This document shows positions 1-64,000 of a stretch of 64,000 nucleotides of DNA, piece by piece (within the stretch, counting starts at the first letter, position 1; each line of letters begins with the position of its first letter). Source of the stretch: Pseudomonadota bacterium (lineage in GTDB: Bacteria > Desulfobacterota > Binatia > UBA9968); contig JAJPJQ010000038.1 of NCBI GenBank assembly GCA_021324155.1, positions 1 through 64,000 on the forward strand, written 5' to 3'. The notes below the pieces were generated by a model. It saw nothing but the letters and a program-made list of their open reading frames with translations, was not told the DNA's origin and made no database searches. The position numbers were made by a program, and so were the translations under genes.

Positions 1-102
1 GAGCGGACGAAAAACGCGTAGCAGGGCTTCCTCCGGGCTGCGACTCGATGCGGAGAGGCTTTTATAGCGCGGAGCGCCGCCGCCTTACAAGCCGCGACGA
101 CC

Positions 103-132
103 TTGACATAAAACCAAAGCGGGGAATAGAAG
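103..132 (+). promoter_or_regulatory. Candidate sigma-70 promoter for the ABC importer genes
   Basis: A perfect -35 hexamer TTGACA lies at 103-108 and a 4/6 -10 hexamer TAGAAG at 127-132, 18 bases apart, 37 bases before the ATG at 170. Nothing else recognisable lies in bases 1-160. This is a consensus match only. Confidence 0.4.
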
Positions 133-169
133 TAGTCACGGCTGGAACCACCCTTCCACGGAGGTGTCC

Positions 170-1690
170 ATGAGCGCAAAAAAGCTTCTTGTCTTAAGCG
201 TGCTGGCAGTCTTTGCCGGCGCAGCGGCAAAACCGACGGACGCAAGCGCGCAGACGCGGGTCACCATCGGCGTCACCGAGACGATGGAGACGTACAATCC
301 TTACGGCGATAGCGTATCGCTCCTCTACGGCATTTGGTGCCAGGTCATGGGCTGTCTCGGGACCTACGACTTCAACAAGAGTGAATACGTCGGCATGCTC
401 GCGGAGAAGTGGGAGGTGAAAGATCCCAACAATTGGATCTTTCACTTGCGCAAAGACATCAAGTGGCACGACGGATCGCCCTTGACCGCCGACGACGTTG
501 TGCACTCGTTCAACCGCGTCCGCAACGATCCTCAAAGTAAGCAGGGGCAGAACATCGCGCCGATCGCGTCGGCGTCGGTGGTCGACAAATATACCGTCCG
601 CTTCACGACCAAGCAGCCGACGGCGCCGCTGCCGGAATACATCTTCGACCGGCTGATCATCACGAACCGCGCTATCTATGAAAAATACGGCGCCGAGACC
701 GCTGACCGAAAATATCCGATCGGCGCCGGACCGTACAAGTTCAAGGAACTGGTCCCCGGCCAGCGCTTCGTCATCACGAAGAACATCGACTACCCCGGCG
801 TGAAGCAGCTGAAGCAGGCGCCGGACGAAATCGTCTACCGGGTCATGCGCGAGGACGAACAGCGCGTGACCGCGCTCTTAAACGGCGAGATTCAGATCGC
901 GCAGTTCATCCCGCCGCACCTGCAGAAACGCGTCGAGAGCGATCCCAAAACGAAGGCGACTGCGGTCGACTCCGTCGAGATCATGTTCCTCGCGATGCAG
1001 CCGAAGCCGCCGTTCGATAAAAAAGAGGTGCGCCAAGCGGTTTGCCATGCGATCGACCGCGACCGCATCATCAACACCGTGCTCCAAGGCCTCGCCACAC
1101 GCCTCGACGGCCCGATCGGCCCCGGTCAATATGCGTACGATCCCAACTTGAAGCCGAAGTACGACTACAATCCGGAAAAATCGAAGAAGCTGCTGGCGCA
1201 GGCGGGGTATCCCAACGGCGTCGACGTCGAGCTCGAGACGCCGGTCGGCCGCTACACGCTCGACAAGCAGATCAACGAAGTGATCACGCAGATGCTGAAC
1301 GCCGCGGGCTTTCGTGCCAAGCTCCTGACGCCTGAGTGGGCGACGCTCTGGTCGAACGTCCAGGCAGGCAAGGTTCCCTTCTATTATATGGGCCGCGGCT
1401 CGATCGTCGACCCGAGCGTCGCGCTCTCGCAGTATTTCGAGACCGGCGGGTCGCCGCGCATCGGATTTTCGAACCCCAAGTTCGACAAGCTGCTCGCGAC
1501 CGAGCGGCAGACCTTCGATCCCGCGAAGCGAAAGAAAGTCCTATCCGAGGCGATGAGCCTGCTGACCGAAGAGGCGCCGGCCTGCTTCATGTGGCGGCAC
1601 AAGATGATCTACGGCATGGCGAAGAACATCGACTACAAGCCGACACCGAGCGGCCGCATGTTCGGCGAAGACATGCGCGTGCTGAAGTAA
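170..1690 (+). CDS. ABC transporter substrate-binding protein, family 5 (peptide/nickel type)
   Basis: Periplasmic binding protein of the SBP_bac_5 family that delivers peptides, nickel chelates or similar ligands to an inner-membrane ABC importer. The 506-aa product has a Sec signal peptide (basic start, hydrophobic core, ending near DASAQ, about residue 29). The family signature is visible as IKWHDGSPLTADDVVHS near residue 105, and length is normal. An in-frame GTG at 164 overlaps the GGAGG ribosome site (160-164), so ATG 170, five bases behind it, is the better start. Two cognate permease genes follow directly. No ATPase gene is in the window. The ligand cannot be told from sequence. Confidence 0.9.
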   Translation: MSAKKLLVLSVLAVFAGAAAKPTDASAQTRVTIGVTETMETYNPYGDSVSLLYGIWCQVMGCLGTYDFNKSEYVGMLAEKWEVKDPNNWIFHLRKDIKWHDGSPLTADDVVHSFNRVRNDPQSKQGQNIAPIASASVVDKYTVRFTTKQPTAPLPEYIFDRLIITNRAIYEKYGAETADRKYPIGAGPYKFKELVPGQRFVITKNIDYPGVKQLKQAPDEIVYRVMREDEQRVTALLNGEIQIAQFIPPHLQKRVESDPKTKATAVDSVEIMFLAMQPKPPFDKKEVRQAVCHAIDRDRIINTVLQGLATRLDGPIGPGQYAYDPNLKPKYDYNPEKSKKLLAQAGYPNGVDVELETPVGRYTLDKQINEVITQMLNAAGFRAKLLTPEWATLWSNVQAGKVPFYYMGRGSIVDPSVALSQYFETGGSPRIGFSNPKFDKLLATERQTFDPAKRKKVLSEAMSLLTEEAPACFMWRHKMIYGMAKNIDYKPTPSGRMFGEDMRVLK

Positions 1691-1732
1691 GCCGCTCGCG
1701 CTACGGCCGGCGAACAAGAAGGAGACGCCGCC

Positions 1733-2731
1733 ACGGCATATCTCGTTCGACGCCTTTTCGGGACGGTGCCGGTCCTGCTTCTCATTACGCTGCTTGTCTT
1801 CGTCCTGCTGCACGCGGCGCCCGGCGACCCGGCATCGATGCTGCTCGGACAGGAAAACACCGCCGCCGACCTCGAGCAGGCGCGGCGGCGATGGGGACTC
1901 GACCAGCCGATTCTGGTTCAATACTTCAAGTTTGCCGCCGCGGCGGCGACCGGCGATCTGGGGAAATCGTTCCGCTTCTCCCGGCCGGTGAAAGAAGTGA
2001 TCGCCGAGCGCCTCCCCGCCACCTGCGAGCTCGCTTTCTTCTCGATTTTGATCGCGCTCACGCTCGCGATCCCGCTCGGAGTCTGGTCCGGCGCGCGGCC
2101 GAATTCCTGGATCGACAATGTCGGCACGAGCTTCGGCCTTTTCGGCATCAGCATGCCGAACTTCTGGCTCGGCATCATGCTGATCCTCGTCTGCGCCGGC
2201 AGCTTCCATATACTTCCCTCCGGTGGACGCAGCACCTACGGCGTCGCGGGCGCGCCGCAGACGGGCTTTTATTTTCTCGACAGCTTGCTCGACGGGAATT
2301 GGGCGGCGCTTAAAGACGCCATGCTGCATGTCCTGCTGCCTGCGCTAGCGCTCGGCGCGAACATGGTCGGCATTTTGATGCGCGTCACGCGCTCCTCCGT
2401 GCTCGACGCCGATACCGAGGAATACGTCATCACGGCGCGCGCCAAGGGACTCGGAGACCGCGCCGTGCTCTGGCGCCACGTGTTCTCGAACGCGCTCATT
2501 CCGATCGTCACCGTTGCAGGCTTGGAGCTCGGCACATTGCTCAGCGGCTCGATCATAGTCGAGACGGTATTCGCCTGGCCGGGCATCGGCAGTTTGTTGA
2601 TCACCGGCGTGACCTCGCGCGACTATCCGCTCGTCACCGGCGTCGTCATGATGTACACGGTCGCATTCGTTGTCATCAATTTAATTATCGACGCGCTCTA
2701 TGCCGTCATCGATCCTCGAATCCGCTACTGA
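1733..2731 (+). CDS. ABC transporter permease, DppB/OppB type
   Basis: Inner-membrane permease of the binding-protein-dependent type (BPD_transp_1), the B subunit of a peptide/nickel importer. It has about six membrane segments and the cytoplasmic EAA loop (ITARAKGLGDRAVLWRH) that docks the ATPase. The first ATG/GTG in frame is GTG 1766, which would delete the conserved basic lead-in TAYLVRRLFGTV before membrane segment 1. An AAGGAG site at 1719-1724 is eight bases from an in-frame ACG at 1733, so I place the start there: 332 aa. Its 3' end overlaps the next permease by 32 bases. Function is sure; the start is not. Confidence 0.85.
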   Translation, partial: TAYLVRRLFGTVPVLLLITLLVFVLLHAAPGDPASMLLGQENTAADLEQARRRWGLDQPILVQYFKFAAAAATGDLGKSFRFSRPVKEVIAERLPATCELAFFSILIALTLAIPLGVWSGARPNSWIDNVGTSFGLFGISMPNFWLGIMLILVCAGSFHILPSGGRSTYGVAGAPQTGFYFLDSLLDGNWAALKDAMLHVLLPALALGANMVGILMRVTRSSVLDADTEEYVITARAKGLGDRAVLWRHVFSNALIPIVTVAGLELGTLLSGSIIVETVFAWPGIGSLLITGVTSRDYPLVTGVVMMYTVAFVVINLIIDALYAVIDPRIRY

Positions 2732-3596
2732 CGCGCCCGTCGCGACGCGCGAAGCGCGCCGTGCCCGCCGGCTTCCGCTAAAGGTCGTCGTTGGCGGCGC
2801 GGTCGTCGCTGCGCTCGTTATCGTCGGCGTCTTGAGCCCGTGGCTCGCGCCGCACGATCCGCAGTATCAGGCGCTGGAGGCTATGCTCAAGCCGCCCGAG
2901 TGGCTCGGCGGCGCGCATGTTCTCGGCACGGACAACCTCGGCCGCGATATTTTGAGCCGCATCATTTACGGCGCGCGCGTGTCGCTGCTCGTGGCTTTCG
3001 CCGTGGTGCTCATCTCGGGCGCGGTCGGCATCCTGCTCGGCGCGATCTCCGGCTATTTCGGCGGCAAAGTCGATTTCGCGATCCAGAAGCTCGTCGAGGT
3101 CGTCTGGGCATTTCCCGCCCTGCTGCTCGCGATCACGATTCTCGCGTTTTTGGGCCAGGGACTGTTCAATTTAATCCTCGCGCTGGTGGCGCAGCGCTGG
3201 ATTCAGTATTGCCGCGTCGTGCGCGGGCAGACGCTGTCGCTCCGCGACCGCGACTTCGTCGCCGCGACGCGCGCGCTAGGCGCCGGCAGCCCGCGCGTCA
3301 TTTGGCGCCACATCCTGCCCAATCTTCTGCAGATATCGCTCGTCATCGGCACCTTCTCGATGGCCTCCGCGATCATATCGGAGGCGAGTCTGAGCTTCCT
3401 CGGCCTCGGCGTGCCGCCCGGCATCCCGAGCTGGGGCACCATGCTCGCCGACAGCCGGAGCTACATCTCAACCGCTTGGTGGCTCGCGCTGTTTCCCGGC
3501 CTCGCCATCTTCGTCACCGTCCTCGGCATCAATCTGCTCGGCGACGGCGTCCGCGACCTGCTCGACCCGCGCCTCAAGCGCGCGATGAAGCATTAG
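2700..3596 (+). CDS. ABC transporter permease, DppC/OppC type
   Basis: Second permease (C subunit) of the importer, 298 aa. It shows the usual DppC layout: a short cytoplasmic N-terminus, membrane segment 1 (about residues 28-48), the periplasmic PWLAPHDPQ motif, the LGTDNLGRDILSRIIYGAR segment, and an EAA loop (ATRALGAGSPRVIWRHILP) before EASLSFLGLGVPP. ATG 2700 lies inside the end of the preceding permease gene, consistent with translational coupling. Pyruvate kinase follows 43 bases later, so no ATPase gene is part of this unit on the visible side. Confidence 0.9.
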   Translation: MPSSILESATDAPVATREARRARRLPLKVVVGGAVVAALVIVGVLSPWLAPHDPQYQALEAMLKPPEWLGGAHVLGTDNLGRDILSRIIYGARVSLLVAFAVVLISGAVGILLGAISGYFGGKVDFAIQKLVEVVWAFPALLLAITILAFLGQGLFNLILALVAQRWIQYCRVVRGQTLSLRDRDFVAATRALGAGSPRVIWRHILPNLLQISLVIGTFSMASAIISEASLSFLGLGVPPGIPSWGTMLADSRSYISTAWWLALFPGLAIFVTVLGINLLGDGVRDLLDPRLKRAMKH

Positions 3597-3639
3597 AGCC
3601 TTAATTTGACTCCGAGCCGCGCTTCGGTACATTAGCGCA

Positions 3640-5043
3640 ATGCGCCGCACGAAAATTGTCTGCACCATCGGCCCGGCGAGCGAGTCGGAAAAAGTTTTGA
3701 CCGCGCTGATCCACGCCGGCATGGACGTCGCGCGTCTCAACTTCAGCCACGGCGATTACCGCTTTCACGCGGCCATAATCGCGCGCATCCGGCGCATCGC
3801 GCGGCGGCTCGAGTGCAACGTTGCGATCCTGCAGGACCTCCAAGGGCCGAAAATCCGCGTCGGCGAGATCGCCGGCGGCTATACGCAGCTCCGGAGCGGA
3901 AGGCGCGTGACGCTGACGAGCCGCAGAATCGCCGGCGGCAGCGCCGTCGTGCCCGTCGTTTACCCTCGCCTCGACCGCATCGTTAAAAAGGGCGACCGCA
4001 TCCTGATGGGCGACGGCGAGATCGAGCTCGAGGCGCTGCGTGTCAGGCGCGGCGAGGTCGACTGCCGTATTGCGGTCGGCGGTGTGCTTGGCGCGCATAA
4101 GGGCGTCCACTTCCCGCAAGGCAGCGCCAGGATCGGTTCGCTAACGACGAAGGACAGACGCGACCTCGCCTTCGGCCTGGAGCACGGCGTCGATCTCGTC
4201 GCGCTGTCCTTCGTGCGCCGTCCCGAGGATATTCGCAATGCGCGGCGCGAAATAAAAAAACGCGGTGGCGCTCCGCCGCTCGTCGCGAAGATCGAGAAGC
4301 ACGAGGCGCTGGAGCACATCGACTCTATCCTCGCCGAGGTCGACGCGATCATGGTTGCGCGCGGCGATCTCGGCCTGGAAACTGCCGTCGAAAAAATCCC
4401 CGCGCTGCAGAAGATGCTGATACTCAAAGCGAACGCCGCCGGGAAGCCCGTCATCACGGCGACGCAGATGCTCCGCTCGATGACGGAGAATCCGCGTCCG
4501 ACGCGGGCCGAGGTCGCCGACGTCGCCAACGCCGTGCTCGACGGCACCGACGCGCTGATGCTGTCCGAAGAATCGGCTGCCGGGAAGTATCCCATCCGCG
4601 CGGTGCAGACGATGGCGCGCATCGCGGCCGAGGCGGAAAGCGGCGTGGAGCCGCGGATGTTTTTCGACGGCTTGGTCGAAAGCGTCCCCGAGGCGATCAG
4701 CCACGCCGCGGTCGCGCTCGCGCGCGACCTTCATGTGAAAGCGTTTCTCATCCCGACGACCTCGGGCGGCACGGCGCGCATGATCGCGCGCTACCGGCCG
4801 GCGCAGCCGCTGATCGCGATGACGCCCGATCCCAAGACCGTCAAGGCGCTGACGCTTTCCTGGGGCGTGTCCGCGCGGCTCATTCCCCCTTATCCGACGA
4901 CCGACGCAATGGTCCAAATGGCGCGCGACATCGCGCGCCGCTCGGGGCTCGTCCGCCGCGGCGACCTCATCGCCATCACCGCCGGACGGCAGCCCGGCAC
5001 GCCGGGAACGACCAACGTTATCACTGTGCTGCCGATCGAGTAG
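3640..5043 (+). CDS. pyk: Pyruvate kinase
   Basis: Converts phosphoenolpyruvate and ADP to pyruvate and ATP, the last step of glycolysis, in the cytoplasm. The 467-aa protein has the TIM barrel with the start RRTKIVCTIGPASES, the NFSHGDY loop near residue 32, the B-domain insert (about 70-165), the catalytic KIEK lysine near residue 210, MVARGDLGLE near residue 238 and ITATQMLRSM. The C-terminal regulatory domain (about 350-467) is complete. ATG 3640 precedes the conserved N-terminus directly, although no strong ribosome site is seen. It is flanked by transporter genes and is probably transcribed alone. Confidence 0.96.
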   Translation: MRRTKIVCTIGPASESEKVLTALIHAGMDVARLNFSHGDYRFHAAIIARIRRIARRLECNVAILQDLQGPKIRVGEIAGGYTQLRSGRRVTLTSRRIAGGSAVVPVVYPRLDRIVKKGDRILMGDGEIELEALRVRRGEVDCRIAVGGVLGAHKGVHFPQGSARIGSLTTKDRRDLAFGLEHGVDLVALSFVRRPEDIRNARREIKKRGGAPPLVAKIEKHEALEHIDSILAEVDAIMVARGDLGLETAVEKIPALQKMLILKANAAGKPVITATQMLRSMTENPRPTRAEVADVANAVLDGTDALMLSEESAAGKYPIRAVQTMARIAAEAESGVEPRMFFDGLVESVPEAISHAAVALARDLHVKAFLIPTTSGGTARMIARYRPAQPLIAMTPDPKTVKALTLSWGVSARLIPPYPTTDAMVQMARDIARRSGLVRRGDLIAITAGRQPGTPGTTNVITVLPIE

Positions 5044-5120
5044 CGCCATAGACATCTCTGCGGCGCTCGGATAAAAGGCAAAGCGTCGAAATTCATGACA
5101 GTAAGGAGATGCCGGCAACC

Positions 5121-6068
5121 ATGAAAATGCTATCGATAGCGCTTGCGGCGCTTTTGATTTCCACCGTGGCGGCAGCGCAGCCGAAGGAATTGAAAAAGAT
5201 CGAGCTGATCGTGTTTCGCCTCGATGCGGGAACGGCGGCGGCGCGCGATCAGGGCTTTTTCGCCAAGGAAGGGCTGGAGATCAACGTGACGGTTACGCCC
5301 AGCTCGACGGAGCAAATGCGCGGCCTGATCAAGGGTACATTCGATATCGCTACCGGCGCGTTCGATAACGTGCTTGCCTGGTCCGGCAAAGAGGGCCCCG
5401 AGATCATCGCCGTCGCGCATCAAACCGAAAGCCCGACCCTACCGCTGTTCGTCCGCCCCGACATCAAAAAATGGGACGATCTCCGCGGCAAGAAGCTCGC
5501 CGCCGACGCGGTCGACACCGCGTATGCGCTGGTCATGCGCCGGATCCTGCTCGCTCACGGTCTCGATTTTGACCGCCGCGATTATGAACTGGTCGCCGTC
5601 GGCGCTACGCCGAAGCGATTGGAATCGATGGTCGCGGGCGAAACCTTCGCAGGTATTCTCGGCGCGCCGGTGGACAAGGACGCGTTGGCCGCCGGCATGA
5701 TCAAAATGGCCGACCATCGCGAAGTGCTGCCGGATTATCCAGGCAGCCTGTTCGCGGTCACTCGGCCGTGGGCGGAGAGTCATCGTGCCGAGCTGATACG
5801 CTTTTTACGCGCGCGCACTGCTGGATACGCATGGGTTAAAAATCGGGCGAACCGGGACGCGGCAATCAAACTGGTGGCGAGGGACTTGAAGCTAAGCCCG
5901 CAAGGCGCCGCGGAGCGCATTGAAGAGACCGCGGCCGGCCCGCTCAACGTTTCCGGGCTCGACAGCGTCATCGATCTGCGCACGCGCTTCGGCTTCAAGC
6001 TGCCGATGGGCAACGATGTAAAGAAGTATTACGACGGGAGCTATCTTAAGGAAGCGACCGGAAAATGA
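5121..6068 (+). CDS. NMT1/SsuA-like ABC substrate-binding protein
   Basis: Periplasmic binding protein of the NMT1/THI5-like (SsuA/TauA) superfamily, which binds sulfonates, thiamine precursors, nitrate or aromatic acids. A signal peptide (MKMLSIALAALLISTVAAAQ) is followed by the two-lobe fold: DAGTAAARDQGFFAKEGL near residue 35, FDIATGAFDNV near 80, and DDLRGKKLAADAVDTAY near 120. ATG 5109 touches the AAGGAG site (5103-5108), so ATG 5121 is preferred, giving 315 aa. No permease or ATPase gene is adjacent, so it is an orphan binding protein. A second binding-protein gene follows 33 bases later. Ligand unknown. Confidence 0.82.
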   Translation: MKMLSIALAALLISTVAAAQPKELKKIELIVFRLDAGTAAARDQGFFAKEGLEINVTVTPSSTEQMRGLIKGTFDIATGAFDNVLAWSGKEGPEIIAVAHQTESPTLPLFVRPDIKKWDDLRGKKLAADAVDTAYALVMRRILLAHGLDFDRRDYELVAVGATPKRLESMVAGETFAGILGAPVDKDALAAGMIKMADHREVLPDYPGSLFAVTRPWAESHRAELIRFLRARTAGYAWVKNRANRDAAIKLVARDLKLSPQGAAERIEETAAGPLNVSGLDSVIDLRTRFGFKLPMGNDVKKYYDGSYLKEATGK

Positions 6069-6101
6069 TCGAACGGCGGGCTCTTTCCCAAGGAGAATCC
6101 C

Positions 6102-6176
6102 ATGATGAAGCCGATTCTCGCGCTGATCGGATCTTTGCTGTTTGTTGTCGGACACAAGTCTCTCGATGGCCGCTGA
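6102..6176 (+). other. Detached signal-peptide reading frame of the ModA-like gene
   Basis: AAGGAG at 6089-6094 is well placed for ATG 6102, whose frame reads [16 protein letters not shown], a signal peptide, but then stops at TGA 6174. The mature ModA-like protein continues in the +1 frame from about 6148. Removing one base of the GG at 6150-6151 would join them into a normal precursor with cleavage near SMA/AEIK. Either a sequence error or a real 1-base insertion. Confidence 0.7.
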
Positions 6177-6861
6177 GATCAAGGTTCTCAGCGGCAACGG
6201 GGCGAGGGCGGCGATCGCCGAGTTCGCCGCCCGCTTCCAGCGCGCGAGCGGACACAAAGTCAACGTAGAATTCCACGTCAACCCCGAGGTGAAAGCGAAG
6301 ATCGAGGCCGGCGAAGCCTTCGATGTCGCCGTGCTCAATCCGCCGGTGCTCGACGATCTCATCAAGCAGGGCAAAGTCGTCGCCGGCACGCGCGCAGTCA
6401 TCGGCCGCGCCGGCATCGGTGTCGGGATCCGCGAAGGCGCGTCCAAGCCCGACATCTCTTCCGTCGCCGCATTCAAGCGCACGCTGCTTAACTCCAAATC
6501 TGTCGCCTATCCGGCCGACGGTGCGAGCGGCAAATATTTCGTCGGCCTGGTCGACCGGCTCGGTATCGCCGCAGAGATGAAGCCTAAGCTGCGGCCGATG
6601 CCGGGGGATTACAATGTCGAGGTGGTCGCGGACGGCGAGGTCGAACTCGTCGTGGTCGTGGCGTCGCGGATTTCCGGCGTGCGCGGCGTCGCGCTGGTCG
6701 GCAGGATTCCCGAAGAGCTACAGACTTGGATCGGATTTACGGCGGGAGTCGCAGCCTCGGCCAAGCAGCCGGAAGCGGCGCGCGCGCTGGTACGGTTCCT
6801 CGTGGCGCCCGAGGCCGAGCCCGTCATCCGGTCGATGGGCATCGAGCCTTTCGTCGAGTAG
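6142..6861 (+). CDS. ModA-like (molybdate/tungstate-type) substrate-binding protein, signal peptide frameshifted
   Basis: Mature domain of a periplasmic binding protein similar to the ModA family: [14 protein letters not shown] at the start, [18 protein letters not shown] near residue 65, [15 protein letters not shown] near 130 and a C-terminal AARALVRFL. ModA proteins bind oxyanions, but many relatives of this class bind unknown ligands. The open frame here starts only at a TTG (6142). The real ribosome site and signal peptide sit upstream in another frame (see 6102-6176). There is no modB or modC beside it. If the base insertion is real the protein would lack export and be non-functional. 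Confidence 0.7.
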
Positions 6862-7830
6862 CTACTTCCCTTTTCGTTTCTTGAGCTCTTCGAGCAGCTG
6901 CGGGAGGACTTGGAAGACATCGCCGACGATGCCGAGATCGGAGAATTTGAAGATCGGCGCCTCGGGATCTTTGTTGATCGAAATGATAGTCTTCGAGGCC
7001 TTCATGCCGGCGAGATGCTGCACCGCCCCGGAGATGCCGCAGGCGATGTAGATGTTCGGCTTGACAGTCTTGCCGGTCTGCCCCACCTGCATGGAATAAG
7101 GCACCCACCCAGCGTCGACGACGGCGCGCGTCGCGCCGACGGCGCCGCCCAATAATTCGGCGAGCTGCTTCAGCATCTCGAAATGCTCGGGCGCTTTCAG
7201 GCCGCGTCCCCCGGAGACAACCACATTCGATCCTTCGAGCTGCGGGCCTTCGGGTTTGACGGTCACGCGCTGCGTAACGCGGATTCTTTTCGCTTCCGCG
7301 CTCGCGGGCGCCGGAACTTCTTCGACCTGCGGCGTCTGCGGGCGCTGCGCCGGCTCGAACGATTTTGGGCGCACGAGAAGGAGCTTCGTGCCGGGACTCA
7401 CGAGCGTGCTCGTGTTCTGGTAGCTGCCGCCGAGCGCCGGGATCGTCGCCTCGACCGAGCCGTCTTTCAAGATGAAATCGCCGACGTCGGCGATCGCGCC
7501 GGAATCGAAGCGCGCCGAGAGTGCGGCGGCCAAGTCGCGCCCGGCGTAGCTCGACGCGAAGAGCATCACCGCAGGCTTGTGCTTTTCGATCAGCGCCGCG
7601 ACGGCGTCAGCCGCCGGCGCCGTGAGATAATCGGCGAACACCGAATCCGCCGACCGGTAAACCTTGCGCGCGCCGTATTCGCCGAGGGTCGCGACGGCGT
7701 TGTCCGGGGCCGGGCCGAGCAGAACCGCTTCGGCGGCGCCGAGCTCCGCCGCCTTCGTCAGCATCTCGAGCGTCGTCGTCGAGATGCGCTCTTCGACGAC
7801 TTCGGCGTATACCCAGATGAGATCGGACAT
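6862..7830 (-). CDS. etfA: Electron transfer flavoprotein, alpha subunit
   Basis: FAD-binding subunit of electron transfer flavoprotein, which accepts electrons from acyl-CoA and related dehydrogenases and passes them to ETF:quinone oxidoreductase. The 322-aa protein shows the N-terminal ETF fold and the C-terminal FAD domain with [24 protein letters not shown] (near residue 225), [12 protein letters not shown] and [10 protein letters not shown], then [11 protein letters not shown]. It lies two bases downstream of etfB in the same operon. Length and motifs are those of a standard group I ETF. Confidence 0.96.
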
Positions 7831-7832
7831 GA

Positions 7833-8612
7833 CTAAATGACTTTCAGCTCCGCGAGAAAATCGGCGATCTGCTTGCCGCCTTCGCCTTCGTCGTTAACGA
7901 TCTTGCCGGCCGCGCGCGCCGGCGGCCGGCCGATGCTCAAGACCTTTTCTTTCGCGCCCGCCGCACCGACTTGATCGGCTCCCAAGCCGAGGTCGGCGGC
8001 GGTGTATTTTTTGATCTCTTTTTTCTTCGCCGCCATGATGCCCTTGAGCTGCGGATAGCGCGGCTCATTGATGCCGCTCGCGACGGCGATAAGCGCGGGC
8101 AATTCGGATTCGCAGACATCGTAGCCCGTCAGGCTCTGGCGCTTGATCGTGACCTTCTTGCCGTCGACCGCGATCTCTTTCGCGAACGTGAGCGCGGGAA
8201 TGCCGAGAAGCCAGGCGAGCTGTCCCGCGACGATGCCGGAATAGCTGTCGCTGCTCTCGCTCGCGCACAGGACGAGATCGGGATTTTCCTTCTTAATGAC
8301 GGCGGCGAGAATCTTCGCCGTGCCGAGCGTGTCCGAGCCCGCGACCGCGTCGTCGAGGACGTGAATCGCGGAATGCGCACCCATCGCGAGCGCGCTGCGA
8401 ATGCCGATGACCGCGTCGGCGATGCCCATCGTGAGCACCGTCACCGTACCGCCTTGTTTCTCGGTCAGGCGCAGGGCTTCTTCGAGAGCGCTCGCCGCCG
8501 CGGGGTCGAGCTCGTGCGGCACGCCCTTCCGCACCATGGTTTTGGCGGCGGGATCGAGCTCTATGATCACGGAGCTCGCGGGAATGACTTTAGCGCAGAC
8601 GATGATGTTCAC
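7833..8612 (-). CDS. etfB: Electron transfer flavoprotein, beta subunit
   Basis: Beta subunit of ETF, which binds AMP and forms the docking loop for partner dehydrogenases. The 259-aa protein starts MNIIVCAKVIPASS, contains MVRKGVPHELDPAA, DTLGTAKILAAVIKKENPD and the loop around LAWLLGIPALTF, and ends with the long C-terminal arm (IADFLAELKVI) that wraps EtfA. Translationally linked to etfA. The next gene upstream on this strand is a 63-aa gene behind a hairpin, so etfBA may be its own unit or part of a longer one with the PaaA-like gene. Confidence 0.96.
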   Translation of the reverse strand: MNIIVCAKVIPASSVIIELDPAAKTMVRKGVPHELDPAAASALEEALRLTEKQGGTVTVLTMGIADAVIGIRSALAMGAHSAIHVLDDAVAGSDTLGTAKILAAVIKKENPDLVLCASESSDSYSGIVAGQLAWLLGIPALTFAKEIAVDGKKVTIKRQSLTGYDVCESELPALIAVASGINEPRYPQLKGIMAAKKKEIKKYTAADLGLGADQVGAAGAKEKVLSIGRPPARAAGKIVNDEGEGGKQIADFLAELKVI

Positions 8613-8638
8613 TTATGACCTCGGGCGAAGATACGACA

Positions 8639-8662
8639 AAGGCGCCCGGGAGCGAGCGCCTT
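8639..8662 (-). terminator. Hairpin between the 63-aa gene and etfB
   Basis: Perfect 7-bp inverted repeat AAGGCGC (8639-8645) and GCGCCTT (8656-8662) with a 10-base loop, 26 bases after the end of the 63-aa gene. There is no clear T-run on the minus strand, so it may be a weak terminator or a processing hairpin. Confidence 0.4.
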
Positions 8663-8688
8663 CGTCAACGCGGTTAGAATCTCCGGCG

Positions 8689-8880
8689 CTATTTAAGCCA
8701 CTCGGAAACGTTGCCCTCGATGACTTCGTCGAGAATTTCTTTGCAATCCGCGATCGCCTTTTCGGCCATCTGCGGGTCGTCTTTGACGTGCGGCATCGCC
8801 CGACTGACGGCGCCGTGAAGCGCCTGGATGACGACGCGCAAATGCTCGTCGAGAGCCTCGGTGTTCGGTGCTGGCTGCAT
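8689..8880 (-). CDS. 63-aa hypothetical protein downstream of the PaaA-like gene
   Basis: Small acidic, probably helical protein (MQPAPNTEALDEHLR at the start, ending GNVSEWLK) that I do not recognise. ATG 8880 is preceded by GAGGGAAG, a good ribosome site that begins at the stop codon of the upstream PaaA-like gene (8-base gap), so the two are almost certainly co-translated. It has no membrane segment, no cysteine pairs beyond one DCKE, and no known domain that I can see. Its tight coupling suggests an accessory or stability subunit of the PaaA-like diiron protein. A longer in-frame reading upstream to 9012 lies inside that gene and is not used. Confidence 0.65.
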   Translation of the reverse strand: MQPAPNTEALDEHLRVVIQALHGAVSRAMPHVKDDPQMAEKAIADCKEILDEVIEGNVSEWLK

Positions 8881-8888
8881 GACTTCCC

Positions 8889-9611
8889 TCAGTAGTACAA
8901 ACGACCTTTGTTCTGATCCGGAATCTGCAGACCCATTTGTTCGATGAGCGCGTTCACTTCCTGACGGTATTGCTCGCGCGCCTCGGCGTTGGTGCGGCGC
9001 TTGAGGCCCCACTGACGATAGCGCTCGGAGCGGTAGGAGTCCGCGCGGCCGAACATATCTAGGCCTTTCACGTACCAGAAATCGACGGCCTTCTGCACGC
9101 GCTCTTTCGCCTCGCCGCCTTTCGCGGCGTATTCGGCGGTCTTATTCGTGCCGAAGTCGATGTGCCCTTCCTCCTCGCGGATCACCTGGCTGTCTTTTAC
9201 GACGCGATCGAGCGGCAGGTAAGAACAATCGAGGAATTCTTCCAGCTGATAGCGGCCGACGCGGTCGATCAGAAAGCCGAAAACGGCGTAATCTTCCCAG
9301 GTCTTGATGCTGCCGCGGAACGCCTCGACGTAGCGTTTTTCGTTGGGCCAGTTGAGCACGTAGGAGACGTCGACGCCGATATCACCGGCCAATTTCGCAA
9401 TCTTGCGGAAGTGATCGATCTCCTCCGCCGCGGTGCGCGCGACGATGAGCTGATCGACTTTGCTGGGCGCCGTCGGCAGGATGTTCTTCACGTAGAGATT
9501 CGGTCCGCCGATCTCGCAATCGGCCTGGATCGCGAGGACCCGGCGCAAAAGGTCCTGGTATTCCGGGTCCTGCTTTTGAAAGTCTTTCAACTCGATTTTC
9601 TCGTTGAACAT
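8889..9611 (-). CDS. PaaA/BoxB-like ferritin-type diiron protein
   Basis: Ferritin-like protein of the phenylacetate-CoA oxygenase group (PF05138-like), 240 aa. Two EExxH-type iron motifs are visible: AEEIDHF near residue 70 and REEEGHIDFG near residue 145, with flanking helices EIGGPNLYV and QLEEFLDCSY. Family members activate O2 at a diiron centre to epoxidise or hydroxylate aryl-CoA substrates. The start at 9611 follows a strong GGGAGG site; an in-frame ATG-free extension to 9653 is less likely. No other paa or box genes are present; the partner genes are a 63-aa protein and possibly etfBA, so the substrate is unknown. Confidence 0.8.
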   Translation of the reverse strand: MFNEKIELKDFQKQDPEYQDLLRRVLAIQADCEIGGPNLYVKNILPTAPSKVDQLIVARTAAEEIDHFRKIAKLAGDIGVDVSYVLNWPNEKRYVEAFRGSIKTWEDYAVFGFLIDRVGRYQLEEFLDCSYLPLDRVVKDSQVIREEEGHIDFGTNKTAEYAAKGGEAKERVQKAVDFWYVKGLDMFGRADSYRSERYRQWGLKRRTNAEAREQYRQEVNALIEQMGLQIPDQNKGRLYY

Positions 9612-9724
9612 CGCGCCCCTCCCTGAATTGTGCCGGACATTTACGCATACCAAATGGGTGTCGATAAAGCAATACTAACGGCCGTTCGGCAAGCCGACAC
9701 GCGCGCCGATTGCGCGCACTTTAC

Positions 9725-9745
9725 TTAGTGTTTTCCTGACACTAA
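9725..9745 (+). promoter_or_regulatory. Palindromic operator upstream of pncB (NrtR-like candidate)
   Basis: Perfect inverted repeat TTAGTGT (9725-9731), seven-base spacer, ACACTAA (9739-9745), ending 25 bases before the pncB start codon. NrtR-family NAD regulators bind palindromes of this general TAGTGT-ACACTA type upstream of NAD salvage genes, from memory of that family. The regulator gene is not in the window. Confidence 0.55.
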
Positions 9746-9770
9746 ACTGAACCAGCGGATCGAGGCTGCT

Positions 9771-11150
9771 GTGGAAGACCCCCGGGAACTCGCCCTTCTA
9801 ACCGATCTTTATGAGCTCACGATGGCGCAGGCCTACTTTCAAGCCGGCCGCGACGAATCCGCGACGTTCAGCCTGTTCGTCCGCGGTAACATAAAGAACC
9901 GCGGCTATTATGTCGCCGCGGGGCTCGAAGACGCGCTCGATTTTCTCGCGGCGCTCGCCTTCGACGGCGCGAGCATCGACTACCTGCGTTCGACGCGCAT
10001 CTTCGCCGACGATTTTCTGGATTATTTAAAAACGCTGCGCTTCACCGGCAGCGTGCGCGGGCTGCCCGAAGGACGCCTTTTTTTCGCCGACGAGCCGATT
10101 CTCGAAGTGACCGCGCCGATCATCGAGGCGCAGATCGTCGAGACGTTTCTCATCAATCAGATCAATCTCCAGTCGATGATCGCGACCAAGGCGGCGCGCT
10201 GCGTCGCCGCCGCCGGCGGCCGCGGCGTCGTCGACTTCGCGCTCCGGCGCACGCACGGCATTGATGCCGGCATGAAGGTCGCGCGCGCGAGCTATATCGC
10301 CGGCTGCGCCGGCACGAGCAACGTACTCGCGGGAAAGCGATACGCCATTCCCGTCGTGGGCACGATGGCGCATTCGTTCGTCTCGAGCTTCGAGCGCGAG
10401 ATCGACGCGTTCCGAGCGTACGCGCAGAGCTTTCCCGACGGCTGTGTGCTCCTGCTCGATACCTACGATACGATCGCCGGCGCGAAAAATGCCGTCGCGA
10501 TCGCCCACGAGCTCGCGGCGCGCGGCAAAAAACTCCGCGGCGCGCGCATCGACAGCGGCGACCTCGCCGTCCTCGCTCGCGAGGTGCGGCGCATTTTCGA
10601 TGACGCGGGTTTTCCCGAGGTCCAGCTCATCGCCAGCGGCGGTCTCGACGAGTACGATATCGCGGAATTCACCGCTAAAAATCTTCCATTTAATGCTTAC
10701 GGCGTCGGCACGCAGATGGGCACCTCCGGCGACCAGCCGTGGCTCGACACAGCCTATAAGCTCGTCGCGGCCGGCGGCCGCCCGGTTTTGAAATTGAGCC
10801 GCGGCAAGGCCTCGATGCCGGGCGCAAAGCAGATCTTTCGGCGACGCGAAGGCGACCGGCTCAAAAACGACGTCGTCGGTCTCGCGGACGAGAAATTGGA
10901 GGGCGAGCCGCTGCTGCAAACCGTTATGGAAAACGGCCGCGTCAAGGGCCCGCACCCCGCGCTCGCCGAGATCCGCGAGCGCTTTCGCGCCGACTTCGCC
11001 CTCCTCGACGACGGCGTCAAAGCGGTGCGCGCGCCGAGGCGCTTCCCGGTCGAGATCAGCGCCGAGCTCCGTCGTCTGCGCGCTCGCACCGTTCGGCGCG
11101 TGCGCGAGCGAATCGACGGCTTGACTCTCGGTAACCCGCACGGTAGGTAA
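9771..11150 (+). CDS. pncB: Nicotinate phosphoribosyltransferase
   Basis: Salvages nicotinic acid to nicotinate mononucleotide with PRPP and ATP, feeding NAD synthesis. The 459-aa protein has the signature LLTDLYELTMAQAYFQAG at the start, the active-site histidine region (VGTMAHSFVSSF near residue 205), RIDSGDLAVLAREVR near 260 and the PRPP-binding GVGTQMGTSGDQPW. The GTG start at 9771 follows GAGG by five bases. A perfect palindrome just upstream suggests repression by NAD status. An NMT1-like binding-protein gene follows 7 bases later, which hints that this binding protein might import a pyridine precursor; that is inference only. Confidence 0.93.
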   Translation: MEDPRELALLTDLYELTMAQAYFQAGRDESATFSLFVRGNIKNRGYYVAAGLEDALDFLAALAFDGASIDYLRSTRIFADDFLDYLKTLRFTGSVRGLPEGRLFFADEPILEVTAPIIEAQIVETFLINQINLQSMIATKAARCVAAAGGRGVVDFALRRTHGIDAGMKVARASYIAGCAGTSNVLAGKRYAIPVVGTMAHSFVSSFEREIDAFRAYAQSFPDGCVLLLDTYDTIAGAKNAVAIAHELAARGKKLRGARIDSGDLAVLAREVRRIFDDAGFPEVQLIASGGLDEYDIAEFTAKNLPFNAYGVGTQMGTSGDQPWLDTAYKLVAAGGRPVLKLSRGKASMPGAKQIFRRREGDRLKNDVVGLADEKLEGEPLLQTVMENGRVKGPHPALAEIRERFRADFALLDDGVKAVRAPRRFPVEISAELRRLRARTVRRVRERIDGLTLGNPHGR

Positions 11151-11157
11151 GTCGCAC

Positions 11158-12150
11158 GTGAAGAAAGCGGTTTCTCTCGCCGTCTCGGCTCTGCTGCTCG
11201 CTTTCGCGTCTGCCGCAGTCGCGCAAGGAAAGCCGGAAAAGGACCACGTCAATATCGGCTACGCCGCGCGCGCGGTCGTGCACTCGATTCCGTTCGTTAC
11301 CAAAGAGGCGGGCCTTTTCCGCGACGAAGGCATTCAGGTCGACGTTGTGCGCACGGCCGGCAACGTCGCCCCGATGACGCTCGTCTCCGGCGACGTGGGT
11401 TTTTCGATTATGTCGGCGTTTCTGCTCCTGCCGCCGGCAGTGCAGTACCGTGATCTCGTCATGCTCGCCGGCTTTACCCGCTACGCGTCGATGACGCTGG
11501 TCACCCGGCCCGAGATCAAGAGCGGCGGCGATTTGCGCGGCAAAATCATCGGCCTCCAGCGGCCTGGCGACGCCTATGAAAAGAACGCGCGCGTCGCGCT
11601 GCGCCACTTGGGCCTCGATCCCGACAAGGACGTTAAAATGCTCTATGTCGGCGGCAACGAAGTCATGTGGACGGCCCTGGAGTCCAAGCGCGTGAGCGCG
11701 ACGATGCTGACGCCGCCGAGCACGCTGTTCGCGCGCAAGGCAGGCATGAATTTTCTCGTGAATCTGTCCGATCTGAAAGTGGAATACCAAGGATCGAGCC
11801 TCGCCACGCGCCGCTCGTTTTTGAAAGAGAATCCGAACCTCGCGCTGCGCGCGGTGCGCGCGATGGTGCGCGGGATTCATTTCTTCAAGACGCGCAAGGA
11901 AGACACGCTGCGCATCCTCGCGAAGTTCTTCGGCACAAGCGACCGCGAGGCGCTGGAGGAATCCTGGAATTACGCCGGCGACGTTCCGACCAAGCCGTAC
12001 GTGGCGGAATCCGCCGTGCAGGCGGTGATCGATCACCTTGTCGAGCTGAACCCGCGCTTCGGCAAGCACGCGCCGGCGGAGTTCATCGAATCCGGGCCGC
12101 TTGCGGAGCTCGACAAGAGCGGCTTCATCGACCGGCTTTACGCGAAATAG
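11158..12150 (+). CDS. NMT1/SsuA-like ABC substrate-binding protein
   Basis: Periplasmic binding protein of the NMT1/THI5-like group, 330 aa. The signal peptide starts MKKAVSLAVSALLLAFASAA and ends at AVAQ. Mature part: VNIGYAARAVVHSIPF, KEAGLFRDEGIQVDVV, VSGDVGFSIMSAFLL and a C-terminal helical lobe. The GTG start at 11158 is 7 bases after pncB, so it is probably in the same transcript and may be under the same NAD-linked control. No permease or ATPase is adjacent. Ligand unknown; a nicotinate-like compound is a testable idea from context. Confidence 0.82.
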   Translation: MKKAVSLAVSALLLAFASAAVAQGKPEKDHVNIGYAARAVVHSIPFVTKEAGLFRDEGIQVDVVRTAGNVAPMTLVSGDVGFSIMSAFLLLPPAVQYRDLVMLAGFTRYASMTLVTRPEIKSGGDLRGKIIGLQRPGDAYEKNARVALRHLGLDPDKDVKMLYVGGNEVMWTALESKRVSATMLTPPSTLFARKAGMNFLVNLSDLKVEYQGSSLATRRSFLKENPNLALRAVRAMVRGIHFFKTRKEDTLRILAKFFGTSDREALEESWNYAGDVPTKPYVAESAVQAVIDHLVELNPRFGKHAPAEFIESGPLAELDKSGFIDRLYAK

Positions 12151-12152
12151 TT

Positions 12153-13340
12153 ATGCCGTTTTCCAAACTCGACCTGTCGCCAAAAGTTCTCGAAGGCGTT
12201 GCCGCGGCCGGGTATACCGACCCGACACCGATCCAGCTACGCGCGATTCCGCTCGTGCTCGCTGGCCGCGATCTGATCGGCTCGGCGCAGACAGGGACCG
12301 GCAAGACCGCCGCGTTCGCGCTGCCGATCCTCACGCGGCTGGACCGCCACGGCCCGCTGCGCACGCTCGTGCTCGAGCCGACCCGCGAGCTCGCCGCGCA
12401 GGTCGAGACCGCGATCCGCGATTACGGCCGCTTCACCGATCTCCGCACCGCGGTCGTCTTCGGCGGCACGGGCTACGGGCGCCAGGACGAGGCGCTCAAA
12501 AAAGGCGTCGACATTCTCGTCGCGACCCCGGGGCGGCTGCTCGATCAGATGCAGCGCGGCATGGTGAAGCTCGACAAGATCGAAATCCTGGTCCTCGACG
12601 AAGCCGACCGCATGCTGGACATGGGCTTCATGCCCGACGTGCGCCGCATCGTCGAGCGCTGCCCGAAGGACCGCCAGACGATGCTTTTCTCCGCGACCAT
12701 TCCGCCGGAAATCGACCAGCTCTGTAAATGGGCGCTGCGAAATCCGGAGACCGTCGAGGTCGGCGTGCGCCGCTCTCCGGCGGAGACCGTAACGCATGCG
12801 CTCTATCCCGTCGCCAGCGATCAAAAACAGGAGCTGCTCGAAGAATTGCTGAAGCGCACGGATTACGACCAGGTGCTGATCTTCTGCCGCACCAAGCACG
12901 GCGCCGACCGCGTCGCGCACAAGCTCCAAGGCCAAGGGCACTCGGTCGCCGTGCTGCATTCCAACCGCACGCAGCGCGAGCGCGAGCAGGCGCTCAACGG
13001 CTTCCGCAACGGGCGCTACGAAGTGATGGTCGCGACCGACATCGCCGCGCGCGGCATCGACGTCGAGCAGATCAGCCACGTCATCAACTTCGACGTGCCG
13101 CATCATCCGGAAGATTACGTCCACCGCATCGGCCGGACCGGCCGCGCGCTCGCCGCCGGCGACGCGTTCACGATCATGATCGCCGAGGATATTCCCGAGG
13201 TAAACGCGATCGAGCACTTCATCGGCCAGAAAATTCCACGCGTGAAGCTCGACGACTTTCCCTACAAGTACACGCGGCTGCTTCAGGCCGCGCCGGCGCC
13301 GGTCTTCGGCGGCCGCTCGCGTCCGAAGAGCCGCTGGTAA
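12153..13340 (+). CDS. rhlE: DEAD-box ATP-dependent RNA helicase (RhlE-like)
   Basis: RNA helicase that unwinds structured RNA in ribosome assembly or mRNA decay. The 395-aa protein has all core motifs: Q motif (TDPTPIQLRAI), GSAQTGTGKT near residue 44, PTRELAAQ, TPGRLLDQM, VLDEADRMLD near 149, FSATIP, IFCRTKHGADR, ATDIAARGID and YVHRIGRTGRA near 325. It ends soon after domain 2 with a short basic tail (GGRSRPKSRW), as in RhlE. ATG 12153 begins two bases after the preceding stop. Frames reading upstream from here belong to the binding-protein gene and are not part of it. The exact paralogue name is less sure than the family. Confidence 0.94.
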   Translation: MPFSKLDLSPKVLEGVAAAGYTDPTPIQLRAIPLVLAGRDLIGSAQTGTGKTAAFALPILTRLDRHGPLRTLVLEPTRELAAQVETAIRDYGRFTDLRTAVVFGGTGYGRQDEALKKGVDILVATPGRLLDQMQRGMVKLDKIEILVLDEADRMLDMGFMPDVRRIVERCPKDRQTMLFSATIPPEIDQLCKWALRNPETVEVGVRRSPAETVTHALYPVASDQKQELLEELLKRTDYDQVLIFCRTKHGADRVAHKLQGQGHSVAVLHSNRTQREREQALNGFRNGRYEVMVATDIAARGIDVEQISHVINFDVPHHPEDYVHRIGRTGRALAAGDAFTIMIAEDIPEVNAIEHFIGQKIPRVKLDDFPYKYTRLLQAAPAPVFGGRSRPKSRW

Positions 13341-13373
13341 GCGAAATCTCGACTGTTCGACCGAGAAAGATCA

Positions 13374-15113
13374 ATGGAACCACTCGATCTCCTCGCCAAC
13401 ATCGGGCTTGCGTTCACCGTCGCGACCGTTTTCGCCTTCCTCGCGAAAACGCTGAAGCAGCCGCTTTTGCTCGCATATCTCCTCGCCGGGGTCGTCATCG
13501 GCCCCGAGCTCGGGTTCGCCTGGGTGCGCAACCGCGAGGCGATCGAGCTCATCTCCGAGATCGGCCTCATTCTGCTGCTCTTCATCATCGGCCTGGAGAT
13601 TGACCTCAAAAAACTTCTCGGCGCGGGCAGGCCGATCATCGTCGCCGGCATCACGCAATTTCTCTTATGTGCCGCGCTCGGGTTCGGCTTCGCCTGGCTG
13701 CTCGGCATGGCGCTGGGCGGCGGCAGGTTCGACGCGATCTATCTCGGCGTTACGCTCGCGTTCAGCAGCACGCTGATCGTCGTCAAGCTGCTCTACGATA
13801 AGTTCGAGATCACGACGCTGCCGGGCAGAATCACGCTCGGCGTGCTGGTTTTTCAGGACGTCTGGGCGATTCTCTTCCTCGCGCTCCAGCCCAACCTGCA
13901 CGATCCGCGCCTGGAGATATTCTTCAGCTCGCTCGTCACCGGCGTGGGGCTGGTCTTTCTCGCGCTCGGCGCGAGCCGGTTCATTTTGCCTCATCTCTTC
14001 GCGTTTGTCGCGAAGATCCCCGAGCTTTTGCTGACAACTGCGCTCGCGTGGTGTTTTCTCGTGAGCGGCGCCGCGGCGCTTCTGGGCCTCTCGCGCGAGA
14101 CCGGCGCGCTCATCGCGGGTGTGAGCATGTCGACGTTTCCGTATAACGTCGACGTCATCGCGAAGGTCACGAACATCCGGGATTTTTTCGTCACACTTTT
14201 CTTCGTCGCCCTCGGGATGAAGATTCCCCAGCCGTCGCTCGCGATTCTGGGCCAGGCGCTCGCGATGTCCGCCTTTCTCATGGCAAGCCGCTTCCTCAGT
14301 GTATTTCCCGTGCTCTACGCGATGGGGAACGGGCTGCGCGCGAGCCTCATTCCGTCGATCAATTTGTGCAACATGAGCGAATTTTCACTTGTCATCGCGG
14401 CGCTCGGGCTCGGGCTCAAGCACATCGGCGCCGATCTCGTCGCCTCGTTGACGTTTGTCTTCGCGATCACGTCGGTGCTGTCGACCTATCTCATCATGTA
14501 CAACCACGAGATTCAGGGATTGCTCGCGGCCGGTCTCGGAAAGTTCGGCCTGAAGGAATTCGGGCCGACGGAGGCGACGGCCGACAAAACCGAGGAGGAA
14601 AACCGCATCGTGTTTCTCGGCTTTTTTCGCGAGGCGAGCTCGATCCTACAGGAGCTCGAGCTGCTGGCGAAGGATGCGCGCGCGAAAGCGGCGCTGCGGC
14701 AGATTCTCGTAATCGACTTCAACCCCGTTGTCCTCGAGGAGCTCGGCCGCCGCGGCATTCGCTCGCTCTACGGGGACGTGTCGAATATGGACACGCTCCA
14801 TCACGCGCATATCGAGACCGCGAGGATCGTTATGTCGACGATTTCCGACGCCGTTCTTCGCGGCACGACGAACGGCCGCATTCTCCACCAGGTGCGGCAC
14901 GTCTGCCCCGAGGCGCAGGTGCTCGTCGCCGCGGACACGGTCGACGCCGCGCTCGAGCTTTACGAACAAGGCGCCGATTTCGTCTATGTCTCCCGACTGT
15001 ATTCCGCGCGGTACATGTCCGACGTCATCGTCCACGCGCTGCAGAACGGCTTTCAGAAGATACGCGAAGAGCAGTTGCACAAGCTCAAAAAACGGCGCGA
15101 AGTCGTGCAATAA
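13374..15113 (+). CDS. KefB/CPA2-type monovalent cation:proton antiporter with TrkA-N domain
   Basis: Inner-membrane antiporter of the CPA2 family, 579 aa. Residues 1-390 form about 12 membrane helices (Na_H_Exchanger) including LAGVVIGPELG, GLILLLFIIGLEIDL and VLVFQDVWAILFLAL. Residues about 405-540 form a Rossmann-like TrkA-N regulatory domain (ILVIDFNPVVLEELGRRG, GDVSNMDTL). The dinucleotide glycine motif is degenerate (FLGFFREASS), so NAD binding may be altered. No ancillary KefF/KefG gene is present. Likely exports K+ or Na+ in exchange for H+. Confidence 0.87.
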   Translation: MEPLDLLANIGLAFTVATVFAFLAKTLKQPLLLAYLLAGVVIGPELGFAWVRNREAIELISEIGLILLLFIIGLEIDLKKLLGAGRPIIVAGITQFLLCAALGFGFAWLLGMALGGGRFDAIYLGVTLAFSSTLIVVKLLYDKFEITTLPGRITLGVLVFQDVWAILFLALQPNLHDPRLEIFFSSLVTGVGLVFLALGASRFILPHLFAFVAKIPELLLTTALAWCFLVSGAAALLGLSRETGALIAGVSMSTFPYNVDVIAKVTNIRDFFVTLFFVALGMKIPQPSLAILGQALAMSAFLMASRFLSVFPVLYAMGNGLRASLIPSINLCNMSEFSLVIAALGLGLKHIGADLVASLTFVFAITSVLSTYLIMYNHEIQGLLAAGLGKFGLKEFGPTEATADKTEEENRIVFLGFFREASSILQELELLAKDARAKAALRQILVIDFNPVVLEELGRRGIRSLYGDVSNMDTLHHAHIETARIVMSTISDAVLRGTTNGRILHQVRHVCPEAQVLVAADTVDAALELYEQGADFVYVSRLYSARYMSDVIVHALQNGFQKIREEQLHKLKKRREVVQ

Positions 15114-15159
15114 CTCTTCATCCTTGGTTGTCTTACCGAATCGTGGCAGGCTATTGCCG

Positions 15160-15390
15160 ATGAACGGCGTCTTCGTAGCAACGTTCAAACAAGCGAAGCG
15201 GCTCATCGCGATCGTCGTCGGCTTTACTGTGCTACTCGTCGGAGTCGCGATGATCGCGCTTCCTGGCCCGGCGTTTATCGTGATTCCGCTCGGCCTCGCG
15301 ATCCTCGGCACGGAATTCGTGTGGGCGAGAAACCTGCTGAAGAAGATGAAGGAGAAGATTCGGGAGGCGACGAACTCGGTGAAATTATAA
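15160..15390 (+). CDS. Small PGPGW-family membrane protein
   Basis: 76-aa protein with two predicted membrane segments and the glycine/proline-rich centre [19 protein letters not shown] that marks the PGPGW (putative transmembrane) family, followed by a basic amphipathic tail ([13 protein letters not shown]). Function of the family is unknown. ATG 15160 is chosen because it begins the conserved part. It lies 46 bases after the antiporter gene and its last six bases overlap the end of the convergent P-type ATPase gene. Confidence 0.75.
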
Positions 15391-17787
15391 GTCGACCTTA
15401 TTCAGCCGGAGCGCGTTCATGATCACCGATACCGAGCTGAAGGTCATCGCGGCGCTCGCGACAACCGGGCTCAACAGGATTCCGAAGAATGGATAGAGAA
15501 CGCCCGCCGCGATCGGCACGCCGAGCATATTATAGAAAAACGCGAAGAATAGGTTCTGGCGGATGTTGCGCATCGTGGCACGGGATAACCGCCGCGCTTT
15601 GACGATGCCGCGGAGATCGCCTTGCACGAGCGTGATGCCGGCGCTCTCGATCGCGACGTCCGTTCCCGTGCCCATCGCGATCCCGACTTCGGCCTGGGCC
15701 AGCGCCGGCGCGTCGTTGATACCGTCGCCCGCCATCGCGACGATACGTCCCTGGGCCTGCAAGCGCTTGACCGCCTCGCCTTTTTCCTCCGGCAAGACCT
15801 CCGACTGAAAATCGTCCACGCCGAGATTCTTCGCCACCGCCGCCGCCGTCGTGCGGCTGTCGCCGGTGAGCATGACGACGCGCGCGGCGTCGCCGTTCAG
15901 CGCGCGGATCGCCTCCGGCGTCGTCGGCTTGATCGGATCGGAGACGCCGAGCAATCCGGCGAGCCGGTTTTCGACCGCGACGAACATGACAGTCTGACCG
16001 CCGCGGCGAAGCTCTTCTGCTCTCGCGGCCAACTCCCCCGCGTCGATGGCCGATTCCGCGAGCAGCGCGGGATTCCCGAGTGCGACCTTTTTCCCGTCGA
16101 CGGTTCCGACAATGCCCTTACCGGGAATGGCTCGCGCGTTCTCCGCGCGCGCCGGTGCGACGCCGCGCGCTTCAGCGCCTTCGGCGACCGCCGCGGCAAG
16201 CGGGTGCTCGCTGCCGCGCTCGAGGCCGGCCGAAAGTCGCAAGAGTTCGCTCTCTTCCATTCCCGCCGTAACGACAGATGTAAGCCGCGGCTTTCCTTCG
16301 GTCAAAGTGCCGGTCTTGTCTACGACGAACGTGTCGACTTTTTCGAGCACTTCCAGCGCTTCGGCATTTTTGATCAGGATTCCCGCCGTCGCGCCGCGGC
16401 CCACGCCGACCATGATCGACATCGGCGTCGCGAGGCCGAGCGCGCACGGGCAGGCGATGATGAGAACGGCGACGGCGTTGACGAGCGCGTACGCGAGGCG
16501 CGGCTCGGGGCCGAATGCCGCCCAGACGAGGAATGTGACGGCCGCGATCGAGACGACCGTCGGCACGAAATAGGACGCGACGCGGTCGGCGAGCCGCTGG
16601 ATCGGCGCGCGGCTCCGCTGCGCGGCGCTCACCATCGCAACGATGCGCGCGAGCAGCGTATCGCTGCCGACGCGCTCGGCGCGCATGACGATGGAGCCGA
16701 TGCCGTTGAGTGTTCCGCCGGTGACTTTCGCTCCCGGACCCTTTTCCGCGGGAATCGGCTCGCCGGTGATCATCGATTCGTCGACGGCTGTGAAGCCTTC
16801 GAGCACCGCACCGTCGACGGGAATCTTCTCGCCCGGCCGGACGCGCAGGCGATCGCTCACTTGAACGCGATCGAGCGGTATGTCTTCCTCGCCGCCGTCG
16901 TCTTTAATTCTTCGTGCGGTCGCCGGAGCCAAGCCCAGCAGCGCGCGGATCGCGCCGCTCGTCCGGCTGCGCGCGCGCAGCTCCAGGACCTGCCCGAGGA
17001 GCACCAGGGTCGTGATGACCGCAGCCGCGTCGAAATAAACGCCCGCTTCGCCGCCGTGGCCGCGGAACGATTCAGGAAATAGATCGGGAAACAGGGTCGC
17101 CGCGAGACTGAACAGATAAGCCGCTCCGACGCCGAGCGCGATCAGCGTGAACATGTTCGGACTGCGGTTGAGGATCGACGCCCATCCGCGCTCGAAGAAC
17201 GGCCGGCCGCACCAGAGAACAACCGGCGTCGCGAGCGCGAGCTGAAACCAGTTCATCAGGCGCGGCGGAATGAGGCCTTCGAACGGCCGGCCGGGAATCA
17301 TCTCGGCCATCGCAAAGAAAAAAATCGGCGCGGTGAGAGCAACGGCGATCCAGAAGCGCCGCGTCATGTCGACGAGCTCGGGATTTTTTTCTTCAGCGAG
17401 CGTGACGGTCCGCGGCTCTAAAGCCATCCCGCAGATCGGACACGATCCCGGCTCCGGCCGCACGATCTGCGGATGCATCGGGCAAACCCATTCCGTTCGT
17501 GTTCGAGTCGGAGCGATGTTCACCGCTTCCAGCGCCATGCCGCATTTCGGGCATGGCCCGGGCATGGCCTGACGCACCTCCGGATCCATCGGGCAGGTAT
17601 AAACGGCGCCGGGCAGCGGCTTCTCGGGCGCGTGCACCGAAGCCGGCGTTAAGAATTTATCGGGATCTTGTTTGAAGACTTCGAGGCAGTGCGGGTTGCA
17701 AAAATAGTAGGTCTTGCCGGCGTGCGTGTGGCTTCCGGCGGCGGACTGTTCGTCCACTTCCATGCCGCAGACCGGATCGATGGGCAT
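15385..17787 (-). CDS. Copper/heavy-metal P1B-type ATPase with N-terminal YHS and CPMD-type metal domains
   Basis: Cu+/Ag+-type efflux ATPase, 800 aa, inner membrane. Instead of the usual CxxC HMA domains it has a YHS domain (1-48: [22 protein letters not shown]) and two zinc-ribbon-like heavy-metal modules ([18 protein letters not shown] near 63; [17 protein letters not shown] near 100). Core motifs: [12 protein letters not shown], the membrane CPC site ([12 protein letters not shown] near 446), the phosphorylated aspartate DKTGTLTEG near 488, and [12 protein letters not shown] near 688. It starts ten bases after a 50-aa YHS gene and ends convergent with the PGPGW gene. Confidence 0.94.
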
Positions 17788-17796
17788 GTAAAAACC

Positions 17797-17949
17797 TTAG
17801 CGGTTCTTCGTGAGATACTTCTCGGGATCTTTGTCGAAGGATTCTTTGCAGACCTTGGCGCAGAAATAATACGTTTGTCCTTTGTACGAAGACGTCGCCG
17901 CGGCCTTGCTCTCCTCGACAGTCATGCCGCACACGGGATCTTTGGCCAT
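17797..17949 (-). CDS. 50-aa stand-alone YHS-domain metal-binding protein
   Basis: Small protein whose whole length is one YHS domain: MAKDPVCGMTVEESKA at the start, then YYFCAKVCKESF and DPEKYLTKNR. The DPVCGM and FCxxxC cysteines are the likely metal ligands. ATG 17949 is preceded by a strong GGAGG site (17958-17962 region). Its stop codon overlaps the TAAGG that serves as ribosome site for the P-type ATPase ten bases on, so they form an operon. It duplicates the YHS domain at the N-terminus of that ATPase and is probably a copper chaperone or sensor-like buffer for it. Confidence 0.82.
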   Translation of the reverse strand: MAKDPVCGMTVEESKAAATSSYKGQTYYFCAKVCKESFDKDPEKYLTKNR

Positions 17950-17976
17950 AATGTCTTGCCTCCTGCAGCCCGCGAA

Positions 17977-19056
17977 TCAGCTTTTGAGCGCCGGCACGAC
18001 CTCGCGCGCGAGCAGATCGATCGCCTCTTCATAGTCGGGTCCGAGCTTGGCGAAAGCGATCTGATCGTAGCCGAGGTCGCCAGCGGCGCGGCTGAGCTTC
18101 AGCACCTGCTCGACGACCTCGTCGGGTGTGCCCGCGGCGTAACACGCGCGCACGACGTCCTCGCTTACGAGCGCCGACGCTTGCTCGGGCGTCGCGCCCG
18201 ACCGAAAAGCTTCTTTGAGCTTCAGCACCTCGGCGCGCCGAACGCCGAGCCGGTCGTATTCCTCGTCGGTAAAACCGCGCGCTTCCCATTGCAGGACCGA
18301 GTGCGCCGCTTGGCGCTTCGGAAATTCGATCGCCTGCGCGCGGTTGCGCGATACGGAAACGTTCAGCTCGCACATCTTGCGAAGTTTTTTGCCGGGCTGC
18401 GCCTCGCGCGCCGCGGCGTCCGCTTCGGCGAGCATCTTCGCCTGCCGGCCGGCGCGCAGCATCGGAATGAACGTGCCGGAGGAAATCACACCGTCCATAG
18501 TGCGGCCGCACATGCGCAGCGACTGCGGCCCGTTGCCGCCGCCGTAGAACGCGAACGGCGCGCGCGGCTTGAATGCCAGCGTAAATTTTCCGGAGCGGTT
18601 CAAACGAAAGTATTCGCACAGCAGCGGGAAATCCGCGTAGGCCACCTCCTCGCCGGCGAGCGCTCGGCGCAGTAGCTGCGCCGTCTCGCGCACCATCGCG
18701 ACCGGCTTGGCGATCTCGACGTGCTGCGGCGCTTGACCGAGATCGCCTTGGGCGATGCCGACGCAGATCTCGCGCCCGTCGGTCAGCTCCGAAAGCGCGC
18801 CGAGCGCGCCCGCGAGCTCGAGCGTCTGGTGGAAGTATGGGACCAGGATCGCGGTGCCGATACGCACCGGCACCGCGGCGGCGATCGCCGTCAAGACGAC
18901 GAGCTGCCCGCGATAACGGACGTTATCGTTCACCCAAATCTGGGAAAAGCCTTTTTCCTGGCCCAGGCGCGCGAGACGGACGAGCTCGGGAACCGAATAA
19001 TGATTGCAGAGATGCGTGACGAACTGGAGAGCGAATTCCCCGGTGTATTTTGTCAT
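17977..19056 (-). CDS. LLM-class flavin-dependent oxidoreductase
   Basis: Luciferase-like (bacterial luciferase/F420 or FMN) TIM-barrel oxidoreductase, 359 aa. Visible features: GFSQIWVNDNVRYRG near residue 37, VRIGTAILVPYFH near 62, GALSELTDGREICVGIAQGD near 85-105 and the C-terminal CYAAGTPDEVVEQVLKLS. Members oxidise varied substrates with FMNH2 or F420H2; many in this subgroup resemble methylenetetrahydromethanopterin reductase. No F420 synthesis genes are nearby, so the cofactor is undecided. It ends 27 bases before the YHS gene start on the same strand. Confidence 0.87.
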   Translation of the reverse strand: MTKYTGEFALQFVTHLCNHYSVPELVRLARLGQEKGFSQIWVNDNVRYRGQLVVLTAIAAAVPVRIGTAILVPYFHQTLELAGALGALSELTDGREICVGIAQGDLGQAPQHVEIAKPVAMVRETAQLLRRALAGEEVAYADFPLLCEYFRLNRSGKFTLAFKPRAPFAFYGGGNGPQSLRMCGRTMDGVISSGTFIPMLRAGRQAKMLAEADAAAREAQPGKKLRKMCELNVSVSRNRAQAIEFPKRQAAHSVLQWEARGFTDEEYDRLGVRRAEVLKLKEAFRSGATPEQASALVSEDVVRACYAAGTPDEVVEQVLKLSRAAGDLGYDQIAFAKLGPDYEEAIDLLAREVVPALKS

Positions 19057-19175
19057 AAAAAATCTTTCTAGCTTCGAGCTTCTAATTTCAAGTTAAGATC
19101 CGGAAGAGTCGCGTGCGTTAAGGCGGGCTTCGGCGAAATCCGAACTAGAAGCCTGAAACTTGCAACTTGAAACTC
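19057..19175. repeat. Intergenic imperfect inverted repeat
   Basis: The gap between fabH and the LLM gene carries AT-rich arms: a TTTCAAGTT core about 20 bases in and an AACTTGAAA core near the other end, each flanked by related CTTCTAA/CTAGAAG text. The word-like repetition of CTTGAAA and CTTCTAG differs from coding sequence around it. Probably a bidirectional structural or terminator-like spacer. Confidence 0.4.
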
Positions 19176-20171
19176 TTAAAATTTAACCACCGCCGCGCCC
19201 CACGCGAAGCCCGCGCCGAAGGCGTTCAGCAGCACGATGTCGCCGTGACGGATGCGCCCTTCGCGCCGGGCCTCGTCGAGCGCGATCGGAACCGAAGCGG
19301 CCGAGGTATTGCCGTAGCGGTCGAGATTGACCATGACTTTCGACATGGGAATCTTCAAGCGCTCGGCGAGCGCGGTAATGATGCGCAAGTTGGCCTGATG
19401 CGGAATCACGAGCGAGACCTGCTCGACGTCGATATCGGCCTCGTCAAGCGCTTCGCGGCTGATCTCCTCCATCGAGCGCACGGCGACCTTGAAGACTTCT
19501 TTGCCGTTCATCGTGATGGTGTGCTCGTTTTTCTTCACCGTCTCGGCGCTCGCGGGTTTGAGCGAGCCTCCGGCCGGGACATAGAGCGTCTTCACGTACG
19601 AGCCGTCGGTCCTGAGCTTCGCGCTGAGCACGCCGCGATGCCCGTCGTTGACCGAGCCGAGAACCGCCGCTCCGGCGCCGTCGCCAAAAAGAATACAAGT
19701 CGTCCGGTCTTTCCAATTGAGCAGCCGGCTGAGCGCGTCGGAGCCGACGACGAGCGCATGGCGGATCATACCGGTGCGAATCATCGAATCGGCGACTGCC
19801 AGAGCATTCAAAAAACCGGAGCAGGCCGCGTTCACATCGAAAGAAAACGCCTTCCGCGCGCCGAGCATGTCTTCGAGAACGCAGGCGGAGCTCGGAAAAG
19901 GATAATCCGCAGTTACCGTCCCCATGATGATCGCGTCGAGGTCCTTGGGGTCGACGCCCGCATCGTGCAGGGCCCGCACAGCGGCGCGATGCGCCATGTC
20001 GGCGTTGCCCTTGCCTTCTTCGAGGACGCGCCGCTCCTTGATCCCCGTCCGCGTCGTGATCCATTCATCGCTCGTGTCGACGAGCTCCTCGAGCGCCGCA
20101 TTAGTGACGACGCGCGCGGGCAGCTCGGAGCCGGTGCCGAGAACCACGCTGCGGTGATGGGATTGTCTCAC
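19176..20171 (-). CDS. fabH: 3-oxoacyl-ACP synthase III
   Basis: Condenses acetyl-CoA (or other short acyl-CoA) with malonyl-ACP to start fatty-acid synthesis. 331 aa. Catalytic triad is intact: Cys in NAACSGFLN (near 115), His in IPHQANLRI, Asn in [28 protein letters not shown] is present near residue 27. The start is GTG 20171, overlapping the fabF stop as GTGA and 6 bases from AGGAGG; open sequence upstream of this belongs to fabF. Pairing directly behind fabF without acpP, fabD or fabG is unusual but seen in some bacteria. Confidence 0.95.
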
Positions 20172-21421
20172 TCGGGCCTCCTGAAGATAACGCACGCGTT
20201 CGTGCCGCCGAAGCCGAAAGAATTGGAAAGCGCTACTTGAATGTCCGCTCGCCGCGCCTTGTTCGGCACATAGTCGAGGTCGCATTCGGGGTCGGGATTT
20301 TCATAGTTGATGGTCGGCGGAATCAAGCCGTTATGCAGCGCCAGGACGCTGAAGACGGCTTCGACGGCGCCGGCCGCGCCGAGCAGGTGGCCGGTCATCG
20401 ATTTGGTCGAGCTCACCGGAATTTTATATGCTTGCTCGCCGAAGACGGTCTTGATCGCCTGTGTCTCGTTCATGTCGTTGTATTCGGTGGAGGTGCCGTG
20501 CGCGTTGATGTAGCTCACATCCTGCGGGCGAATGCCGGCGTCTTCGAGCGCGAGCTTCATGCAGCGCGCCGCACCCTCGCCTTCCGGCGCCGGCGCGGTG
20601 ATGTGGTGCGCGTCGCCGTTGGCGGCGTAGCCGATGATCTCGGCGTAAATCTTCGCGCCGCGCTTGAGCGCGCGCTCGCGCTCTTCGAGGATCAGCACAC
20701 CCGAGCCCTCGGCGATGACGAAGCCGTCGCGCTCCTTGTCGAACGGGCGGCTCGCGCGCTCCGGCTCGTCGTTGCGCGTCGAGAGCGCTTTCATCGAGGC
20801 AAAGCCACCCACGCCGAGCGGCGTGATCGCCGATTCGGCGCCGCCGGCAATCACCGCGTCCTGCAAGCCGCGGCGGATCGACTGGAACGCCTCGCCGATC
20901 GCGTGATTGCCGGACGCGCAGGCCGACGTCGGGGTCCAATTGACGCCCTTCGCGTTGTGGCGAATCGCGATCTGTCCCGGCGCGAGGTTGGAGATGACTT
21001 TGGGTATAAAAAACGGCGATATCTTGCGCGGGCCGCCTTCCAGATAAGCCTTGTGATAGGTCTCGATCGTTTCCAGACCGCAGAGCCCCACGCCGATAAT
21101 ACAGCCGACGCGCGGCGCTTCTTCGGGGTCGACCTTGAAGGCCCCGTCCTTCGCCGCCATATCAGCGGCCGCGACGCTGTACTGGATAAAGAGATCCATT
21201 TTCTTGATCTCTTTCGGCTCGATGAAGTCCTCGGCGCGGAAATCCGGCACCTCGCCGGCGATGCGGCTGGCGAAGAATTCGGTGTTTTGAAACCGGCTGA
21301 TGGGGCGGATGCCCGAGCGGCCGGCAGAGACCGCCTGCCAGTTCTTTTCCAACCCCGTGCCGAGCGGGCTCACGATGCCCAAACCGGTGACGACGACCCG
21401 TCGCGGTTCAGTTTCCCTCAT
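20168..21421 (-). CDS. fabF: 3-oxoacyl-ACP synthase II
   Basis: Elongating beta-ketoacyl-ACP synthase, 417 aa. It begins [17 protein letters not shown] and has the nucleophile Cys in [13 protein letters not shown] near residue 167, His in [11 protein letters not shown], the conserved Lys region and second His in [14 protein letters not shown], and ends with [18 protein letters not shown]. It is first in a two-gene unit with fabH. The carrier protein used is not encoded next to it. Standard length and complete active site. Confidence 0.96.
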
Positions 21422-21550
21422 AATCCTTTCCTTTAAAGCGGGTCCCTAAAAATAGAACAGAGAGGCCGGACATTCAAGGCCGTCGGGGTGGTAAGAAGTA
21501 TCCAATTATGCCCTGAAAACGCCTAATTATCATTCAAAGTTACATACTTG

Positions 21551-22576
21551 TTACAGCGACCAATATTTTTCCTGCACCCTTAATATATGCCGGACGAGCG
21601 GCTCGATGGCGGCTCCGCCGGGTGCCGGCGCGTCGCCGAGCTGCCGGTCGCGAAGCGATCGCAGGACCGCCGCGACCGATTCTTTGAGCGCCTTTAGATC
21701 GTATCCCCCCTCGAGTAGAAGCGCGATGCGCCCGCCTGCATGGCTCTCGGCCAACCGGACGAGCATGTCGGCTATCGCGGCAAAGCCGCTTTCGCTTACA
21801 TTCATGCCGGCCAGCGGATCGCGCCGATGCGGGTCGAAGCCGGCCGAGACCAGCACCCATTCGGGCCGATATTTGTCCGCGATCGGCACGATGACATCGC
21901 GAAATACCCTCAGGTATTCTTCGTCTCCGCAGCCGGCCGGCAGCGGCACGTTGACGGTAAAGCCCTCGCCTTCGCTGGCGCCGATTTCCTCCGCGGCGCC
22001 GGTCCCCGGATAAAACGGATATTGATGCGTCGACATGTAGAGCACCGACGAGTCGCGGTAGAACAGTTCTTGCGTGCCGTTGCCGTGATGTACGTCCCAA
22101 TCCATGATCAGGACCCGCTCCGCGCCGTAGCGGCGGCGCACGTACTGCGCGCCGATCGCGGCGGTGTTGAACAGGCAGAAGCCCATCGCCCGGTCCGGCA
22201 GCGCGTGATGGCCGGGAGGACGGACGAGCGCGAAGCCGTTGTCCGCCTCGCCCGCGGCAATGGCGTCGAGGAGCCGGAGAAAACCGCCGGTCGCGAGGAG
22301 CCCGACGCCGAACGAATCCCTCGAAGTCACGGTATCGCCGTCCAGCGCGAAGCCGTTCGTCTCCGAGGTCGAACGCACCAGCTCGATATATTCGCGCACG
22401 TGACACATTTCGATCTCTTCGTGCGTCGCGGCGCGCGGCTCGATGCGCGCGAATGCCGCACCGAGCTCCGCGGCTAGATCGAGCAGGACCTTGATGCGCT
22501 GCGCCCGCTCGGGATGACCTCGGCCTGGATCGTGCTTCAAATATTCGGGATCGATAACGACGGCGGATCGCGCCAT
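21551..22576 (-). CDS. Histone-deacetylase-like (AcuC/HDAC) zinc amidohydrolase
   Basis: Arginase/deacetylase-fold zinc hydrolase, 341 aa; bacterial relatives remove acetyl groups from polyamines or from acetyl-lysine, e.g. AcuC on acetyl-CoA synthetase. Motifs: RPPGHHALPDRAMGFC (catalytic His-His), MDWDVHHGNGTQE (zinc Asp and His), VLVSAGFDPHRRDPLAG (zinc Asp) and LLLEGGYDL. Start at MARSAVVIDPEY (22576) chosen by homology over an in-frame ATG 18 bases upstream. It stands alone, 129 bases upstream of fabF. Confidence 0.9.
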   Translation of the reverse strand: MARSAVVIDPEYLKHDPGRGHPERAQRIKVLLDLAAELGAAFARIEPRAATHEEIEMCHVREYIELVRSTSETNGFALDGDTVTSRDSFGVGLLATGGFLRLLDAIAAGEADNGFALVRPPGHHALPDRAMGFCLFNTAAIGAQYVRRRYGAERVLIMDWDVHHGNGTQELFYRDSSVLYMSTHQYPFYPGTGAAEEIGASEGEGFTVNVPLPAGCGDEEYLRVFRDVIVPIADKYRPEWVLVSAGFDPHRRDPLAGMNVSESGFAAIADMLVRLAESHAGGRIALLLEGGYDLKALKESVAAVLRSLRDRQLGDAPAPGGAAIEPLVRHILRVQEKYWSL

Positions 22577-22676
22577 TGCGATTTTATTTATCACGCGGCG
22601 GCTCCGCTGCCAATGTGAGCGCGCTTCGGTTGCCTCGCAGCGGTAAATGGATTAGCCTTACATCCGGAGGTTAACG

Positions 22677-22949
22677 ATGTTCGGCATTGGCATGCCGGAG
22701 CTGATTTTGATCCTGGGCATCGCGCTGATCGTGCTCGGGCCGAAAAAGCTGCCTGAGATCGCGCGCGCGCTCGGTAAAGGAATGGCCGAGTTTCGCCGCG
22801 CCACGGACGAGCTCAAGGACGAACTGACCCGCATCGAGCCGGAGCCCGAGACTTCGAAGACTCCGCCCCCGGACACGCAGCCGGCCGATACTGAGAGCCC
22901 GCACCCGCAAGCCGCACCCGGCGAAGAGAGTGAGCGAAAAATCCACTAG
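22677..22949 (+). CDS. tatA: Twin-arginine translocase subunit TatA/TatB
   Basis: Sec-independent protein export pore component, 90 aa. One N-terminal membrane helix ([20 protein letters not shown]), the FG-type hinge position replaced by LGPKKLPE, an amphipathic helix ([16 protein letters not shown]) and a proline-rich acidic tail. The motif PKKLPE and the [12 protein letters not shown] helix are as much TatB-like as TatA-like, so subunit identity is open. It overlaps tatC by 20 bases. ATG 22677 follows GGAGG with a short spacer. Confidence 0.92.
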
Positions 22950-23679
22950 CGCGAGCGTCGATGACGCCCGGATGCCGTTTACCGGGCATCTCGAAGAGCT
23001 GCGCTCGTGCCTGGTCAAGTCTCTGCTGGCGGTCGCGGTCGGTTTCGCCCTCTGCTACGCATACGTCGAAAAGATCTTCTTTTTTCTTACGCGGCCGCTA
23101 ACGCGCGTCGAAGCGCCCGGCCTCACGCTTATCGGCACGGCGGTCGTCGAAGCGTTCTTTACCAAGATGAAGGTCGCGCTCATCGCGGGCCTGATCGCGG
23201 CGCTGCCGGTCGTGCTCTGGCAGGCCTGGCGCTTCATCTCGCCCGGTCTCTACGAGCACGAAAAACGCTACGCCCGCAGTTTTGTTTTCTTCGGAACGCT
23301 CTTTTTTCTCCTGGGCGCCTGGTTTTGCTACAGCGTCGTCTTCGATCTGGGGTTCAACTTACTGCTGCGCCGCTATCAAGCGATTCAGGTACGTCCCGCG
23401 ATTCGCATCGGCGAATACCTCTCGTTCGCGGCGAAGCTCGTCCTCGCGCTCGGGGTCGCTTTCCAGCTGCCGGTCCTCGCCTACTTTTTCGCGCGCGTCG
23501 GATTGATCGATCACCGCTTTCTCATCCGGCAGTTTCGCTACGCGGTCGTCATCATCTTCATCCTCGCCGCGATCCTCACCCCGCCCGACGTCATCTCGCA
23601 GGTGCTCCTGGCCGTGCCGCTGATGCTTCTATACGGCGTCAGCGTCGCGGTCGCTTATTTCGCCGGCAGAAGAAGGTAA
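22930..23679 (+). CDS. tatC: Twin-arginine translocase subunit TatC
   Basis: Membrane receptor for twin-arginine signal peptides, 249 aa with six membrane helices. The N-terminal signature [14 protein letters not shown], the [13 protein letters not shown] motif near residue 100 and the late [17 protein letters not shown] motif are all present. GTG 22930 overlaps the tatA 3' end by 20 bases. A second, downstream Tat gene is not present, so the system here is TatA(B)-TatC with any further subunit elsewhere. Confidence 0.95.
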
Positions 23680-23712
23680 CCCGCTCGGAGCGAGCGGCGG
23701 ACTGGCGGCAAT

Positions 23713-24279
23713 CTATTTGCCGTCGTGGTTGTTGTCGTCGTTGATGAAGACGCAGGCGGCGAACACGGTCGTCCAAAGGCCGTCCTTGTTGCCGATGGCG
23801 GATTGCGTGATGTTGGTCGTGCGGACGATTTTCTCGGACATCTTGAAGATCTGCTCGCGCTCGTCCCACGCCGTGTCGGGATTGAACTCGATGCCGAGCG
23901 TCGTCGCGAGCATGCTCGCGGCCAGATCCTCGGCGTAGTCGCCGGCCTTCTCGTCGGTCTCGCCGAAAGAATGGTGCTCGGAGAGGTAGCCGTGCTGGCT
24001 TTCATCGGCGGGAATCGCGACGCCGACCGACGCCGCAACGAGCCGGTTCGGCTCGTTGCTGCTCTCGCGGTCGTAGACGCAAAAGACGATCTCGCCGGGC
24101 CGCAGGAGCTTCACGCCCTCTTCTTTCGACACCCGCTTGCATCCGGGAGGAAAGATGCTGGACACGAGCACGAGGTTGCAGTGCGCCAGGCCGGCCATGC
24201 GCAGCGCCAACTCGAACGACGCGAGCTTCTCTTTGTGAACTCCGACGCCTTTAGTGAAGAAGCATTTCTTGGGAACCAT
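23713..24279 (-). CDS. pdaD: Pyruvoyl-dependent arginine decarboxylase
   Basis: Self-cleaving decarboxylase that turns arginine into agmatine for polyamine synthesis. 188 aa with the family start [19 protein letters not shown], the autocleavage Ser-Ser pair in [13 protein letters not shown] (Ser40-Ser41, which would yield the pyruvoyl group on the alpha chain) and the catalytic-region [23 protein letters not shown] 24279 is chosen because homologues start there, with GAGG just upstream; a longer in-frame reading to 24321 is less likely. The family is common in archaea, chlamydiae and some deep bacterial lineages. Confidence 0.92.
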
Positions 24280-24339
24280 TTTCCTCGGGATATACCATAA
24301 CAAAAAAAACGTGACAAACAAAAATCGCCGCGTCCGAAT

Positions 24340-24843
24340 TTATTCGACGACGGCAAGCACGGCGCCCGCCTCGACGGAGTCGCCGGTCTTGACCCGCACC
24401 TCTTTCACCTCGCCGTTGATCGGGCAGCGCACCTCGTTTTCCATCTTCATCGCCTCGACGATCACGAGTCCCTGCCCTTTCTCGACTTTATCGCCCTCGG
24501 AAACGAGCACGGCGATTATTTTTCCGGGCATCGGCACCGAGACGTTCTGCCGGCCCTGGAGTTCGATTCCGGATTGCAGCCCGCCGAGCCGCACCCGGCG
24601 CTCGTCGACGAGATCGATATGATAATTTCTGCCGTCGACGAGCACGCGATACTCGTCTTCCTTGACGTCGACCTCGACTTCGAAGGAGCGGTTGTCGACA
24701 ATCAAAGAATAGTTCGTGAGCCCGGTCTTTTTTCCGTCGACCTGAAACTCGCTGCCGTCGACCGAGACGCGATAAACCGACTTGCCGATCTCCTCGATCT
24801 CGACGGTGTAAGTTTTTTCTCCAAGTCGGGCGATAAATGCCAT
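24340..24843 (-). CDS. Biotin carboxyl carrier subunit of acyl-CoA carboxylase
   Basis: Carries CO2 on biotin between carboxylase and transferase. 167 aa: an N-terminal beta-rich region (about 1-80), then the biotinyl domain with VPMPGKIIAVLVSEGD near residue 98 and the biotinylation site VEAMKMENEV near residue 132. Start at MAFIARLGEK (24843), with AGGAT upstream. It follows the biotin carboxylase gene in the same direction across a 90-base gap holding a strong hairpin. Together with the next two genes this forms a three-subunit propionyl- or acetyl-CoA-type carboxylase. Confidence 0.9.
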   Translation of the reverse strand: MAFIARLGEKTYTVEIEEIGKSVYRVSVDGSEFQVDGKKTGLTNYSLIVDNRSFEVEVDVKEDEYRVLVDGRNYHIDLVDERRVRLGGLQSGIELQGRQNVSVPMPGKIIAVLVSEGDKVEKGQGLVIVEAMKMENEVRCPINGEVKEVRVKTGDSVEAGAVLAVVE

Positions 24844-24879
24844 ATGAGCGATCCTAAAACAGCGGCTATTTTCGACTTT

Positions 24880-24917
24880 CGATTTTGGAGTTTCGATTGA
24901 TCGAAAATTCAAAATCG
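24880..24917. repeat. Nested hairpin between carboxylase and carrier genes
   Basis: Outer arms CGATTTTG (24880-24887) and CAAAATCG (24910-24917); inner arms TTTCGAT (24891-24897) and ATCGAAA (24900-24906) with a two-base loop. All arms pair perfectly. It may set subunit ratios by mRNA processing or act as a partial terminator. Confidence 0.55.
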
Positions 24918-24933
24918 CGAAATGTAGAATTCT

Positions 24934-26469
24934 TCAGCTCTTCCAACCTTTTCCCGGCGCTCCGGGAAGCGATCTGAGCGATACGCGCCGGCCGGAGTCG
25001 CGCCAGCGCGATTTCTCCGCCGCGCCGCGCGCGAGCATGAGGACCGCCCGCTCTTGCTCGCGGCCGAGCGCCGCGATCGCCGCGGATGCCAGCGCGATGT
25101 CCTTGTGCGGCAGGATTTCTTCCTTGTGCATGTAGCGGTACTCGTCGTCGATAAAGCCGGTGTTAAAGTCGCCCGCCATGAAGCGCGGGTGCCGAAGAAT
25201 CCACTGGTGGAACGGAATATTCGTCTTGATGCCGCGGACCTGGTACTCGCGCAGGGCCCGGCGCATGCGGATGATCGCTTCGACGCGGTCCTCGCCCCAG
25301 ACGATCAGCTTCGCGATCATCGGGTCGTAGTGGATCGGCACCTCGGCGCCCTCATAGACGCCGCAGTCGTTGCGCACGCCGAGCCCCTCGGGCAACCTGA
25401 GCCCTTCGATGCGGCCCGGACACGGCATGAAGTCGCTCTCCGGGTCTTCCGCATAAATGCGGCACTCGATGGCATGACCGGTCGGCTTGATGTGGCGCTG
25501 GCGCCACGGGAGATAGCTGCCCGCGGCGACTTCGATCTGCGCCTTGACGAGATCGATGCCGACGACGCGCTCGGTAACGGCGTGCTCGACCTGGAGGCGC
25601 GTGTTCATCTCGAGAAAATAAAAAGTCATGTTGCGGTCGAGCAGAAACTCGAGCGTGCCGACGCCGACGTAGCCGACGGCGCGCGCGCCCTGAATCGCCA
25701 CGCGGCCGATATTGCGCCGGGCGCGGTAATCGAGCGCCGCCGCCGGGCATTCCTCGATGATCTTCTGGTGCCGGCGCTGGATCGAGCAGTCGCGATCGTA
25801 GAGATGGACGACCTTGCCGTGCCTGTCGGCCAGAATCTGCACCTCGACGTGGCGCGGCCGGTCGATATATTTCTCGATATAGAGGCGCGGGTCGCCGAAG
25901 AACGACGCGGCCTCGGAGCGCACCGCGCGGTATGCCGAGACGATCTCACGGCTCGAGCGCACCATGCGGAGTCCCTTGCCGCCGCCGCCGGCCGCCGCCT
26001 TCAGCATGAACGGATAACCGACGGTCTCGGCGGCTTTCTTGACCTCGTCTTCGGACTCGAGGATATCCGATCCGGGCACCACCGGTACCCCGGCAGCCTT
26101 CATGACCGCGCGCGCCTTTACCTTGTCGCCCATCTGGTCGATGACTTTGGGCGACGGGCCGATGAAGGTGACGCCCGCGTCTTCGCAGGCGGCGGCGAAC
26201 TCGCTGTTTTCGGCCAGGAAGCCGTAGCCGGGATGGACGGCGTCGGCGCCGCTTTTCTTTACGGCGTCAAGAATGCGATCGATCGCGAGATAGCTTTGAA
26301 TCGATGGCGGCGGGCCCACGAGATAAGCGTAATCGGCGTATTTGACGTGCAGCGATTCGCGGTCGGCCTCGGAATAAACGGCGACCGTCTCGATATCGAG
26401 CTCGCGGCACGCGCGCACGATGCGCACGGCGATCTCGCCGCGATTGGCGATCAGGATGCGCTTAAACAT
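24934..26469 (-). CDS. Biotin carboxylase subunit of acyl-CoA carboxylase
   Basis: ATP-grasp enzyme that carboxylates biotin on the carrier protein, 511 aa. Begins MFKRILIANRGEIAVRIVRA; has AAAGGGGKGLRMV near residue 160, HVEVQILADRHGKVVHLYDRD region near 205, EFLLDRNMTFYFLEMNTRLQ (catalytic Glu and Arg) near 280, and ECRIYAEDP. A somewhat long C-terminus ends GAPGKGWKS. It lies between the transferase and carrier genes of the same complex. Confidence 0.95.
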   Translation of the reverse strand: MFKRILIANRGEIAVRIVRACRELDIETVAVYSEADRESLHVKYADYAYLVGPPPSIQSYLAIDRILDAVKKSGADAVHPGYGFLAENSEFAAACEDAGVTFIGPSPKVIDQMGDKVKARAVMKAAGVPVVPGSDILESEDEVKKAAETVGYPFMLKAAAGGGGKGLRMVRSSREIVSAYRAVRSEAASFFGDPRLYIEKYIDRPRHVEVQILADRHGKVVHLYDRDCSIQRRHQKIIEECPAAALDYRARRNIGRVAIQGARAVGYVGVGTLEFLLDRNMTFYFLEMNTRLQVEHAVTERVVGIDLVKAQIEVAAGSYLPWRQRHIKPTGHAIECRIYAEDPESDFMPCPGRIEGLRLPEGLGVRNDCGVYEGAEVPIHYDPMIAKLIVWGEDRVEAIIRMRRALREYQVRGIKTNIPFHQWILRHPRFMAGDFNTGFIDDEYRYMHKEEILPHKDIALASAAIAALGREQERAVLMLARGAAEKSRWRDSGRRVSLRSLPGAPGKGWKS

Positions 26470-26520
26470 GATGACAGACGGAGACAGAGTTGAGACGGAG
26501 ATTTCTGTCCCGGTCTCTGT
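26470..26520. repeat. Purine/pyrimidine-rich inverted repeat spacer
   Basis: The 51-base gap contains GACAGACGGAGACAGAG followed by GAGACGGAGA and then a CTGTCCCGGTCTCTGTC block that folds back imperfectly on the first. Also shares the GACAGAC word with the palindrome at 28127. Likely a structural intercistronic element. Confidence 0.35.
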
Positions 26521-28071
<1,551 letters not shown>

Positions 28072-28126
28072 CGCCGGTGTCTTCTCGCGGGGGAGCGACA
28101 TGGTTAAAGTGCGCGCAATAATAACA

Positions 28127-28143
28127 GACAGACGCCGTCTGTC
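28127..28143. promoter_or_regulatory. Palindrome in the carboxylase/M24 divergent promoter region
   Basis: Perfect inverted repeat GACAGAC (28127-28133), GCC, GTCTGTC (28137-28143), between two divergent genes. Size and location fit a dimeric repressor operator controlling the carboxylase operon, the peptidase, or both. Confidence 0.45.
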
Positions 28144-28205
28144 AACATAAAAACGCTGGCATCCTTGATGTTCCATAGCGAAATTGCTAACTTAGCTGTC
28201 TCCCC

Positions 28206-29339
28206 ATGAATGTTCGCGAGAATTCTCTTCTGATTGTCGCCGCAAGCGAGAGCGACGCCAACATGTTGTATGCCACGGCGTTTTTCGCCCCCGACCCTTT
28301 CATTTTTTTCCAGCATCGGGGCAAGAAGTACGTCGTGATGAGCGATCTCGAGATCGATCGCGCCAAGCGCCAAGCGGATGTCGATACGGTCCTTTCGCTG
28401 TCGCACTACGCCGCCGAAGCAAGAAAACGGGGCAAGCCGGCGCCGAACACGGCCGACATCATCGAGTTGATCTTCCGGGAGAAGCGCATCCGGCGCGTCG
28501 CCGTGCCGGCGACCTTTCCGACGCTCGTCGCCGACGAGCTCAGGTCGCGGGGCTTTACCCTGGACGTCAAGCGCGATCCGTTCTTCGCCGGGCGCGAGAA
28601 GAAGACCGACGACGAAGTGAAAAAAATCCGCGATTCGCTGGCGGCGGCCGAGGCCGGCCTGGACGCCGGCATCGCGGCGGTGAAGAAGGCGCGCATCGGG
28701 CGCGACCGGTATCTCTATCTCAACGGCGCGCGGCTCACGTCGGAAAAACTGAAGAGCATCGTCAATACGGCGATTATGGCGCGCGGCTGGGTGCCGAGCC
28801 ATACGATCATCGCCTCCGGCGATCAATGCTGCGATCCGCACAACGAGGGCACCGGACCGATCAAGGCCGACAGCTCGATCATCTTCGATATTTTTCCGCG
28901 CTCGCAGAAGACCGGCTATTTCGGCGATTTGAGCCGCACGATCGTGCGCGGCCGCGCTTCAGAGCGGCTGAAGGAAGCATACGCGACGGTGCAGGCGGGC
29001 CAGAAAATCGCCTACCGCGATATTCGAAACGGCGCGAGCGGCAAAGCCATTCATCAGAAGATTCTGGACCTGTTCGAGCGCCGGGGCTTCCCAACCGGGA
29101 AGATCGACGGCCGCATGCAGGGATTTTTTCACGGCACAGGCCACGGCCTCGGCCTCGACATTCACGAGCCGCCGCGCATCTCGCCGGCCGAGGCGACGCT
29201 CAGGACCGGCCACGTCGTGACCGTCGAGCCGGGCCTTTATTATCTCGGCATGGGCGGCGTGCGACTTGAAGACGTCGTCGTCGTTACTGCGAAAGGTAAC
29301 CGAAACTTAACCCGCGCGCCGCAATTTCTCGAAGTCTAG
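28206..29339 (+). CDS. M24-family metallopeptidase (Xaa-Pro aminopeptidase-like)
   Basis: Cytoplasmic pita-bread metallopeptidase, 377 aa, that removes N-terminal residues before proline or acts on related substrates. N-terminal creatinase-like domain (1-150) is followed by the catalytic domain with the metal ligands: Asp in DIFPRSQKTGYFGDLSRT (two Asp), His in GTGHGLGLDIHEPP near residue 315, Glu in VTVEPGLYYLG and Glu in RLEDVVVV. All five ligands are present. ATG 28206 begins MNVRENSLLIV. It is transcribed opposite the carboxylase operon. Confidence 0.9.
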   Translation: MNVRENSLLIVAASESDANMLYATAFFAPDPFIFFQHRGKKYVVMSDLEIDRAKRQADVDTVLSLSHYAAEARKRGKPAPNTADIIELIFREKRIRRVAVPATFPTLVADELRSRGFTLDVKRDPFFAGREKKTDDEVKKIRDSLAAAEAGLDAGIAAVKKARIGRDRYLYLNGARLTSEKLKSIVNTAIMARGWVPSHTIIASGDQCCDPHNEGTGPIKADSSIIFDIFPRSQKTGYFGDLSRTIVRGRASERLKEAYATVQAGQKIAYRDIRNGASGKAIHQKILDLFERRGFPTGKIDGRMQGFFHGTGHGLGLDIHEPPRISPAEATLRTGHVVTVEPGLYYLGMGGVRLEDVVVVTAKGNRNLTRAPQFLEV

Positions 29340-29372
29340 TGGAATAAAATAGCGGCGAGTTGTCCGTCCGTC

Positions 29373-30194
29373 GTGTTGACTTCGACGTTGCCAGAAACTC
29401 TCAAATTCTTCTCCGGCCCCAAGCCGCGGGTGATCGGCCACCGCGGCGCCGCCGGCGTCGCGCCGGAAAACACGGTCGCGGCCTTCGAGTGGGCCGTCGC
29501 CGACCGCGCCGACATCGTCGAGCTCGACGTGCACGCGACCCGCGACGGCCAAATCGTCGTCATCCACGACGATACCGTAGACCGCACGACTGACGGCGTC
29601 GGCGCCGTCAAAAACCTATCGCTCGCCGAGCTCAAGCGCCTCGACGCCGGCTACCGCTTCCGCACCGATGCGGACAATTATCCCTTTCGCGGCCGCGGCG
29701 TGACCATTCCGACGCTCGCCGAGCTCCTGCACCGATTGCGCGACATCAAAGCGATCGTCGAGATCAAGCAATCCGAGCCCTCGATCGTGGATCGCGTGCT
29801 AACGAACGTTCGCGACGCCGGTAAGGAGGACGACGTTCTCCTTGCCACCGAACGCGACGATATCATGCGCGATATACGCGCGGCGCTCGGGCCGAATGCG
29901 CCGATCGCCACCGGCTTTTGCCACGGTGAGGTCGCCGCATTTATCGAAGCGCTCGCGCGCGGCGCCGTGGCGGGCTACGCGCCGCCGGGCGGCGCCTTGC
30001 AGATCCCGCCGGCCTTCGCCGGCGTCGAACTCGTCACCGCCGCGAGCGTCCGCGCCGCCCATGCGCTCGGTCTCGAGATTTACGTCTGGACGGTCAACGA
30101 ACCGGCCGAGATCCAGCGCCTGCTCGATCTCGGCGTCGACGGCATCATCAGCGACTATCCCGCGCGCGTCGCAGCGGCCGCCGGGCGGCGCTAA
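29373..30194 (+). CDS. ugpQ: Glycerophosphodiester phosphodiesterase
   Basis: Hydrolyses deacylated phospholipid headgroups to glycerol-3-phosphate and an alcohol. 273 aa, TIM barrel, no signal peptide so cytoplasmic. Motifs: VIGHRGAAGVAPENTVAAF near residue 21 (catalytic His, Arg, Glu), ELDVHATRDGQIVVIHDD near 50-70 (metal Glu, Asp and second His), and the C-terminal WTVNEPAEIQRLLDLGVDG. The GTG start (29373) has no clear ribosome site; GTG/TTG starts a few codons either way are possible. It stands 33 bases after the M24 gene. Confidence 0.92.
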   Translation: MLTSTLPETLKFFSGPKPRVIGHRGAAGVAPENTVAAFEWAVADRADIVELDVHATRDGQIVVIHDDTVDRTTDGVGAVKNLSLAELKRLDAGYRFRTDADNYPFRGRGVTIPTLAELLHRLRDIKAIVEIKQSEPSIVDRVLTNVRDAGKEDDVLLATERDDIMRDIRAALGPNAPIATGFCHGEVAAFIEALARGAVAGYAPPGGALQIPPAFAGVELVTAASVRAAHALGLEIYVWTVNEPAEIQRLLDLGVDGIISDYPARVAAAAGRR

Positions 30195-30267
30195 AAAACC
30201 CCTTTCCCGAGCGGACCCGGAATAAGGTATACTGCTGCCGCGCGGAAATACGCTTATCCGCTCCGGC

Positions 30268-31476
30268 ATGCTGAACAAGAAGCACACCATCGTCATCCTC
30301 CAGTGGCTGATCGCGATCGCCTCGTCTTATCTGATACTTTTCAGCAAGGGCGCGGTCGCAGGCGACGCCGTGTCGTACAGCCTGGTCGCTGTTTTGCTCG
30401 CGAGCGGCGTCGTTTTTTCGCGTCTGCCGGAGCGGATCTTTCACCATCGCTTCTTCGACCTGTTCATTTTCGGCGCGGACACCGTGCTCATCTCGGCGGC
30501 GATTTATCGCAACCGCAACGCGCCATGGGACCTCTTCCTGCTTTATTTCTTCATCATCTTCCTCGCCGCCGTCGGCGAGACGGTTGGCAAGATCATCATC
30601 GGCTTCGCCGTTGTGAGCCTCGTCTATCTGGGCTTTCTCTTTCAGCAGGGACGGCCGTTCGTTGAAGTCGCGCCGGACTTCTTCCTCCGCATGACATTTC
30701 TTTTCGGCGTGGCGATCCTCTACGGCTATCTCTCGGCCGATGTCCGCCGCGAGAAAGTTCGCGCGGAGGCGGCGGAGCACAAGGAGCGCGTCAAAATGGA
30801 TCTCGTCGCGGCGCTCGCGCACGACATCAAAAGCCCGCTCGGCATCATCATGGGCTACGCCGAGCGCCTCACCGACCAGCTCTCGGGCGATCGCGCGAAT
30901 GCCGACAATATCGAGGCGCTCGGGCGGATTCAGGCCAACGCGCAACGGATCGTCAATCTCGTCACGGGATTTCTGGAAGCGAGCAAGGCGGAGGCGGGAA
31001 AGCTCGAGATCGCGCACCGGCCGGTCGCGATGAACGCTCTCCTCGAGCAGGTCGCGCGCCAGCTCGAGCCCGATATCCGGAAGAAAAATCTAGCGCTCGA
31101 GTTGCAGCTCGACGAGCGGCTGCCCGAACTGATCGGCGATAACGCGCAGCTCGAGCGGGTTTTCTGGAACCTCCTCGGCAACGCGATCAAATTCACACCC
31201 GCCGGCGGCAAAGTGACCGTAAGCTCCATGCGTCAGAACGGCAGCGTCGCCGTCAGCATCCGCGACACCGGCATCGGCATTCAGCCCGAGGAGCTGCCGC
31301 TCCTGTTTACGCAGTTCCGGCGCCTGAATAGCGCGGCGAAAATCGACGGCACCGGCCTCGGCCTCTTCATCGTCAAAACGATTGTCGAGGCGCACCGCGG
31401 AACCGTCCAAGTCGAGAGCCCCCGCGAGGGCGGGTCGAATTTCACCGTGCGCATCCCGTTCCGCGACGGGCGCTGA
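30268..31476 (+). CDS. Membrane sensor histidine kinase
   Basis: Two-component sensor, 402 aa. Residues 1-160 hold about six membrane helices with short loops, so the signal is probably sensed in or near the membrane. HisKA follows with the phosphorylated His in LAHDIKSPLGIIMG near residue 186, then HATPase_c with FWNLLGNAIKFTPAGG (N box), IRDTGIGIQPEEL (G1) and GTGLGLFIVKTIV (G2). No response regulator lies beside it; the next gene, four bases on, encodes a HEAT-repeat protein. This makes it an orphan kinase in the window. Confidence 0.92.
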   Translation: MLNKKHTIVILQWLIAIASSYLILFSKGAVAGDAVSYSLVAVLLASGVVFSRLPERIFHHRFFDLFIFGADTVLISAAIYRNRNAPWDLFLLYFFIIFLAAVGETVGKIIIGFAVVSLVYLGFLFQQGRPFVEVAPDFFLRMTFLFGVAILYGYLSADVRREKVRAEAAEHKERVKMDLVAALAHDIKSPLGIIMGYAERLTDQLSGDRANADNIEALGRIQANAQRIVNLVTGFLEASKAEAGKLEIAHRPVAMNALLEQVARQLEPDIRKKNLALELQLDERLPELIGDNAQLERVFWNLLGNAIKFTPAGGKVTVSSMRQNGSVAVSIRDTGIGIQPEELPLLFTQFRRLNSAAKIDGTGLGLFIVKTIVEAHRGTVQVESPREGGSNFTVRIPFRDGR

Positions 31477-31479
31477 GCG

Positions 31480-32196
31480 ATGGCCGGAAAACCAGACCGC
31501 TTGGCCCGGCTAGTCGCAGCGCTCGATCATCCCGATAAAAAAATCATCCGCGAAGCCGTTGACGCGCTGGTCGCGCTCGCGCCGAGCCAGCCGGAGGTCG
31601 GCGGCGAAGTCGAGGCCGCGTTAATGCGGGCGCCGGTCTATAAACGCTGGCCGATGGCGTACGTGCTCGCGCAAATCGGGCCTCCGTCCGACGCGTGCTT
31701 CGCGGCGCTGGAGGGTGGATTGGACGCGCCCGATCCCGATATCCGCTGGGCGATCGTCGTGCTTTTCGCGCGGCTCGCAAGGGAATCAGGCGGAGCGACG
31801 CGAGAGCGGCTCGCGTCGCTTGCCCGCTCCGGCACGGCCACGCAGCGGCGCATGGCGATTTACACTCTGCGGGACATCGGCCCCGCCGATGCGCTGGCGC
31901 ACGAGGCGGTGCGCGGCGCGCTCGCGGACACCGATCCGCTCGTGCGCGTCGCCGCTTTAACGAGTCTCAAAGTCTTTCCCGAAATCGCCCGCACCGCGGT
32001 CGGCGACATGCAGCGCATGCTGGAAAGCGACGACGACGCGCGCGTCCGCGCCGCCGCCGCCGTCGCGCTCGCACAAAGCGGCGCGCCGATGGCGGAGATT
32101 CGCGGCGCGCTGGAAGGCTCCGCGATGACCGGCGATCCGACGGTCGTCCGCGCCGTTCGCGCCGCGCTGGAGATGCTGGGGAAGAAGGCGACTTAG
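31480..32196 (+). CDS. HEAT-repeat protein linked to the histidine kinase
   Basis: 238-aa soluble protein made of about six alpha-helical HEAT/PBS-lyase-like repeats, e.g. DHPDKKIIREAVDALVAL, DPDIRWAIVVLFARLA, DPLVRVAALTSLKVFPE and DDARVRAAAAVALAQSGAP. Such scaffolds bind proteins. ATG 31480 is four bases after the kinase stop, so they are co-transcribed, and the protein may be a partner or adaptor of the kinase in place of an adjacent response regulator. No catalytic motif is seen. Confidence 0.8.
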   Translation: MAGKPDRLARLVAALDHPDKKIIREAVDALVALAPSQPEVGGEVEAALMRAPVYKRWPMAYVLAQIGPPSDACFAALEGGLDAPDPDIRWAIVVLFARLARESGGATRERLASLARSGTATQRRMAIYTLRDIGPADALAHEAVRGALADTDPLVRVAALTSLKVFPEIARTAVGDMQRMLESDDDARVRAAAAVALAQSGAPMAEIRGALEGSAMTGDPTVVRAVRAALEMLGKKAT

Positions 32197-32237
32197 ATTA
32201 CAGAGCTACGAGAATTGTCACATTGACATCAGAATGA

Positions 32238-32264
32238 GTCACAAAGAAAGTCTTTTTCTGTGAC
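32238..32264 (+). terminator. Near-perfect inverted repeat after the kinase/HEAT operon
   Basis: GTCACAAAGAAAG (32238-32250) faces CTTTTTCTGTGAC (32252-32264) around one base, with two mismatches. Located 42 bases after the HEAT gene stop. There is no downstream T-run, so it could be an operator for the secreted-protein gene instead. Confidence 0.45.
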
Positions 32265-32299
32265 CGGCATCATCCTTCCTCAATATAGGGTTTTTCCCT

Positions 32300-32316
32300 G
32301 ATTGTTGTAAACAATC
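32300..32316. promoter_or_regulatory. Palindrome upstream of the large secreted protein gene
   Basis: GATTGTT (32300-32306), GTA, AACAATC (32310-32316) is a perfect palindrome in the 253-base leader region of the 1193-aa gene. Just upstream AGGG-TTTTT-CCCT forms a small hairpin. Operator-like; no known regulator can be named. Confidence 0.4.
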
Positions 32317-32449
32317 GTCTTCATTTAGATTCCCAAACTTAAAAGCGCAGACGAGCTCTTCTTCGCGGCCATCCCCCTGACCTTCGAAAAAGCGCACGGG
32401 CTGAAGAATCTACTGGCGTCTCGAAAAACCCCGGGAGGAGGATCGCTGT

Positions 32450-35400
32450 ATGGGTGTGCGAAGATGGTGGATACTCGTTGGCATTCCAACGATTGTGCTG
32501 GGATTAACTACATTGACACTTGCCGGTAACGTTAAGCCACCTGTTAATCCGGGATGGATTGAAAAGACAGACAGCGACGGCATCAGAATTAGACAAGATT
32601 CGCCGCTAGGAGCAAAAAATGCGAAACGTTTCGTTAAAGGAAAAGGCAAGCCGATATACTTTCCTGCGCCTTACAATACACTCGGTGTACGGCTCACCGA
32701 CAACAGTGACTGTCCTGGCAATACCGACTGCATTAGCTACGTGGGTTACTCATATTGGCGCAATACTAACAACCATGTCAATGATCCAACTATGCTGATT
32801 TTTATCGGTGTAAACGGAAATGCGACGCTGTATCAATTTAATAAGACAACCAGGGCCGTCACGAATCTAGGAGAAGTCTTAGATCCGACAAGTAAGGGTC
32901 AATTGAGCGGAGGGCCTCAAAACGGTTTGGGATGGTACTTCAGTGCGACATTATCAAAAACTATTTACCTGGATAATAGCGCTTTTCCATATACGACGGC
33001 CCCCCCCGACCTGATACAGTTCAATGCGACCAAACGAAAGCTATACCGCTACGATTTGAACAATCCGGTTCTCGTTCCCGTTTTCGACATCAACGATTAT
33101 TTCAATAATGTTCCTGGTGCTACGGGTGATAAATACATTACTCAATCGCATTCAAGCAACGATGACAAAGTCCATTCCGCTTCGGTTGTGTGTCCAATAG
33201 CTCAAGCGGTGACGTGCCATGATGGTACGCGCACCGCCACTTTTCCACACGTAGATGCGAGGCAGGATGCGCCTGACGAGGTTATGGGGTGCATCGTCTA
33301 TAACGAGAGAACAACACCACCAACGTTTCTATATTTCCCTCGAAAAGGCGACACGATAACAGAAGGCGGTGTGCAAAAGATCAAGGCCATGAATGAATGC
33401 CATGTGGACAAAAGCGGCAACTGGCTCGTAATTATCGAAAACGAAATTGTTGATACGACAAGAGACGTCACGATCGTGGACAACCGTATCATCAATTTAC
33501 TGGCCTCAGATCCCGAGCTTCATGCAGGGGTTACGCTCAAATACACGGATGCGGCCAACTTGAAAGGCACCTGGTCGGCCAGCACGACCTACACCGCTAA
33601 TGACATCGTCTCCTTCGGCGGCACGTCCTACATCTCTCTTCAGGGAACGAACCTAAACCACCAACCCGACCTCTCGACTACGTGGTGGCAAACCGCGCCC
33701 TTTGGTTCAAGAGGTCACTTGGATACCGGTTTTGGATACTTAGCGGGTGGAGGAGCCGAAATCGACCCGCTGTTCGGATCGATCCCCGGCGTCGAGCGTA
33801 TCGTCGGTCTGGATCAAAATCCTCTTATAGACGGACCTGTCGCTTACCACGACATAAGTTTTGACGGTGGAGCTGCAAACCATGTGAGTCACAGCAATGC
33901 AAAAGACACCAACGTCACTCCTCGCGAGCAACAACACGCCTGCGCAAGTAATGGCATAGAAAAGGCCAATGCCGCTCAGCCTCGCTCAGACGAAATCGTT
34001 TGTTTTCGCTTAGATCAATCAGGTGATGTTTTGGTCGTCGCGCCGACAATGGCAAGCATACGCGATAACGGAGGTGGACAGGCCGGCGATCCGACTGATA
34101 CGTATGGTCGATATCCGAAGGGAAATTTGGATATTACTGGTAAATATTTCATTTGGACCGCGAACATGTTCGGGGACCGCCTAGATGCCTTTCTGGTCGA
34201 AGTGCCATCGGATTTGTTAATCGGCGACACAAATCCCGGGCCTATTCCTGTGGACTGGACGGTGCACGACGTCGGCGATGCAAATGATGGCACGGGAACG
34301 CAGCCCACGCACGCAAAAGATACTTTCACGATACCTGTAGCGTCGTCGCAGGTAGGTGGCGCATCCGCGCCTGGATCGGATAACTTTCGCTTCATTTTTA
34401 AAACACTAAATGGCGACGGCCAAATCGTGGCCCAAGTCGGGAGCCTGCTTAAGAAGACCTCCACAGGTGCAAATCAAGATCCTTTGGAGAGAGCCGGCGT
34501 CATGATCCGCGAGACACTTGACCCTGACTCTAAGCACGCCTTTATGGCGTTGACGTGGTCCAAAATCCAAGGAGGCTGTTTTCAGACGCGGACATTTAGT
34601 GGAGTAGATGCTAGCGCCTGCACGGCTTTTAAAAGCATCGAAGCTCCTTACTGGGTAAAGCTTGTACGGAAAAACGGAACCTTTACAGGATACGTTTCGA
34701 GTGATGGGGTGAAGTGGTCAAAAGTTGCGAAAACCAACATAACGATGACCACAAGCGTATTGATTGGCTTAGCGGTGACAAGCAATATGCAGCAAAACGA
34801 TCCGGAGAACCCCATAACACCTACGGAACCGACACTGGCAACATTTAGTCGCGTATCTGTTACAGGCAATATAACGACAACTGGTGTGGAACTTCTCGCC
34901 GGTACAGAGACTTGGGAATACGAAGATGTCGGCAGCGTCGGCGTAGCGGGTACGTCGACTTATACGAATGGCACTTACACCGTTAAGGGGTCCGGCGCGG
35001 ACATTGCCGGCACAGCAGATGCTTTTCAATTTCTGTATCGTACTGTCAATTACGACGCGACGATCATCGCACGTGTCACGGCTGTGCAAAATACGAATGC
35101 CTGGGCAAAAGCAGGGGTTATGATCCGCGAGTCGACAGATCCTGACGCACCCTTTGCCATGATGATGCTGACGCGCGGCAACGGCACGTCATTCGAACGC
35201 CGCGTAGAGACTGGAAATACAGCTACGTTGACCACACCAGCGGATGGTCGGACCGCTCCATATTGGGTGAAGCTCGTAAGGCAGGGTATGACGTTTACCG
35301 GCTATAAATCGAGCGATGGCGTTAACTGGGTGCAAGTAGGTACCGATACAATTTCGATGCCAAGCGCCGTCCAGGTCGGATTAGCGGTAACTTCGCACAA

Positions 35401-36031
35401 CAATGCAGCCTTGAACACTTCTACATTCACTAACGTCCAGATATGGGAAACCGCCGGAGATCGAGCAACCGACGGCTTCGTCTTTTCCGATGATTTTAGT
35501 GATGGCAATGCCAACGGCTGGACGCTTTATCCCAGCGGATATTGGACTGTCGTGAGCGGGGAGTTGAAGGCGACCGGGCAGCCATTAGGTGGTTTCGCAA
35601 CTCACTACGCTAGAAGCGCACTACCTATAGGGTCGACTGTCTGGGAGGCAAATATGGCCATACCTACTGTGGGCTCAGACGTATCAGGAATAAAGGTTTC
35701 GACTGGTGATCTTCTTTATAGAGTCTTGGTCGGTGTGCAGCCGAATAACACTGGTGGTGTCATATTATGGTCTGTTGACGTCGATGGTGTATGGCAGGGG
35801 TGGCACAACGCAGGATCCGTGGCAACACCTGCTTCGATACATAGGTATACGGTTCAGATGGAAAACGATGCTACATTCACAATCCTACTCGATGGTGTCC
35901 CAATAACTACTGGTATAAGCGCGGGGCCGCCAACGGTGTGGGCCGATGGAATCGCATCGGGCGATCTCTTTACACAAATAGGAGGTGGACAAATCGCCAA
36001 TACGCGCTTCGATAATATCGATGCGAAGTAG
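32450..36031 (+). CDS. Large secreted multidomain beta-rich protein (CBM5/12-like, two DUF1349-like domains, LamG-like tail)
   Basis: 1193-aa exported protein; signal peptide 1-26 (WWILVGIPTIVLGLTTLTLA). Residues 30-600 look like a beta-propeller-type region with an inserted CBM5/12-like chitin/cellulose-binding module near 370-415 (WSASTTYTANDIVSFGGTSY, STTWWQTA). Two repeats near 600-805 and 820-1000 share AGVMIRE.xxDPD and APYWVKLVR..TFTGY.SSDGV, matching the DUF1349/concanavalin-like fold. A LamG-like domain fills 1010-1193. No catalytic residues recognised. GC is far lower than in flanking genes (about 45% by eye). AGGAGG is eight bases before ATG. Possibly a surface polysaccharide-binding protein acquired by transfer. 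Confidence 0.75.
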   Translation: MGVRRWWILVGIPTIVLGLTTLTLAGNVKPPVNPGWIEKTDSDGIRIRQDSPLGAKNAKRFVKGKGKPIYFPAPYNTLGVRLTDNSDCPGNTDCISYVGYSYWRNTNNHVNDPTMLIFIGVNGNATLYQFNKTTRAVTNLGEVLDPTSKGQLSGGPQNGLGWYFSATLSKTIYLDNSAFPYTTAPPDLIQFNATKRKLYRYDLNNPVLVPVFDINDYFNNVPGATGDKYITQSHSSNDDKVHSASVVCPIAQAVTCHDGTRTATFPHVDARQDAPDEVMGCIVYNERTTPPTFLYFPRKGDTITEGGVQKIKAMNECHVDKSGNWLVIIENEIVDTTRDVTIVDNRIINLLASDPELHAGVTLKYTDAANLKGTWSASTTYTANDIVSFGGTSYISLQGTNLNHQPDLSTTWWQTAPFGSRGHLDTGFGYLAGGGAEIDPLFGSIPGVERIVGLDQNPLIDGPVAYHDISFDGGAANHVSHSNAKDTNVTPREQQHACASNGIEKANAAQPRSDEIVCFRLDQSGDVLVVAPTMASIRDNGGGQAGDPTDTYGRYPKGNLDITGKYFIWTANMFGDRLDAFLVEVPSDLLIGDTNPGPIPVDWTVHDVGDANDGTGTQPTHAKDTFTIPVASSQVGGASAPGSDNFRFIFKTLNGDGQIVAQVGSLLKKTSTGANQDPLERAGVMIRETLDPDSKHAFMALTWSKIQGGCFQTRTFSGVDASACTAFKSIEAPYWVKLVRKNGTFTGYVSSDGVKWSKVAKTNITMTTSVLIGLAVTSNMQQNDPENPITPTEPTLATFSRVSVTGNITTTGVELLAGTETWEYEDVGSVGVAGTSTYTNGTYTVKGSGADIAGTADAFQFLYRTVNYDATIIARVTAVQNTNAWAKAGVMIRESTDPDAPFAMMMLTRGNGTSFERRVETGNTATLTTPADGRTAPYWVKLVRQGMTFTGYKSSDGVNWVQVGTDTISMPSAVQVGLAVTSHNNAALNTSTFTNVQIWETAGDRATDGFVFSDDFSDGNANGWTLYPSGYWTVVSGELKATGQPLGGFATHYARSALPIGSTVWEANMAIPTVGSDVSGIKVSTGDLLYRVLVGVQPNNTGGVILWSVDVDGVWQGWHNAGSVATPASIHRYTVQMENDATFTILLDGVPITTGISAGPPTVWADGIASGDLFTQIGGGQIANTRFDNIDAK

Positions 36032-36110
36032 GTAATAACATAAGGCGAACACAGGTAAAATCCTCATTGAAATAGACATAAGTCGTCTTATTATCGCAGC
36101 TGGATTACCT

Positions 36111-37688
36111 ATGAAGCCTGATCTGCATCTGCCGTCACGCAATAACATTGCTGCCGCTTGGGACAGTGCACTGTCCCAAGCGGCAGCTTCTTTTGTTGCA
36201 GAGCTCAGCACTAAACAGCGGCATGATCTATTTGAGTATTATTTCGCAGCATACAATTATCTATCTTTACTTCCACGTGTTGCACGTCGCGCCATGCAGC
36301 GAAAGCTTTTGCGCTCTGTTTCAGTATTCCCGACTGAAAGCCGACAGCGGCTTGTTCGGTCGGTAAGCGGCGCTGCACTGCTGCTGGCACTATCACAGTC
36401 TGCGCAACCAGCCATGATTCCCGTCACAACGAACATTCCCGCCCTCAATGACGGCGACAATCAATGTTCGCTGATAGAAGCGATTATTAATTCAAACAGC
36501 CATGCAGCTACCCATCCGGATTGCGTAGCCGGCGATGGCGTGGACACGGTCGTTCTGCCGACGAATACCACCATCACGTTGAGCTCGATTTATGCTGATT
36601 ACCAGGGCGATACAGCACTACCGGTAATTACCGGCAACATCACGATCCAGGGCAACGGCACCGCGATCGTTCGGAACAAGAAGAAGAAAACTCCTGGTCG
36701 TTTGCTTGCCGTAAGTGACACTGGATCTTTGCGGCTCGAGAACGTCATCCTGAGTGGTGGCAATCAAGCTCAAGGCGGCGCGATCTTCAACACAGGAGTT
36801 CTGGCGCTCGTCGACAGTGTTATCTCGGGTAATAAGGCCACCGACGGAGGAGGCATTTATAATGCCGGCGGCGCGATTCTAGATGTGGCGAATAGTCTGA
36901 TTACGAGAAACTCGGCTGCCTTTTACGGCGCAGGTGTATTCAACTGCGGTAGTTTTACCATTGCGAACAGCACAATTTCTGCGAATACCGCAGGAAGTTT
37001 AGGCGGTGGGTTCACACACCTACAGAAGCGGCACTCTGAGTATGGATCCCTATTCCCACGCTTCCCTGGTTGCTATGCGTCTACCGGTGGCACGATCGAT
37101 AAGTCAACTATTTATAACAATAGAGCTGGCGCAGGCGGGGGCGTCGCGAATCTACAGGGAGGAATAGTCGTTTTAAATAGTACCATTTCAGGCAATACCG
37201 CCGCAGGGTCGGGCGGGGGATTGTTAAACAGTCAATACAGTGGGACAAGAATAGAAAATGGAACGATTACAGGAAATATTGTGAATTCGAAAGGTAGTGG
37301 TCAAGGGGGCGGCATTGCTAACGGATCGTTCGCCCAGCTCGATTTGAAGCTTTCGATTATATCGGGCAACAAGGCGACGATGGGTCCGGAGATAAAAAAC
37401 TCTGCCGTAGGCACCGTTCATGCGGAGTCGAATATCTTCGGTCTTAATGGGAATTCGGGTGTCTATGGATTTTTCCCAACCCCTGGCGTTCCTGCTCCTG
37501 GCGTGAAATTAAAAAACATTCTTTCTCGGCTTGCCGACAACGGCGGCCCGACGCTCACGCATGCCCTCGTCCCAGGCAGCCCAGCGATTGATGCTGCGCC
37601 TGTTGATGCAGATTGCCCTGCAACAGATCAGCGCGGCGTCACGCGACCGCAGGGCGGCGGCTGCGATATCGGCGCGTTCGAGCAGTAA
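36111..37688 (+). CDS. Secreted parallel beta-helix protein with CSLREA-like and choice-of-anchor Q motifs
   Basis: 525-aa protein. About 100 N-terminal residues (AYNYLSLLPRVARRAMQRK) precede a signal-like segment (SVSGAALLLALSQSAQPA). The CSLREA-type motif appears as CSLIEAIINSN, then a right-handed beta-helix of repeating N-x-G/GG turns (VLVDSVISGNKATDGGGIYN-like units), ending in the choice-of-anchor Q tail (LADNGGPTLTHALVPGSPA; CDIGAFEQ). Likely surface or extracellular. Codons 14-26 (AAAWDSALSQAAA) consist of a perfect 38-bp palindrome. An internal start at 36294 would bypass it. Low GC like the preceding gene. Confidence 0.75.
   Translation: MKPDLHLPSRNNIAAAWDSALSQAAASFVAELSTKQRHDLFEYYFAAYNYLSLLPRVARRAMQRKLLRSVSVFPTESRQRLVRSVSGAALLLALSQSAQPAMIPVTTNIPALNDGDNQCSLIEAIINSNSHAATHPDCVAGDGVDTVVLPTNTTITLSSIYADYQGDTALPVITGNITIQGNGTAIVRNKKKKTPGRLLAVSDTGSLRLENVILSGGNQAQGGAIFNTGVLALVDSVISGNKATDGGGIYNAGGAILDVANSLITRNSAAFYGAGVFNCGSFTIANSTISANTAGSLGGGFTHLQKRHSEYGSLFPRFPGCYASTGGTIDKSTIYNNRAGAGGGVANLQGGIVVLNSTISGNTAAGSGGGLLNSQYSGTRIENGTITGNIVNSKGSGQGGGIANGSFAQLDLKLSIISGNKATMGPEIKNSAVGTVHAESNIFGLNGNSGVYGFFPTPGVPAPGVKLKNILSRLADNGGPTLTHALVPGSPAIDAAPVDADCPATDQRGVTRPQGGGCDIGAFEQ
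36150..36187. repeat. Perfect 38-bp palindrome inside a coding sequence
   Basis: Each 19-base half begins GCTGCCGCTTGGGACAGTG and the second half is its exact reverse complement, with no loop. Because it is in frame, both strands encode AAAWDSALSQAAA. Flanking bases (T36149, T36188) do not extend it. Confidence 0.95.
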
Positions 37689-37746
37689 TCCGATAACTTT
37701 CTTTACAGAACTGTGGCGGCGTGTTAAGAGCGCCGTTACGCGTTTT

Positions 37747-39243
37747 ATGATTGCGAATGAAGAGCAGCAAACAAAAGCACCCTTTCGACTCGATATCTGC
37801 GACTGGATCTTTTTCGGAGTTCTTTTTGTCGCGATCCTGATTCGGGTCAACTACTTCCTCATTACCCAAGATCAGCCGCTCTGGTGGGACGAGGCGGAGT
37901 ACATGCTCAAGGCGAAAGCGCTGGCTTTCGGCACGCCTGAGACGGGCTGGTACAAATCTCGGCCGGTGCTTTTGCCGATCCTAGCGGCTGGGCTTCTCAA
38001 GCTCGGCGTCGGCGAAGTCGCCATCCGGCTTCTCTGGATCGCGCTTTCGACCGCGTCGTTGATTTTTCTGTACCGCCTCGGCGCACTGCTCTTTAATAAA
38101 CGTGTCGGCCTTTACGCCGCGGCTCTCGCCTCAGCTTTTTATATCGATCTTTTCTATTCGATGCGCCTGCTCGTCGATCTGCCGCAGGTCTTCTTCGTCG
38201 TCCTCGCCGCGTATTTGCTCGTAAGAGCCGTCTACTTCAATGCAATCTATAGCGCGTGGGCGGTGCTGCCAGTGCTCTTTCTGGGAACCGCGATGCGCTT
38301 CACAGTGGGAATTTTTATCGTCGTCGCGATAATTTTTCTAATCGTCGTTGAAAGAGACCGGCTGTGGAAGGATAAACGCTGGCTGGTCTCTTCGCTTCTC
38401 GGCCTCGCCGTATTGCTGCCGTTTCTGATCTACTACTGGGCCGCCTACGACAATCCCTTTTTTCCCTTCCTATCGCAACGCGCCCTCCGGACAGCGGGAA
38501 AAGCTGCGCTCGATCCGGGCCAGATCTTAATCCAGTACATTGTCTTCTTTCCGAACTACACGAACATACCTGTCACGGTCGTATTTATCGCCGGACTTGT
38601 TCTAGCCGTTGTCGTGCTCGCATGGCGGGGCGCCTTTAGCGACAAGACCGTCCAAAGTTATTTGCTGTTGCTTCTTTGGACGGTCGCTCCGTTTCTTTTT
38701 TTCGCTCTGCTCGTCGATCATTTCGAGGACCGCTACATAGCCATGATCTTCCCCGCGATTTTCCTGTTCACCGCTGTAGCGCTGGATGCGGGATACAAAT
38801 ACCTTAAGCGCTTTAATTTGCCGGCGGCGGTCGCCGCCGTCACATTGTTTCTGCTTTACGCGGCGGTTTCGATGGCGCTGCGCTCGGACGCCGAGATCGC
38901 CGCCAAGCTCGACTCGTTCGCCGCGATCCAGGGCGCCGGCCTGTGGATCAAGGCGCATTCCCAGCCGGGCGATTCGGTCATAACTTCGAGCGTGCCGCAA
39001 AATACTTATTATTCGGAACGCGCCTCCTATCCGATACCGAACCAGCCGGAAGTTTTCGAGCGAACGATCGCGGAGGGAAAGTCAAAATATCTGGTGCTTT
39101 CGCTATGGGAACAGTCGCCGTCTTGGGCTTATCGCTGGCCCGCCGCGAACCCGGGCAAAGCCAGCGCGGCCGCGGCATTCTTTTTCGACGCGGAACGGAA
39201 GCGCCCGGCGGCGATCGTTTACTCGTTGCACCCCCAAAATTAA
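37747..39243 (+). CDS. Glycosyltransferase family 39/ArnT-like integral membrane protein
   Basis: 498-aa membrane protein with about 11-12 helices, of the dolichyl/undecaprenyl-phosphate-sugar transferase (PMT/GT39, ArnT-like) superfamily. The first periplasmic loop has the catalytic acidic pair in QPLWWDEAEYMLKAK near residue 45. Later features: DLFYSMRLLVDLPQVFF and FEDRYIAMIFPAIFLF; the C-terminal periplasmic part holds QPGDSVITSSVPQNTYYS. The acceptor (lipid A, protein or another glycan) is unknown. ATG 37747 has no good ribosome site, so the start is approximate. GC returns to the local norm here. Confidence 0.82.
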   Translation: MIANEEQQTKAPFRLDICDWIFFGVLFVAILIRVNYFLITQDQPLWWDEAEYMLKAKALAFGTPETGWYKSRPVLLPILAAGLLKLGVGEVAIRLLWIALSTASLIFLYRLGALLFNKRVGLYAAALASAFYIDLFYSMRLLVDLPQVFFVVLAAYLLVRAVYFNAIYSAWAVLPVLFLGTAMRFTVGIFIVVAIIFLIVVERDRLWKDKRWLVSSLLGLAVLLPFLIYYWAAYDNPFFPFLSQRALRTAGKAALDPGQILIQYIVFFPNYTNIPVTVVFIAGLVLAVVVLAWRGAFSDKTVQSYLLLLLWTVAPFLFFALLVDHFEDRYIAMIFPAIFLFTAVALDAGYKYLKRFNLPAAVAAVTLFLLYAAVSMALRSDAEIAAKLDSFAAIQGAGLWIKAHSQPGDSVITSSVPQNTYYSERASYPIPNQPEVFERTIAEGKSKYLVLSLWEQSPSWAYRWPAANPGKASAAAAFFFDAERKRPAAIVYSLHPQN

Positions 39244-39245
39244 AA

Positions 39246-39283
39246 GGGCCCGCCCCTTCGCTGCAAAACGAAGAAGCGGGCCC
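39246..39283 (-). terminator. Strong intrinsic terminator for the minus-strand mini-transcript
   Basis: Long hairpin: GGGCCCGC plus CCTTCG (39246-39260) pairs with CGAAG and GCGGGCCC (39269-39283) around an 8-base loop with one small bulge. On the minus strand it is followed by TTTTAATTTT; on the plus strand there is no T-run, so it serves the minus strand. Confidence 0.85.
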
Positions 39284-39412
39284 CGGTGACTGGGGGGATT
39301 TACAGGCCTGAGCCCGAACCCCCGTCAATTGGCTGGCTCAGACGCTAGGTCCCAGCCACCTCACAGTCCGTACATTTGTCATTTATCACTGGACCACCTC
39401 CTTTCCCTGCTG
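39284..39412 (-). ncRNA. Self-contained small transcription unit: structured RNA with 14-codon reading frames
   Basis: Between a promoter (39419-39447) and a terminator (39246-39283) lies about 130 bases that start with AAAGGAGG (39397-39404). Seven bases on is GTG 39389, giving MINDKCTDCEVAGT and a TAG (39345), after which the frame stays open for 14 more codons to TAA (39300). ATG 39382 gives another 14-aa peptide. Downstream text folds: GGCTGG/CCAGCC, GACGGGGG/CCCCCCAGTC, and CTGAGCC (minus of 39335-39341) can instead pair with GGCTCAG (minus of 39308-39314). It could be a small RNA, a mini-protein mRNA with a CxxC peptide, or both. Confidence 0.6.
39345..39389 (-). CDS. Possible 14-aa CxxC mini-protein
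   Basis: GTG start with an ideal AAAGGAGG site seven bases upstream; peptide MINDKCTDCEVAGT, ending at an amber codon. The CxxC pair suggests metal or redox contact if it is made. Too short to judge by coding statistics; the ribosome site and dedicated promoter are the evidence. Confidence 0.4.
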   Translation of the reverse strand: MINDKCTDCEVAGT

Positions 39413-39418
39413 ATTAAC

Positions 39419-39447
39419 AGTTTAAGGAAGCGATCTGGGTAAGTCAA
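39419..39447 (-). promoter_or_regulatory. Sigma-70-type promoter of the minus-strand mini-transcript
   Basis: On the minus strand: -35 TTGACT (39442-39447), a 17-base spacer, -10 TAAACT (39419-39424). Expected start of transcription is near 39412, which puts the AAAGGAGG site a few bases into the RNA. It begins 18 bases after the yfiH stop codon. Confidence 0.65.
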
Positions 39448-39464
39448 TAAAAAACCGCCTTGCT

Positions 39465-40229
39465 CTATGACGGCCAACCGATAAAGCTCAGCTGACGGCC
39501 GGTGTCTTTGTCGCGACGGTAGGAAAAGAATTCTCGGTCGCACGCGTTGCACGGACCGGCGACGACGATGCGCTCGGGCGCGACGCCGGCGCCTTCGAGC
39601 TGGCGGCGGTTGAGCTCGCGGATGTCGAGATACTGTTTACCGACGCGCGACTGTATCGCGCTTTTCGCCGCGTCGCCCCACTTAACGGTAAGCGGCTCGG
39701 CAACGTCCGCGCCGATCTCGTAGCAGCACACGCCAATTGTCGGTCCGAGCGCGGCCTCGATCTCTTCCGGCGCGACGCCGTAGCGTTCTTTCAAATGCCG
39801 CACCATCTTCGGCGCGATGCCCGCGAGCGTACCGCGCCAGCCGGCGTGCACGACCGCGGCGAGCTTGCGCTCCGGCATCGAAAAAAGAATCGGCGCGCAG
39901 TCGGCTGTCAGCAGGCCGAGGAAAATCCCCGGCTTCTCGGCGACCATGCCGTCGGCCTCGCCGATCTCCTTGATCTTCGGATCGGCGACGTCAGCGATGT
40001 GATCACCGTGCACCTGCTTCATGGTGACGACTTTGAGATTGTGCACGCCGACGGCTTTCTTCACGTCGCAGAAGTTGTCCTTGACGACCGCGGGATCGTC
40101 GCCGACGCGGAACGATAGGTTGAGGCCCATGAACGCGCCTTCGCTCTTGCCGCCGCGCCGGCCGAGAAAGCCGTGCAGCGGCGCGCCGCGGCGCTCCCAT
40201 GCGGAAACTTTGATCCAGCGAAGCTCCAT
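39465..40229 (-). CDS. yfiH: YfiH/LACC1-type polyphenol oxidase-like purine nucleoside enzyme
   Basis: Member of the multicopper-oxidase-like laccase domain family (Cu-oxidase_4); characterised members act as purine nucleoside phosphorylase/adenosine deaminase or guard cell-wall precursor editing. 254 aa. Zinc/active-site motifs: LLTADCAPILF near residue 115, VVHAGWRGTLAGIAP near 130 and GPTIGVCCYEIG near 170; also HGFLGRRGGKSEG at the start and CDREFFSYRRD near the end. Start at MELRWIKVSAW (40229) by homology. Cytoplasmic. It is followed by the mini-transcript and faces the GT39 gene. Confidence 0.9.
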   Translation of the reverse strand: MELRWIKVSAWERRGAPLHGFLGRRGGKSEGAFMGLNLSFRVGDDPAVVKDNFCDVKKAVGVHNLKVVTMKQVHGDHIADVADPKIKEIGEADGMVAEKPGIFLGLLTADCAPILFSMPERKLAAVVHAGWRGTLAGIAPKMVRHLKERYGVAPEEIEAALGPTIGVCCYEIGADVAEPLTVKWGDAAKSAIQSRVGKQYLDIRELNRRQLEGAGVAPERIVVAGPCNACDREFFSYRRDKDTGRQLSFIGWPS

Positions 40230-40312
40230 CGCCTCTATTATCGGCGCCGGCGACGCCGGTTGCAAGCGCCGGTTGCAAATCGGCCGCGAGCCGAGCAGAA
40301 TTTCCGCTCACA

Positions 40313-42397
<2,085 letters not shown>

Positions 42398-42424
42398 AGA
42401 ATCCGACGAACAGAAAAGCGTAAA

Positions 42425-43432
42425 TCAACGAAGGTCCGACAGGAATGTTTTTAGCTGCCGAAGAACTTCCTGGGGGCGTTCTTCCTGCGGCACGTGTCCC
42501 GTCTTTTCCAGAATGATTAATTTTGAGTTTTTAATATCGCTATGGAATCGATGAGCATTTTCGATCGGCATCCACGCGTCGGCCGCTCCCCATATGATTA
42601 AAGTGGGCACGTCGATGTCTTTAAAGCGAAGCTCATTGGACTCTGCGTCGGGAGGCTCGATCAGCTTCGCGGTCTGCTCCAATGGATATCTACTTTCTCG
42701 CACATCCATAAAATACGCGTAGCGGCAGACTCGATCCGGCGTAGCTCGCGCGTTGTCAGCGAAGAGCGCTTCGAGCATGAGCTTCGCGCGCAGCTGTGGA
42801 GGAATTGAATACGACATAAAAAAACGAGAGAAGGGATTTTTTGTCGCCGCAACGATGGGTGGCTGTCTCTGTACATACCCGGCGCTATCGAGCAATACTA
42901 AACCGTCGATGGTCAATGGCTGCGGGTGGTCCTTGACTCTAAGATACGTCAGCAATGCAATCTCGCCGCCGAGCGAGTGGCCGACAAGCACGACGCGCCT
43001 CAGTCCAAGTCTCGTTAGAAAGTGAATCAAGAATTCCGCTTGATCGTCGGGCGAATATTTTTGATCATGCGGCTTCGAGGTAAATCCGGAGCCTCTTAAA
43101 TCCAACCGGACGGTCGAAAATTCCGCCGACAGCTCTGGATAAATGTCGTGCCACGTTTCGAGGCTAGCTCCGAAGCCGTGGATCAAAACGATCGTCGGAG
43201 ATCGATTCGATTTCAGGTTGGCTTCAAAATTGACCGAGACGCCATCGACCTCCACTGACTGCGCAGGGCGAGGAACAGCGGCGCCACAGTTGTGCTCGAT
43301 CTGTGCCGCCGTGCATCCGAATAAAATTAGGACGACACATCCGCATAAGGTAAGTACGGTTTTCGATGTATCAGCGACGCCCACAGCCACCCCCAACTCT
43401 AATATCATACCTATATTGGGCCACTCCGCCAA
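42425..43432 (-). CDS. Alpha/beta-hydrolase lipoprotein
   Basis: 335-aa alpha/beta hydrolase with an N-terminal hydrophobic stretch and a lipobox-like LILFGC (Cys near residue 40), so probably lipid-anchored in the envelope. Catalytic triad: Ser in LVGHSLGGEIALL near 150, Asp in WGAADAWMP near 275, His in EKTGHVPQEERP near 305; the oxyanion HG is in LIHGFGASLETW. Several in-frame starts exist upstream of the signal segment, so the N-terminus is uncertain. GC is visibly lower than in the neighbours, suggesting later acquisition. Substrate unknown (esterase, haloalkane- or epoxide-hydrolase-like). Confidence 0.85.
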   Translation of the reverse strand: MAEWPNIGMILELGVAVGVADTSKTVLTLCGCVVLILFGCTAAQIEHNCGAAVPRPAQSVEVDGVSVNFEANLKSNRSPTIVLIHGFGASLETWHDIYPELSAEFSTVRLDLRGSGFTSKPHDQKYSPDDQAEFLIHFLTRLGLRRVVLVGHSLGGEIALLTYLRVKDHPQPLTIDGLVLLDSAGYVQRQPPIVAATKNPFSRFFMSYSIPPQLRAKLMLEALFADNARATPDRVCRYAYFMDVRESRYPLEQTAKLIEPPDAESNELRFKDIDVPTLIIWGAADAWMPIENAHRFHSDIKNSKLIILEKTGHVPQEERPQEVLRQLKTFLSDLR

Positions 43433-43463
43433 GACACTCAGCGTCAGCGCCTTAGACGTAACC

Positions 43464-43479
43464 GCCTAATGCGTTAGGC
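43464..43479. repeat. Short hairpin in the divergent intergenic region
   Basis: GCCTAA (43464-43469), TGCG, TTAGGC (43474-43479); the TTAGGC arm can also pair with another GCCTAA at 43497-43502. Located between the hydrolase gene and the sigma-54 promoter. Could be an operator or an enhancer-like site; it is not a valid integron attC (arm order is wrong). Confidence 0.4.
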
Positions 43480-43571
43480 ACTCCCTTAATCCCACCGCCT
43501 AAACAACTAGCCGCATCTTCCGATCTTGACGATATTTTTGCGATTTTTCGCCCCGTTTTTCGTCATCCGTG

Positions 43572-43587
43572 TGGCATGGACGTTGCT
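43572..43587 (+). promoter_or_regulatory. Sigma-54 (-24/-12) promoter, block 1
   Basis: TGGCAT-N5-TTGCT with GG (43573-43574) and GC (43585-43586) exactly ten bases apart; one mismatch to TGGCAC-N5-TTGCW. Predicted start near 43598 lies just before the AGGAGG (43601-43606) of the PAP2 gene. Confidence 0.7.
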
Positions 43588-43611
43588 CCTCCACCTGCTC
43601 AGGAGGACGTC

Positions 43612-44202
43612 ATGAACTTCACCGATTACTCGCTCAATCTCATGCTCAGCGTCTTTCTCATCGTCGGCGCGTATCAGTTTTATTTCTGGTGCCAGAGCCA
43701 TCCGCTTGCGATGCCGCGCGAGCTGAAGCTCAAACTTGACGAGCGCATCCCCTATCGTCCGAACTGGGTGTGGATCTATAGCTTCCTCTATTATCCGGCG
43801 ATCCTTTACCTCAACTGGGTCGTCGATTCGCCCTCGGAGTTCACGCGCATGGCAGGGAGCTTTCTCCTGCTGCTCGGGCTCCAGATGGCGTTCTTCATCG
43901 CCTTTCCGGTGACGACGCCGGCGAGCTGGCGGCAGCTCAACGCGCGCCGAACGCTCGCCGAGCGCTTCCTCGCCTACGTGCAACGTGTCGACGCGCCGTC
44001 GAATTGCTTTCCCAGCATGCACGTTTCGGTCGCGACGCTGACGGCGCTGCATCTCTATCCGGCGCTCGGCGCTTGGGCGCTGCTCTTTCCCGTACTGATC
44101 GCGGCGAGCGCGGTTTTCACGAAGCAGCACTATCTCGCCGATCTCCCGGCCGGCGCCGCCCTCGGCTGGGCGACATTCAAAATCTTTGCGCGGATGGCGT
44201 GA
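43612..44202 (+). CDS. PAP2-superfamily membrane phosphatase (Aur1-like)
   Basis: 196-aa integral membrane phosphatase/phosphotransferase with about five helices. Catalytic motifs of the type 2 phosphatidic acid phosphatase family are visible: SNCFPSMHVSVATLTAL near residue 130 (PSxxH) and TKQHYLADLPAGAALG near 170 (His and Asp). Members dephosphorylate lipid or isoprenoid phosphates, or act as inositol-phosphoceramide-type transferases. AGGAGG is five bases before ATG 43612, which decides the start. A sigma-54 promoter lies just upstream, and the gene overlaps the next by four bases (GTGA). Confidence 0.88.
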   Translation: MNFTDYSLNLMLSVFLIVGAYQFYFWCQSHPLAMPRELKLKLDERIPYRPNWVWIYSFLYYPAILYLNWVVDSPSEFTRMAGSFLLLLGLQMAFFIAFPVTTPASWRQLNARRTLAERFLAYVQRVDAPSNCFPSMHVSVATLTALHLYPALGAWALLFPVLIAASAVFTKQHYLADLPAGAALGWATFKIFARMA

Positions 44203-44870
44203 GCAAGGACATGCAAGCCGCGGATCGGAGAGCCGAGGTTTCGCTGCCGCTCAGGTTGCTCATCATCGGGATTCTCTTCGACGCCGCGGCGTTCGCTTAC
44301 CCGCCGCTGTCTCTCGGCGCGGCGAACGGCCTTCGCATGCGCCTCTTTCGCCTCGCGCTCGTTGCCGCCGTCGCGCTGCCGCTGCTCGGAGTATTCATAT
44401 CCGATCTCGCAACGCGCTTTGGCGACGAAAACGGCAAAGCCGCCCGTGCGCGGCGCGCGATGATCTTCGGCGCCGCCGCGATGCCGCTGGCTCTAACGGC
44501 GGCGGCATTCACGCGCCTCGAATTCCGAATGCTTCTGCCGCTGCCGGCGCTCGCCGTCGTTTACGCGGCGGTTGCCGCGGCGCTTATGGCGCAGCGTTGC
44601 GCGCGCGGGCCGGAGCTGTGGGGCTGGCGGCTGGTCGCCGCGAGCACTGCGGCCGGCCTCGTCATGGGACTCTACGCCTTCGACGCGCCGCTGTTGGGAA
44701 ACTTCGCCGGCGGATACGACGGAACGACGCGCGTTCTGATGCGCGCGGCGCACGAGCTAGCGATCGTCGCCGGCATGTCGCTGATTTCTCTTGGTCACTT
44801 CGTAACGAAAGGAGCCGCAGATGAAGATCGGCCTCGTCGCCATCGCCGGCGTCAAACTGCAGACGCGTAA
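44199..44870 (+). CDS. Unidentified six-helix integral membrane protein
   Basis: 223-aa protein with about six membrane helices (LRLLIIGILFDAAAFAYPP, MRLFRLALVAAVALPLLGVF, AAAMPLALTAAAF, LALVVYAAVAAALMAQ-type segments). I recognise no family motif. GTG 44199 overlaps the PAP2 stop as GTGA; ATG 44211 is an alternative. Its 3' end overlaps the radical SAM gene by 50 bases, so it is co-translated with that enzyme and the PAP2 phosphatase. It may help move or anchor a lipid intermediate; that is inference from neighbours only. Confidence 0.7.
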   Translation: MSKDMQAADRRAEVSLPLRLLIIGILFDAAAFAYPPLSLGAANGLRMRLFRLALVAAVALPLLGVFISDLATRFGDENGKAARARRAMIFGAAAMPLALTAAAFTRLEFRMLLPLPALAVVYAAVAAALMAQRCARGPELWGWRLVAASTAAGLVMGLYAFDAPLLGNFAGGYDGTTRVLMRAAHELAIVAGMSLISLGHFVTKGAADEDRPRRHRRRQTADA

Positions 44871-46248
44871 GTTCATCGACCTCGGCATCACGCTGCCGCA
44901 GTTCGTCAACCGCGGGCGCGTGATCGCGCAGCTGCCGAGCTTGGCGCTCTTGACGATCGCCGGCGCGACGCCCGAAGGCGTCGAGCTGGAGTATGTCGAA
45001 GTGGACGACGTCGCGTCTTTTGCGGCAAAGCCGACGCTCGATTTCGATTTCGTTGCGCTCTCGACCTACACTGCGCGCGCGTTCGACGCCTATCTCGTCG
45101 CCGATGCGTACCGCGCGCGCGGCGTGCCGGTCGTCTTCGGCGGCCTGCATGCGACGGTGCTGCCCGAGGAGGCGGCGCTCCACGCCGACGCCGTCGTGGC
45201 CGGCGAAGCGGAAACGGTCTGGCCGGAGGTCGTGCGCGATTTCCAGCGCGGCGGGCGCTCACGACTGAAAAGAATCTATCGCGAGCCGGCGCCGGGAAGG
45301 CTTCGACTCGACGCGGCGCCGCTGCCGCGGTTCGATCTGCTCGCCGCGCCGGCCGCCGCATCGGCGGACATCGATCCGCGCGCGACCGGACAATTGAATC
45401 GCCTCGGGCCGTACAACCGCATCACCGTGCAGACGACGCGCGGCTGCCCGCTCGATTGCGAGTTTTGCGCGGCATCGCGGCTCTACGGCGGCTACCGCGT
45501 GAAGCCGGTCGAGCGCGTGCTCGAAGAAATCGACGCTATACGCGCGCTGTGGCGCCGGCCCTTCATCGAGTTCGCCGACGATAATACGTTCGTCAATAAG
45601 CGCTGGGCCAAACTCCTGCTGCGAGAGCTCGCGCCGCGCCGCATCCGCTATTTCACGGAGAGCGACGTTTCAATCGCCGACGACGACGAGCTGCTCGACC
45701 TGCTGTACCCGAGCGGCTGCCGCCAGATCCTGGTCGGCTTCGAGAGCCCGCGCCTTGCGAGCCTCGACGGTCTCGACCGCGTGAACTGGAAAGCGGGCCG
45801 GCTGCCGCAATATGTCGACGCGATCGAGAAGATCCAGAGCCGCGGCGTCAGCGTTTGCGGCTGCTTCATCGTCGGGCTCGACTCCGACACGCCGGACATC
45901 TTCGACGAGATCCGCGAATTCGTCGAGCGCTCGGGCCTGCTCGAAGTCCAGGTGACGATCCTCACGCCGTTTCCCGGGACGCGGCTTTACGACCGGCTCG
46001 CGCGCGAAGGCCGCCTGCTCTACCCCGGCGCGTGGGACCGCTGCACGCTCTTCGATGTCAACTTCCGCCCGCGCGGCATGTCGGTCGAGGAGCTGGAAGA
46101 GGGTGTGATGCGTTTGTGGCGCGACACCTGGAACGCAGAGCAGTTCGCCGCGCGCAAGCGCCGCTACCGCGACATCATGCGCAATTTGCACGGCCGGCGC
46201 TCCGAAGCCGAGAGCGAGGAGTACTTCGCGCTACCCGCCGCTGTGTAG
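44821..46248 (+). CDS. B12-binding-domain radical SAM enzyme
   Basis: 475-aa protein with an N-terminal cobalamin-binding Rossmann-type region (about 1-160; VVFGGLHATVLPEEA, DAVVAGEAETVWPEV) and a radical SAM barrel with the 4Fe-4S cysteines in TTRGCPLDCEFCAASR near residues 208-216 (CxxxCxxC), ILVGFESP and a C-terminal helical cap (about 390-475). Such enzymes methylate or rearrange unactivated carbons in hopanoid, chlorophyll and natural-product pathways. Third gene of the sigma-54 block 1 operon. Substrate not predictable; the classic DxHxxG cobalamin loop is not evident. Confidence 0.88.
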   Translation: MKIGLVAIAGVKLQTRKFIDLGITLPQFVNRGRVIAQLPSLALLTIAGATPEGVELEYVEVDDVASFAAKPTLDFDFVALSTYTARAFDAYLVADAYRARGVPVVFGGLHATVLPEEAALHADAVVAGEAETVWPEVVRDFQRGGRSRLKRIYREPAPGRLRLDAAPLPRFDLLAAPAAASADIDPRATGQLNRLGPYNRITVQTTRGCPLDCEFCAASRLYGGYRVKPVERVLEEIDAIRALWRRPFIEFADDNTFVNKRWAKLLLRELAPRRIRYFTESDVSIADDDELLDLLYPSGCRQILVGFESPRLASLDGLDRVNWKAGRLPQYVDAIEKIQSRGVSVCGCFIVGLDSDTPDIFDEIREFVERSGLLEVQVTILTPFPGTRLYDRLAREGRLLYPGAWDRCTLFDVNFRPRGMSVEELEEGVMRLWRDTWNAEQFAARKRRYRDIMRNLHGRRSEAESEEYFALPAAV

Positions 46249-46296
46249 TTTTCATCCGCGTGGATATTCGCCGCAGCCGCCCATATAATCGAGGCC

Positions 46297-47226
46297 GTGA
46301 TCGACGTCCACGTGCATCTCGCTGCGCTCCCCGACGGCGACAACGGCTGCTACATCTCGCCCAAGATGCTGCGCCGGCCGCTCTCGCGTTTCATCATGTG
46401 GAAGTTCGGCATCGACTTCCGCAAGCCGGCCGAGTCGAACGCCTTCTACGTCGAGCGCCTGCTGCGCGAGCTCGGGCGCGCGACGCTGGTTGAAAAAGCG
46501 GTGCTGCTCGCGCTCGACGGCGTCTACGACGCCGGCGGAAATCTCGACGCGACGCGGACGGATTTTCTTATCTCGAATGCCTACGCGCTCGAGGTCGCGA
46601 GAACATATCCCGACCGCTTTCTCGCCGGCGCGTCGGTGAACCCGCAGCGGCGCGACGCGCTCGACGAGCTGGAGCGCGCGGCGGCCGCCGGCGCGGCTCT
46701 GGTGAAGATTCTTCCCAACGCGCAGTGCTTCGATCCCGCCGAGAGCCGCTATCTGCCTTTTTATCGGGCGCTCGCGCGCTTGAAGCTTCCGCTCTTGAGC
46801 CATGTCGGCTACGAATTCAGCCTCGCCGGGCGCGACCAGTCGGCCGGCAACCCCGCGCGGCTGCGCAATGCGCTTGAAGCAGGCGTGACCGTGATCGGCG
46901 CGCACGGCTGCAGCGAGGGGCTATTCGGCTACGAGCCGCATCTCAATACCGTGCGCGAGTTCGTCTTCCGCTACCCGCACTTTTATCTCGACGCCTCGGC
47001 ACTGACGCTGCCGAACCGGGCCGACATGCTTTTCATCCTGAAGCGCCATCCCGAGATTCAGGAGCGGTTGCTTTTCGGCACCGACTACCCGCTGCCGGTC
47101 TTCGCGCTTCCATCGATCGGCGGCGGCTACCTCGCGGCGGCGCGCGCGAGCTATTTCGACCGCCAAGCGCTGGTGCTGAAAAATCTCGGCATTTCGTTCC
47201 GGGATTTCGCAGCCGTCAAACCGTAA
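46297..47226 (+). CDS. Amidohydrolase-2-family metal-dependent hydrolase
   Basis: 309-aa TIM-barrel hydrolase (PF04909-like; related to ACMSD and uracil/resorcylate decarboxylases). Metal ligands: HxH in MIDVHVHLAAL, Lys/His region LVKILPNAQCF, His in LLSHVGYEF near residue 170, His in VIGAHGCSEG near 207 and Asp in LFGTDYPLPV near 262. It can act as a hydrolase or decarboxylase. GTG 46297 starts the HxH motif directly, so an earlier start is impossible. Last gene of block 1; it has no ribosome site of note and is 48 bases after the radical SAM gene. Confidence 0.86.
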   Translation: MIDVHVHLAALPDGDNGCYISPKMLRRPLSRFIMWKFGIDFRKPAESNAFYVERLLRELGRATLVEKAVLLALDGVYDAGGNLDATRTDFLISNAYALEVARTYPDRFLAGASVNPQRRDALDELERAAAAGAALVKILPNAQCFDPAESRYLPFYRALARLKLPLLSHVGYEFSLAGRDQSAGNPARLRNALEAGVTVIGAHGCSEGLFGYEPHLNTVREFVFRYPHFYLDASALTLPNRADMLFILKRHPEIQERLLFGTDYPLPVFALPSIGGGYLAAARASYFDRQALVLKNLGISFRDFAAVKP

Positions 47227-47346
47227 ATCGCCGCCGCCTAATCGGCTGCCGATCCGCGCACGCCGACCGCCCAAGCAGCCAGGCAGTTGGCGGGTCGAAA
47301 CATGAATCCATCCAGTAACCGTCTGGACTTTTCCGCGCCCTGCCTC

Positions 47347-47362
47347 TGGCACCATGCTTGCT
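47347..47362 (+). promoter_or_regulatory. Sigma-54 (-24/-12) promoter, block 2
   Basis: TGGCAC-N5-TTGCT, a full match to TGGCAC-N5-TTGCW, with GG (47348-47349) and GC (47360-47361) ten bases apart. Predicted start near 47373. The rest of the 200-base gap after 47226 shows nothing else clear. Confidence 0.78.
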
Positions 47363-47426
47363 CATTGAGATGAATATGAATTCTTTGTTGCGTCCCGTTG
47401 CGCTTTCGCCTAAGGATTTGGGGCAG

Positions 47427-48089
47427 ATGGAGTACACGGCTGCGGTCCGAGGCCGTCGCATTCCGATGATCGTCAAGCTGGCTTACAGCGCGTTTGTCGC
47501 CGTTCTCGTGCCCTACTACTGGAAGACCTATACGCCCTGGAATTTTTTATTTTTCTGCGACATCGCGCTGCTGCTCACTTGCGCCGGCCTTTGGCTCGAG
47601 AGCCCGTTTATCATCGGCGCGCAGGCAGTCGGGATACTGCTGCCGCAGACGCTCTGGATTGCAGATTTCGCCGCACGCCTCGCGACCGGCCATCACGTGA
47701 CCGGCATAACGGCATACATGTTCGATGAGCGCATTCCGCTGTTCGTACGCGCGCTCTCGTCGTTTCACGGCTGGCTGCCGCTGCTGCTGCTATGGTTGTT
47801 GAGTCGACTGGGATACGACCGGCGGGCGTTCGGCGCAGAAGCGATTGTCATCGCGGCGGTGCTGATCGTGTGCTACGTCTTTGGACCTGTGCCGCCTGCG
47901 CCGGTGTCCAATCCTCAGGCGGCGGTCAACGTGAACTACGTGTACGGATTCAGCGATGAGAGCTCGCAGACGTGGCTGCCATCCGGGCTCTGGCTCGGCA
48001 CCATGATCGCCGGGACGCTCGTCTCCGCCGCCGCGACGCACGCGGCGCTCAAAAAGATTTTTCCCGAGCCGCGCCGCGTTATCTTATAG
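47427..48089 (+). CDS. Six-helix integral membrane protein, first gene of the carrier-protein cluster
   Basis: About 220 aa with six membrane helices (VKLAYSAFVAVLVPYYW, FLFFCDIALLLTCAGLW, SPFIIGAQAVGILLPQTLW, FHGWLPLLLLWLLSRL and others). Conserved-looking loops include DERIPLFVRALSSFHGW and the tail GFSDESSQTWLPSGLW. It resembles uncharacterised membrane-associated proteins; function unknown. ATG 47427 is preferred because the sigma-54 start site falls near 47373 and TAAGGA lies ten bases upstream; ATGs at 47370/47376 would sit on the transcription start. Six bases separate it from the Aas-like gene. Confidence 0.7.
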   Translation: MEYTAAVRGRRIPMIVKLAYSAFVAVLVPYYWKTYTPWNFLFFCDIALLLTCAGLWLESPFIIGAQAVGILLPQTLWIADFAARLATGHHVTGITAYMFDERIPLFVRALSSFHGWLPLLLLWLLSRLGYDRRAFGAEAIVIAAVLIVCYVFGPVPPAPVSNPQAAVNVNYVYGFSDESSQTWLPSGLWLGTMIAGTLVSAAATHAALKKIFPEPRRVIL

Positions 48090-48095
48090 ACTCGC

Positions 48096-51000
48096 ATGGC
48101 CGCTGGAAAATACACGGATACTTTCAGGCTTCCGGGCTTCGCCGCCTTTTTCTGGACACAGTTTCTCGGCGCGTTCAACGATAATTTCTACAAGATGGCC
48201 GTCTCGCTCGTCGCGCTGAACGCCGTCGTGAGCGGCGCGGGCGGCTTTTACGTCGACCTCATTGCGCTGCTGTTCATCCTTCCGTCGGCGCTGTTTTCCG
48301 GCTACGCCGGCCACCTAGCCGACGTCTACAGCAAAAGACGCGTGCTCGTCTCGGTGAAAGTGTTCGAGATCTTCGTAATGGCGCTCGCATTGATCGCCTT
48401 CGCGACCGGCGGCATCGATCCGATGCTCGCGATCGTTTTTCTCATGGGCGTGCACACGGCATTTTTCAGCCCGGCGAAATACGGCATTCTCCCCGAGATG
48501 GTTCCGAACGCAGATCTCTCGCGCGGCAACGGCCTCCTGGAGATGAGCACGTTTGTCGCGATCATTCTCGGCACATCGCTCAGCGGTCCCATCTACATGG
48601 TATGGAAAGACCGGCCGGCATGGATCGGCGTCCTGCTGGTGGCGATCGCCGTGATCGGCACATGGACGAGCCTCGGGATTCCCAGAGTACCGCCGGCGTC
48701 CACCGCGTCGCGGCGGCTGCGGCTCAATCCCTTCGGTGAGATCTGGGAGGGCATGAAGCGGCTCTATCCCGATCGCGCGCTCTGGCTGACGGTCCTCGGG
48801 ATTTCCTATTTTTGGTTTGTCGGCGCGCTCGTGCAGCTCGATACACTGTTCTTCGGCAAAGAGCTGCTCGCGCTCGACGAATCGCACATCACGCTGCTGG
48901 GAACTTTCCTCGCGATCGGCATCGGCGTCGGCAGCCTCGCTGCCGGCCGCCTCTCCGGAGACAAGGTAGAACTGGGCCTCGTGCCCGCGGGCTCGATCGC
49001 GATGGGCATTTCCTTGGCGCTGCTCGCCTTCACGGGCCACTCTTACGCCGCGACCGCAGCGGCGCTGATCGCTCTCGGTTTTGCCGGCGGCCTTTTCGCC
49101 GTGCCGCTGAACGCGCTGCTGCAGCAGCGCAGCGGCCGCGATGAGAAAGGCCGGCTCATCGCCACCAACAATTTCCTCAATACGCTGGCGATCGCGCTGG
49201 CCGCCGGCGCGCATTGGCTTTTACGCAGCGCGCTCGGCCTCGCTCCCGACCGCATCGCGCTGCTGCTCGGAGCGTTTACGCTCGCAGCGACCGTGGTGGT
49301 CTTGCGGCTGGTGCCGGATTATTTCGCGCGTTTCGCCCTGTGGCTGCTCACGCATACGATGTACCGCATCCGCATCGTCGGCCAGGAGCATGTGCCGCTG
49401 CGCGGCCCGGCACTGCTGGTCTGCAATCACGTCTCCTTCGCCGACCCGCTGCTGGTCGGCGCGTCCGTGCAGCGCTTCATCCGCTTCATGATGTACGCGC
49501 CCTATTACGAGATGCGTTCGATCAATTGGATTCTGCGTCTGATGAAGGCGATCCCGGTTTCGGCGCGCAGCCGGCGGGAGACCGTCGAATCGCTCAAGCG
49601 GGCGCGCGAGCAATTGGCCGAAGGCCACGTCGTGTGCATCTTCGCCGAGGGCGGCATCAGCCGCACGGGCAACCTGCTGCCGTTCAAGCGCGGCTTCGAA
49701 AAGATCGTCGAAGACATGAACGTGCCCGTCATTCCGATCCATCTCGACCGCGTCTGGGGCAGTATCTTCAGTTTCAAACAAGGCCGTTTTTTCTGGAAGC
49801 GGCCCGAGCGGTTTCCCTATCCGGTGACAATCTCGTTCGGCGCGCCGCTGCCGCCGTCCGCGACGGCGCACGACGCGCGTCTAGCGGTCGCGGAGCTGGG
49901 GAGCGCGGCGGCGCGCTACCGCCGCGGGCCGCGCGAGACGCTGCCGCTGCGCTTCATCCAGACCGCGAAGCGCCATTGGTTCTCGTTCTGCATGGCGGAC
50001 TCGACCGGGCGCGCGCTCACCTACGGCCGGGCGCTCGTCGCCAGTCTGCTGCTCGCGCGGAGGCTCAAAGAAAAATGCGCCGGCGAGCCGATGATCGGCC
50101 TGTTGTTTCCGGCGTCCGCCGGCGGCGCGCTCGCGAACCTCGCCGTCTCGATCGCGGGCAAGACGGCGGTGAATTTGAATTTCACCGCGGGCGCCGAGGC
50201 GCTCGAACAGGCGCGGCAGCGCTGCGGCATCAAGACGATTCTCACTTCGCGCCAGTTCCTCGCTCGCACAAAGCTCGCGAAAGTCGACGGCATGATCGAT
50301 CTCGAAGAACTGCTGAGCGACCTCAAGCCGAAGGAGAAAACCCGGGCGGCCGCGCGCGCGTTTATTTTGCCTGCGCACTTCTTGACGCGGATTTACGGCG
50401 ACGACAAGCTTGGCGCCGACGCCCTCGCCGCGGTGATTTTCTCCAGCGGCAGCACCGGCTCGCCGAAGGGCGTCATGCTCTCGCACGACAACGTGCTTTC
50501 CAACATCGAATCGTTCGCGCAGCTCTTCCACGTCTCGCCGGAGGACCGCATGCTCGGCGTGCTGCCGTTTTTCCATTCCTTCGGCTTCACCGGCACGCTG
50601 TGGTTTCCGCTGATCACGGGCTTCGGCGCGGTCTACCATTCGAATCCGCTCGACGGCAAAACCATCGGCGAGCTCGCCGAAAAATACCGCGCGACGATCC
50701 TCATCAGCACGCCGACGTTTTATGCGGCGTACCTGCGGCGAATTTCGCGCGAGCAATTCATGACGCTGCGCTACGCGGTCACCGGCGCGGAAAGGCTGCG
50801 CGAGTCGATCGCACGCGAATTCAAGGAAAAGTACGGTCTCGATCTCCTCGAAGGCTACGGCGCGACCGAGATGAGCCCGGTGATCTCGGTCAATATCCCG
50901 GACGTCGCCGACGGCGCTGAGCATCAGACTGGCATGAAATCCGGCACCGTCGGCCATCCGCTGCCGGGAGTGGCGGCGAAAGTCGTCGATCCGGACACCG

Positions 51001-51503
51001 GCGCGCCGCTGCCGGCGAACGCCGAGGGATTGCTGCTCGTCAACGGGCCGAATCGGATGATCGGTTATCTCGACGACGCGGAGAAAACGCGCGAGGTCTT
51101 CCGCGACGGCTGGTATGTCACGGGCGACATCGCCGCGATCGATGACGACGGCTTCATCCGCATCACCGACCGCGCATCGCGCTTCAGCAAGATCGCCGGA
51201 GAGATGGTGCCGCACGTCAAGATCGAAGAGACCGTGAATGAGATTTTGGGCGAGCGCAGCTCCGTCGTGGTGTCGGTCCCCGACGAGCAAAAAGGCGAGC
51301 GGCTGATTGTGCTGTATTCGCACCCGGGTTTTACGCCGGCGGAGCTTTGGGATAAGCTCTGCGAAACCGCGCTCCCGAGGCTCTGGATTCCGCGACGCGA
51401 AAATTGCTTTCAGGTCGAGAGCCTCCCGGTGTTGCCGACGGGAAAAGTGGATTTGCAAGAAGTCAAAAAGCTGGCGGCGGAGTATTCGGAGAGCCGGACG
51501 TGA
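48096..51503 (+). CDS. Aas-like fusion: MFS transporter, PlsC acyltransferase and acyl-ACP synthetase
   Basis: 1135-aa three-domain protein. Residues 1-420: LplT-type MFS transporter (FWTQFLGAFNDNFYKMAV at the start). 430-625: PlsC acyltransferase with the HX4D motif in NHVSFADPLLVG near 446 and FAEGGISRTGNL near 515. 640-1135: AMP-dependent ligase with IFSSGSTGSPKGVMLSH near 780, EGYGATEMSPV and YVTGDIAAIDDDGFIRITD. E. coli has LplT and Aas as separate proteins that import and re-acylate lysophospholipid; here they are fused. Its stop overlaps the next start (GTGA), tying it to the biosynthetic cluster, where it may activate the acyl chain. Confidence 0.92.
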   Translation: MAAGKYTDTFRLPGFAAFFWTQFLGAFNDNFYKMAVSLVALNAVVSGAGGFYVDLIALLFILPSALFSGYAGHLADVYSKRRVLVSVKVFEIFVMALALIAFATGGIDPMLAIVFLMGVHTAFFSPAKYGILPEMVPNADLSRGNGLLEMSTFVAIILGTSLSGPIYMVWKDRPAWIGVLLVAIAVIGTWTSLGIPRVPPASTASRRLRLNPFGEIWEGMKRLYPDRALWLTVLGISYFWFVGALVQLDTLFFGKELLALDESHITLLGTFLAIGIGVGSLAAGRLSGDKVELGLVPAGSIAMGISLALLAFTGHSYAATAAALIALGFAGGLFAVPLNALLQQRSGRDEKGRLIATNNFLNTLAIALAAGAHWLLRSALGLAPDRIALLLGAFTLAATVVVLRLVPDYFARFALWLLTHTMYRIRIVGQEHVPLRGPALLVCNHVSFADPLLVGASVQRFIRFMMYAPYYEMRSINWILRLMKAIPVSARSRRETVESLKRAREQLAEGHVVCIFAEGGISRTGNLLPFKRGFEKIVEDMNVPVIPIHLDRVWGSIFSFKQGRFFWKRPERFPYPVTISFGAPLPPSATAHDARLAVAELGSAAARYRRGPRETLPLRFIQTAKRHWFSFCMADSTGRALTYGRALVASLLLARRLKEKCAGEPMIGLLFPASAGGALANLAVSIAGKTAVNLNFTAGAEALEQARQRCGIKTILTSRQFLARTKLAKVDGMIDLEELLSDLKPKEKTRAAARAFILPAHFLTRIYGDDKLGADALAAVIFSSGSTGSPKGVMLSHDNVLSNIESFAQLFHVSPEDRMLGVLPFFHSFGFTGTLWFPLITGFGAVYHSNPLDGKTIGELAEKYRATILISTPTFYAAYLRRISREQFMTLRYAVTGAERLRESIAREFKEKYGLDLLEGYGATEMSPVISVNIPDVADGAEHQTGMKSGTVGHPLPGVAAKVVDPDTGAPLPANAEGLLLVNGPNRMIGYLDDAEKTREVFRDGWYVTGDIAAIDDDGFIRITDRASRFSKIAGEMVPHVKIEETVNEILGERSSVVVSVPDEQKGERLIVLYSHPGFTPAELWDKLCETALPRLWIPRRENCFQVESLPVLPTGKVDLQEVKKLAAEYSESRT

Positions 51504-52066
51504 GCTCAGCCGTCCTAGTCCTCTGTTGCTTGAATTTCGCCGCCGTCGGCGCGCTGCCCGCGGTGTTTTTTAGGAAAGACGGCCGCTTCAACGCGCTTTG
51601 GTGGCTTACCGCCGCGCCGTTTTTCCTCTGCCCGCCGGTTCTCCTTGCGATTTTTCTCGGTTATTTATCTCCGTTCGCGAACGGAACTTTGCAGGCGCTC
51701 TTTGAGCTTGTATCGGTCTGCTTCAGCACCGCCTCGCTGGCGTTGCTCTTTTTCACGCTGGGAACGCACCACATTCCCATCGCGCTCTGGCATCAAGAAA
51801 ACGACGCGCCGCGGCATATCGTCATGTACGGCGCGTACAAGCGCATTCGCCATCCGTTTTATGCTTCGTTCCTACTCGCATTCATCGGCGCTTTTTTGGC
51901 GGCGCCCCATTGGACGACGCTGACGCTCCTCGTTTATGCCTTCTCGATACTGAATTTCACCGCCTCGAAAGAGGAGGCGCGCCTGCGTCAATCCGCCTTC
52001 GGCGCTGAATATGAGACCTATATGCGAAACGCGGGACGCTTCTGGCCGAAATGGATCGACGCATGA
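51500..52066 (+). CDS. ICMT/PEMT-like membrane methyltransferase
   Basis: 188-aa membrane protein with about five helices and the signature of isoprenylcysteine carboxyl methyltransferase/phospholipid methyltransferase relatives: YKRIRHPFYASFLLAFIG near residue 115 (the RHPxY SAM-binding segment) and KEEARLRQSAFGAEYETYM near the C-terminus. Such enzymes use SAM to methylate membrane-bound carboxylates or amines. GTG 51500 overlaps the preceding TGA, and its own stop overlaps ATG 52063, so it is firmly inside the operon. Likely acts on a lipid-linked intermediate. Confidence 0.8.
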   Translation: MSSAVLVLCCLNFAAVGALPAVFFRKDGRFNALWWLTAAPFFLCPPVLLAIFLGYLSPFANGTLQALFELVSVCFSTASLALLFFTLGTHHIPIALWHQENDAPRHIVMYGAYKRIRHPFYASFLLAFIGAFLAAPHWTTLTLLVYAFSILNFTASKEEARLRQSAFGAEYETYMRNAGRFWPKWIDA

Positions 52067-53031
52067 GGACGAGCGAAATCCTTGTCGATCATTTCTCTGT
52101 CGCCCTCGGCGAGTCCACGTTTACCGTCGATGACGCCGCCCGCGCGGGCAAGACGGTCTCTTCACCCGCGACGCTGAAGGAGTCCGGCTTCCGACTGCAT
52201 CACGTGTGCGGGGCCGGGACGACATCCTACGATCTGGCTTACCGCGCGGTGAACGAGATCCGCGGCGCGCTCGGTGATATCGGCGCGGTCGTGTACGCGA
52301 CGTGCATTCCCGCCAACGGCAATGTGGGCGAAGAGAAAAAATTCCGCGACACCGGGGATGTCAAGCACCTGATGAATTTTCCCGCGAGCCGGTTGCAGTC
52401 GGCGTTCGCGATGGAGCGTGCGGTCGTGATCGGCCTCAACCAGCAGGCCTGCACCGGCATGCTCGGCTCGCTGCGGTTGGCGCGCATGATGCTCACGGAG
52501 GAGCCGGAGGTCGGCCGCGTTCTCTGCCTCACGGCTGACCGCTTTCCCGAGGGCGCGCTCTACGAACAATCATACAATCTCGTCTCCGACGGCGCGGCGG
52601 CCTGCGTCGTCTCACGCGGGCCGGGCGGTTTCCGTCTGCTGGCATGCCACGGCATCACGAACGGGGCGCTCGCCGTCGCCTCGGACGACGAAGTCGTGGG
52701 AAGTTATTTCAGCTACACGTATCGCGTCGTCCAGGAAACGCTGGCGAAGGCGTCGCTCGCCATCGGCGAGATCGATTGGATCGTGCCGCAGAACACGAAT
52801 ATCAAGGCGTGGCAGATCCTCGCACGGCTGCTCAAGTTCGACTTCGCGCGGGTCGCGATGCCGACTCTCGGCGACGTCGGCCATATGATCAGCGGCGACA
52901 ACATCGCCAATCTCAAGCGGCTGATGGAGGAGAAGAAAATCCGTCCGGGCGAGCGCGTCCTGCTCGTCACCGCCGGCTATGGCCTCAACTGGCAGTGCGC
53001 GATCCTGGAAAGCGCGGCGGAAAATGGCTGA
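52063..53031 (+). CDS. KASIII-like thiolase-fold enzyme with altered catalytic residues
   Basis: 322-aa protein of the FabH/KASIII superfamily. The nucleophile is present: Cys130 in NQQACTGMLGSLRLA. The position of the FabH His motif PHQAN reads PQNTN (Gln243), and the Asn motif GNTSAAS is replaced by GHMISGDN, so decarboxylative condensation is unlikely by the usual triad. Relatives such as CerJ and other KASIII-like acyltransferases form esters or amides from carrier-bound acyl groups. ATGA overlap with the previous gene sets the start at 52063. It probably joins acyl and aminoacyl pieces. Confidence 0.82.
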   Translation: MRTSEILVDHFSVALGESTFTVDDAARAGKTVSSPATLKESGFRLHHVCGAGTTSYDLAYRAVNEIRGALGDIGAVVYATCIPANGNVGEEKKFRDTGDVKHLMNFPASRLQSAFAMERAVVIGLNQQACTGMLGSLRLARMMLTEEPEVGRVLCLTADRFPEGALYEQSYNLVSDGAAACVVSRGPGGFRLLACHGITNGALAVASDDEVVGSYFSYTYRVVQETLAKASLAIGEIDWIVPQNTNIKAWQILARLLKFDFARVAMPTLGDVGHMISGDNIANLKRLMEEKKIRPGERVLLVTAGYGLNWQCAILESAAENG

Positions 53032-53887
53032 GCTCAAGAGAACGGTCGAAAGGCTGTCGGAAATTTCGCGTAAGGAGTTTGCCGACCCCTATACTGCCTT
53101 GCGCGACTGGCCCGAGCGGCTCGATCCCGATCAATGGTTTACGAGCCCCGAATTCATCTCGCTCTGCGGCACCGAGGAATACGAGAGGCTCGCGCAGACC
53201 GAGAAAAAACGGCTGAGCTTTTTAGAAGCTGTCAATTTTTATAGTTTAAACATTCACGGGGAAAAATCGTTGATCGAAGGGTTAGCGCGGCGGCTCTACA
53301 GAAAGGACGACGAAGACCTCGCTCCGTACCTGCATCACTTCCTCGACGAGGAAAATAAGCACATGATCTATTTCGCCGCGTTCTGCGAACGATACGCCGG
53401 AAAGATTTATCCGGACAAAAAGCTCGCCTTTCCCCGCGATTACGCTGACGGCGAAGAAGACTTTCTGTTCTTCGCCAAGGTGCTCGTCTTCGAGGAGATC
53501 GTTGACGTGTACAACGTCCGCATGTCGCAGGACGCGAAGCTGGACGCGGTCGCGCGGCAGATCAACGCGATGCATCACAGAGACGAAGCGCGGCATCTCG
53601 TCTTCGGCCGCCAGGTTGTCAAGGAATTGTTTCAGCGCCACGCCTCGAAGTGGCCGCGCGAAGTGCTGGACGGCGTGCGCAGCTATTTATGCGACTACAT
53701 CGTCGCGACGTGGCGGGAATACTACAACGCGGACGTTTACCGGGACATGGCCTTCGACGATCCGCGGGGCCTGCAGCTGAAGGCGTTTTCGCATCCCGTT
53801 CAGAAGCGGCAGCGTCAAACCGTCTCCGCCGGCTGTCTCCGCTTTCTCGTGGACAGCGGCATTTTGCCGGAAGAGCCGACGCTATGA
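53024..53887 (+). CDS. AurF-like non-haem diiron oxygenase
   Basis: 287-aa ferritin-like enzyme of the p-aminobenzoate N-oxygenase (AurF, PF11583-like) family. Diiron ligands: FLDEENKHMIYF near residue 108 (ExxH), LVFEEIVDVYN near 157 (Glu) and MHHRDEARHLVFGRQ near 187 (His, ExxH). Family members oxidise amines to N-hydroxy, nitroso or nitro groups, some on carrier-bound substrates. ATG 53024 overlaps the preceding gene by 8 bases, and the stop overlaps the carrier-protein start as ATGA. Position beside a carrier protein and an aminoacyl ligase suggests a carrier-bound amino acid as substrate. Confidence 0.87.
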   Translation: MAELKRTVERLSEISRKEFADPYTALRDWPERLDPDQWFTSPEFISLCGTEEYERLAQTEKKRLSFLEAVNFYSLNIHGEKSLIEGLARRLYRKDDEDLAPYLHHFLDEENKHMIYFAAFCERYAGKIYPDKKLAFPRDYADGEEDFLFFAKVLVFEEIVDVYNVRMSQDAKLDAVARQINAMHHRDEARHLVFGRQVVKELFQRHASKWPREVLDGVRSYLCDYIVATWREYYNADVYRDMAFDDPRGLQLKAFSHPVQKRQRQTVSAGCLRFLVDSGILPEEPTL

Positions 53888-54144
53888 AGACCGAAACCGA
53901 GGTTCGCCGCGCCCTGCGCGAGTGGGTCATTCGCACCAACGGCAAGATCGCCGCGGACGCGTTGACCGACCGGACGCCGATCATCGAGCAGCGCATCGTC
54001 ACGTCGCTGCAGATAACCGATCTCTTGCTGTTTCTCGAAGAGCTCACCGGCCGCGCGATCGACGTGGAAAAATTAAAGCCGGGAATCTTCCGCGACATCG
54101 ACGCGATCTATGAAAACTTTTTTGGGAAAGCCGATGGCGTCTGA
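53884..54144 (+). CDS. Acyl/aminoacyl carrier protein 1
   Basis: 86-aa carrier protein with the four-helix pattern of phosphopantetheine-binding proteins. The attachment serine is Ser41 in RIVTSLQITDLLLFLEELTG; the residue before it is Thr instead of the usual Asp of DSL. Helix III region KLKPGIFRDIDAIYENFF follows. It overlaps the N-oxygenase gene by four bases and the aminoacyl ligase gene by eleven, the same carrier/ligase pairing described for amino acid:[carrier protein] ligases in rhizobia. It is the probable acceptor of that ligase. Confidence 0.85.
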   Translation: MKTETEVRRALREWVIRTNGKIAADALTDRTPIIEQRIVTSLQITDLLLFLEELTGRAIDVEKLKPGIFRDIDAIYENFFGKADGV

Positions 54145-55003
54145 ACGATCAATCGATTGGAACCTCCTCCCGGGATACCGCTGGCATGAGAACGGCCAAT
54201 CGACTTTCAGCGGCGCGCCGTTAAAGCTTTATCAAAAACTCGACCGCCTGTTTCTCCAATGGGCCGGCGAGCGCGGCGCCGCCGAGCATCGCTTCCCGAC
54301 TTTCATTCCGGCGCGCGAGCTCGACCGGCTGGACTATTTTCGCTCCTTCCCGCACCTCGTGACCTTCCCGGTCACGCTCGATCCGTCGAAAGACAATCTC
54401 GCCGCGTTCGTTCGCGGGGCACCGCTCGACGACGCAGGACATCTTCAACTTGCGGCGAGCGCCCCGATTGCCGACGTGCTGACGCCTGCCGCCTGTTATC
54501 ACTTTTATATTCAATTCCAGGACGAGCGGCTCGCGCAGCCGAGGTACGTCACGACGCGCGCCACCTGCTTTCGCCGGGAGGATCATTACGCGCCGTTACA
54601 GCGCCAGTGGAGCTTCTCAATGCGCGAGATCGTCTGTCTCGGCACGGCGGATGAGGTCAAGGCGTTTCTCGCCGGCGGCCGGGCGACAGTAGAAGGCTTT
54701 TTCAAGAAAATCGGCCTGCCCATCGAATGGCAAAACGCCACCGATCCATTTTTCGAGCCGGCGCGGAGTTCGAAATATCTCATGCAGAAACTCGATCCGG
54801 TCAAGATTGAAATGGTTTTCAACGGCGATCTCGCGATCGGCTCGGTCAATTTTCATCGGAATTACTTCGGCGAAGCATTTCGCATCACGCGCGCGGGCGC
54901 CGACGCTTATTCCGGCTGCATCGCCTTCGGCGTAGAACGATGGATATTCGCATTTTTAACGCACTTCGGAACCGACGAGGCTGGCTGGCCCGTTTTGACG
55001 TGA
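54134..55003 (+). CDS. Amino acid:[carrier protein] ligase (class II aaRS-like, SerRS-type)
   Basis: 289-aa homologue of the seryl-tRNA synthetase core without the tRNA-binding arm. Class II motif 2 reads TRATCFRREDHYAP near residue 145 and motif 3 reads SGCIAFGVERWIFAFLTHFG near 262. The three zinc ligands known from the Bradyrhizobium enzymes (Cys, Glu, Cys) have counterparts in RATCFR, SMREIV and SGCIAFG. These enzymes adenylate glycine or alanine and load it on a carrier protein instead of tRNA. ATG 54134 is used (ribosome site GGGAAAG); the carrier gene overlaps it directly. No NRPS is present. Confidence 0.9.
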   Translation: MASERSIDWNLLPGYRWHENGQSTFSGAPLKLYQKLDRLFLQWAGERGAAEHRFPTFIPARELDRLDYFRSFPHLVTFPVTLDPSKDNLAAFVRGAPLDDAGHLQLAASAPIADVLTPAACYHFYIQFQDERLAQPRYVTTRATCFRREDHYAPLQRQWSFSMREIVCLGTADEVKAFLAGGRATVEGFFKKIGLPIEWQNATDPFFEPARSSKYLMQKLDPVKIEMVFNGDLAIGSVNFHRNYFGEAFRITRAGADAYSGCIAFGVERWIFAFLTHFGTDEAGWPVLT

Positions 55004-55007
55004 GTTC

Positions 55008-56120
55008 ATGAACGCGGAATCGAAGACCGTTCTCATCACCGGCGGCGACGGTTATTTGGGATCGAGCCTCGCGGCAAGCTACCTTGAGAGCACAGACGCG
55101 TCCCTCATCCTTTGGCTCCGAGCCGGCGGCGCGGAGGAATTCGAAAATAAAAAGAGCGCGCTCCAGCGCCGTTTCGCGGGTCATGCCTCGCGCCTGAGCT
55201 ACGCCGCGGGCGATCTGCTGGACGATGAGCCTTTCCGTGCGCTCGATCCGCGCGGGATCGGCGGCATCATTCACGCCGCAGCGGTCACACGATTCAACGT
55301 CGACGAGACGACGGCGCGCGCGGTGAATCTGGAAGGTGCGTGCAAGCTCTTTCGATTCGCCACGGGCTGTCCTTCCCTGGAGGCCTTCGGCCTTCTCAGC
55401 ACCGTTTACGCCTCGGGGCTCGCTCCGGGAGCCATCGCGGAAGCGCCGCTCGACGACGGCCACGGCTTCTCGAATTTTTACGAATGGTCGAAGTGGGCTT
55501 CGGAAGCCGCCTTGTTGAAACACTTCGGCGATCTGCCGTGGCGCATCTTCCGCGTCGCAACGATCATCGCGGACGACGAGCGCGGAACCGTACGGCAGCA
55601 AAACGCGTTTCACAATACGCTGAAGCTTTTATATTACGGGCTGCTCTCCGTGATGCCCGGACTGCCCGAGACGCCCCTGTATTTGCTGTCGGGAGAATTC
55701 GTCAGCCGCGCGATCTTTGCCTTGATGCGCAGACCGTCGAACCGCGTCATTTACCACGTGTGCCATAAGCGGGAGGAAGCACTGCCGCTCCGTGACCTCG
55801 TCGACATCGCTTTCGAAGTGTTTTCTCAGAGCGAAGACTTCAGGCTGCGCAGAATTTTGAAACCTCTCTACGCGGACCTCGGGTCGTTCGAGCTGCTGGC
55901 CGACGGCGTCGAGAAGTTCAGCGGCGCCGTTGTCAGCCAGGCGGTCGCGAGCGTCGCGCCGTTCGCGCGCCAGCTCTTCATCGACAAAGATTTAAAAAAT
56001 ACCAACCTGACGGCGGCGCTCGGCCGTTATCCGGACCCCGAATTGCGGCGGCTCGCCGCCGAGACCTGCCGCCGTTTGGTCGAAAGTCGCTGGAAACCGC
56101 ACGGCCATGACGCTCGATGA
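55008..56120 (+). CDS. Thioester-reductase-like extended SDR
   Basis: 370-aa NAD(P)-dependent reductase of the male-sterility/thioester reductase group (NAD_binding_4). Cofactor motif VLITGGDGYLGSSLAASYLE at residue 8; IIHAAAVTRFNVDETTARAV near 87 followed by NLEGACKLF; LLSTVYASG (Ser/Thr) near 127; catalytic YxxxK in NFYEWSKWASEA near 158. Free-standing members release carrier-bound acyl groups as aldehydes or alcohols. Four bases after the ligase gene and overlapping the phosphopantetheinyl transferase start by 14. Likely the reductive off-loading step of the pathway. Confidence 0.85.
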   Translation: MNAESKTVLITGGDGYLGSSLAASYLESTDASLILWLRAGGAEEFENKKSALQRRFAGHASRLSYAAGDLLDDEPFRALDPRGIGGIIHAAAVTRFNVDETTARAVNLEGACKLFRFATGCPSLEAFGLLSTVYASGLAPGAIAEAPLDDGHGFSNFYEWSKWASEAALLKHFGDLPWRIFRVATIIADDERGTVRQQNAFHNTLKLLYYGLLSVMPGLPETPLYLLSGEFVSRAIFALMRRPSNRVIYHVCHKREEALPLRDLVDIAFEVFSQSEDFRLRRILKPLYADLGSFELLADGVEKFSGAVVSQAVASVAPFARQLFIDKDLKNTNLTAALGRYPDPELRRLAAETCRRLVESRWKPHGHDAR

Positions 56121-56736
56121 GGCAAAGCTTGAGGTGGTGTTGAGCGAGCGGCTTGCAACACCTGTGAAAACCGCGGCCGCTCGCGAACCATTGCCTGCCG
56201 CGGCTCTGACCGACAGGGAATCAGATCGTCTGTTGAAATTCGAATCAGCGTCGAGGCGCGTCGAATGGCTCACCGGTCGGGCCGCGCTCAAACGCCTGCT
56301 TGCCGTGCTGGGCGAGGATGAGGATACTTCGAAGATCGATTTTCCGTGCGCGCGGATTTCTCTCACGCACAGCGGCGATTGCGCGCTCGCCGTGGCTTCA
56401 CTTGCGCCTTCGCGCGGCATCGGCGTCGATCTGGAAAGGTATCGCGACGTCCATCCCGGCGTGGCGCGTTTTTTTCTCAATGACAAAGAACGGTGCTGGT
56501 GGAGCGAGATGGACGAATCGGAGCGCTCGCGGGAGCTGCTGCGCCTGTGGACGGTGAAGGAGGCGTTGTTCAAATCGCATCCGTATAACCATGATACGAT
56601 GCTCGCTGATTACGCCGTCGAAAATCCCGCACAGCATACAGGCCGCGCTCGGCTGGACGGCGCAAAGGCCGCGACGCTGCGCTACGCCTCTTTGATTTTC
56701 CCCGATGCCATGCTCTCCGCGGCGATGTGTTTCTAA
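56107..56736 (+). CDS. 4'-phosphopantetheinyl transferase (Sfp type)
   Basis: Activates carrier proteins by adding the phosphopantetheine arm from CoA. 209 aa, Sfp-like double-domain length, with SLTHSGDCALAVAS near residue 82 (substrate loop), GIGVDLERYRD near 103 (Mg-binding Asp and Glu) and LLRLWTVKEALFKS near 145 (WxxKEA). ATG 56107 overlaps the reductase gene by 14 bases. Its presence within the operon supports the view that the two small adjacent proteins really are carrier proteins. Confidence 0.93.
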   Translation: MTLDEAKLEVVLSERLATPVKTAAAREPLPAAALTDRESDRLLKFESASRRVEWLTGRAALKRLLAVLGEDEDTSKIDFPCARISLTHSGDCALAVASLAPSRGIGVDLERYRDVHPGVARFFLNDKERCWWSEMDESERSRELLRLWTVKEALFKSHPYNHDTMLADYAVENPAQHTGRARLDGAKAATLRYASLIFPDAMLSAAMCF

Positions 56737-56748
56737 AGGAGTTTCAAG

Positions 56749-57321
56749 ATGCTGGACGAAAACGAGCTCTGGGTCCTCAGTTTTTATCGCACTTCGGAAA
56801 TCAGCGGAGCGCTGTTTTTCGGCAACCTCGCGAAATCGATGAAGCCGGGATCGATCCAACGCGACATGACGAAGCATTTTTCCGACGAGGCGATGCACGC
56901 GTGGCATTGGAGCTCGTGCATCGAGAAGCTCGGCGCCCAGGCGCTAAAGCTGACCGAAGCCTATCAAGACCAATACGTTGCCGCTGCGGGAATGCCGGTC
57001 AATTTGATGGAGGTCCTCGCCATCACGCAGGTCTTCGAGAAGCGGGTGATCAACCAATACGCCCGTCACAGCCGGATCCCCGGCATCCTACAAGAAGTCA
57101 AAGAAACGCTCGCGACAATTATGGCGGACGAGTCGTGGCATATCGAATGGGTGCAGGCGGCCTTGAAAGAAATGGAAAAAGAATACGGCGCCGACTTGAT
57201 CGTTCAAACTCTGAAAAGATTCCGGCAGGCGGATGAAGAGGTCTATCAAAAGACGATAAAAGAGCACGAGGCACGCGTACTCCACCTGACGGACCGCTAC
57301 AGAGCCGGAGGAAAAAAATGA
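56749..57321 (+). CDS. Ferritin-like diiron protein in the carrier-protein cluster
   Basis: 190-aa all-helical protein with a ferritin-like iron pattern: Glu in YRTSEISGALFFG near residue 17, ExxH in HFSDEAMHAWHWSS near 47, Glu in TQVFEKRVINQYA near 97 and ExxH in MADESWHIEWVQA near 127. It is unrelated in detail to the AurF-like enzyme upstream. AAGGAG is nine bases before ATG 56749. The stop overlaps the second carrier-protein gene (ATGA), so it probably acts on a substrate tethered to that carrier: hydroxylation, desaturation or N-oxidation. Exact subfamily not identified. Confidence 0.8.
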   Translation: MLDENELWVLSFYRTSEISGALFFGNLAKSMKPGSIQRDMTKHFSDEAMHAWHWSSCIEKLGAQALKLTEAYQDQYVAAAGMPVNLMEVLAITQVFEKRVINQYARHSRIPGILQEVKETLATIMADESWHIEWVQAALKEMEKEYGADLIVQTLKRFRQADEEVYQKTIKEHEARVLHLTDRYRAGGKK

Positions 57322-57551
57322 TCGACACGACTGTGCTCAGGGAAAATATAGCCAGCTTTCTACGGCAGCCGGTCGCAAAAATCACCGACGAGCGCCTGTT
57401 GTCAGATCTCGTGACGCAATCGTTCATGCTCGTCGAAATGATTATCGAGCTCCAGGAGGAACTCGGCATCCGCCTCGTTCAGGAGGATTTGAAAGACGTT
57501 CGCACCGTGGGCGATCTGGTTCGAGTGATAGAGCGCCGGAGCGCCAAGTAA
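57318..57551 (+). CDS. Acyl carrier protein 2
   Basis: 77-aa carrier protein. Four-helix pattern with the attachment Ser35 in LVTQSFMLVEMIIELQEELG; the residue before the serine is Gln where Asp is usual. C-terminal helix TVGDLVRVIERRS is typical. Last gene of the block 2 operon, coupled to the ferritin-like diiron gene by ATGA. A separate carrier for the acyl part, or a second aminoacyl carrier, would fit the presence of two diiron enzymes and an AMP-ligase. An 82-base gap separates it from biotin synthase. Confidence 0.83.
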   Translation: MIDTTVLRENIASFLRQPVAKITDERLLSDLVTQSFMLVEMIIELQEELGIRLVQEDLKDVRTVGDLVRVIERRSAK

Positions 57552-57633
57552 AGGCCGCGATCCTTCATCGCTTAGTTGCAAGCACCCGATTTCACGTGCT
57601 AGAAGCAATTTCTTGAAAGGTGACAAGCCACGC

Positions 57634-58614
57634 ATGACCTACGACCTCTTAGCCGAAAAATCCCTTGCCGGCGAGCTGCTCGCTCGGGAGGAGATGCAGG
57701 CGGTGCTCGATACGCCGGACGACGATTTGCCGGAGCTTTTAGCGGCGGCCTTCAAGGTGCGCCGGAAATATTTCGGCAAGCGCGTGCAGATCCACATGCT
57801 GATGAACGCCAAGAGCGGTCTCTGCCCGGAGGATTGCCACTACTGCTCGCAGTCGTCAGTGTCGCACGCCCCCATCGAGAAGTATCCTTTCCTTACCAAG
57901 GAAAAACTGATCGACGGCGCGCTCAAGGCCAAGGCCGCAGGCGCCGTGCGCTTCTGCATCGTCAACAGCGGCCGCGGCCCGACGTCCAAGGAGATTCAGG
58001 ACATCTGCGGCGTCGTGCGCGACATCAAGAGCCGCGTCGACATCAACATCTGCTGCTCGCTCGGCTTGATGGACGAGGAGAAGATCGCGACGCTGAAAGA
58101 CGCCGGCGTCGAGCGCATCAATCACAATTTAAATACGAGCGAGCGCCATCACCCAAATATCTGCACGACGCACACGTACGCCGACCGCGTGGACACGGTG
58201 ACGAACGTCAAATCCGTCGGCCTTTCCTCCTGCTGCGGCGGCATCGTCGGCATGGGCGAGACCGACGACGATCTGATGGATTTGGCGGTCTCACTGAGAA
58301 AGCTCGGCGTCGATTCGATCCCGCTGAACTTCCTTCATCCGATCGACGGCACGCCGTTCGAAGGCGTGAAGACCCTGACGCCGCAGCGCTGCTTGAAAAT
58401 CCTCTGCATGTTCCGCTTCGTCAATCCCGACAAGGAGCTGCGCGTCGGCGGCGGGCGCGAGATCAACCTGCGCTCGCTCCAGCCGCTGAGCCTCTACCCG
58501 GCGAACTCGCTGTTCGTGAACGGCTATCTCACCACGCCGGGCATGGAGACGAGCGAGACGCACAAGATGATCGCCGACATGGGCTTCGAGATCGAAGACC
58601 GGCTCCCGAATTAA
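57634..58614 (+). CDS. bioB: Biotin synthase
   Basis: Radical SAM enzyme that inserts sulfur into dethiobiotin. 326 aa. The 4Fe-4S cysteines are C64, C68 and C71 in GLCPEDCHYCSQS; ligands of the second 2Fe-2S cluster are in ICCSLGLMDEE and LSSCCGGIVGMGET; the Arg ligand region GGGREINLRSLQ is present. ATG 57634 matches homologues, with AAAGG 13 bases upstream. No other bio genes are here. It lies close behind the carrier-protein operon but is separated by 82 bases with a small AGCAC/GTGCT inverted repeat, so may have its own promoter. Confidence 0.95.
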   Translation: MTYDLLAEKSLAGELLAREEMQAVLDTPDDDLPELLAAAFKVRRKYFGKRVQIHMLMNAKSGLCPEDCHYCSQSSVSHAPIEKYPFLTKEKLIDGALKAKAAGAVRFCIVNSGRGPTSKEIQDICGVVRDIKSRVDINICCSLGLMDEEKIATLKDAGVERINHNLNTSERHHPNICTTHTYADRVDTVTNVKSVGLSSCCGGIVGMGETDDDLMDLAVSLRKLGVDSIPLNFLHPIDGTPFEGVKTLTPQRCLKILCMFRFVNPDKELRVGGGREINLRSLQPLSLYPANSLFVNGYLTTPGMETSETHKMIADMGFEIEDRLPN

Positions 58615-58615
58615 G

Positions 58616-59485
58616 TCACTTCCACAACGTAATCACCAACACGCCGCCGATGATCATCGACGCGGCGATGACGATGCGGAGCGTCACGCGCTCGACATCG
58701 CGGAGAAACAGCGCCGTGAAGATCAGCGAGAAGAACGGCCCCGTGCTGCTAAGCGGGATCACGACGGAGACTTTTCCTAAGTCGAGCGCGTAATAGATAC
58801 ACACCATCGCGAGGCTCACCGTGACGCCCGCCGCGATGAACCAGCCGAAGCATTCGCGGTTCATCTTCCAGGTCTCCTGCGATTTCTCGACGTACCAGAG
58901 CGTCAGGATCGAGACCACGAAGGACGACGTGGCGGTCACCGCGGCGGCGAGGAACGGGTGCGGGATCGCTGCGAGGCCGAATTTGCGCACGACCTGCGAC
59001 GCGCCCGCCAAAGCCGACGCCGCGATCGGATACCACAGAAACACCGCCGAGCTCTTGAGTTTCATCGACCCTACGCGCCACGAGAGCAGCGTGATGCCGG
59101 CGATGATCATGAACGTCGCGACCACGATCGGCACCGTGATCTTCTCGCCGAGAAAAATGATCGCCATCGCCGCGCTGAAGATCGGCGTGGTCGCGCGAAT
59201 CGGGTCGGTGATGGCGACGCCGAGCGCGTCGATACCCTTGTACGTGAGCAGACGCGTCAGCCCCGGCTGAAAAAAGCCGACGACCACGAAAATCAGGAGC
59301 GACGCGCTCGCCACGGAAGCAATCGGCACGATCAGCAGCGCCACCGTCCAGAGAAAGACGATGTTGATGAGCAGGCTTGTGATCACGCCGGTCGCGGGAT
59401 TCGACGTGCGCAGCGCTTTCTTCGTGAAGAGATTGTGCAGCGCGAAAAGAAACGCGTTCGCGAGCGCGAAAGATTCCGCCGACAT
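58616..59485 (-). CDS. EamA/DMT-family membrane transporter
   Basis: 289-aa protein with ten membrane helices in two EamA repeats: first repeat includes VGFFQPGLTRLLTYKGID and PIRATTPIFSAAMAIIFLGE, second includes VVIPLSSTGPFFSLIFTALF, each ending with the helix-9/10 type segment (IIAGITLLSW; MIIGGVLVITLW). The DMT family exports or imports amino acids, nucleotide sugars and other small metabolites. It is convergent with bioB (one base apart) and close to the carrier-protein operon, so a role in product export is possible but unproven. Confidence 0.88.
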   Translation of the reverse strand: MSAESFALANAFLFALHNLFTKKALRTSNPATGVITSLLINIVFLWTVALLIVPIASVASASLLIFVVVGFFQPGLTRLLTYKGIDALGVAITDPIRATTPIFSAAMAIIFLGEKITVPIVVATFMIIAGITLLSWRVGSMKLKSSAVFLWYPIAASALAGASQVVRKFGLAAIPHPFLAAAVTATSSFVVSILTLWYVEKSQETWKMNRECFGWFIAAGVTVSLAMVCIYYALDLGKVSVVIPLSSTGPFFSLIFTALFLRDVERVTLRIVIAASMIIGGVLVITLWK

Positions 59486-59571
59486 GGAAACTCTTTTGTT
59501 CCATGTTACGGAAAAAAGGGCAAATCGAAGCTTATTGCAAAGCGGAAAGCGTCCGCTAAAGTGGGAAGGCG

Positions 59572-59781
59572 ATGAAGAGCCGCACGGCGATTATCTCGAT
59601 CAAGGACCTCAAGGCCGAGGCGTTGCCGGCGCTGAAGCAGGCGCTCAGCGCCGTCGCCGGCGTTCAGTCCATTGATTTCAACCTTGAGCGGAGCGTCGCC
59701 GTGGTCGAGTTCGAAGGCGAGCACACGATCGTCGACGACCTCATGCGCGCCGTCTTAAAGGCGGGTCATCAGTTAATTTAA
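59572..59781 (+). CDS. Small HMA-like domain protein lacking CxxC
   Basis: 69-aa protein with the ferredoxin-like beta-alpha-beta pattern of heavy-metal-associated domains: ISIKDLKAEALPALKQALSA, GVQSIDFNLERSVAVVEF and DDLMRAVLKAGHQL. The metal-binding CxxC of true HMA proteins is absent at the loop after strand 1, so it probably does not bind copper in the normal way. It ends overlapping the convergent pmbA gene by four bases. Function unknown. Confidence 0.7.
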   Translation: MKSRTAIISIKDLKAEALPALKQALSAVAGVQSIDFNLERSVAVVEFEGEHTIVDDLMRAVLKAGHQLI

Positions 59782-61133
59782 TTTCCCGCGACGGTCATGC
59801 GGGAAAGCTTGAGCGTCGGCGCCGCGATCCTGCCGCGGAATTCCAAATCGCGGCCGACCATCTCGATGTTAGCGAGCATCTCTTTCAAGTTCCCGGCGAT
59901 CGTGACTTCTTCGACCGGATAGGCGAGCTGCCCCTTCTCGATCCAGATGCCCGCGGCGCCGCGCGAGTAATCGCCGGTGACGAGGTTGACGCCGAAGCCC
60001 ATGAGTTCGGTCACGTAGAAGCCGTTGTCGACGGACGCGACGATCTCCTCGGGCGCGTGCGCGCCCGCGGCGAGATAGAAATTCAGCGGGCCGACGCCGG
60101 GCGAATCGCCGATGCCGCGGCTCGCGTTGCCGGTCGAGGAGAGGTTCATTTTTTTTCCGCTGTAGGTGTCCAGCAGATAGCTCCTGAGCACGCCGCGGTC
60201 GACGATCGTCTTTTTCGCCGTCGGCAGTCCCTCGCCATCGAACGGTTTGGAGCCGAGCGCGCCCGGAATCGTGCCGTCGTCGACGATCGTCACGTTCTCC
60301 GACGCAATCTTCTCGCCCAGCCTGCCGACCAGGAACGACGCGCCCTTGTAGAGCGCATAGCCGGAGAGTGCCGAGGAGAGATGGCGCAGAAGATTCGCTG
60401 AGATTTCGGGATCGAAGACGACTGGGCATTCGCGGGTCTTCACTTTGCGCGCTCCCAGGCGCCGCAGCGCGCGCTCCGCGGCGCGACGGCCGACCGCCTC
60501 GGGCGCTTCGAGCCGCGCGAATTTCCGCTGCGACGAGTACCAGTAGTCGCGCTGCATCGAGCCGTTCGAGCTCGCGACCGGCGCGACCGACACACCGTAG
60601 CTCGATCCGTGATACTCGCCGGTAAAGCCGTGGCTGTTCGCGTAAAGAACGCGGGCCGCGCTGGCGGAAAATTCGCCGCCCTCGGAGTTGGTAATGCGCG
60701 GGTCGAATTCGAGCGCGGCCTTCTCCGCCGCGAGCGCCAGCCGGATCTTGTCGTCGACCGACACGGCGCGATTCTGCCCGTCGTCGAGATCGAGATCCGG
60801 CAGATCCTTCGCGAGCGCTTCGGGCGCCGGCAGCCCGCTGTACTCATCCTTCGCCGTGGCGCGCGCCAGCGCGCACGTATCGTCCACGAGGCGTTCGATC
60901 GCGGCGGTCGAAATGTCCGACGTCGACGCGCTCGCCGAGCTCGCGCCGAAAAACAGCCTGATACCGAGGCGCTTCTCCTGCGCCTGGCTGACCTTGTCGA
61001 CGTCGCCCAGGCGCACGGCCACGAACGAGCTGTCGCTTTCAGCCATCATGACGTCGCCGGCGGTCGCGCCTTTTTGCTTCGCCTGCTTGAGAATGTCGAG
61101 CGCGAGCTCGGCGGACAATTCCAAACGCTCCAT
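59778..61133 (-). CDS. pmbA: TldD/PmbA-family protein, PmbA (TldE) subunit
   Basis: Non-catalytic partner of the TldD metalloprotease, 451 aa. Family features: QKGATAGDVMMAESDSSFVA at the start, GFTGEYHGSSYGVS near residue 180, CPVVFDPEISANLLRHL near 245, GTIPGALGSKPFDGEGLPT near 290 and VTGDYSRGAAGIWIEKG near 400. TldD/PmbA digests unfolded peptides and matures ribosomal peptides such as microcin B17. It starts two bases after tldD stops. Confidence 0.94.
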   Translation of the reverse strand: MERLELSAELALDILKQAKQKGATAGDVMMAESDSSFVAVRLGDVDKVSQAQEKRLGIRLFFGASSASASTSDISTAAIERLVDDTCALARATAKDEYSGLPAPEALAKDLPDLDLDDGQNRAVSVDDKIRLALAAEKAALEFDPRITNSEGGEFSASAARVLYANSHGFTGEYHGSSYGVSVAPVASSNGSMQRDYWYSSQRKFARLEAPEAVGRRAAERALRRLGARKVKTRECPVVFDPEISANLLRHLSSALSGYALYKGASFLVGRLGEKIASENVTIVDDGTIPGALGSKPFDGEGLPTAKKTIVDRGVLRSYLLDTYSGKKMNLSSTGNASRGIGDSPGVGPLNFYLAAGAHAPEEIVASVDNGFYVTELMGFGVNLVTGDYSRGAAGIWIEKGQLAYPVEEVTIAGNLKEMLANIEMVGRDLEFRGRIAAPTLKLSRMTVAGN

Positions 61134-61135
61134 GA

Positions 61136-62593
61136 TTACTTATTCTCCGCGGCCGTGCCGCCAACCGTGAGGCCGTCAATGCGGATCGTCGGCAGGCCGA
61201 CGCCGACCGGCACGGACTGGCCGTCCTTGCCGCAGGTGCCGACGCCTTCGTCGAGCTTGAGATCGTGTCCCACCATCGAGACGCGCGTGAGCACATCGGG
61301 GCCGTTGCCGATCAGCGTCGCGCCCTTCACCGGACGCCCGATCCTGCCGTCCTCGATCAGGTAGGCTTCGCTCGCCGAAAACACGAACTTGCCGTTGGTG
61401 ATGTCGACCTGCCCGCCGCCGAACGAGACCGCGTAAAGCCCCTTTTTCACGGAGCGGATGATGTCTTCCGGCGCGCTCTCGCCCGCAAGCATGAAGGTAT
61501 TGGTCATGCGCGGCATCGGGATGTGCGCGTAGCTCTCGCGCCGGCCGTTGCCGGTCGGCGCCATTTTCATCAGGCCGGCGTTAAGCCGGTCCTGCAAATA
61601 GCCGCGCAGAATGCCTTTATCGATCAGGACGGTGCGCTGCGTCGGCGTCCCCTCGTCGTCCAGGTTGAGCGAGCCGCGGCGCGACGGCAGCGTGCCGTCG
61701 TCGACCACAGTGCAGAGTTCGGACGCGACTTTCTGGCCGATACGCTCGCTGAACGCCGAGACCTTCTTCCGGTTGAAGTCGCCTTCGAGGCCGTGGCCGA
61801 TCGCCTCGTGGAGCAGGATGCCGGGCCAGCCGGGCCCGAGCACGACGTCCATCGTCCCTGCCGGCGCGTCCTCGGCCTCGAGGTTCAAAATCGCCTGCCG
61901 CACCGCCTCGCGCGTGAAGCGCTCGTAATTGTTCTTATCGAGGAAAAAGTCGAATGCCACGCGCCCGCCGCCGCCGTAGGTGCCGACTTGGCGGTTGCCG
62001 CGCTCCTCCGCAATGACCGTGACGTTCAAACGTCCGAGCGGCTGGATGTCGCCGGCGAGCCAGCCCTTGGAGGAGGCGACCAGGACGATTTTCTCCTCGC
62101 TCGCGAACGAGACGAAAACATTTTTCACGCGGGCGTCGAGCGAGCGCGCAAGCCGGTCGATCTCGTAGAGCAGCGCGGTCTTCTTCTCCAGGGCGACATC
62201 GGTCGGCGGCGTTTTTACCGGGTAAAGATCGTGCGCCGCGACGCGCTCGCCGCCGACTTTGACAGGCACATCTGCTGAGCGGTTCTGGGCGATCGCCTGC
62301 GCCGTGCGCGCGGCGAGCGCGAGGTTGTCGATCGTGATGTCGTCGGTGTAGGCGTAACCGGTCTTCGCTTCCGAGAGCACGCGCACGCCGACACCGTTCG
62401 AGGTCGAGCGCGAGCCCTGCTTGACGAGCCCCTCTTCCAGGCTAACGCCTTCGTTGACGCGGTACTCGAAATAAAGATCCGCGTAATCGGCCTTACGCGC
62501 GAGCGCCTGGGATAGCAGTTTCTCCACGTCATGGCCGGTAACGCCGAAGCGCCGGTCGAAAAAATTTTCAGCTCTGATGATCTCTTGTGCCAT
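61136..62593 (-). CDS. tldD: TldD-family zinc metalloprotease
   Basis: Catalytic subunit of the TldD/TldE protease, 485 aa. Zinc motif HEAIGHGLEGDF (HExxxH) near residue 265, preceded by VVLGPGWPGILL, and followed by GTLPSRRGSLNLDDEGTPTQ; the third ligand Cys is in GVGTCGKDGQSVPVG near the C-terminus. It is first in a two-gene unit with pmbA. Opposite it, across a region with two inverted repeats, lies the type II GAPDH gene. Confidence 0.95.
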   Translation of the reverse strand: MAQEIIRAENFFDRRFGVTGHDVEKLLSQALARKADYADLYFEYRVNEGVSLEEGLVKQGSRSTSNGVGVRVLSEAKTGYAYTDDITIDNLALAARTAQAIAQNRSADVPVKVGGERVAAHDLYPVKTPPTDVALEKKTALLYEIDRLARSLDARVKNVFVSFASEEKIVLVASSKGWLAGDIQPLGRLNVTVIAEERGNRQVGTYGGGGRVAFDFFLDKNNYERFTREAVRQAILNLEAEDAPAGTMDVVLGPGWPGILLHEAIGHGLEGDFNRKKVSAFSERIGQKVASELCTVVDDGTLPSRRGSLNLDDEGTPTQRTVLIDKGILRGYLQDRLNAGLMKMAPTGNGRRESYAHIPMPRMTNTFMLAGESAPEDIIRSVKKGLYAVSFGGGQVDITNGKFVFSASEAYLIEDGRIGRPVKGATLIGNGPDVLTRVSMVGHDLKLDEGVGTCGKDGQSVPVGVGLPTIRIDGLTVGGTAAENK

Positions 62594-62639
62594 CTTGTGC
62601 CCTTATGTTCCTAACATCTTTACAAATGTCTTAAAATCC

Positions 62640-62663
62640 GACGAAAAGTTCGCGGTTTTCGTC
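62640..62663. repeat. Hairpin in the tldD/GAPDH divergent region
   Basis: Perfect arms GACGAAAA (62640-62647) and TTTTCGTC (62656-62663) with an eight-base loop. Could be an operator or a transcript hairpin in the 148-base intergenic region. Confidence 0.5.
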
Positions 62664-62691
62664 GCCCACCCTTCCCCTTATGCCGTTTCTA

Positions 62692-62703
62692 TAGTATATA
62701 CTA
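62692..62703. promoter_or_regulatory. 12-bp palindrome upstream of type II GAPDH
   Basis: TAGTATATACTA is a perfect palindrome containing a TATACT box, 38 bases before the GAPDH ATG. It may be an AT-rich -10 region, an operator, or both. Confidence 0.4.
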
Positions 62704-62741
62704 CTGGGTTTTTTAAACTTTACGAAGGGACTGAGGACGCC

Positions 62742-63812
62742 ATGTCGGGTACAAAAAAGAAAATCGTTCACGTCGTCGGTACCGGGACGATCGGCGAGCC
62801 GCTGATCGGCATTCTCTCGACCTTTCGCCAGCAATGGGGGCTCGACGACGTCACCTTCCACAAGCGGACTCCGCTTCTGACCGATCGTTCCAAAGTCCAC
62901 GCCCTTGCTCACAAAGGCGCGAAGCTCGCCGTCGACAAGGACCGCTGGGGCAAATTCAAGGACATGGGCATGGAGCCCACTTTCGAGGCCGAAGAGGCGA
63001 TCGAGCGCGCGAGCGTCATCATCGATTGCACGCCGGTCGGCAACGAAAACAAGGAAAAGCTCTACAATAAATACGCCGGCAACGGCCGCGGCTTCATCGC
63101 TCAGGGCAGCGAGTTCGGCTTCGGCAAAATGTACGCCCGCGGCATCAACGACAAGGCCTTCAACGGCAAAGACCAGTTCGTCCAGGTCGTCAGCTGCAAT
63201 ACGCATAATCTGGCGGTGTTGATCGACACGCTCGCCCTCGGCCCGGAAAAAGAAGACAACCTCGAAGAGGGCCTGTTCGTCTGCATGCGCCGCGCCAACG
63301 ACCTCAGCCAAGAGGGCGACTTCATTCCCGCGCCCGAGGTCGGCAAGCACGAGGACTCGCGCTTCGGCACGCACCAGGGGCGCGACGCGCACCACCTGTT
63401 CGAGACCATGGGGCTCGATCTGCCGATCTACTCGTCCGCCATCAAGCTCAATACGCAGTACATGCACACGATCCACTTCAACCTGCGGCTAAAACGCACC
63501 GTGACGATGGACGAGATCATGCGCCGGCTCAAAGCCAACGGCCGCGTCGCGCTCACGAACAAGAAATCTTCCGCGTCGGTCTTTTCGTTCGGCCGCGACC
63601 ACGGCCTCTTCGGCCGCATCCTCAATCAGACGGTGATCGTAACCCAGGCCCTGGCGCTAAAGGGCGACAACGAGATCGTCGGCATGTGCTTCACGCCGCA
63701 GGACGGCAACTCCTTGTCGAGCAGCCTCGCCGCGACGCTCCGGTTCCTCTATCCGGACAGCTTCGAGAAGCAGCTCGATGTGCTGAAGCCGTACTTTTTC
63801 CAGGAAATCTAA
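62742..63812 (+). CDS. Type II (archaeal-type) glyceraldehyde-3-phosphate dehydrogenase-like protein
   Basis: 356-aa Rossmann-fold dehydrogenase resembling archaeal type II GAPDH. N-terminal nucleotide motif HVVGTGTIGEPLIGIL; ASVIIDCTPVGNENKEKLYN near residue 92 matches the archaeal IDCTPxG segment; the catalytic Cys is in VVSCNTHNLAVLID near residue 151 (archaeal SCNTTGL). The C-terminal part has CMRRANDLSQEGDFIPAP and TQYMHTIHFNLRLKR. ATG 62742 follows TGAGGA by five bases. It may serve glycolysis or gluconeogenesis with NAD(P); the changed CNTHNL loop leaves another aldehyde substrate possible. Confidence 0.8.
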   Translation: MSGTKKKIVHVVGTGTIGEPLIGILSTFRQQWGLDDVTFHKRTPLLTDRSKVHALAHKGAKLAVDKDRWGKFKDMGMEPTFEAEEAIERASVIIDCTPVGNENKEKLYNKYAGNGRGFIAQGSEFGFGKMYARGINDKAFNGKDQFVQVVSCNTHNLAVLIDTLALGPEKEDNLEEGLFVCMRRANDLSQEGDFIPAPEVGKHEDSRFGTHQGRDAHHLFETMGLDLPIYSSAIKLNTQYMHTIHFNLRLKRTVTMDEIMRRLKANGRVALTNKKSSASVFSFGRDHGLFGRILNQTVIVTQALALKGDNEIVGMCFTPQDGNSLSSSLAATLRFLYPDSFEKQLDVLKPYFFQEI

Positions 63813-63834
63813 GCCGCATGATAAATTTTGAGTG

Positions 63835-63870
63835 TTGAGTTTTGAATTAGATTCACAACTTAAAACTCAA
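63835..63870. terminator. Bidirectional AT-rich terminator hairpin
   Basis: Arms TTGAGTTTT (63835-63843) and AAAACTCAA (63862-63870) pair perfectly with an 18-base loop, between the convergent GAPDH and DUF192 genes. T-rich sequence follows on the plus strand. Confidence 0.55.
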
Positions 63871-63871
63871 A

Positions 63872-64000
63872 CTATTCTTTTACGGCTTCCGCCGATACTC
63901 CCTCGAAAAGCACCTTATCGCCGACCTGGATGCCGCGCTTTTGTGCGCCGCCGCCGACAATCTCCAGCACGTAACGGCTCGGCAACCCGACCGTGCGCGG
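63872..64000 (-). CDS. DUF192-family protein, C-terminal fragment (runs off the window)
   Basis: Only the last 42 codons are inside the window. They read VGLPSRYVLEIVGGGAQKRG, then IQVGDKVLFEGVSAEAVKE and a TAG. The SRYVLE..G..QKRGI.VGD pattern is the C-terminal half of the DUF192 family, whose members are often exported small beta-barrel proteins of unknown function. The start and any signal peptide lie beyond base 64000. Confidence 0.7.
   Translation of the reverse strand, partial: PRTVGLPSRYVLEIVGGGAQKRGIQVGDKVLFEGVSAEAVKE

Follow-up and report, generated by a model that had tools for sequence, protein, structure and literature searches.

SgrS/SgrT is a dual-function small RNA (sRNA) with a small open reading frame (ORF), and translation attenuation leaders carry a short ORF that ends inside an RNA helix and is followed by a terminator. 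The locus described here lies on the minus strand of the window, by which we mean the whole 64-kb stretch of Binatia DNA that was analyzed. Like the attenuation leaders, it has an ORF that ends in a helix and a terminator behind it, whereas the window offers no co-directional downstream gene. SgrS/SgrT and VcdRP resemble it in being small RNAs with promoter, ORF, and terminator; they differ in having a pairing region with known targets, while here the ORF and the fold share bases.

The RNA can be assigned to RF02471 (Ms_IGR-5), a little-studied family of soil bacteria, which is named for Actinobacteria (“Actinobacteria sRNA”) and is typed as an sRNA. According to the accessible portions of two papers, RNA-seq validation of Ms_IGR-5 is entered as “yes” for Streptomyces lividans TK24 (PMC8079986), and an MS_IGR-5-type RNA is one of the two Rfam-matched RNAs among 139 sRNA transcription units of Streptomyces avermitilis (PMC8780764). 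Significant ribosome reads on MS_IGR-5 are reported for M. abscessus and M. smegmatis in the part of a third paper that was available, whose authors caution that non-coding RNAs show ribosome reads too and that clear translation evidence is lacking (PMC4974804). In the open-licence literature searched, which was available in part, we found no study on the function of Ms_IGR-5, its ORF, its pairing with the 16S rRNA tail, or the helix here named stem C.

Two further cases bear on the ribosome site. Extended Shine-Dalgarno (SD)–anti-SD sites of Staphylococcus aureus, in which pairing goes beyond the canonical site near the start codon, involve two extra pairs on ordinary mRNA in the section of the report available, whereas here the whole tail is matched in one small RNA (PMC13009471). 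In the Caulobacter sRNA CC2171 (RF01867), the consensus GAAAGGAGGUGAUCCAG is a 17-nt complement of the 16S rRNA 3′ end of a relative (G027) and overlaps GUG, and the stretch behind GUG pairs with a strand two bases before the terminator stem. By contrast, the window scores 20.9 bits with this model against a cut-off of 75 (a copy from another Binatia family, L216, scores 19.0), and the rest hardly aligns; CC2171 may be a parallel or distant case.

A transcription unit of the Ms_IGR-5 family

An earlier note, made from the letters alone, had described a complete orphan mini-transcription unit. Its parts, namely promoter, ribosome site, GTG, 14 codons, TAG, 14 more open codons to TAA, and terminator, were all found again at their places on the minus strand (Table 1). 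The observation was right and understated, and the arrangement is confirmed as more than chance. What a sequence-only reading missed is that the frame is conserved up to TAG and not beyond, that the match to the 16S rRNA tail is long, and that a covarying helix involves the end of the ORF.

Table 1. Parts of the unit in the window
Feature	Position	Strand	Basis
Whole unit, promoter through terminator	~39447..39237	minus	
Small RNA, RF02471 (Ms_IGR-5) match	39239..39411	minus	Rfam scan
Putative promoter TTGACT-17-TAAACT	39419..39447	minus	promoter scan and comparison within the order
Ribosome site AAAGGAGG	39404..39397	minus	read in the sequence
Extended Shine-Dalgarno site GGAAAGGAGGTGGTCCAGT	39388..39406	minus	19-nt contiguous complement of the 16S rRNA 3′ end, G-U allowed
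Mini-ORF GTG...TAG, 14 codons, MINDKCTDCEVAGT	39345..39389	minus	conserved frame, start, and stop position
GTG start	39389	minus	mini-ORF end
TAG stop	39347..39345	minus	mini-ORF end
Predicted stem C, 5′ arm GGTGGCTGGG, in the E-V-A-G codons	39351..39360	minus	covariation; partner 39285..39294
Predicted stem C, 3′ arm CCCAGTCACC, abuts terminator	39285..39294	minus	covariation; unpaired in the RF02471 structure line
Stem A, 5′ arm, begins 1 nt past the stop codon	39335..39343	minus	4/10 pairs changed on both sides
Stem A, 3′ arm	39306..39314	minus	same alignment as the 5′ arm
Stem B, 5′ arm, possible H-type pseudoknot with 39295..39301	39317..39323	minus	one mismatch in the window copy
Stem B, 3′ arm, AAUCC linker	39295..39301	minus	f1/f2 alignment
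Intrinsic terminator, 18-pair stem and T-rich tail	39237..39284	minus	terminator scan
Terminator 18-pair stem (tail TTTAATTTTG)	39284..39245	minus	terminator scan

The whole RF02471 model is matched in the window with 49.1 bits, above the gathering threshold of 45. This is the only gathering-level Rfam match in the 64-kb window and the only RF02471 match in its genome. As judged by the model score, the window RNA is a Binatia member of the known RNA family RF02471 Ms_IGR-5. The order of ribosome site, GAGGTG block, stem A, AAUCC linker, and terminator is the same, and both the 3′ terminator stem and the central stem A of the model are present. The 5′ hairpin of the model (GUCC with GGAC) can be formed by the window copy as GTCC/GGAC, and some relatives of family f1 have GTC instead of GAC. 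The differences from RF02471 are that its structure line lacks stem C and that the inner stems in Binatia are unlike those of the model.

TTGACT-17-TAAACT is the sole promoter-like (sigma-70-like) match in 39100..39600, where shuffled sequences give 0.1 on average. Within the order, 27 of 28 loci combine TTGA(C/T) with a −10-like hexamer at a spacing of 17 to 18 nt, and from the end of this hexamer to the ribosome site there are 13 to 15 nt; the 28th locus begins at a contig edge. The terminator scan gave two overlapping terminator-like sites (0.7 in shuffles), and the 190-nt strand folds with z = −5.4, lower than any of 200 shuffles. Of the 27 order loci with enough sequence, 18 have a plain T-run behind the hairpin, which itself was seen by eye, and in the other 9 the tail is broken; among the 14 copies read from other Binatia families, the T-run is absent in L211, L220, and L222.

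The upstream, co-directional neighbor in the window encodes a Cu-oxidase_4 protein (Pfam), presumably of the pgeF/YfiH type, and the downstream neighbor, convergent and ending at 39243, a PMT_2 glycosyltransferase (Pfam), which is the GT39 gene of the earlier note. Neighbor orientations are mixed, with 41, 35, 33, and 18 of the 127 loci (from 162) in which both neighbors were called, these ORF calls being rough and noisy in GC-rich DNA and checked with Pfam for the two window neighbors only, the rest by eye. The neighbors seen by eye we take to be pgeF-like and HEAT-like in Binatia, pabC-like in mycobacteria, and Fur- and FABP-like in Actinomadura. No co-directional gene was seen at a constant downstream place in the rough calls across lineages. 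While the adjacent genes change with lineage, promoter spacing, mini-ORF, and stems stay together, which bears out the orphan unit; that it is not the leader of any gene, as had also been claimed, agrees with the mixed orientations and with the convergent downstream gene of the window. Comparison shows a stand-alone small RNA gene with its own predicted promoter and terminator. From the neighbor analysis onward, L001, L151, L152, and L156 (repeats) and L030 (a 16S locus) were left out. A tmRNA was rejected, as ARAGORN found none in 38900..39900.

Homologues were looked for in relatives, as had been suggested. A DNA search detected the RNA in 27 of 58 genomes including the window's own, namely in 27 of 35 of the order and in 0 of 23 of the class outside it. 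With a covariance model built from 17 order copies and including stems C and A, it was found in 44 of the 145 class genomes searched, of which 17 do not belong to the order; 14 of these 17 matches were fetched for reading and are the copies here called other Binatia. With strict filters, RF02471 is present in 23 of 100 genomes of Actinobacteria, the phylum of a pattern-bearing Mycobacteriaceae metagenome-assembled genome (MAG), with 13 scoring above the cut-off, and none of 14 control genomes has it. The window's own genome and each of 10 genomes from other lineages have a single copy. Two RNA-bearing contig edges (L018 and L029) occur in one assembly (G017) and are probably one split locus or a strain mixture.

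An exact pattern, AAAGGAGGTGRTC-N8..38-GYGAGGTGRCTG, was scanned over named genomes and met at least 120 stretches, mostly in Actinobacteria among the matches listed; the other labels among the matches listed are Pyrinomonadaceae, Blastocatellia, other Acidobacteria, Sumerlaeota, Zixibacteria, Spirochaetia, Deltaproteobacteria, and plain “bacterium”, and the labels of pattern-bearing MAGs may be wrong. The pattern occurs in 4 of 149 genomes of Acidobacteria (the phylum of a Pyrinomonadaceae MAG) and in 2 of 297 from the phylum to which the window belongs; because the model found 44 of 145 genomes in the class, the exact pattern underestimates the spread. It occurs in 0 viral contigs, and a phage origin was rejected on that ground.

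In an Rfam scan of 16 loci, 7 reached the RF02471 gathering threshold, i.e., 6 of 6 from Actinobacteria and L053 from Zixibacteria. The 9 below it include Binatia L044 and the copies from Acidobacteria, Sumerlaeota, and Spirochaetia, so that the unity across phyla rests on the fetching pattern together with frame, stop, and stem C. Among five other Binatia loci, L216 scored 49.1 bits, L211 39.7, L212 39.2, and L210 34.6, and L222 gave no match. The copies read outside Actinobacteria and Binatia differ in sequence and, by eye, mostly end in a terminator-like hairpin; L045 has no T-run, and L122, which is cut off, was excluded as too short.

The mini-ORF and the 16S rRNA tail

In all 28 loci of the order, a frame opens with ATG or GTG, closes with TAG, and encodes a peptide ending in C-E-V-(A/T)-(E/G)-T, with Cys always directly before E-V. 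Its length is 11, 12, 13, or 14 codons. From GGAGG to the conserved GAG there are 28, 31, 34, or 37 nt (in 2, 7, 12, and 7 loci, respectively), which means that the length shifts by whole codons. All 22 RF02471 loci, none of them fetched via that string, have GAGGTG as well.

The position of the stop was counted over 169 loci, which gave 137 distinct sequences after identical mini-ORF regions had been collapsed; the stop codon had played no part in the selection of loci by the pattern. In 136 of the 137, the stop is found exactly five codons past GAG (23/23 in the Binatia order, 93/93 in the pattern set among the matches listed, and 20/21 in the RF02471 set), and the other two frames of these 137 sequences have no fixed stop. 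The first in-frame stop is TAG in 115, TAA in 12, and TGA in 10. Likewise, the frame is closed after five codons in all 14 copies from other Binatia families fetched with the order-built model, whose peptides are of the type VQLSTTVISEVVAS or MCSTTVICEVVAS.

A start codon (ATG, GTG, or TTG) stands 5 to 16 nt behind GGAGG in 23 of 23 order sequences, 93 of 93 pattern-set sequences among the matches listed, and 17 of 21 RF02471-set sequences; it is TTG in 28 of the 93 (again among the matches listed) and 9 of the 21. The four remaining RF02471-set sequences would, by reading, need CTG or ACG. In the actinobacterial loci L163, L165, L166, L172, and L174, CTG or ACG are apparently the only in-frame start candidates, behind a very strong ribosome site. 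A weak RF02471 member, L171 (115..294), keeps the ribosome site, TAG, and the stem C-like pair, and its ORF is in another frame relative to GAG.

The ribosome site and the last codons form the longest invariant runs, and conservation is not confined to the terminator hairpin, the outcome that the earlier note had held against its own reading. Comparison shows the mini-ORF to be conserved as a putative reading frame, mostly of 11 to 15 codons, that ends five codons past GAG. Selection on the peptide itself is less clear than selection on the frame. The idea of a dual-function RNA stands as far as the kind is concerned, the ORF being conserved as a frame; its translation and its activity on targets are predictions.

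The 16S rRNA 3′ end was read in one relative (G027, of 14 asked) as ...GGCTGGATCACCTCCTTTCT and applied to all lineages; an RF00177 search found no 16S rRNA gene in the window's own assembly (G000), whose completeness is given as 98%. With this end, the window copy forms 19 contiguous pairs, G-U allowed, and the last two bases of the extended site are shared with the GTG start. The pairing extends over 14 to 22 nt in 183 of 184 loci and over at least 18 nt in 63 of them, the pattern loci in both counts being those among the matches listed. By set, the runs are 15 to 22 nt in 31 loci of Binatia families f1 to f3 (with three repeats), 12 to 22 nt in 14 other Binatia loci, 16 to 22 nt in 22 RF02471 loci, and 14 to 21 nt in 117 pattern loci (among the matches listed), which had been selected for 13 of the tail-pairing bases. 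L044, L064, and L130 repeat L012, L005, and L023, and all were retained in this count.

Of the 16S-tail matches computed in the window, that of the ribosome site is the strongest: the duplex of its 26-nt stretch has −29.9 kcal/mol, whereas the best value among 89 window ORFs is −16.8. Within the window's genome, the 13-mer AAAGGAGGTGRTC is present at the ribosome site and nowhere else; in total, there are 19 occurrences in 15 genomes.

The helix between the ORF end and the terminator

Stem C is formed by GGUG(G/A)CUGNN, where the ORF ends, and NNCAG(U)(C)ACC, directly before the terminator, a 3′ strand that the RF02471 structure line leaves unpaired. It encloses stem A and, in many members, the possible pseudoknot. 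In an alignment of 17 copies from families f1 and f2, 98.8% of the stem C cells are paired, and two pairs show changes in both strands; one of these double changes (A-U to G-C) is that of the window copy.

Of 125 distinct loci that could be placed, 69 have a Watson-Crick pair at arm base 9 and 61 at arm base 10, two positions chosen by no search; the shuffles, which ignore relatedness, have means of 39 and maxima of 56 and 55. Base 11, beyond the helix, shows no excess in these loci (17 against a shuffle mean of 25). An earlier set of 158 placed loci of 170, from which the 12 without an anchor had been dropped and in which some anchors are visibly wrong, gave 84 Watson-Crick pairs at base 9 (shuffle maximum, 70), 81 at base 10 (shuffle maximum, 67), and 19 at base 11 (shuffle mean, 30). 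At arm base 7 of the 125 rows, T meets A 88 times and G 30 times, and C meets G 6 times and A once, the single C-A case being the wrongly anchored L175.

Individual members change in step. L217 and L219, of one genus, have GGTGGCG/CGCCACC in place of GGTGGTG/CACCACC, and RF02471 members with ACC or GCC as the third codon (L164, L167, L169, L170, L172, L174, and L175) have, by eye, CGG in place of CAG. L155 has CTACG with CGTAG and L168 GTTGGC with GCCAAC. Among the 14 other Binatia copies, L220 and L222 have no clear stem C partner. A free best-partner search over 167 loci was too lenient to separate own arms from foreign ones (9.6 and 9.0 of 10 pairs), and an anchored matrix (154 of 170 loci placed), blurred by G-U pairs and wrong anchors, likewise gave no separation. 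Stem C, as the comparison shows, is a predicted helix with covariation that joins the last codons to the pre-terminator strand.

Inside stem C, 4 of the 10 pairs of stem A are changed on both sides in the f1/f2 alignment. For stem B, 89.1% of cells are paired, and 4 of 8 pairs are changed on both sides. Stem B may form a pseudoknot with stem A; a nested inner stem fits the alignment about equally (95.3% of cells paired for the pseudoknot and 95.2% for the nested hairpin, with 10 and 8 pairs changed on both sides). In other phyla the pseudoknot was read by eye. Family f3 has different inner hairpins, as seen by eye, and its nine copies are too alike for covariation.

What the RNA may do

The ORF and stem C draw on one set of bases, so that the helix and a translating ribosome cannot be present at once. 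We see an even chance that the unit encodes a ribosome-engaging small RNA of the Ms_IGR-5 family that is switched by translation of its own mini-ORF, where the switch and the output are what we infer. Comparison gives the unit, its frame, the tail complementarity, and stem C; translation in Binatia, like switching and output, is deduced from these. A 30S subunit would dock on the nascent RNA by pairing with the 16S tail, the ribosome would read the mini-ORF and thereby open stem C, and it would stop directly against stem A. Between rounds of translation stem C would close again, and the RNA would thus have two states, ribosome-occupied and free, whose balance follows translation. The output might be the holding of 30S subunits or the freeing and hiding of the 3′ strand for a partner, and would depend on how well initiation and a short elongation run. 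The main product is probably something other than the peptide.

The main rival, which we consider improbable on balance though by no means negligible, is a micro-protein gene, in which the short peptide would be the effector, with the structured part serving only to stabilize its mRNA. It would account for the conservation of frame, start, and stop and for the Cys that precedes E-V in 28 of 28 order loci. Moreover, among the 81 distinct non-Binatia ORFs that have seven codons before GAG, 38 carry Ser at codon −5 from it, encoded by TCN (24) and AGY (14), whereas 2000 column shuffles average 18.3 with a maximum of 28; this serine count is, however, inflated by relatedness. The most constant residues, E-V-A/T, sit on stem C, where pairing holds the letters, and in L217 and L219 Val has become Ala while the pair is kept. 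The remaining peptide varies in sequence and length. The absence of synonymous changes at GAGGTG is no test, as all rows of the serine count were anchored there.

That the RNA is instead a classical non-coding, base-pairing sRNA, with an incidental ribosome site and ORF, is unlikely. Such an RNA would fit the sRNA type given by Rfam, the strong folding, and the members with weak or near-cognate starts, but not the in-frame stop fixed in 136 of 137 sequences and again in all 14 from other Binatia families, nor the long tail pairing. Quite unlikely, too, is an action on the 3′ end of 16S rRNA itself, for example on tail maturation or integrity, rather than as a messenger. Complementarity of at least 18 nt in 63 of 184 loci is beyond the need of a start site, and we take it to extend into a strand of 16S helix 45; the conserved ORF, the stop, and stem C would nevertheless be left unexplained.

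That the RNA serves a neighboring gene as leader or attenuator, or regulates the 3′ end of GT39 in antisense as the earlier note had considered, is very improbable. The terminator tail does reach the GT39 stop codon, and 19 neighbor ORFs in Binatia families f1 to f3 form a pgeF-like cluster by eye. However, the downstream gene in the window is convergent, orientations are mixed, and neighbors differ by lineage; nothing but the terminator tail reaches the GT39 ORF, and in relatives the RNA sits beside other ORFs, which removes the ground for an antisense controller. A mini-protein made by amber readthrough, also proposed there, can practically be dismissed in spite of the 14 open codons past TAG in the window and of TAG as the commonest stop (115/137), since the frame after TAG shares no sequence among the 28 loci and is often interrupted, with stops at varied places, and TAA (12) and TGA (10) serve as stops outside Binatia.

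A broader reading of the ribosome-engaging RNA is tentative. It holds that a widespread RNA is dedicated to the 16S tail, the whole of which its ribosome site would partner, with the mini-ORF as a built-in test of translation by which the RNA is opened or closed, and that this RNA gauges or buffers free 30S subunits. With the same reserve, this reading would unite the Ms_IGR-5 RNAs of Actinobacteria with the copies in Binatia, Acidobacteria, Zixibacteria, Sumerlaeota, and Spirochaetia, and CC2171 of Caulobacter is perhaps built on the same plan. It might point to a general RNA by which translation initiation is read out or buffered, and its predictions for the start codon, the stop codon, the length of tail pairing, and stem C are testable in Streptomyces lividans or Mycobacterium smegmatis.

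In the promoter spacer of the Binatia f1 to f3 copies (39425..39441 in the window; L002 to L028), a (C)GCTTCC-like block often stands directly before the −10 hexamer and is a possible candidate operator.
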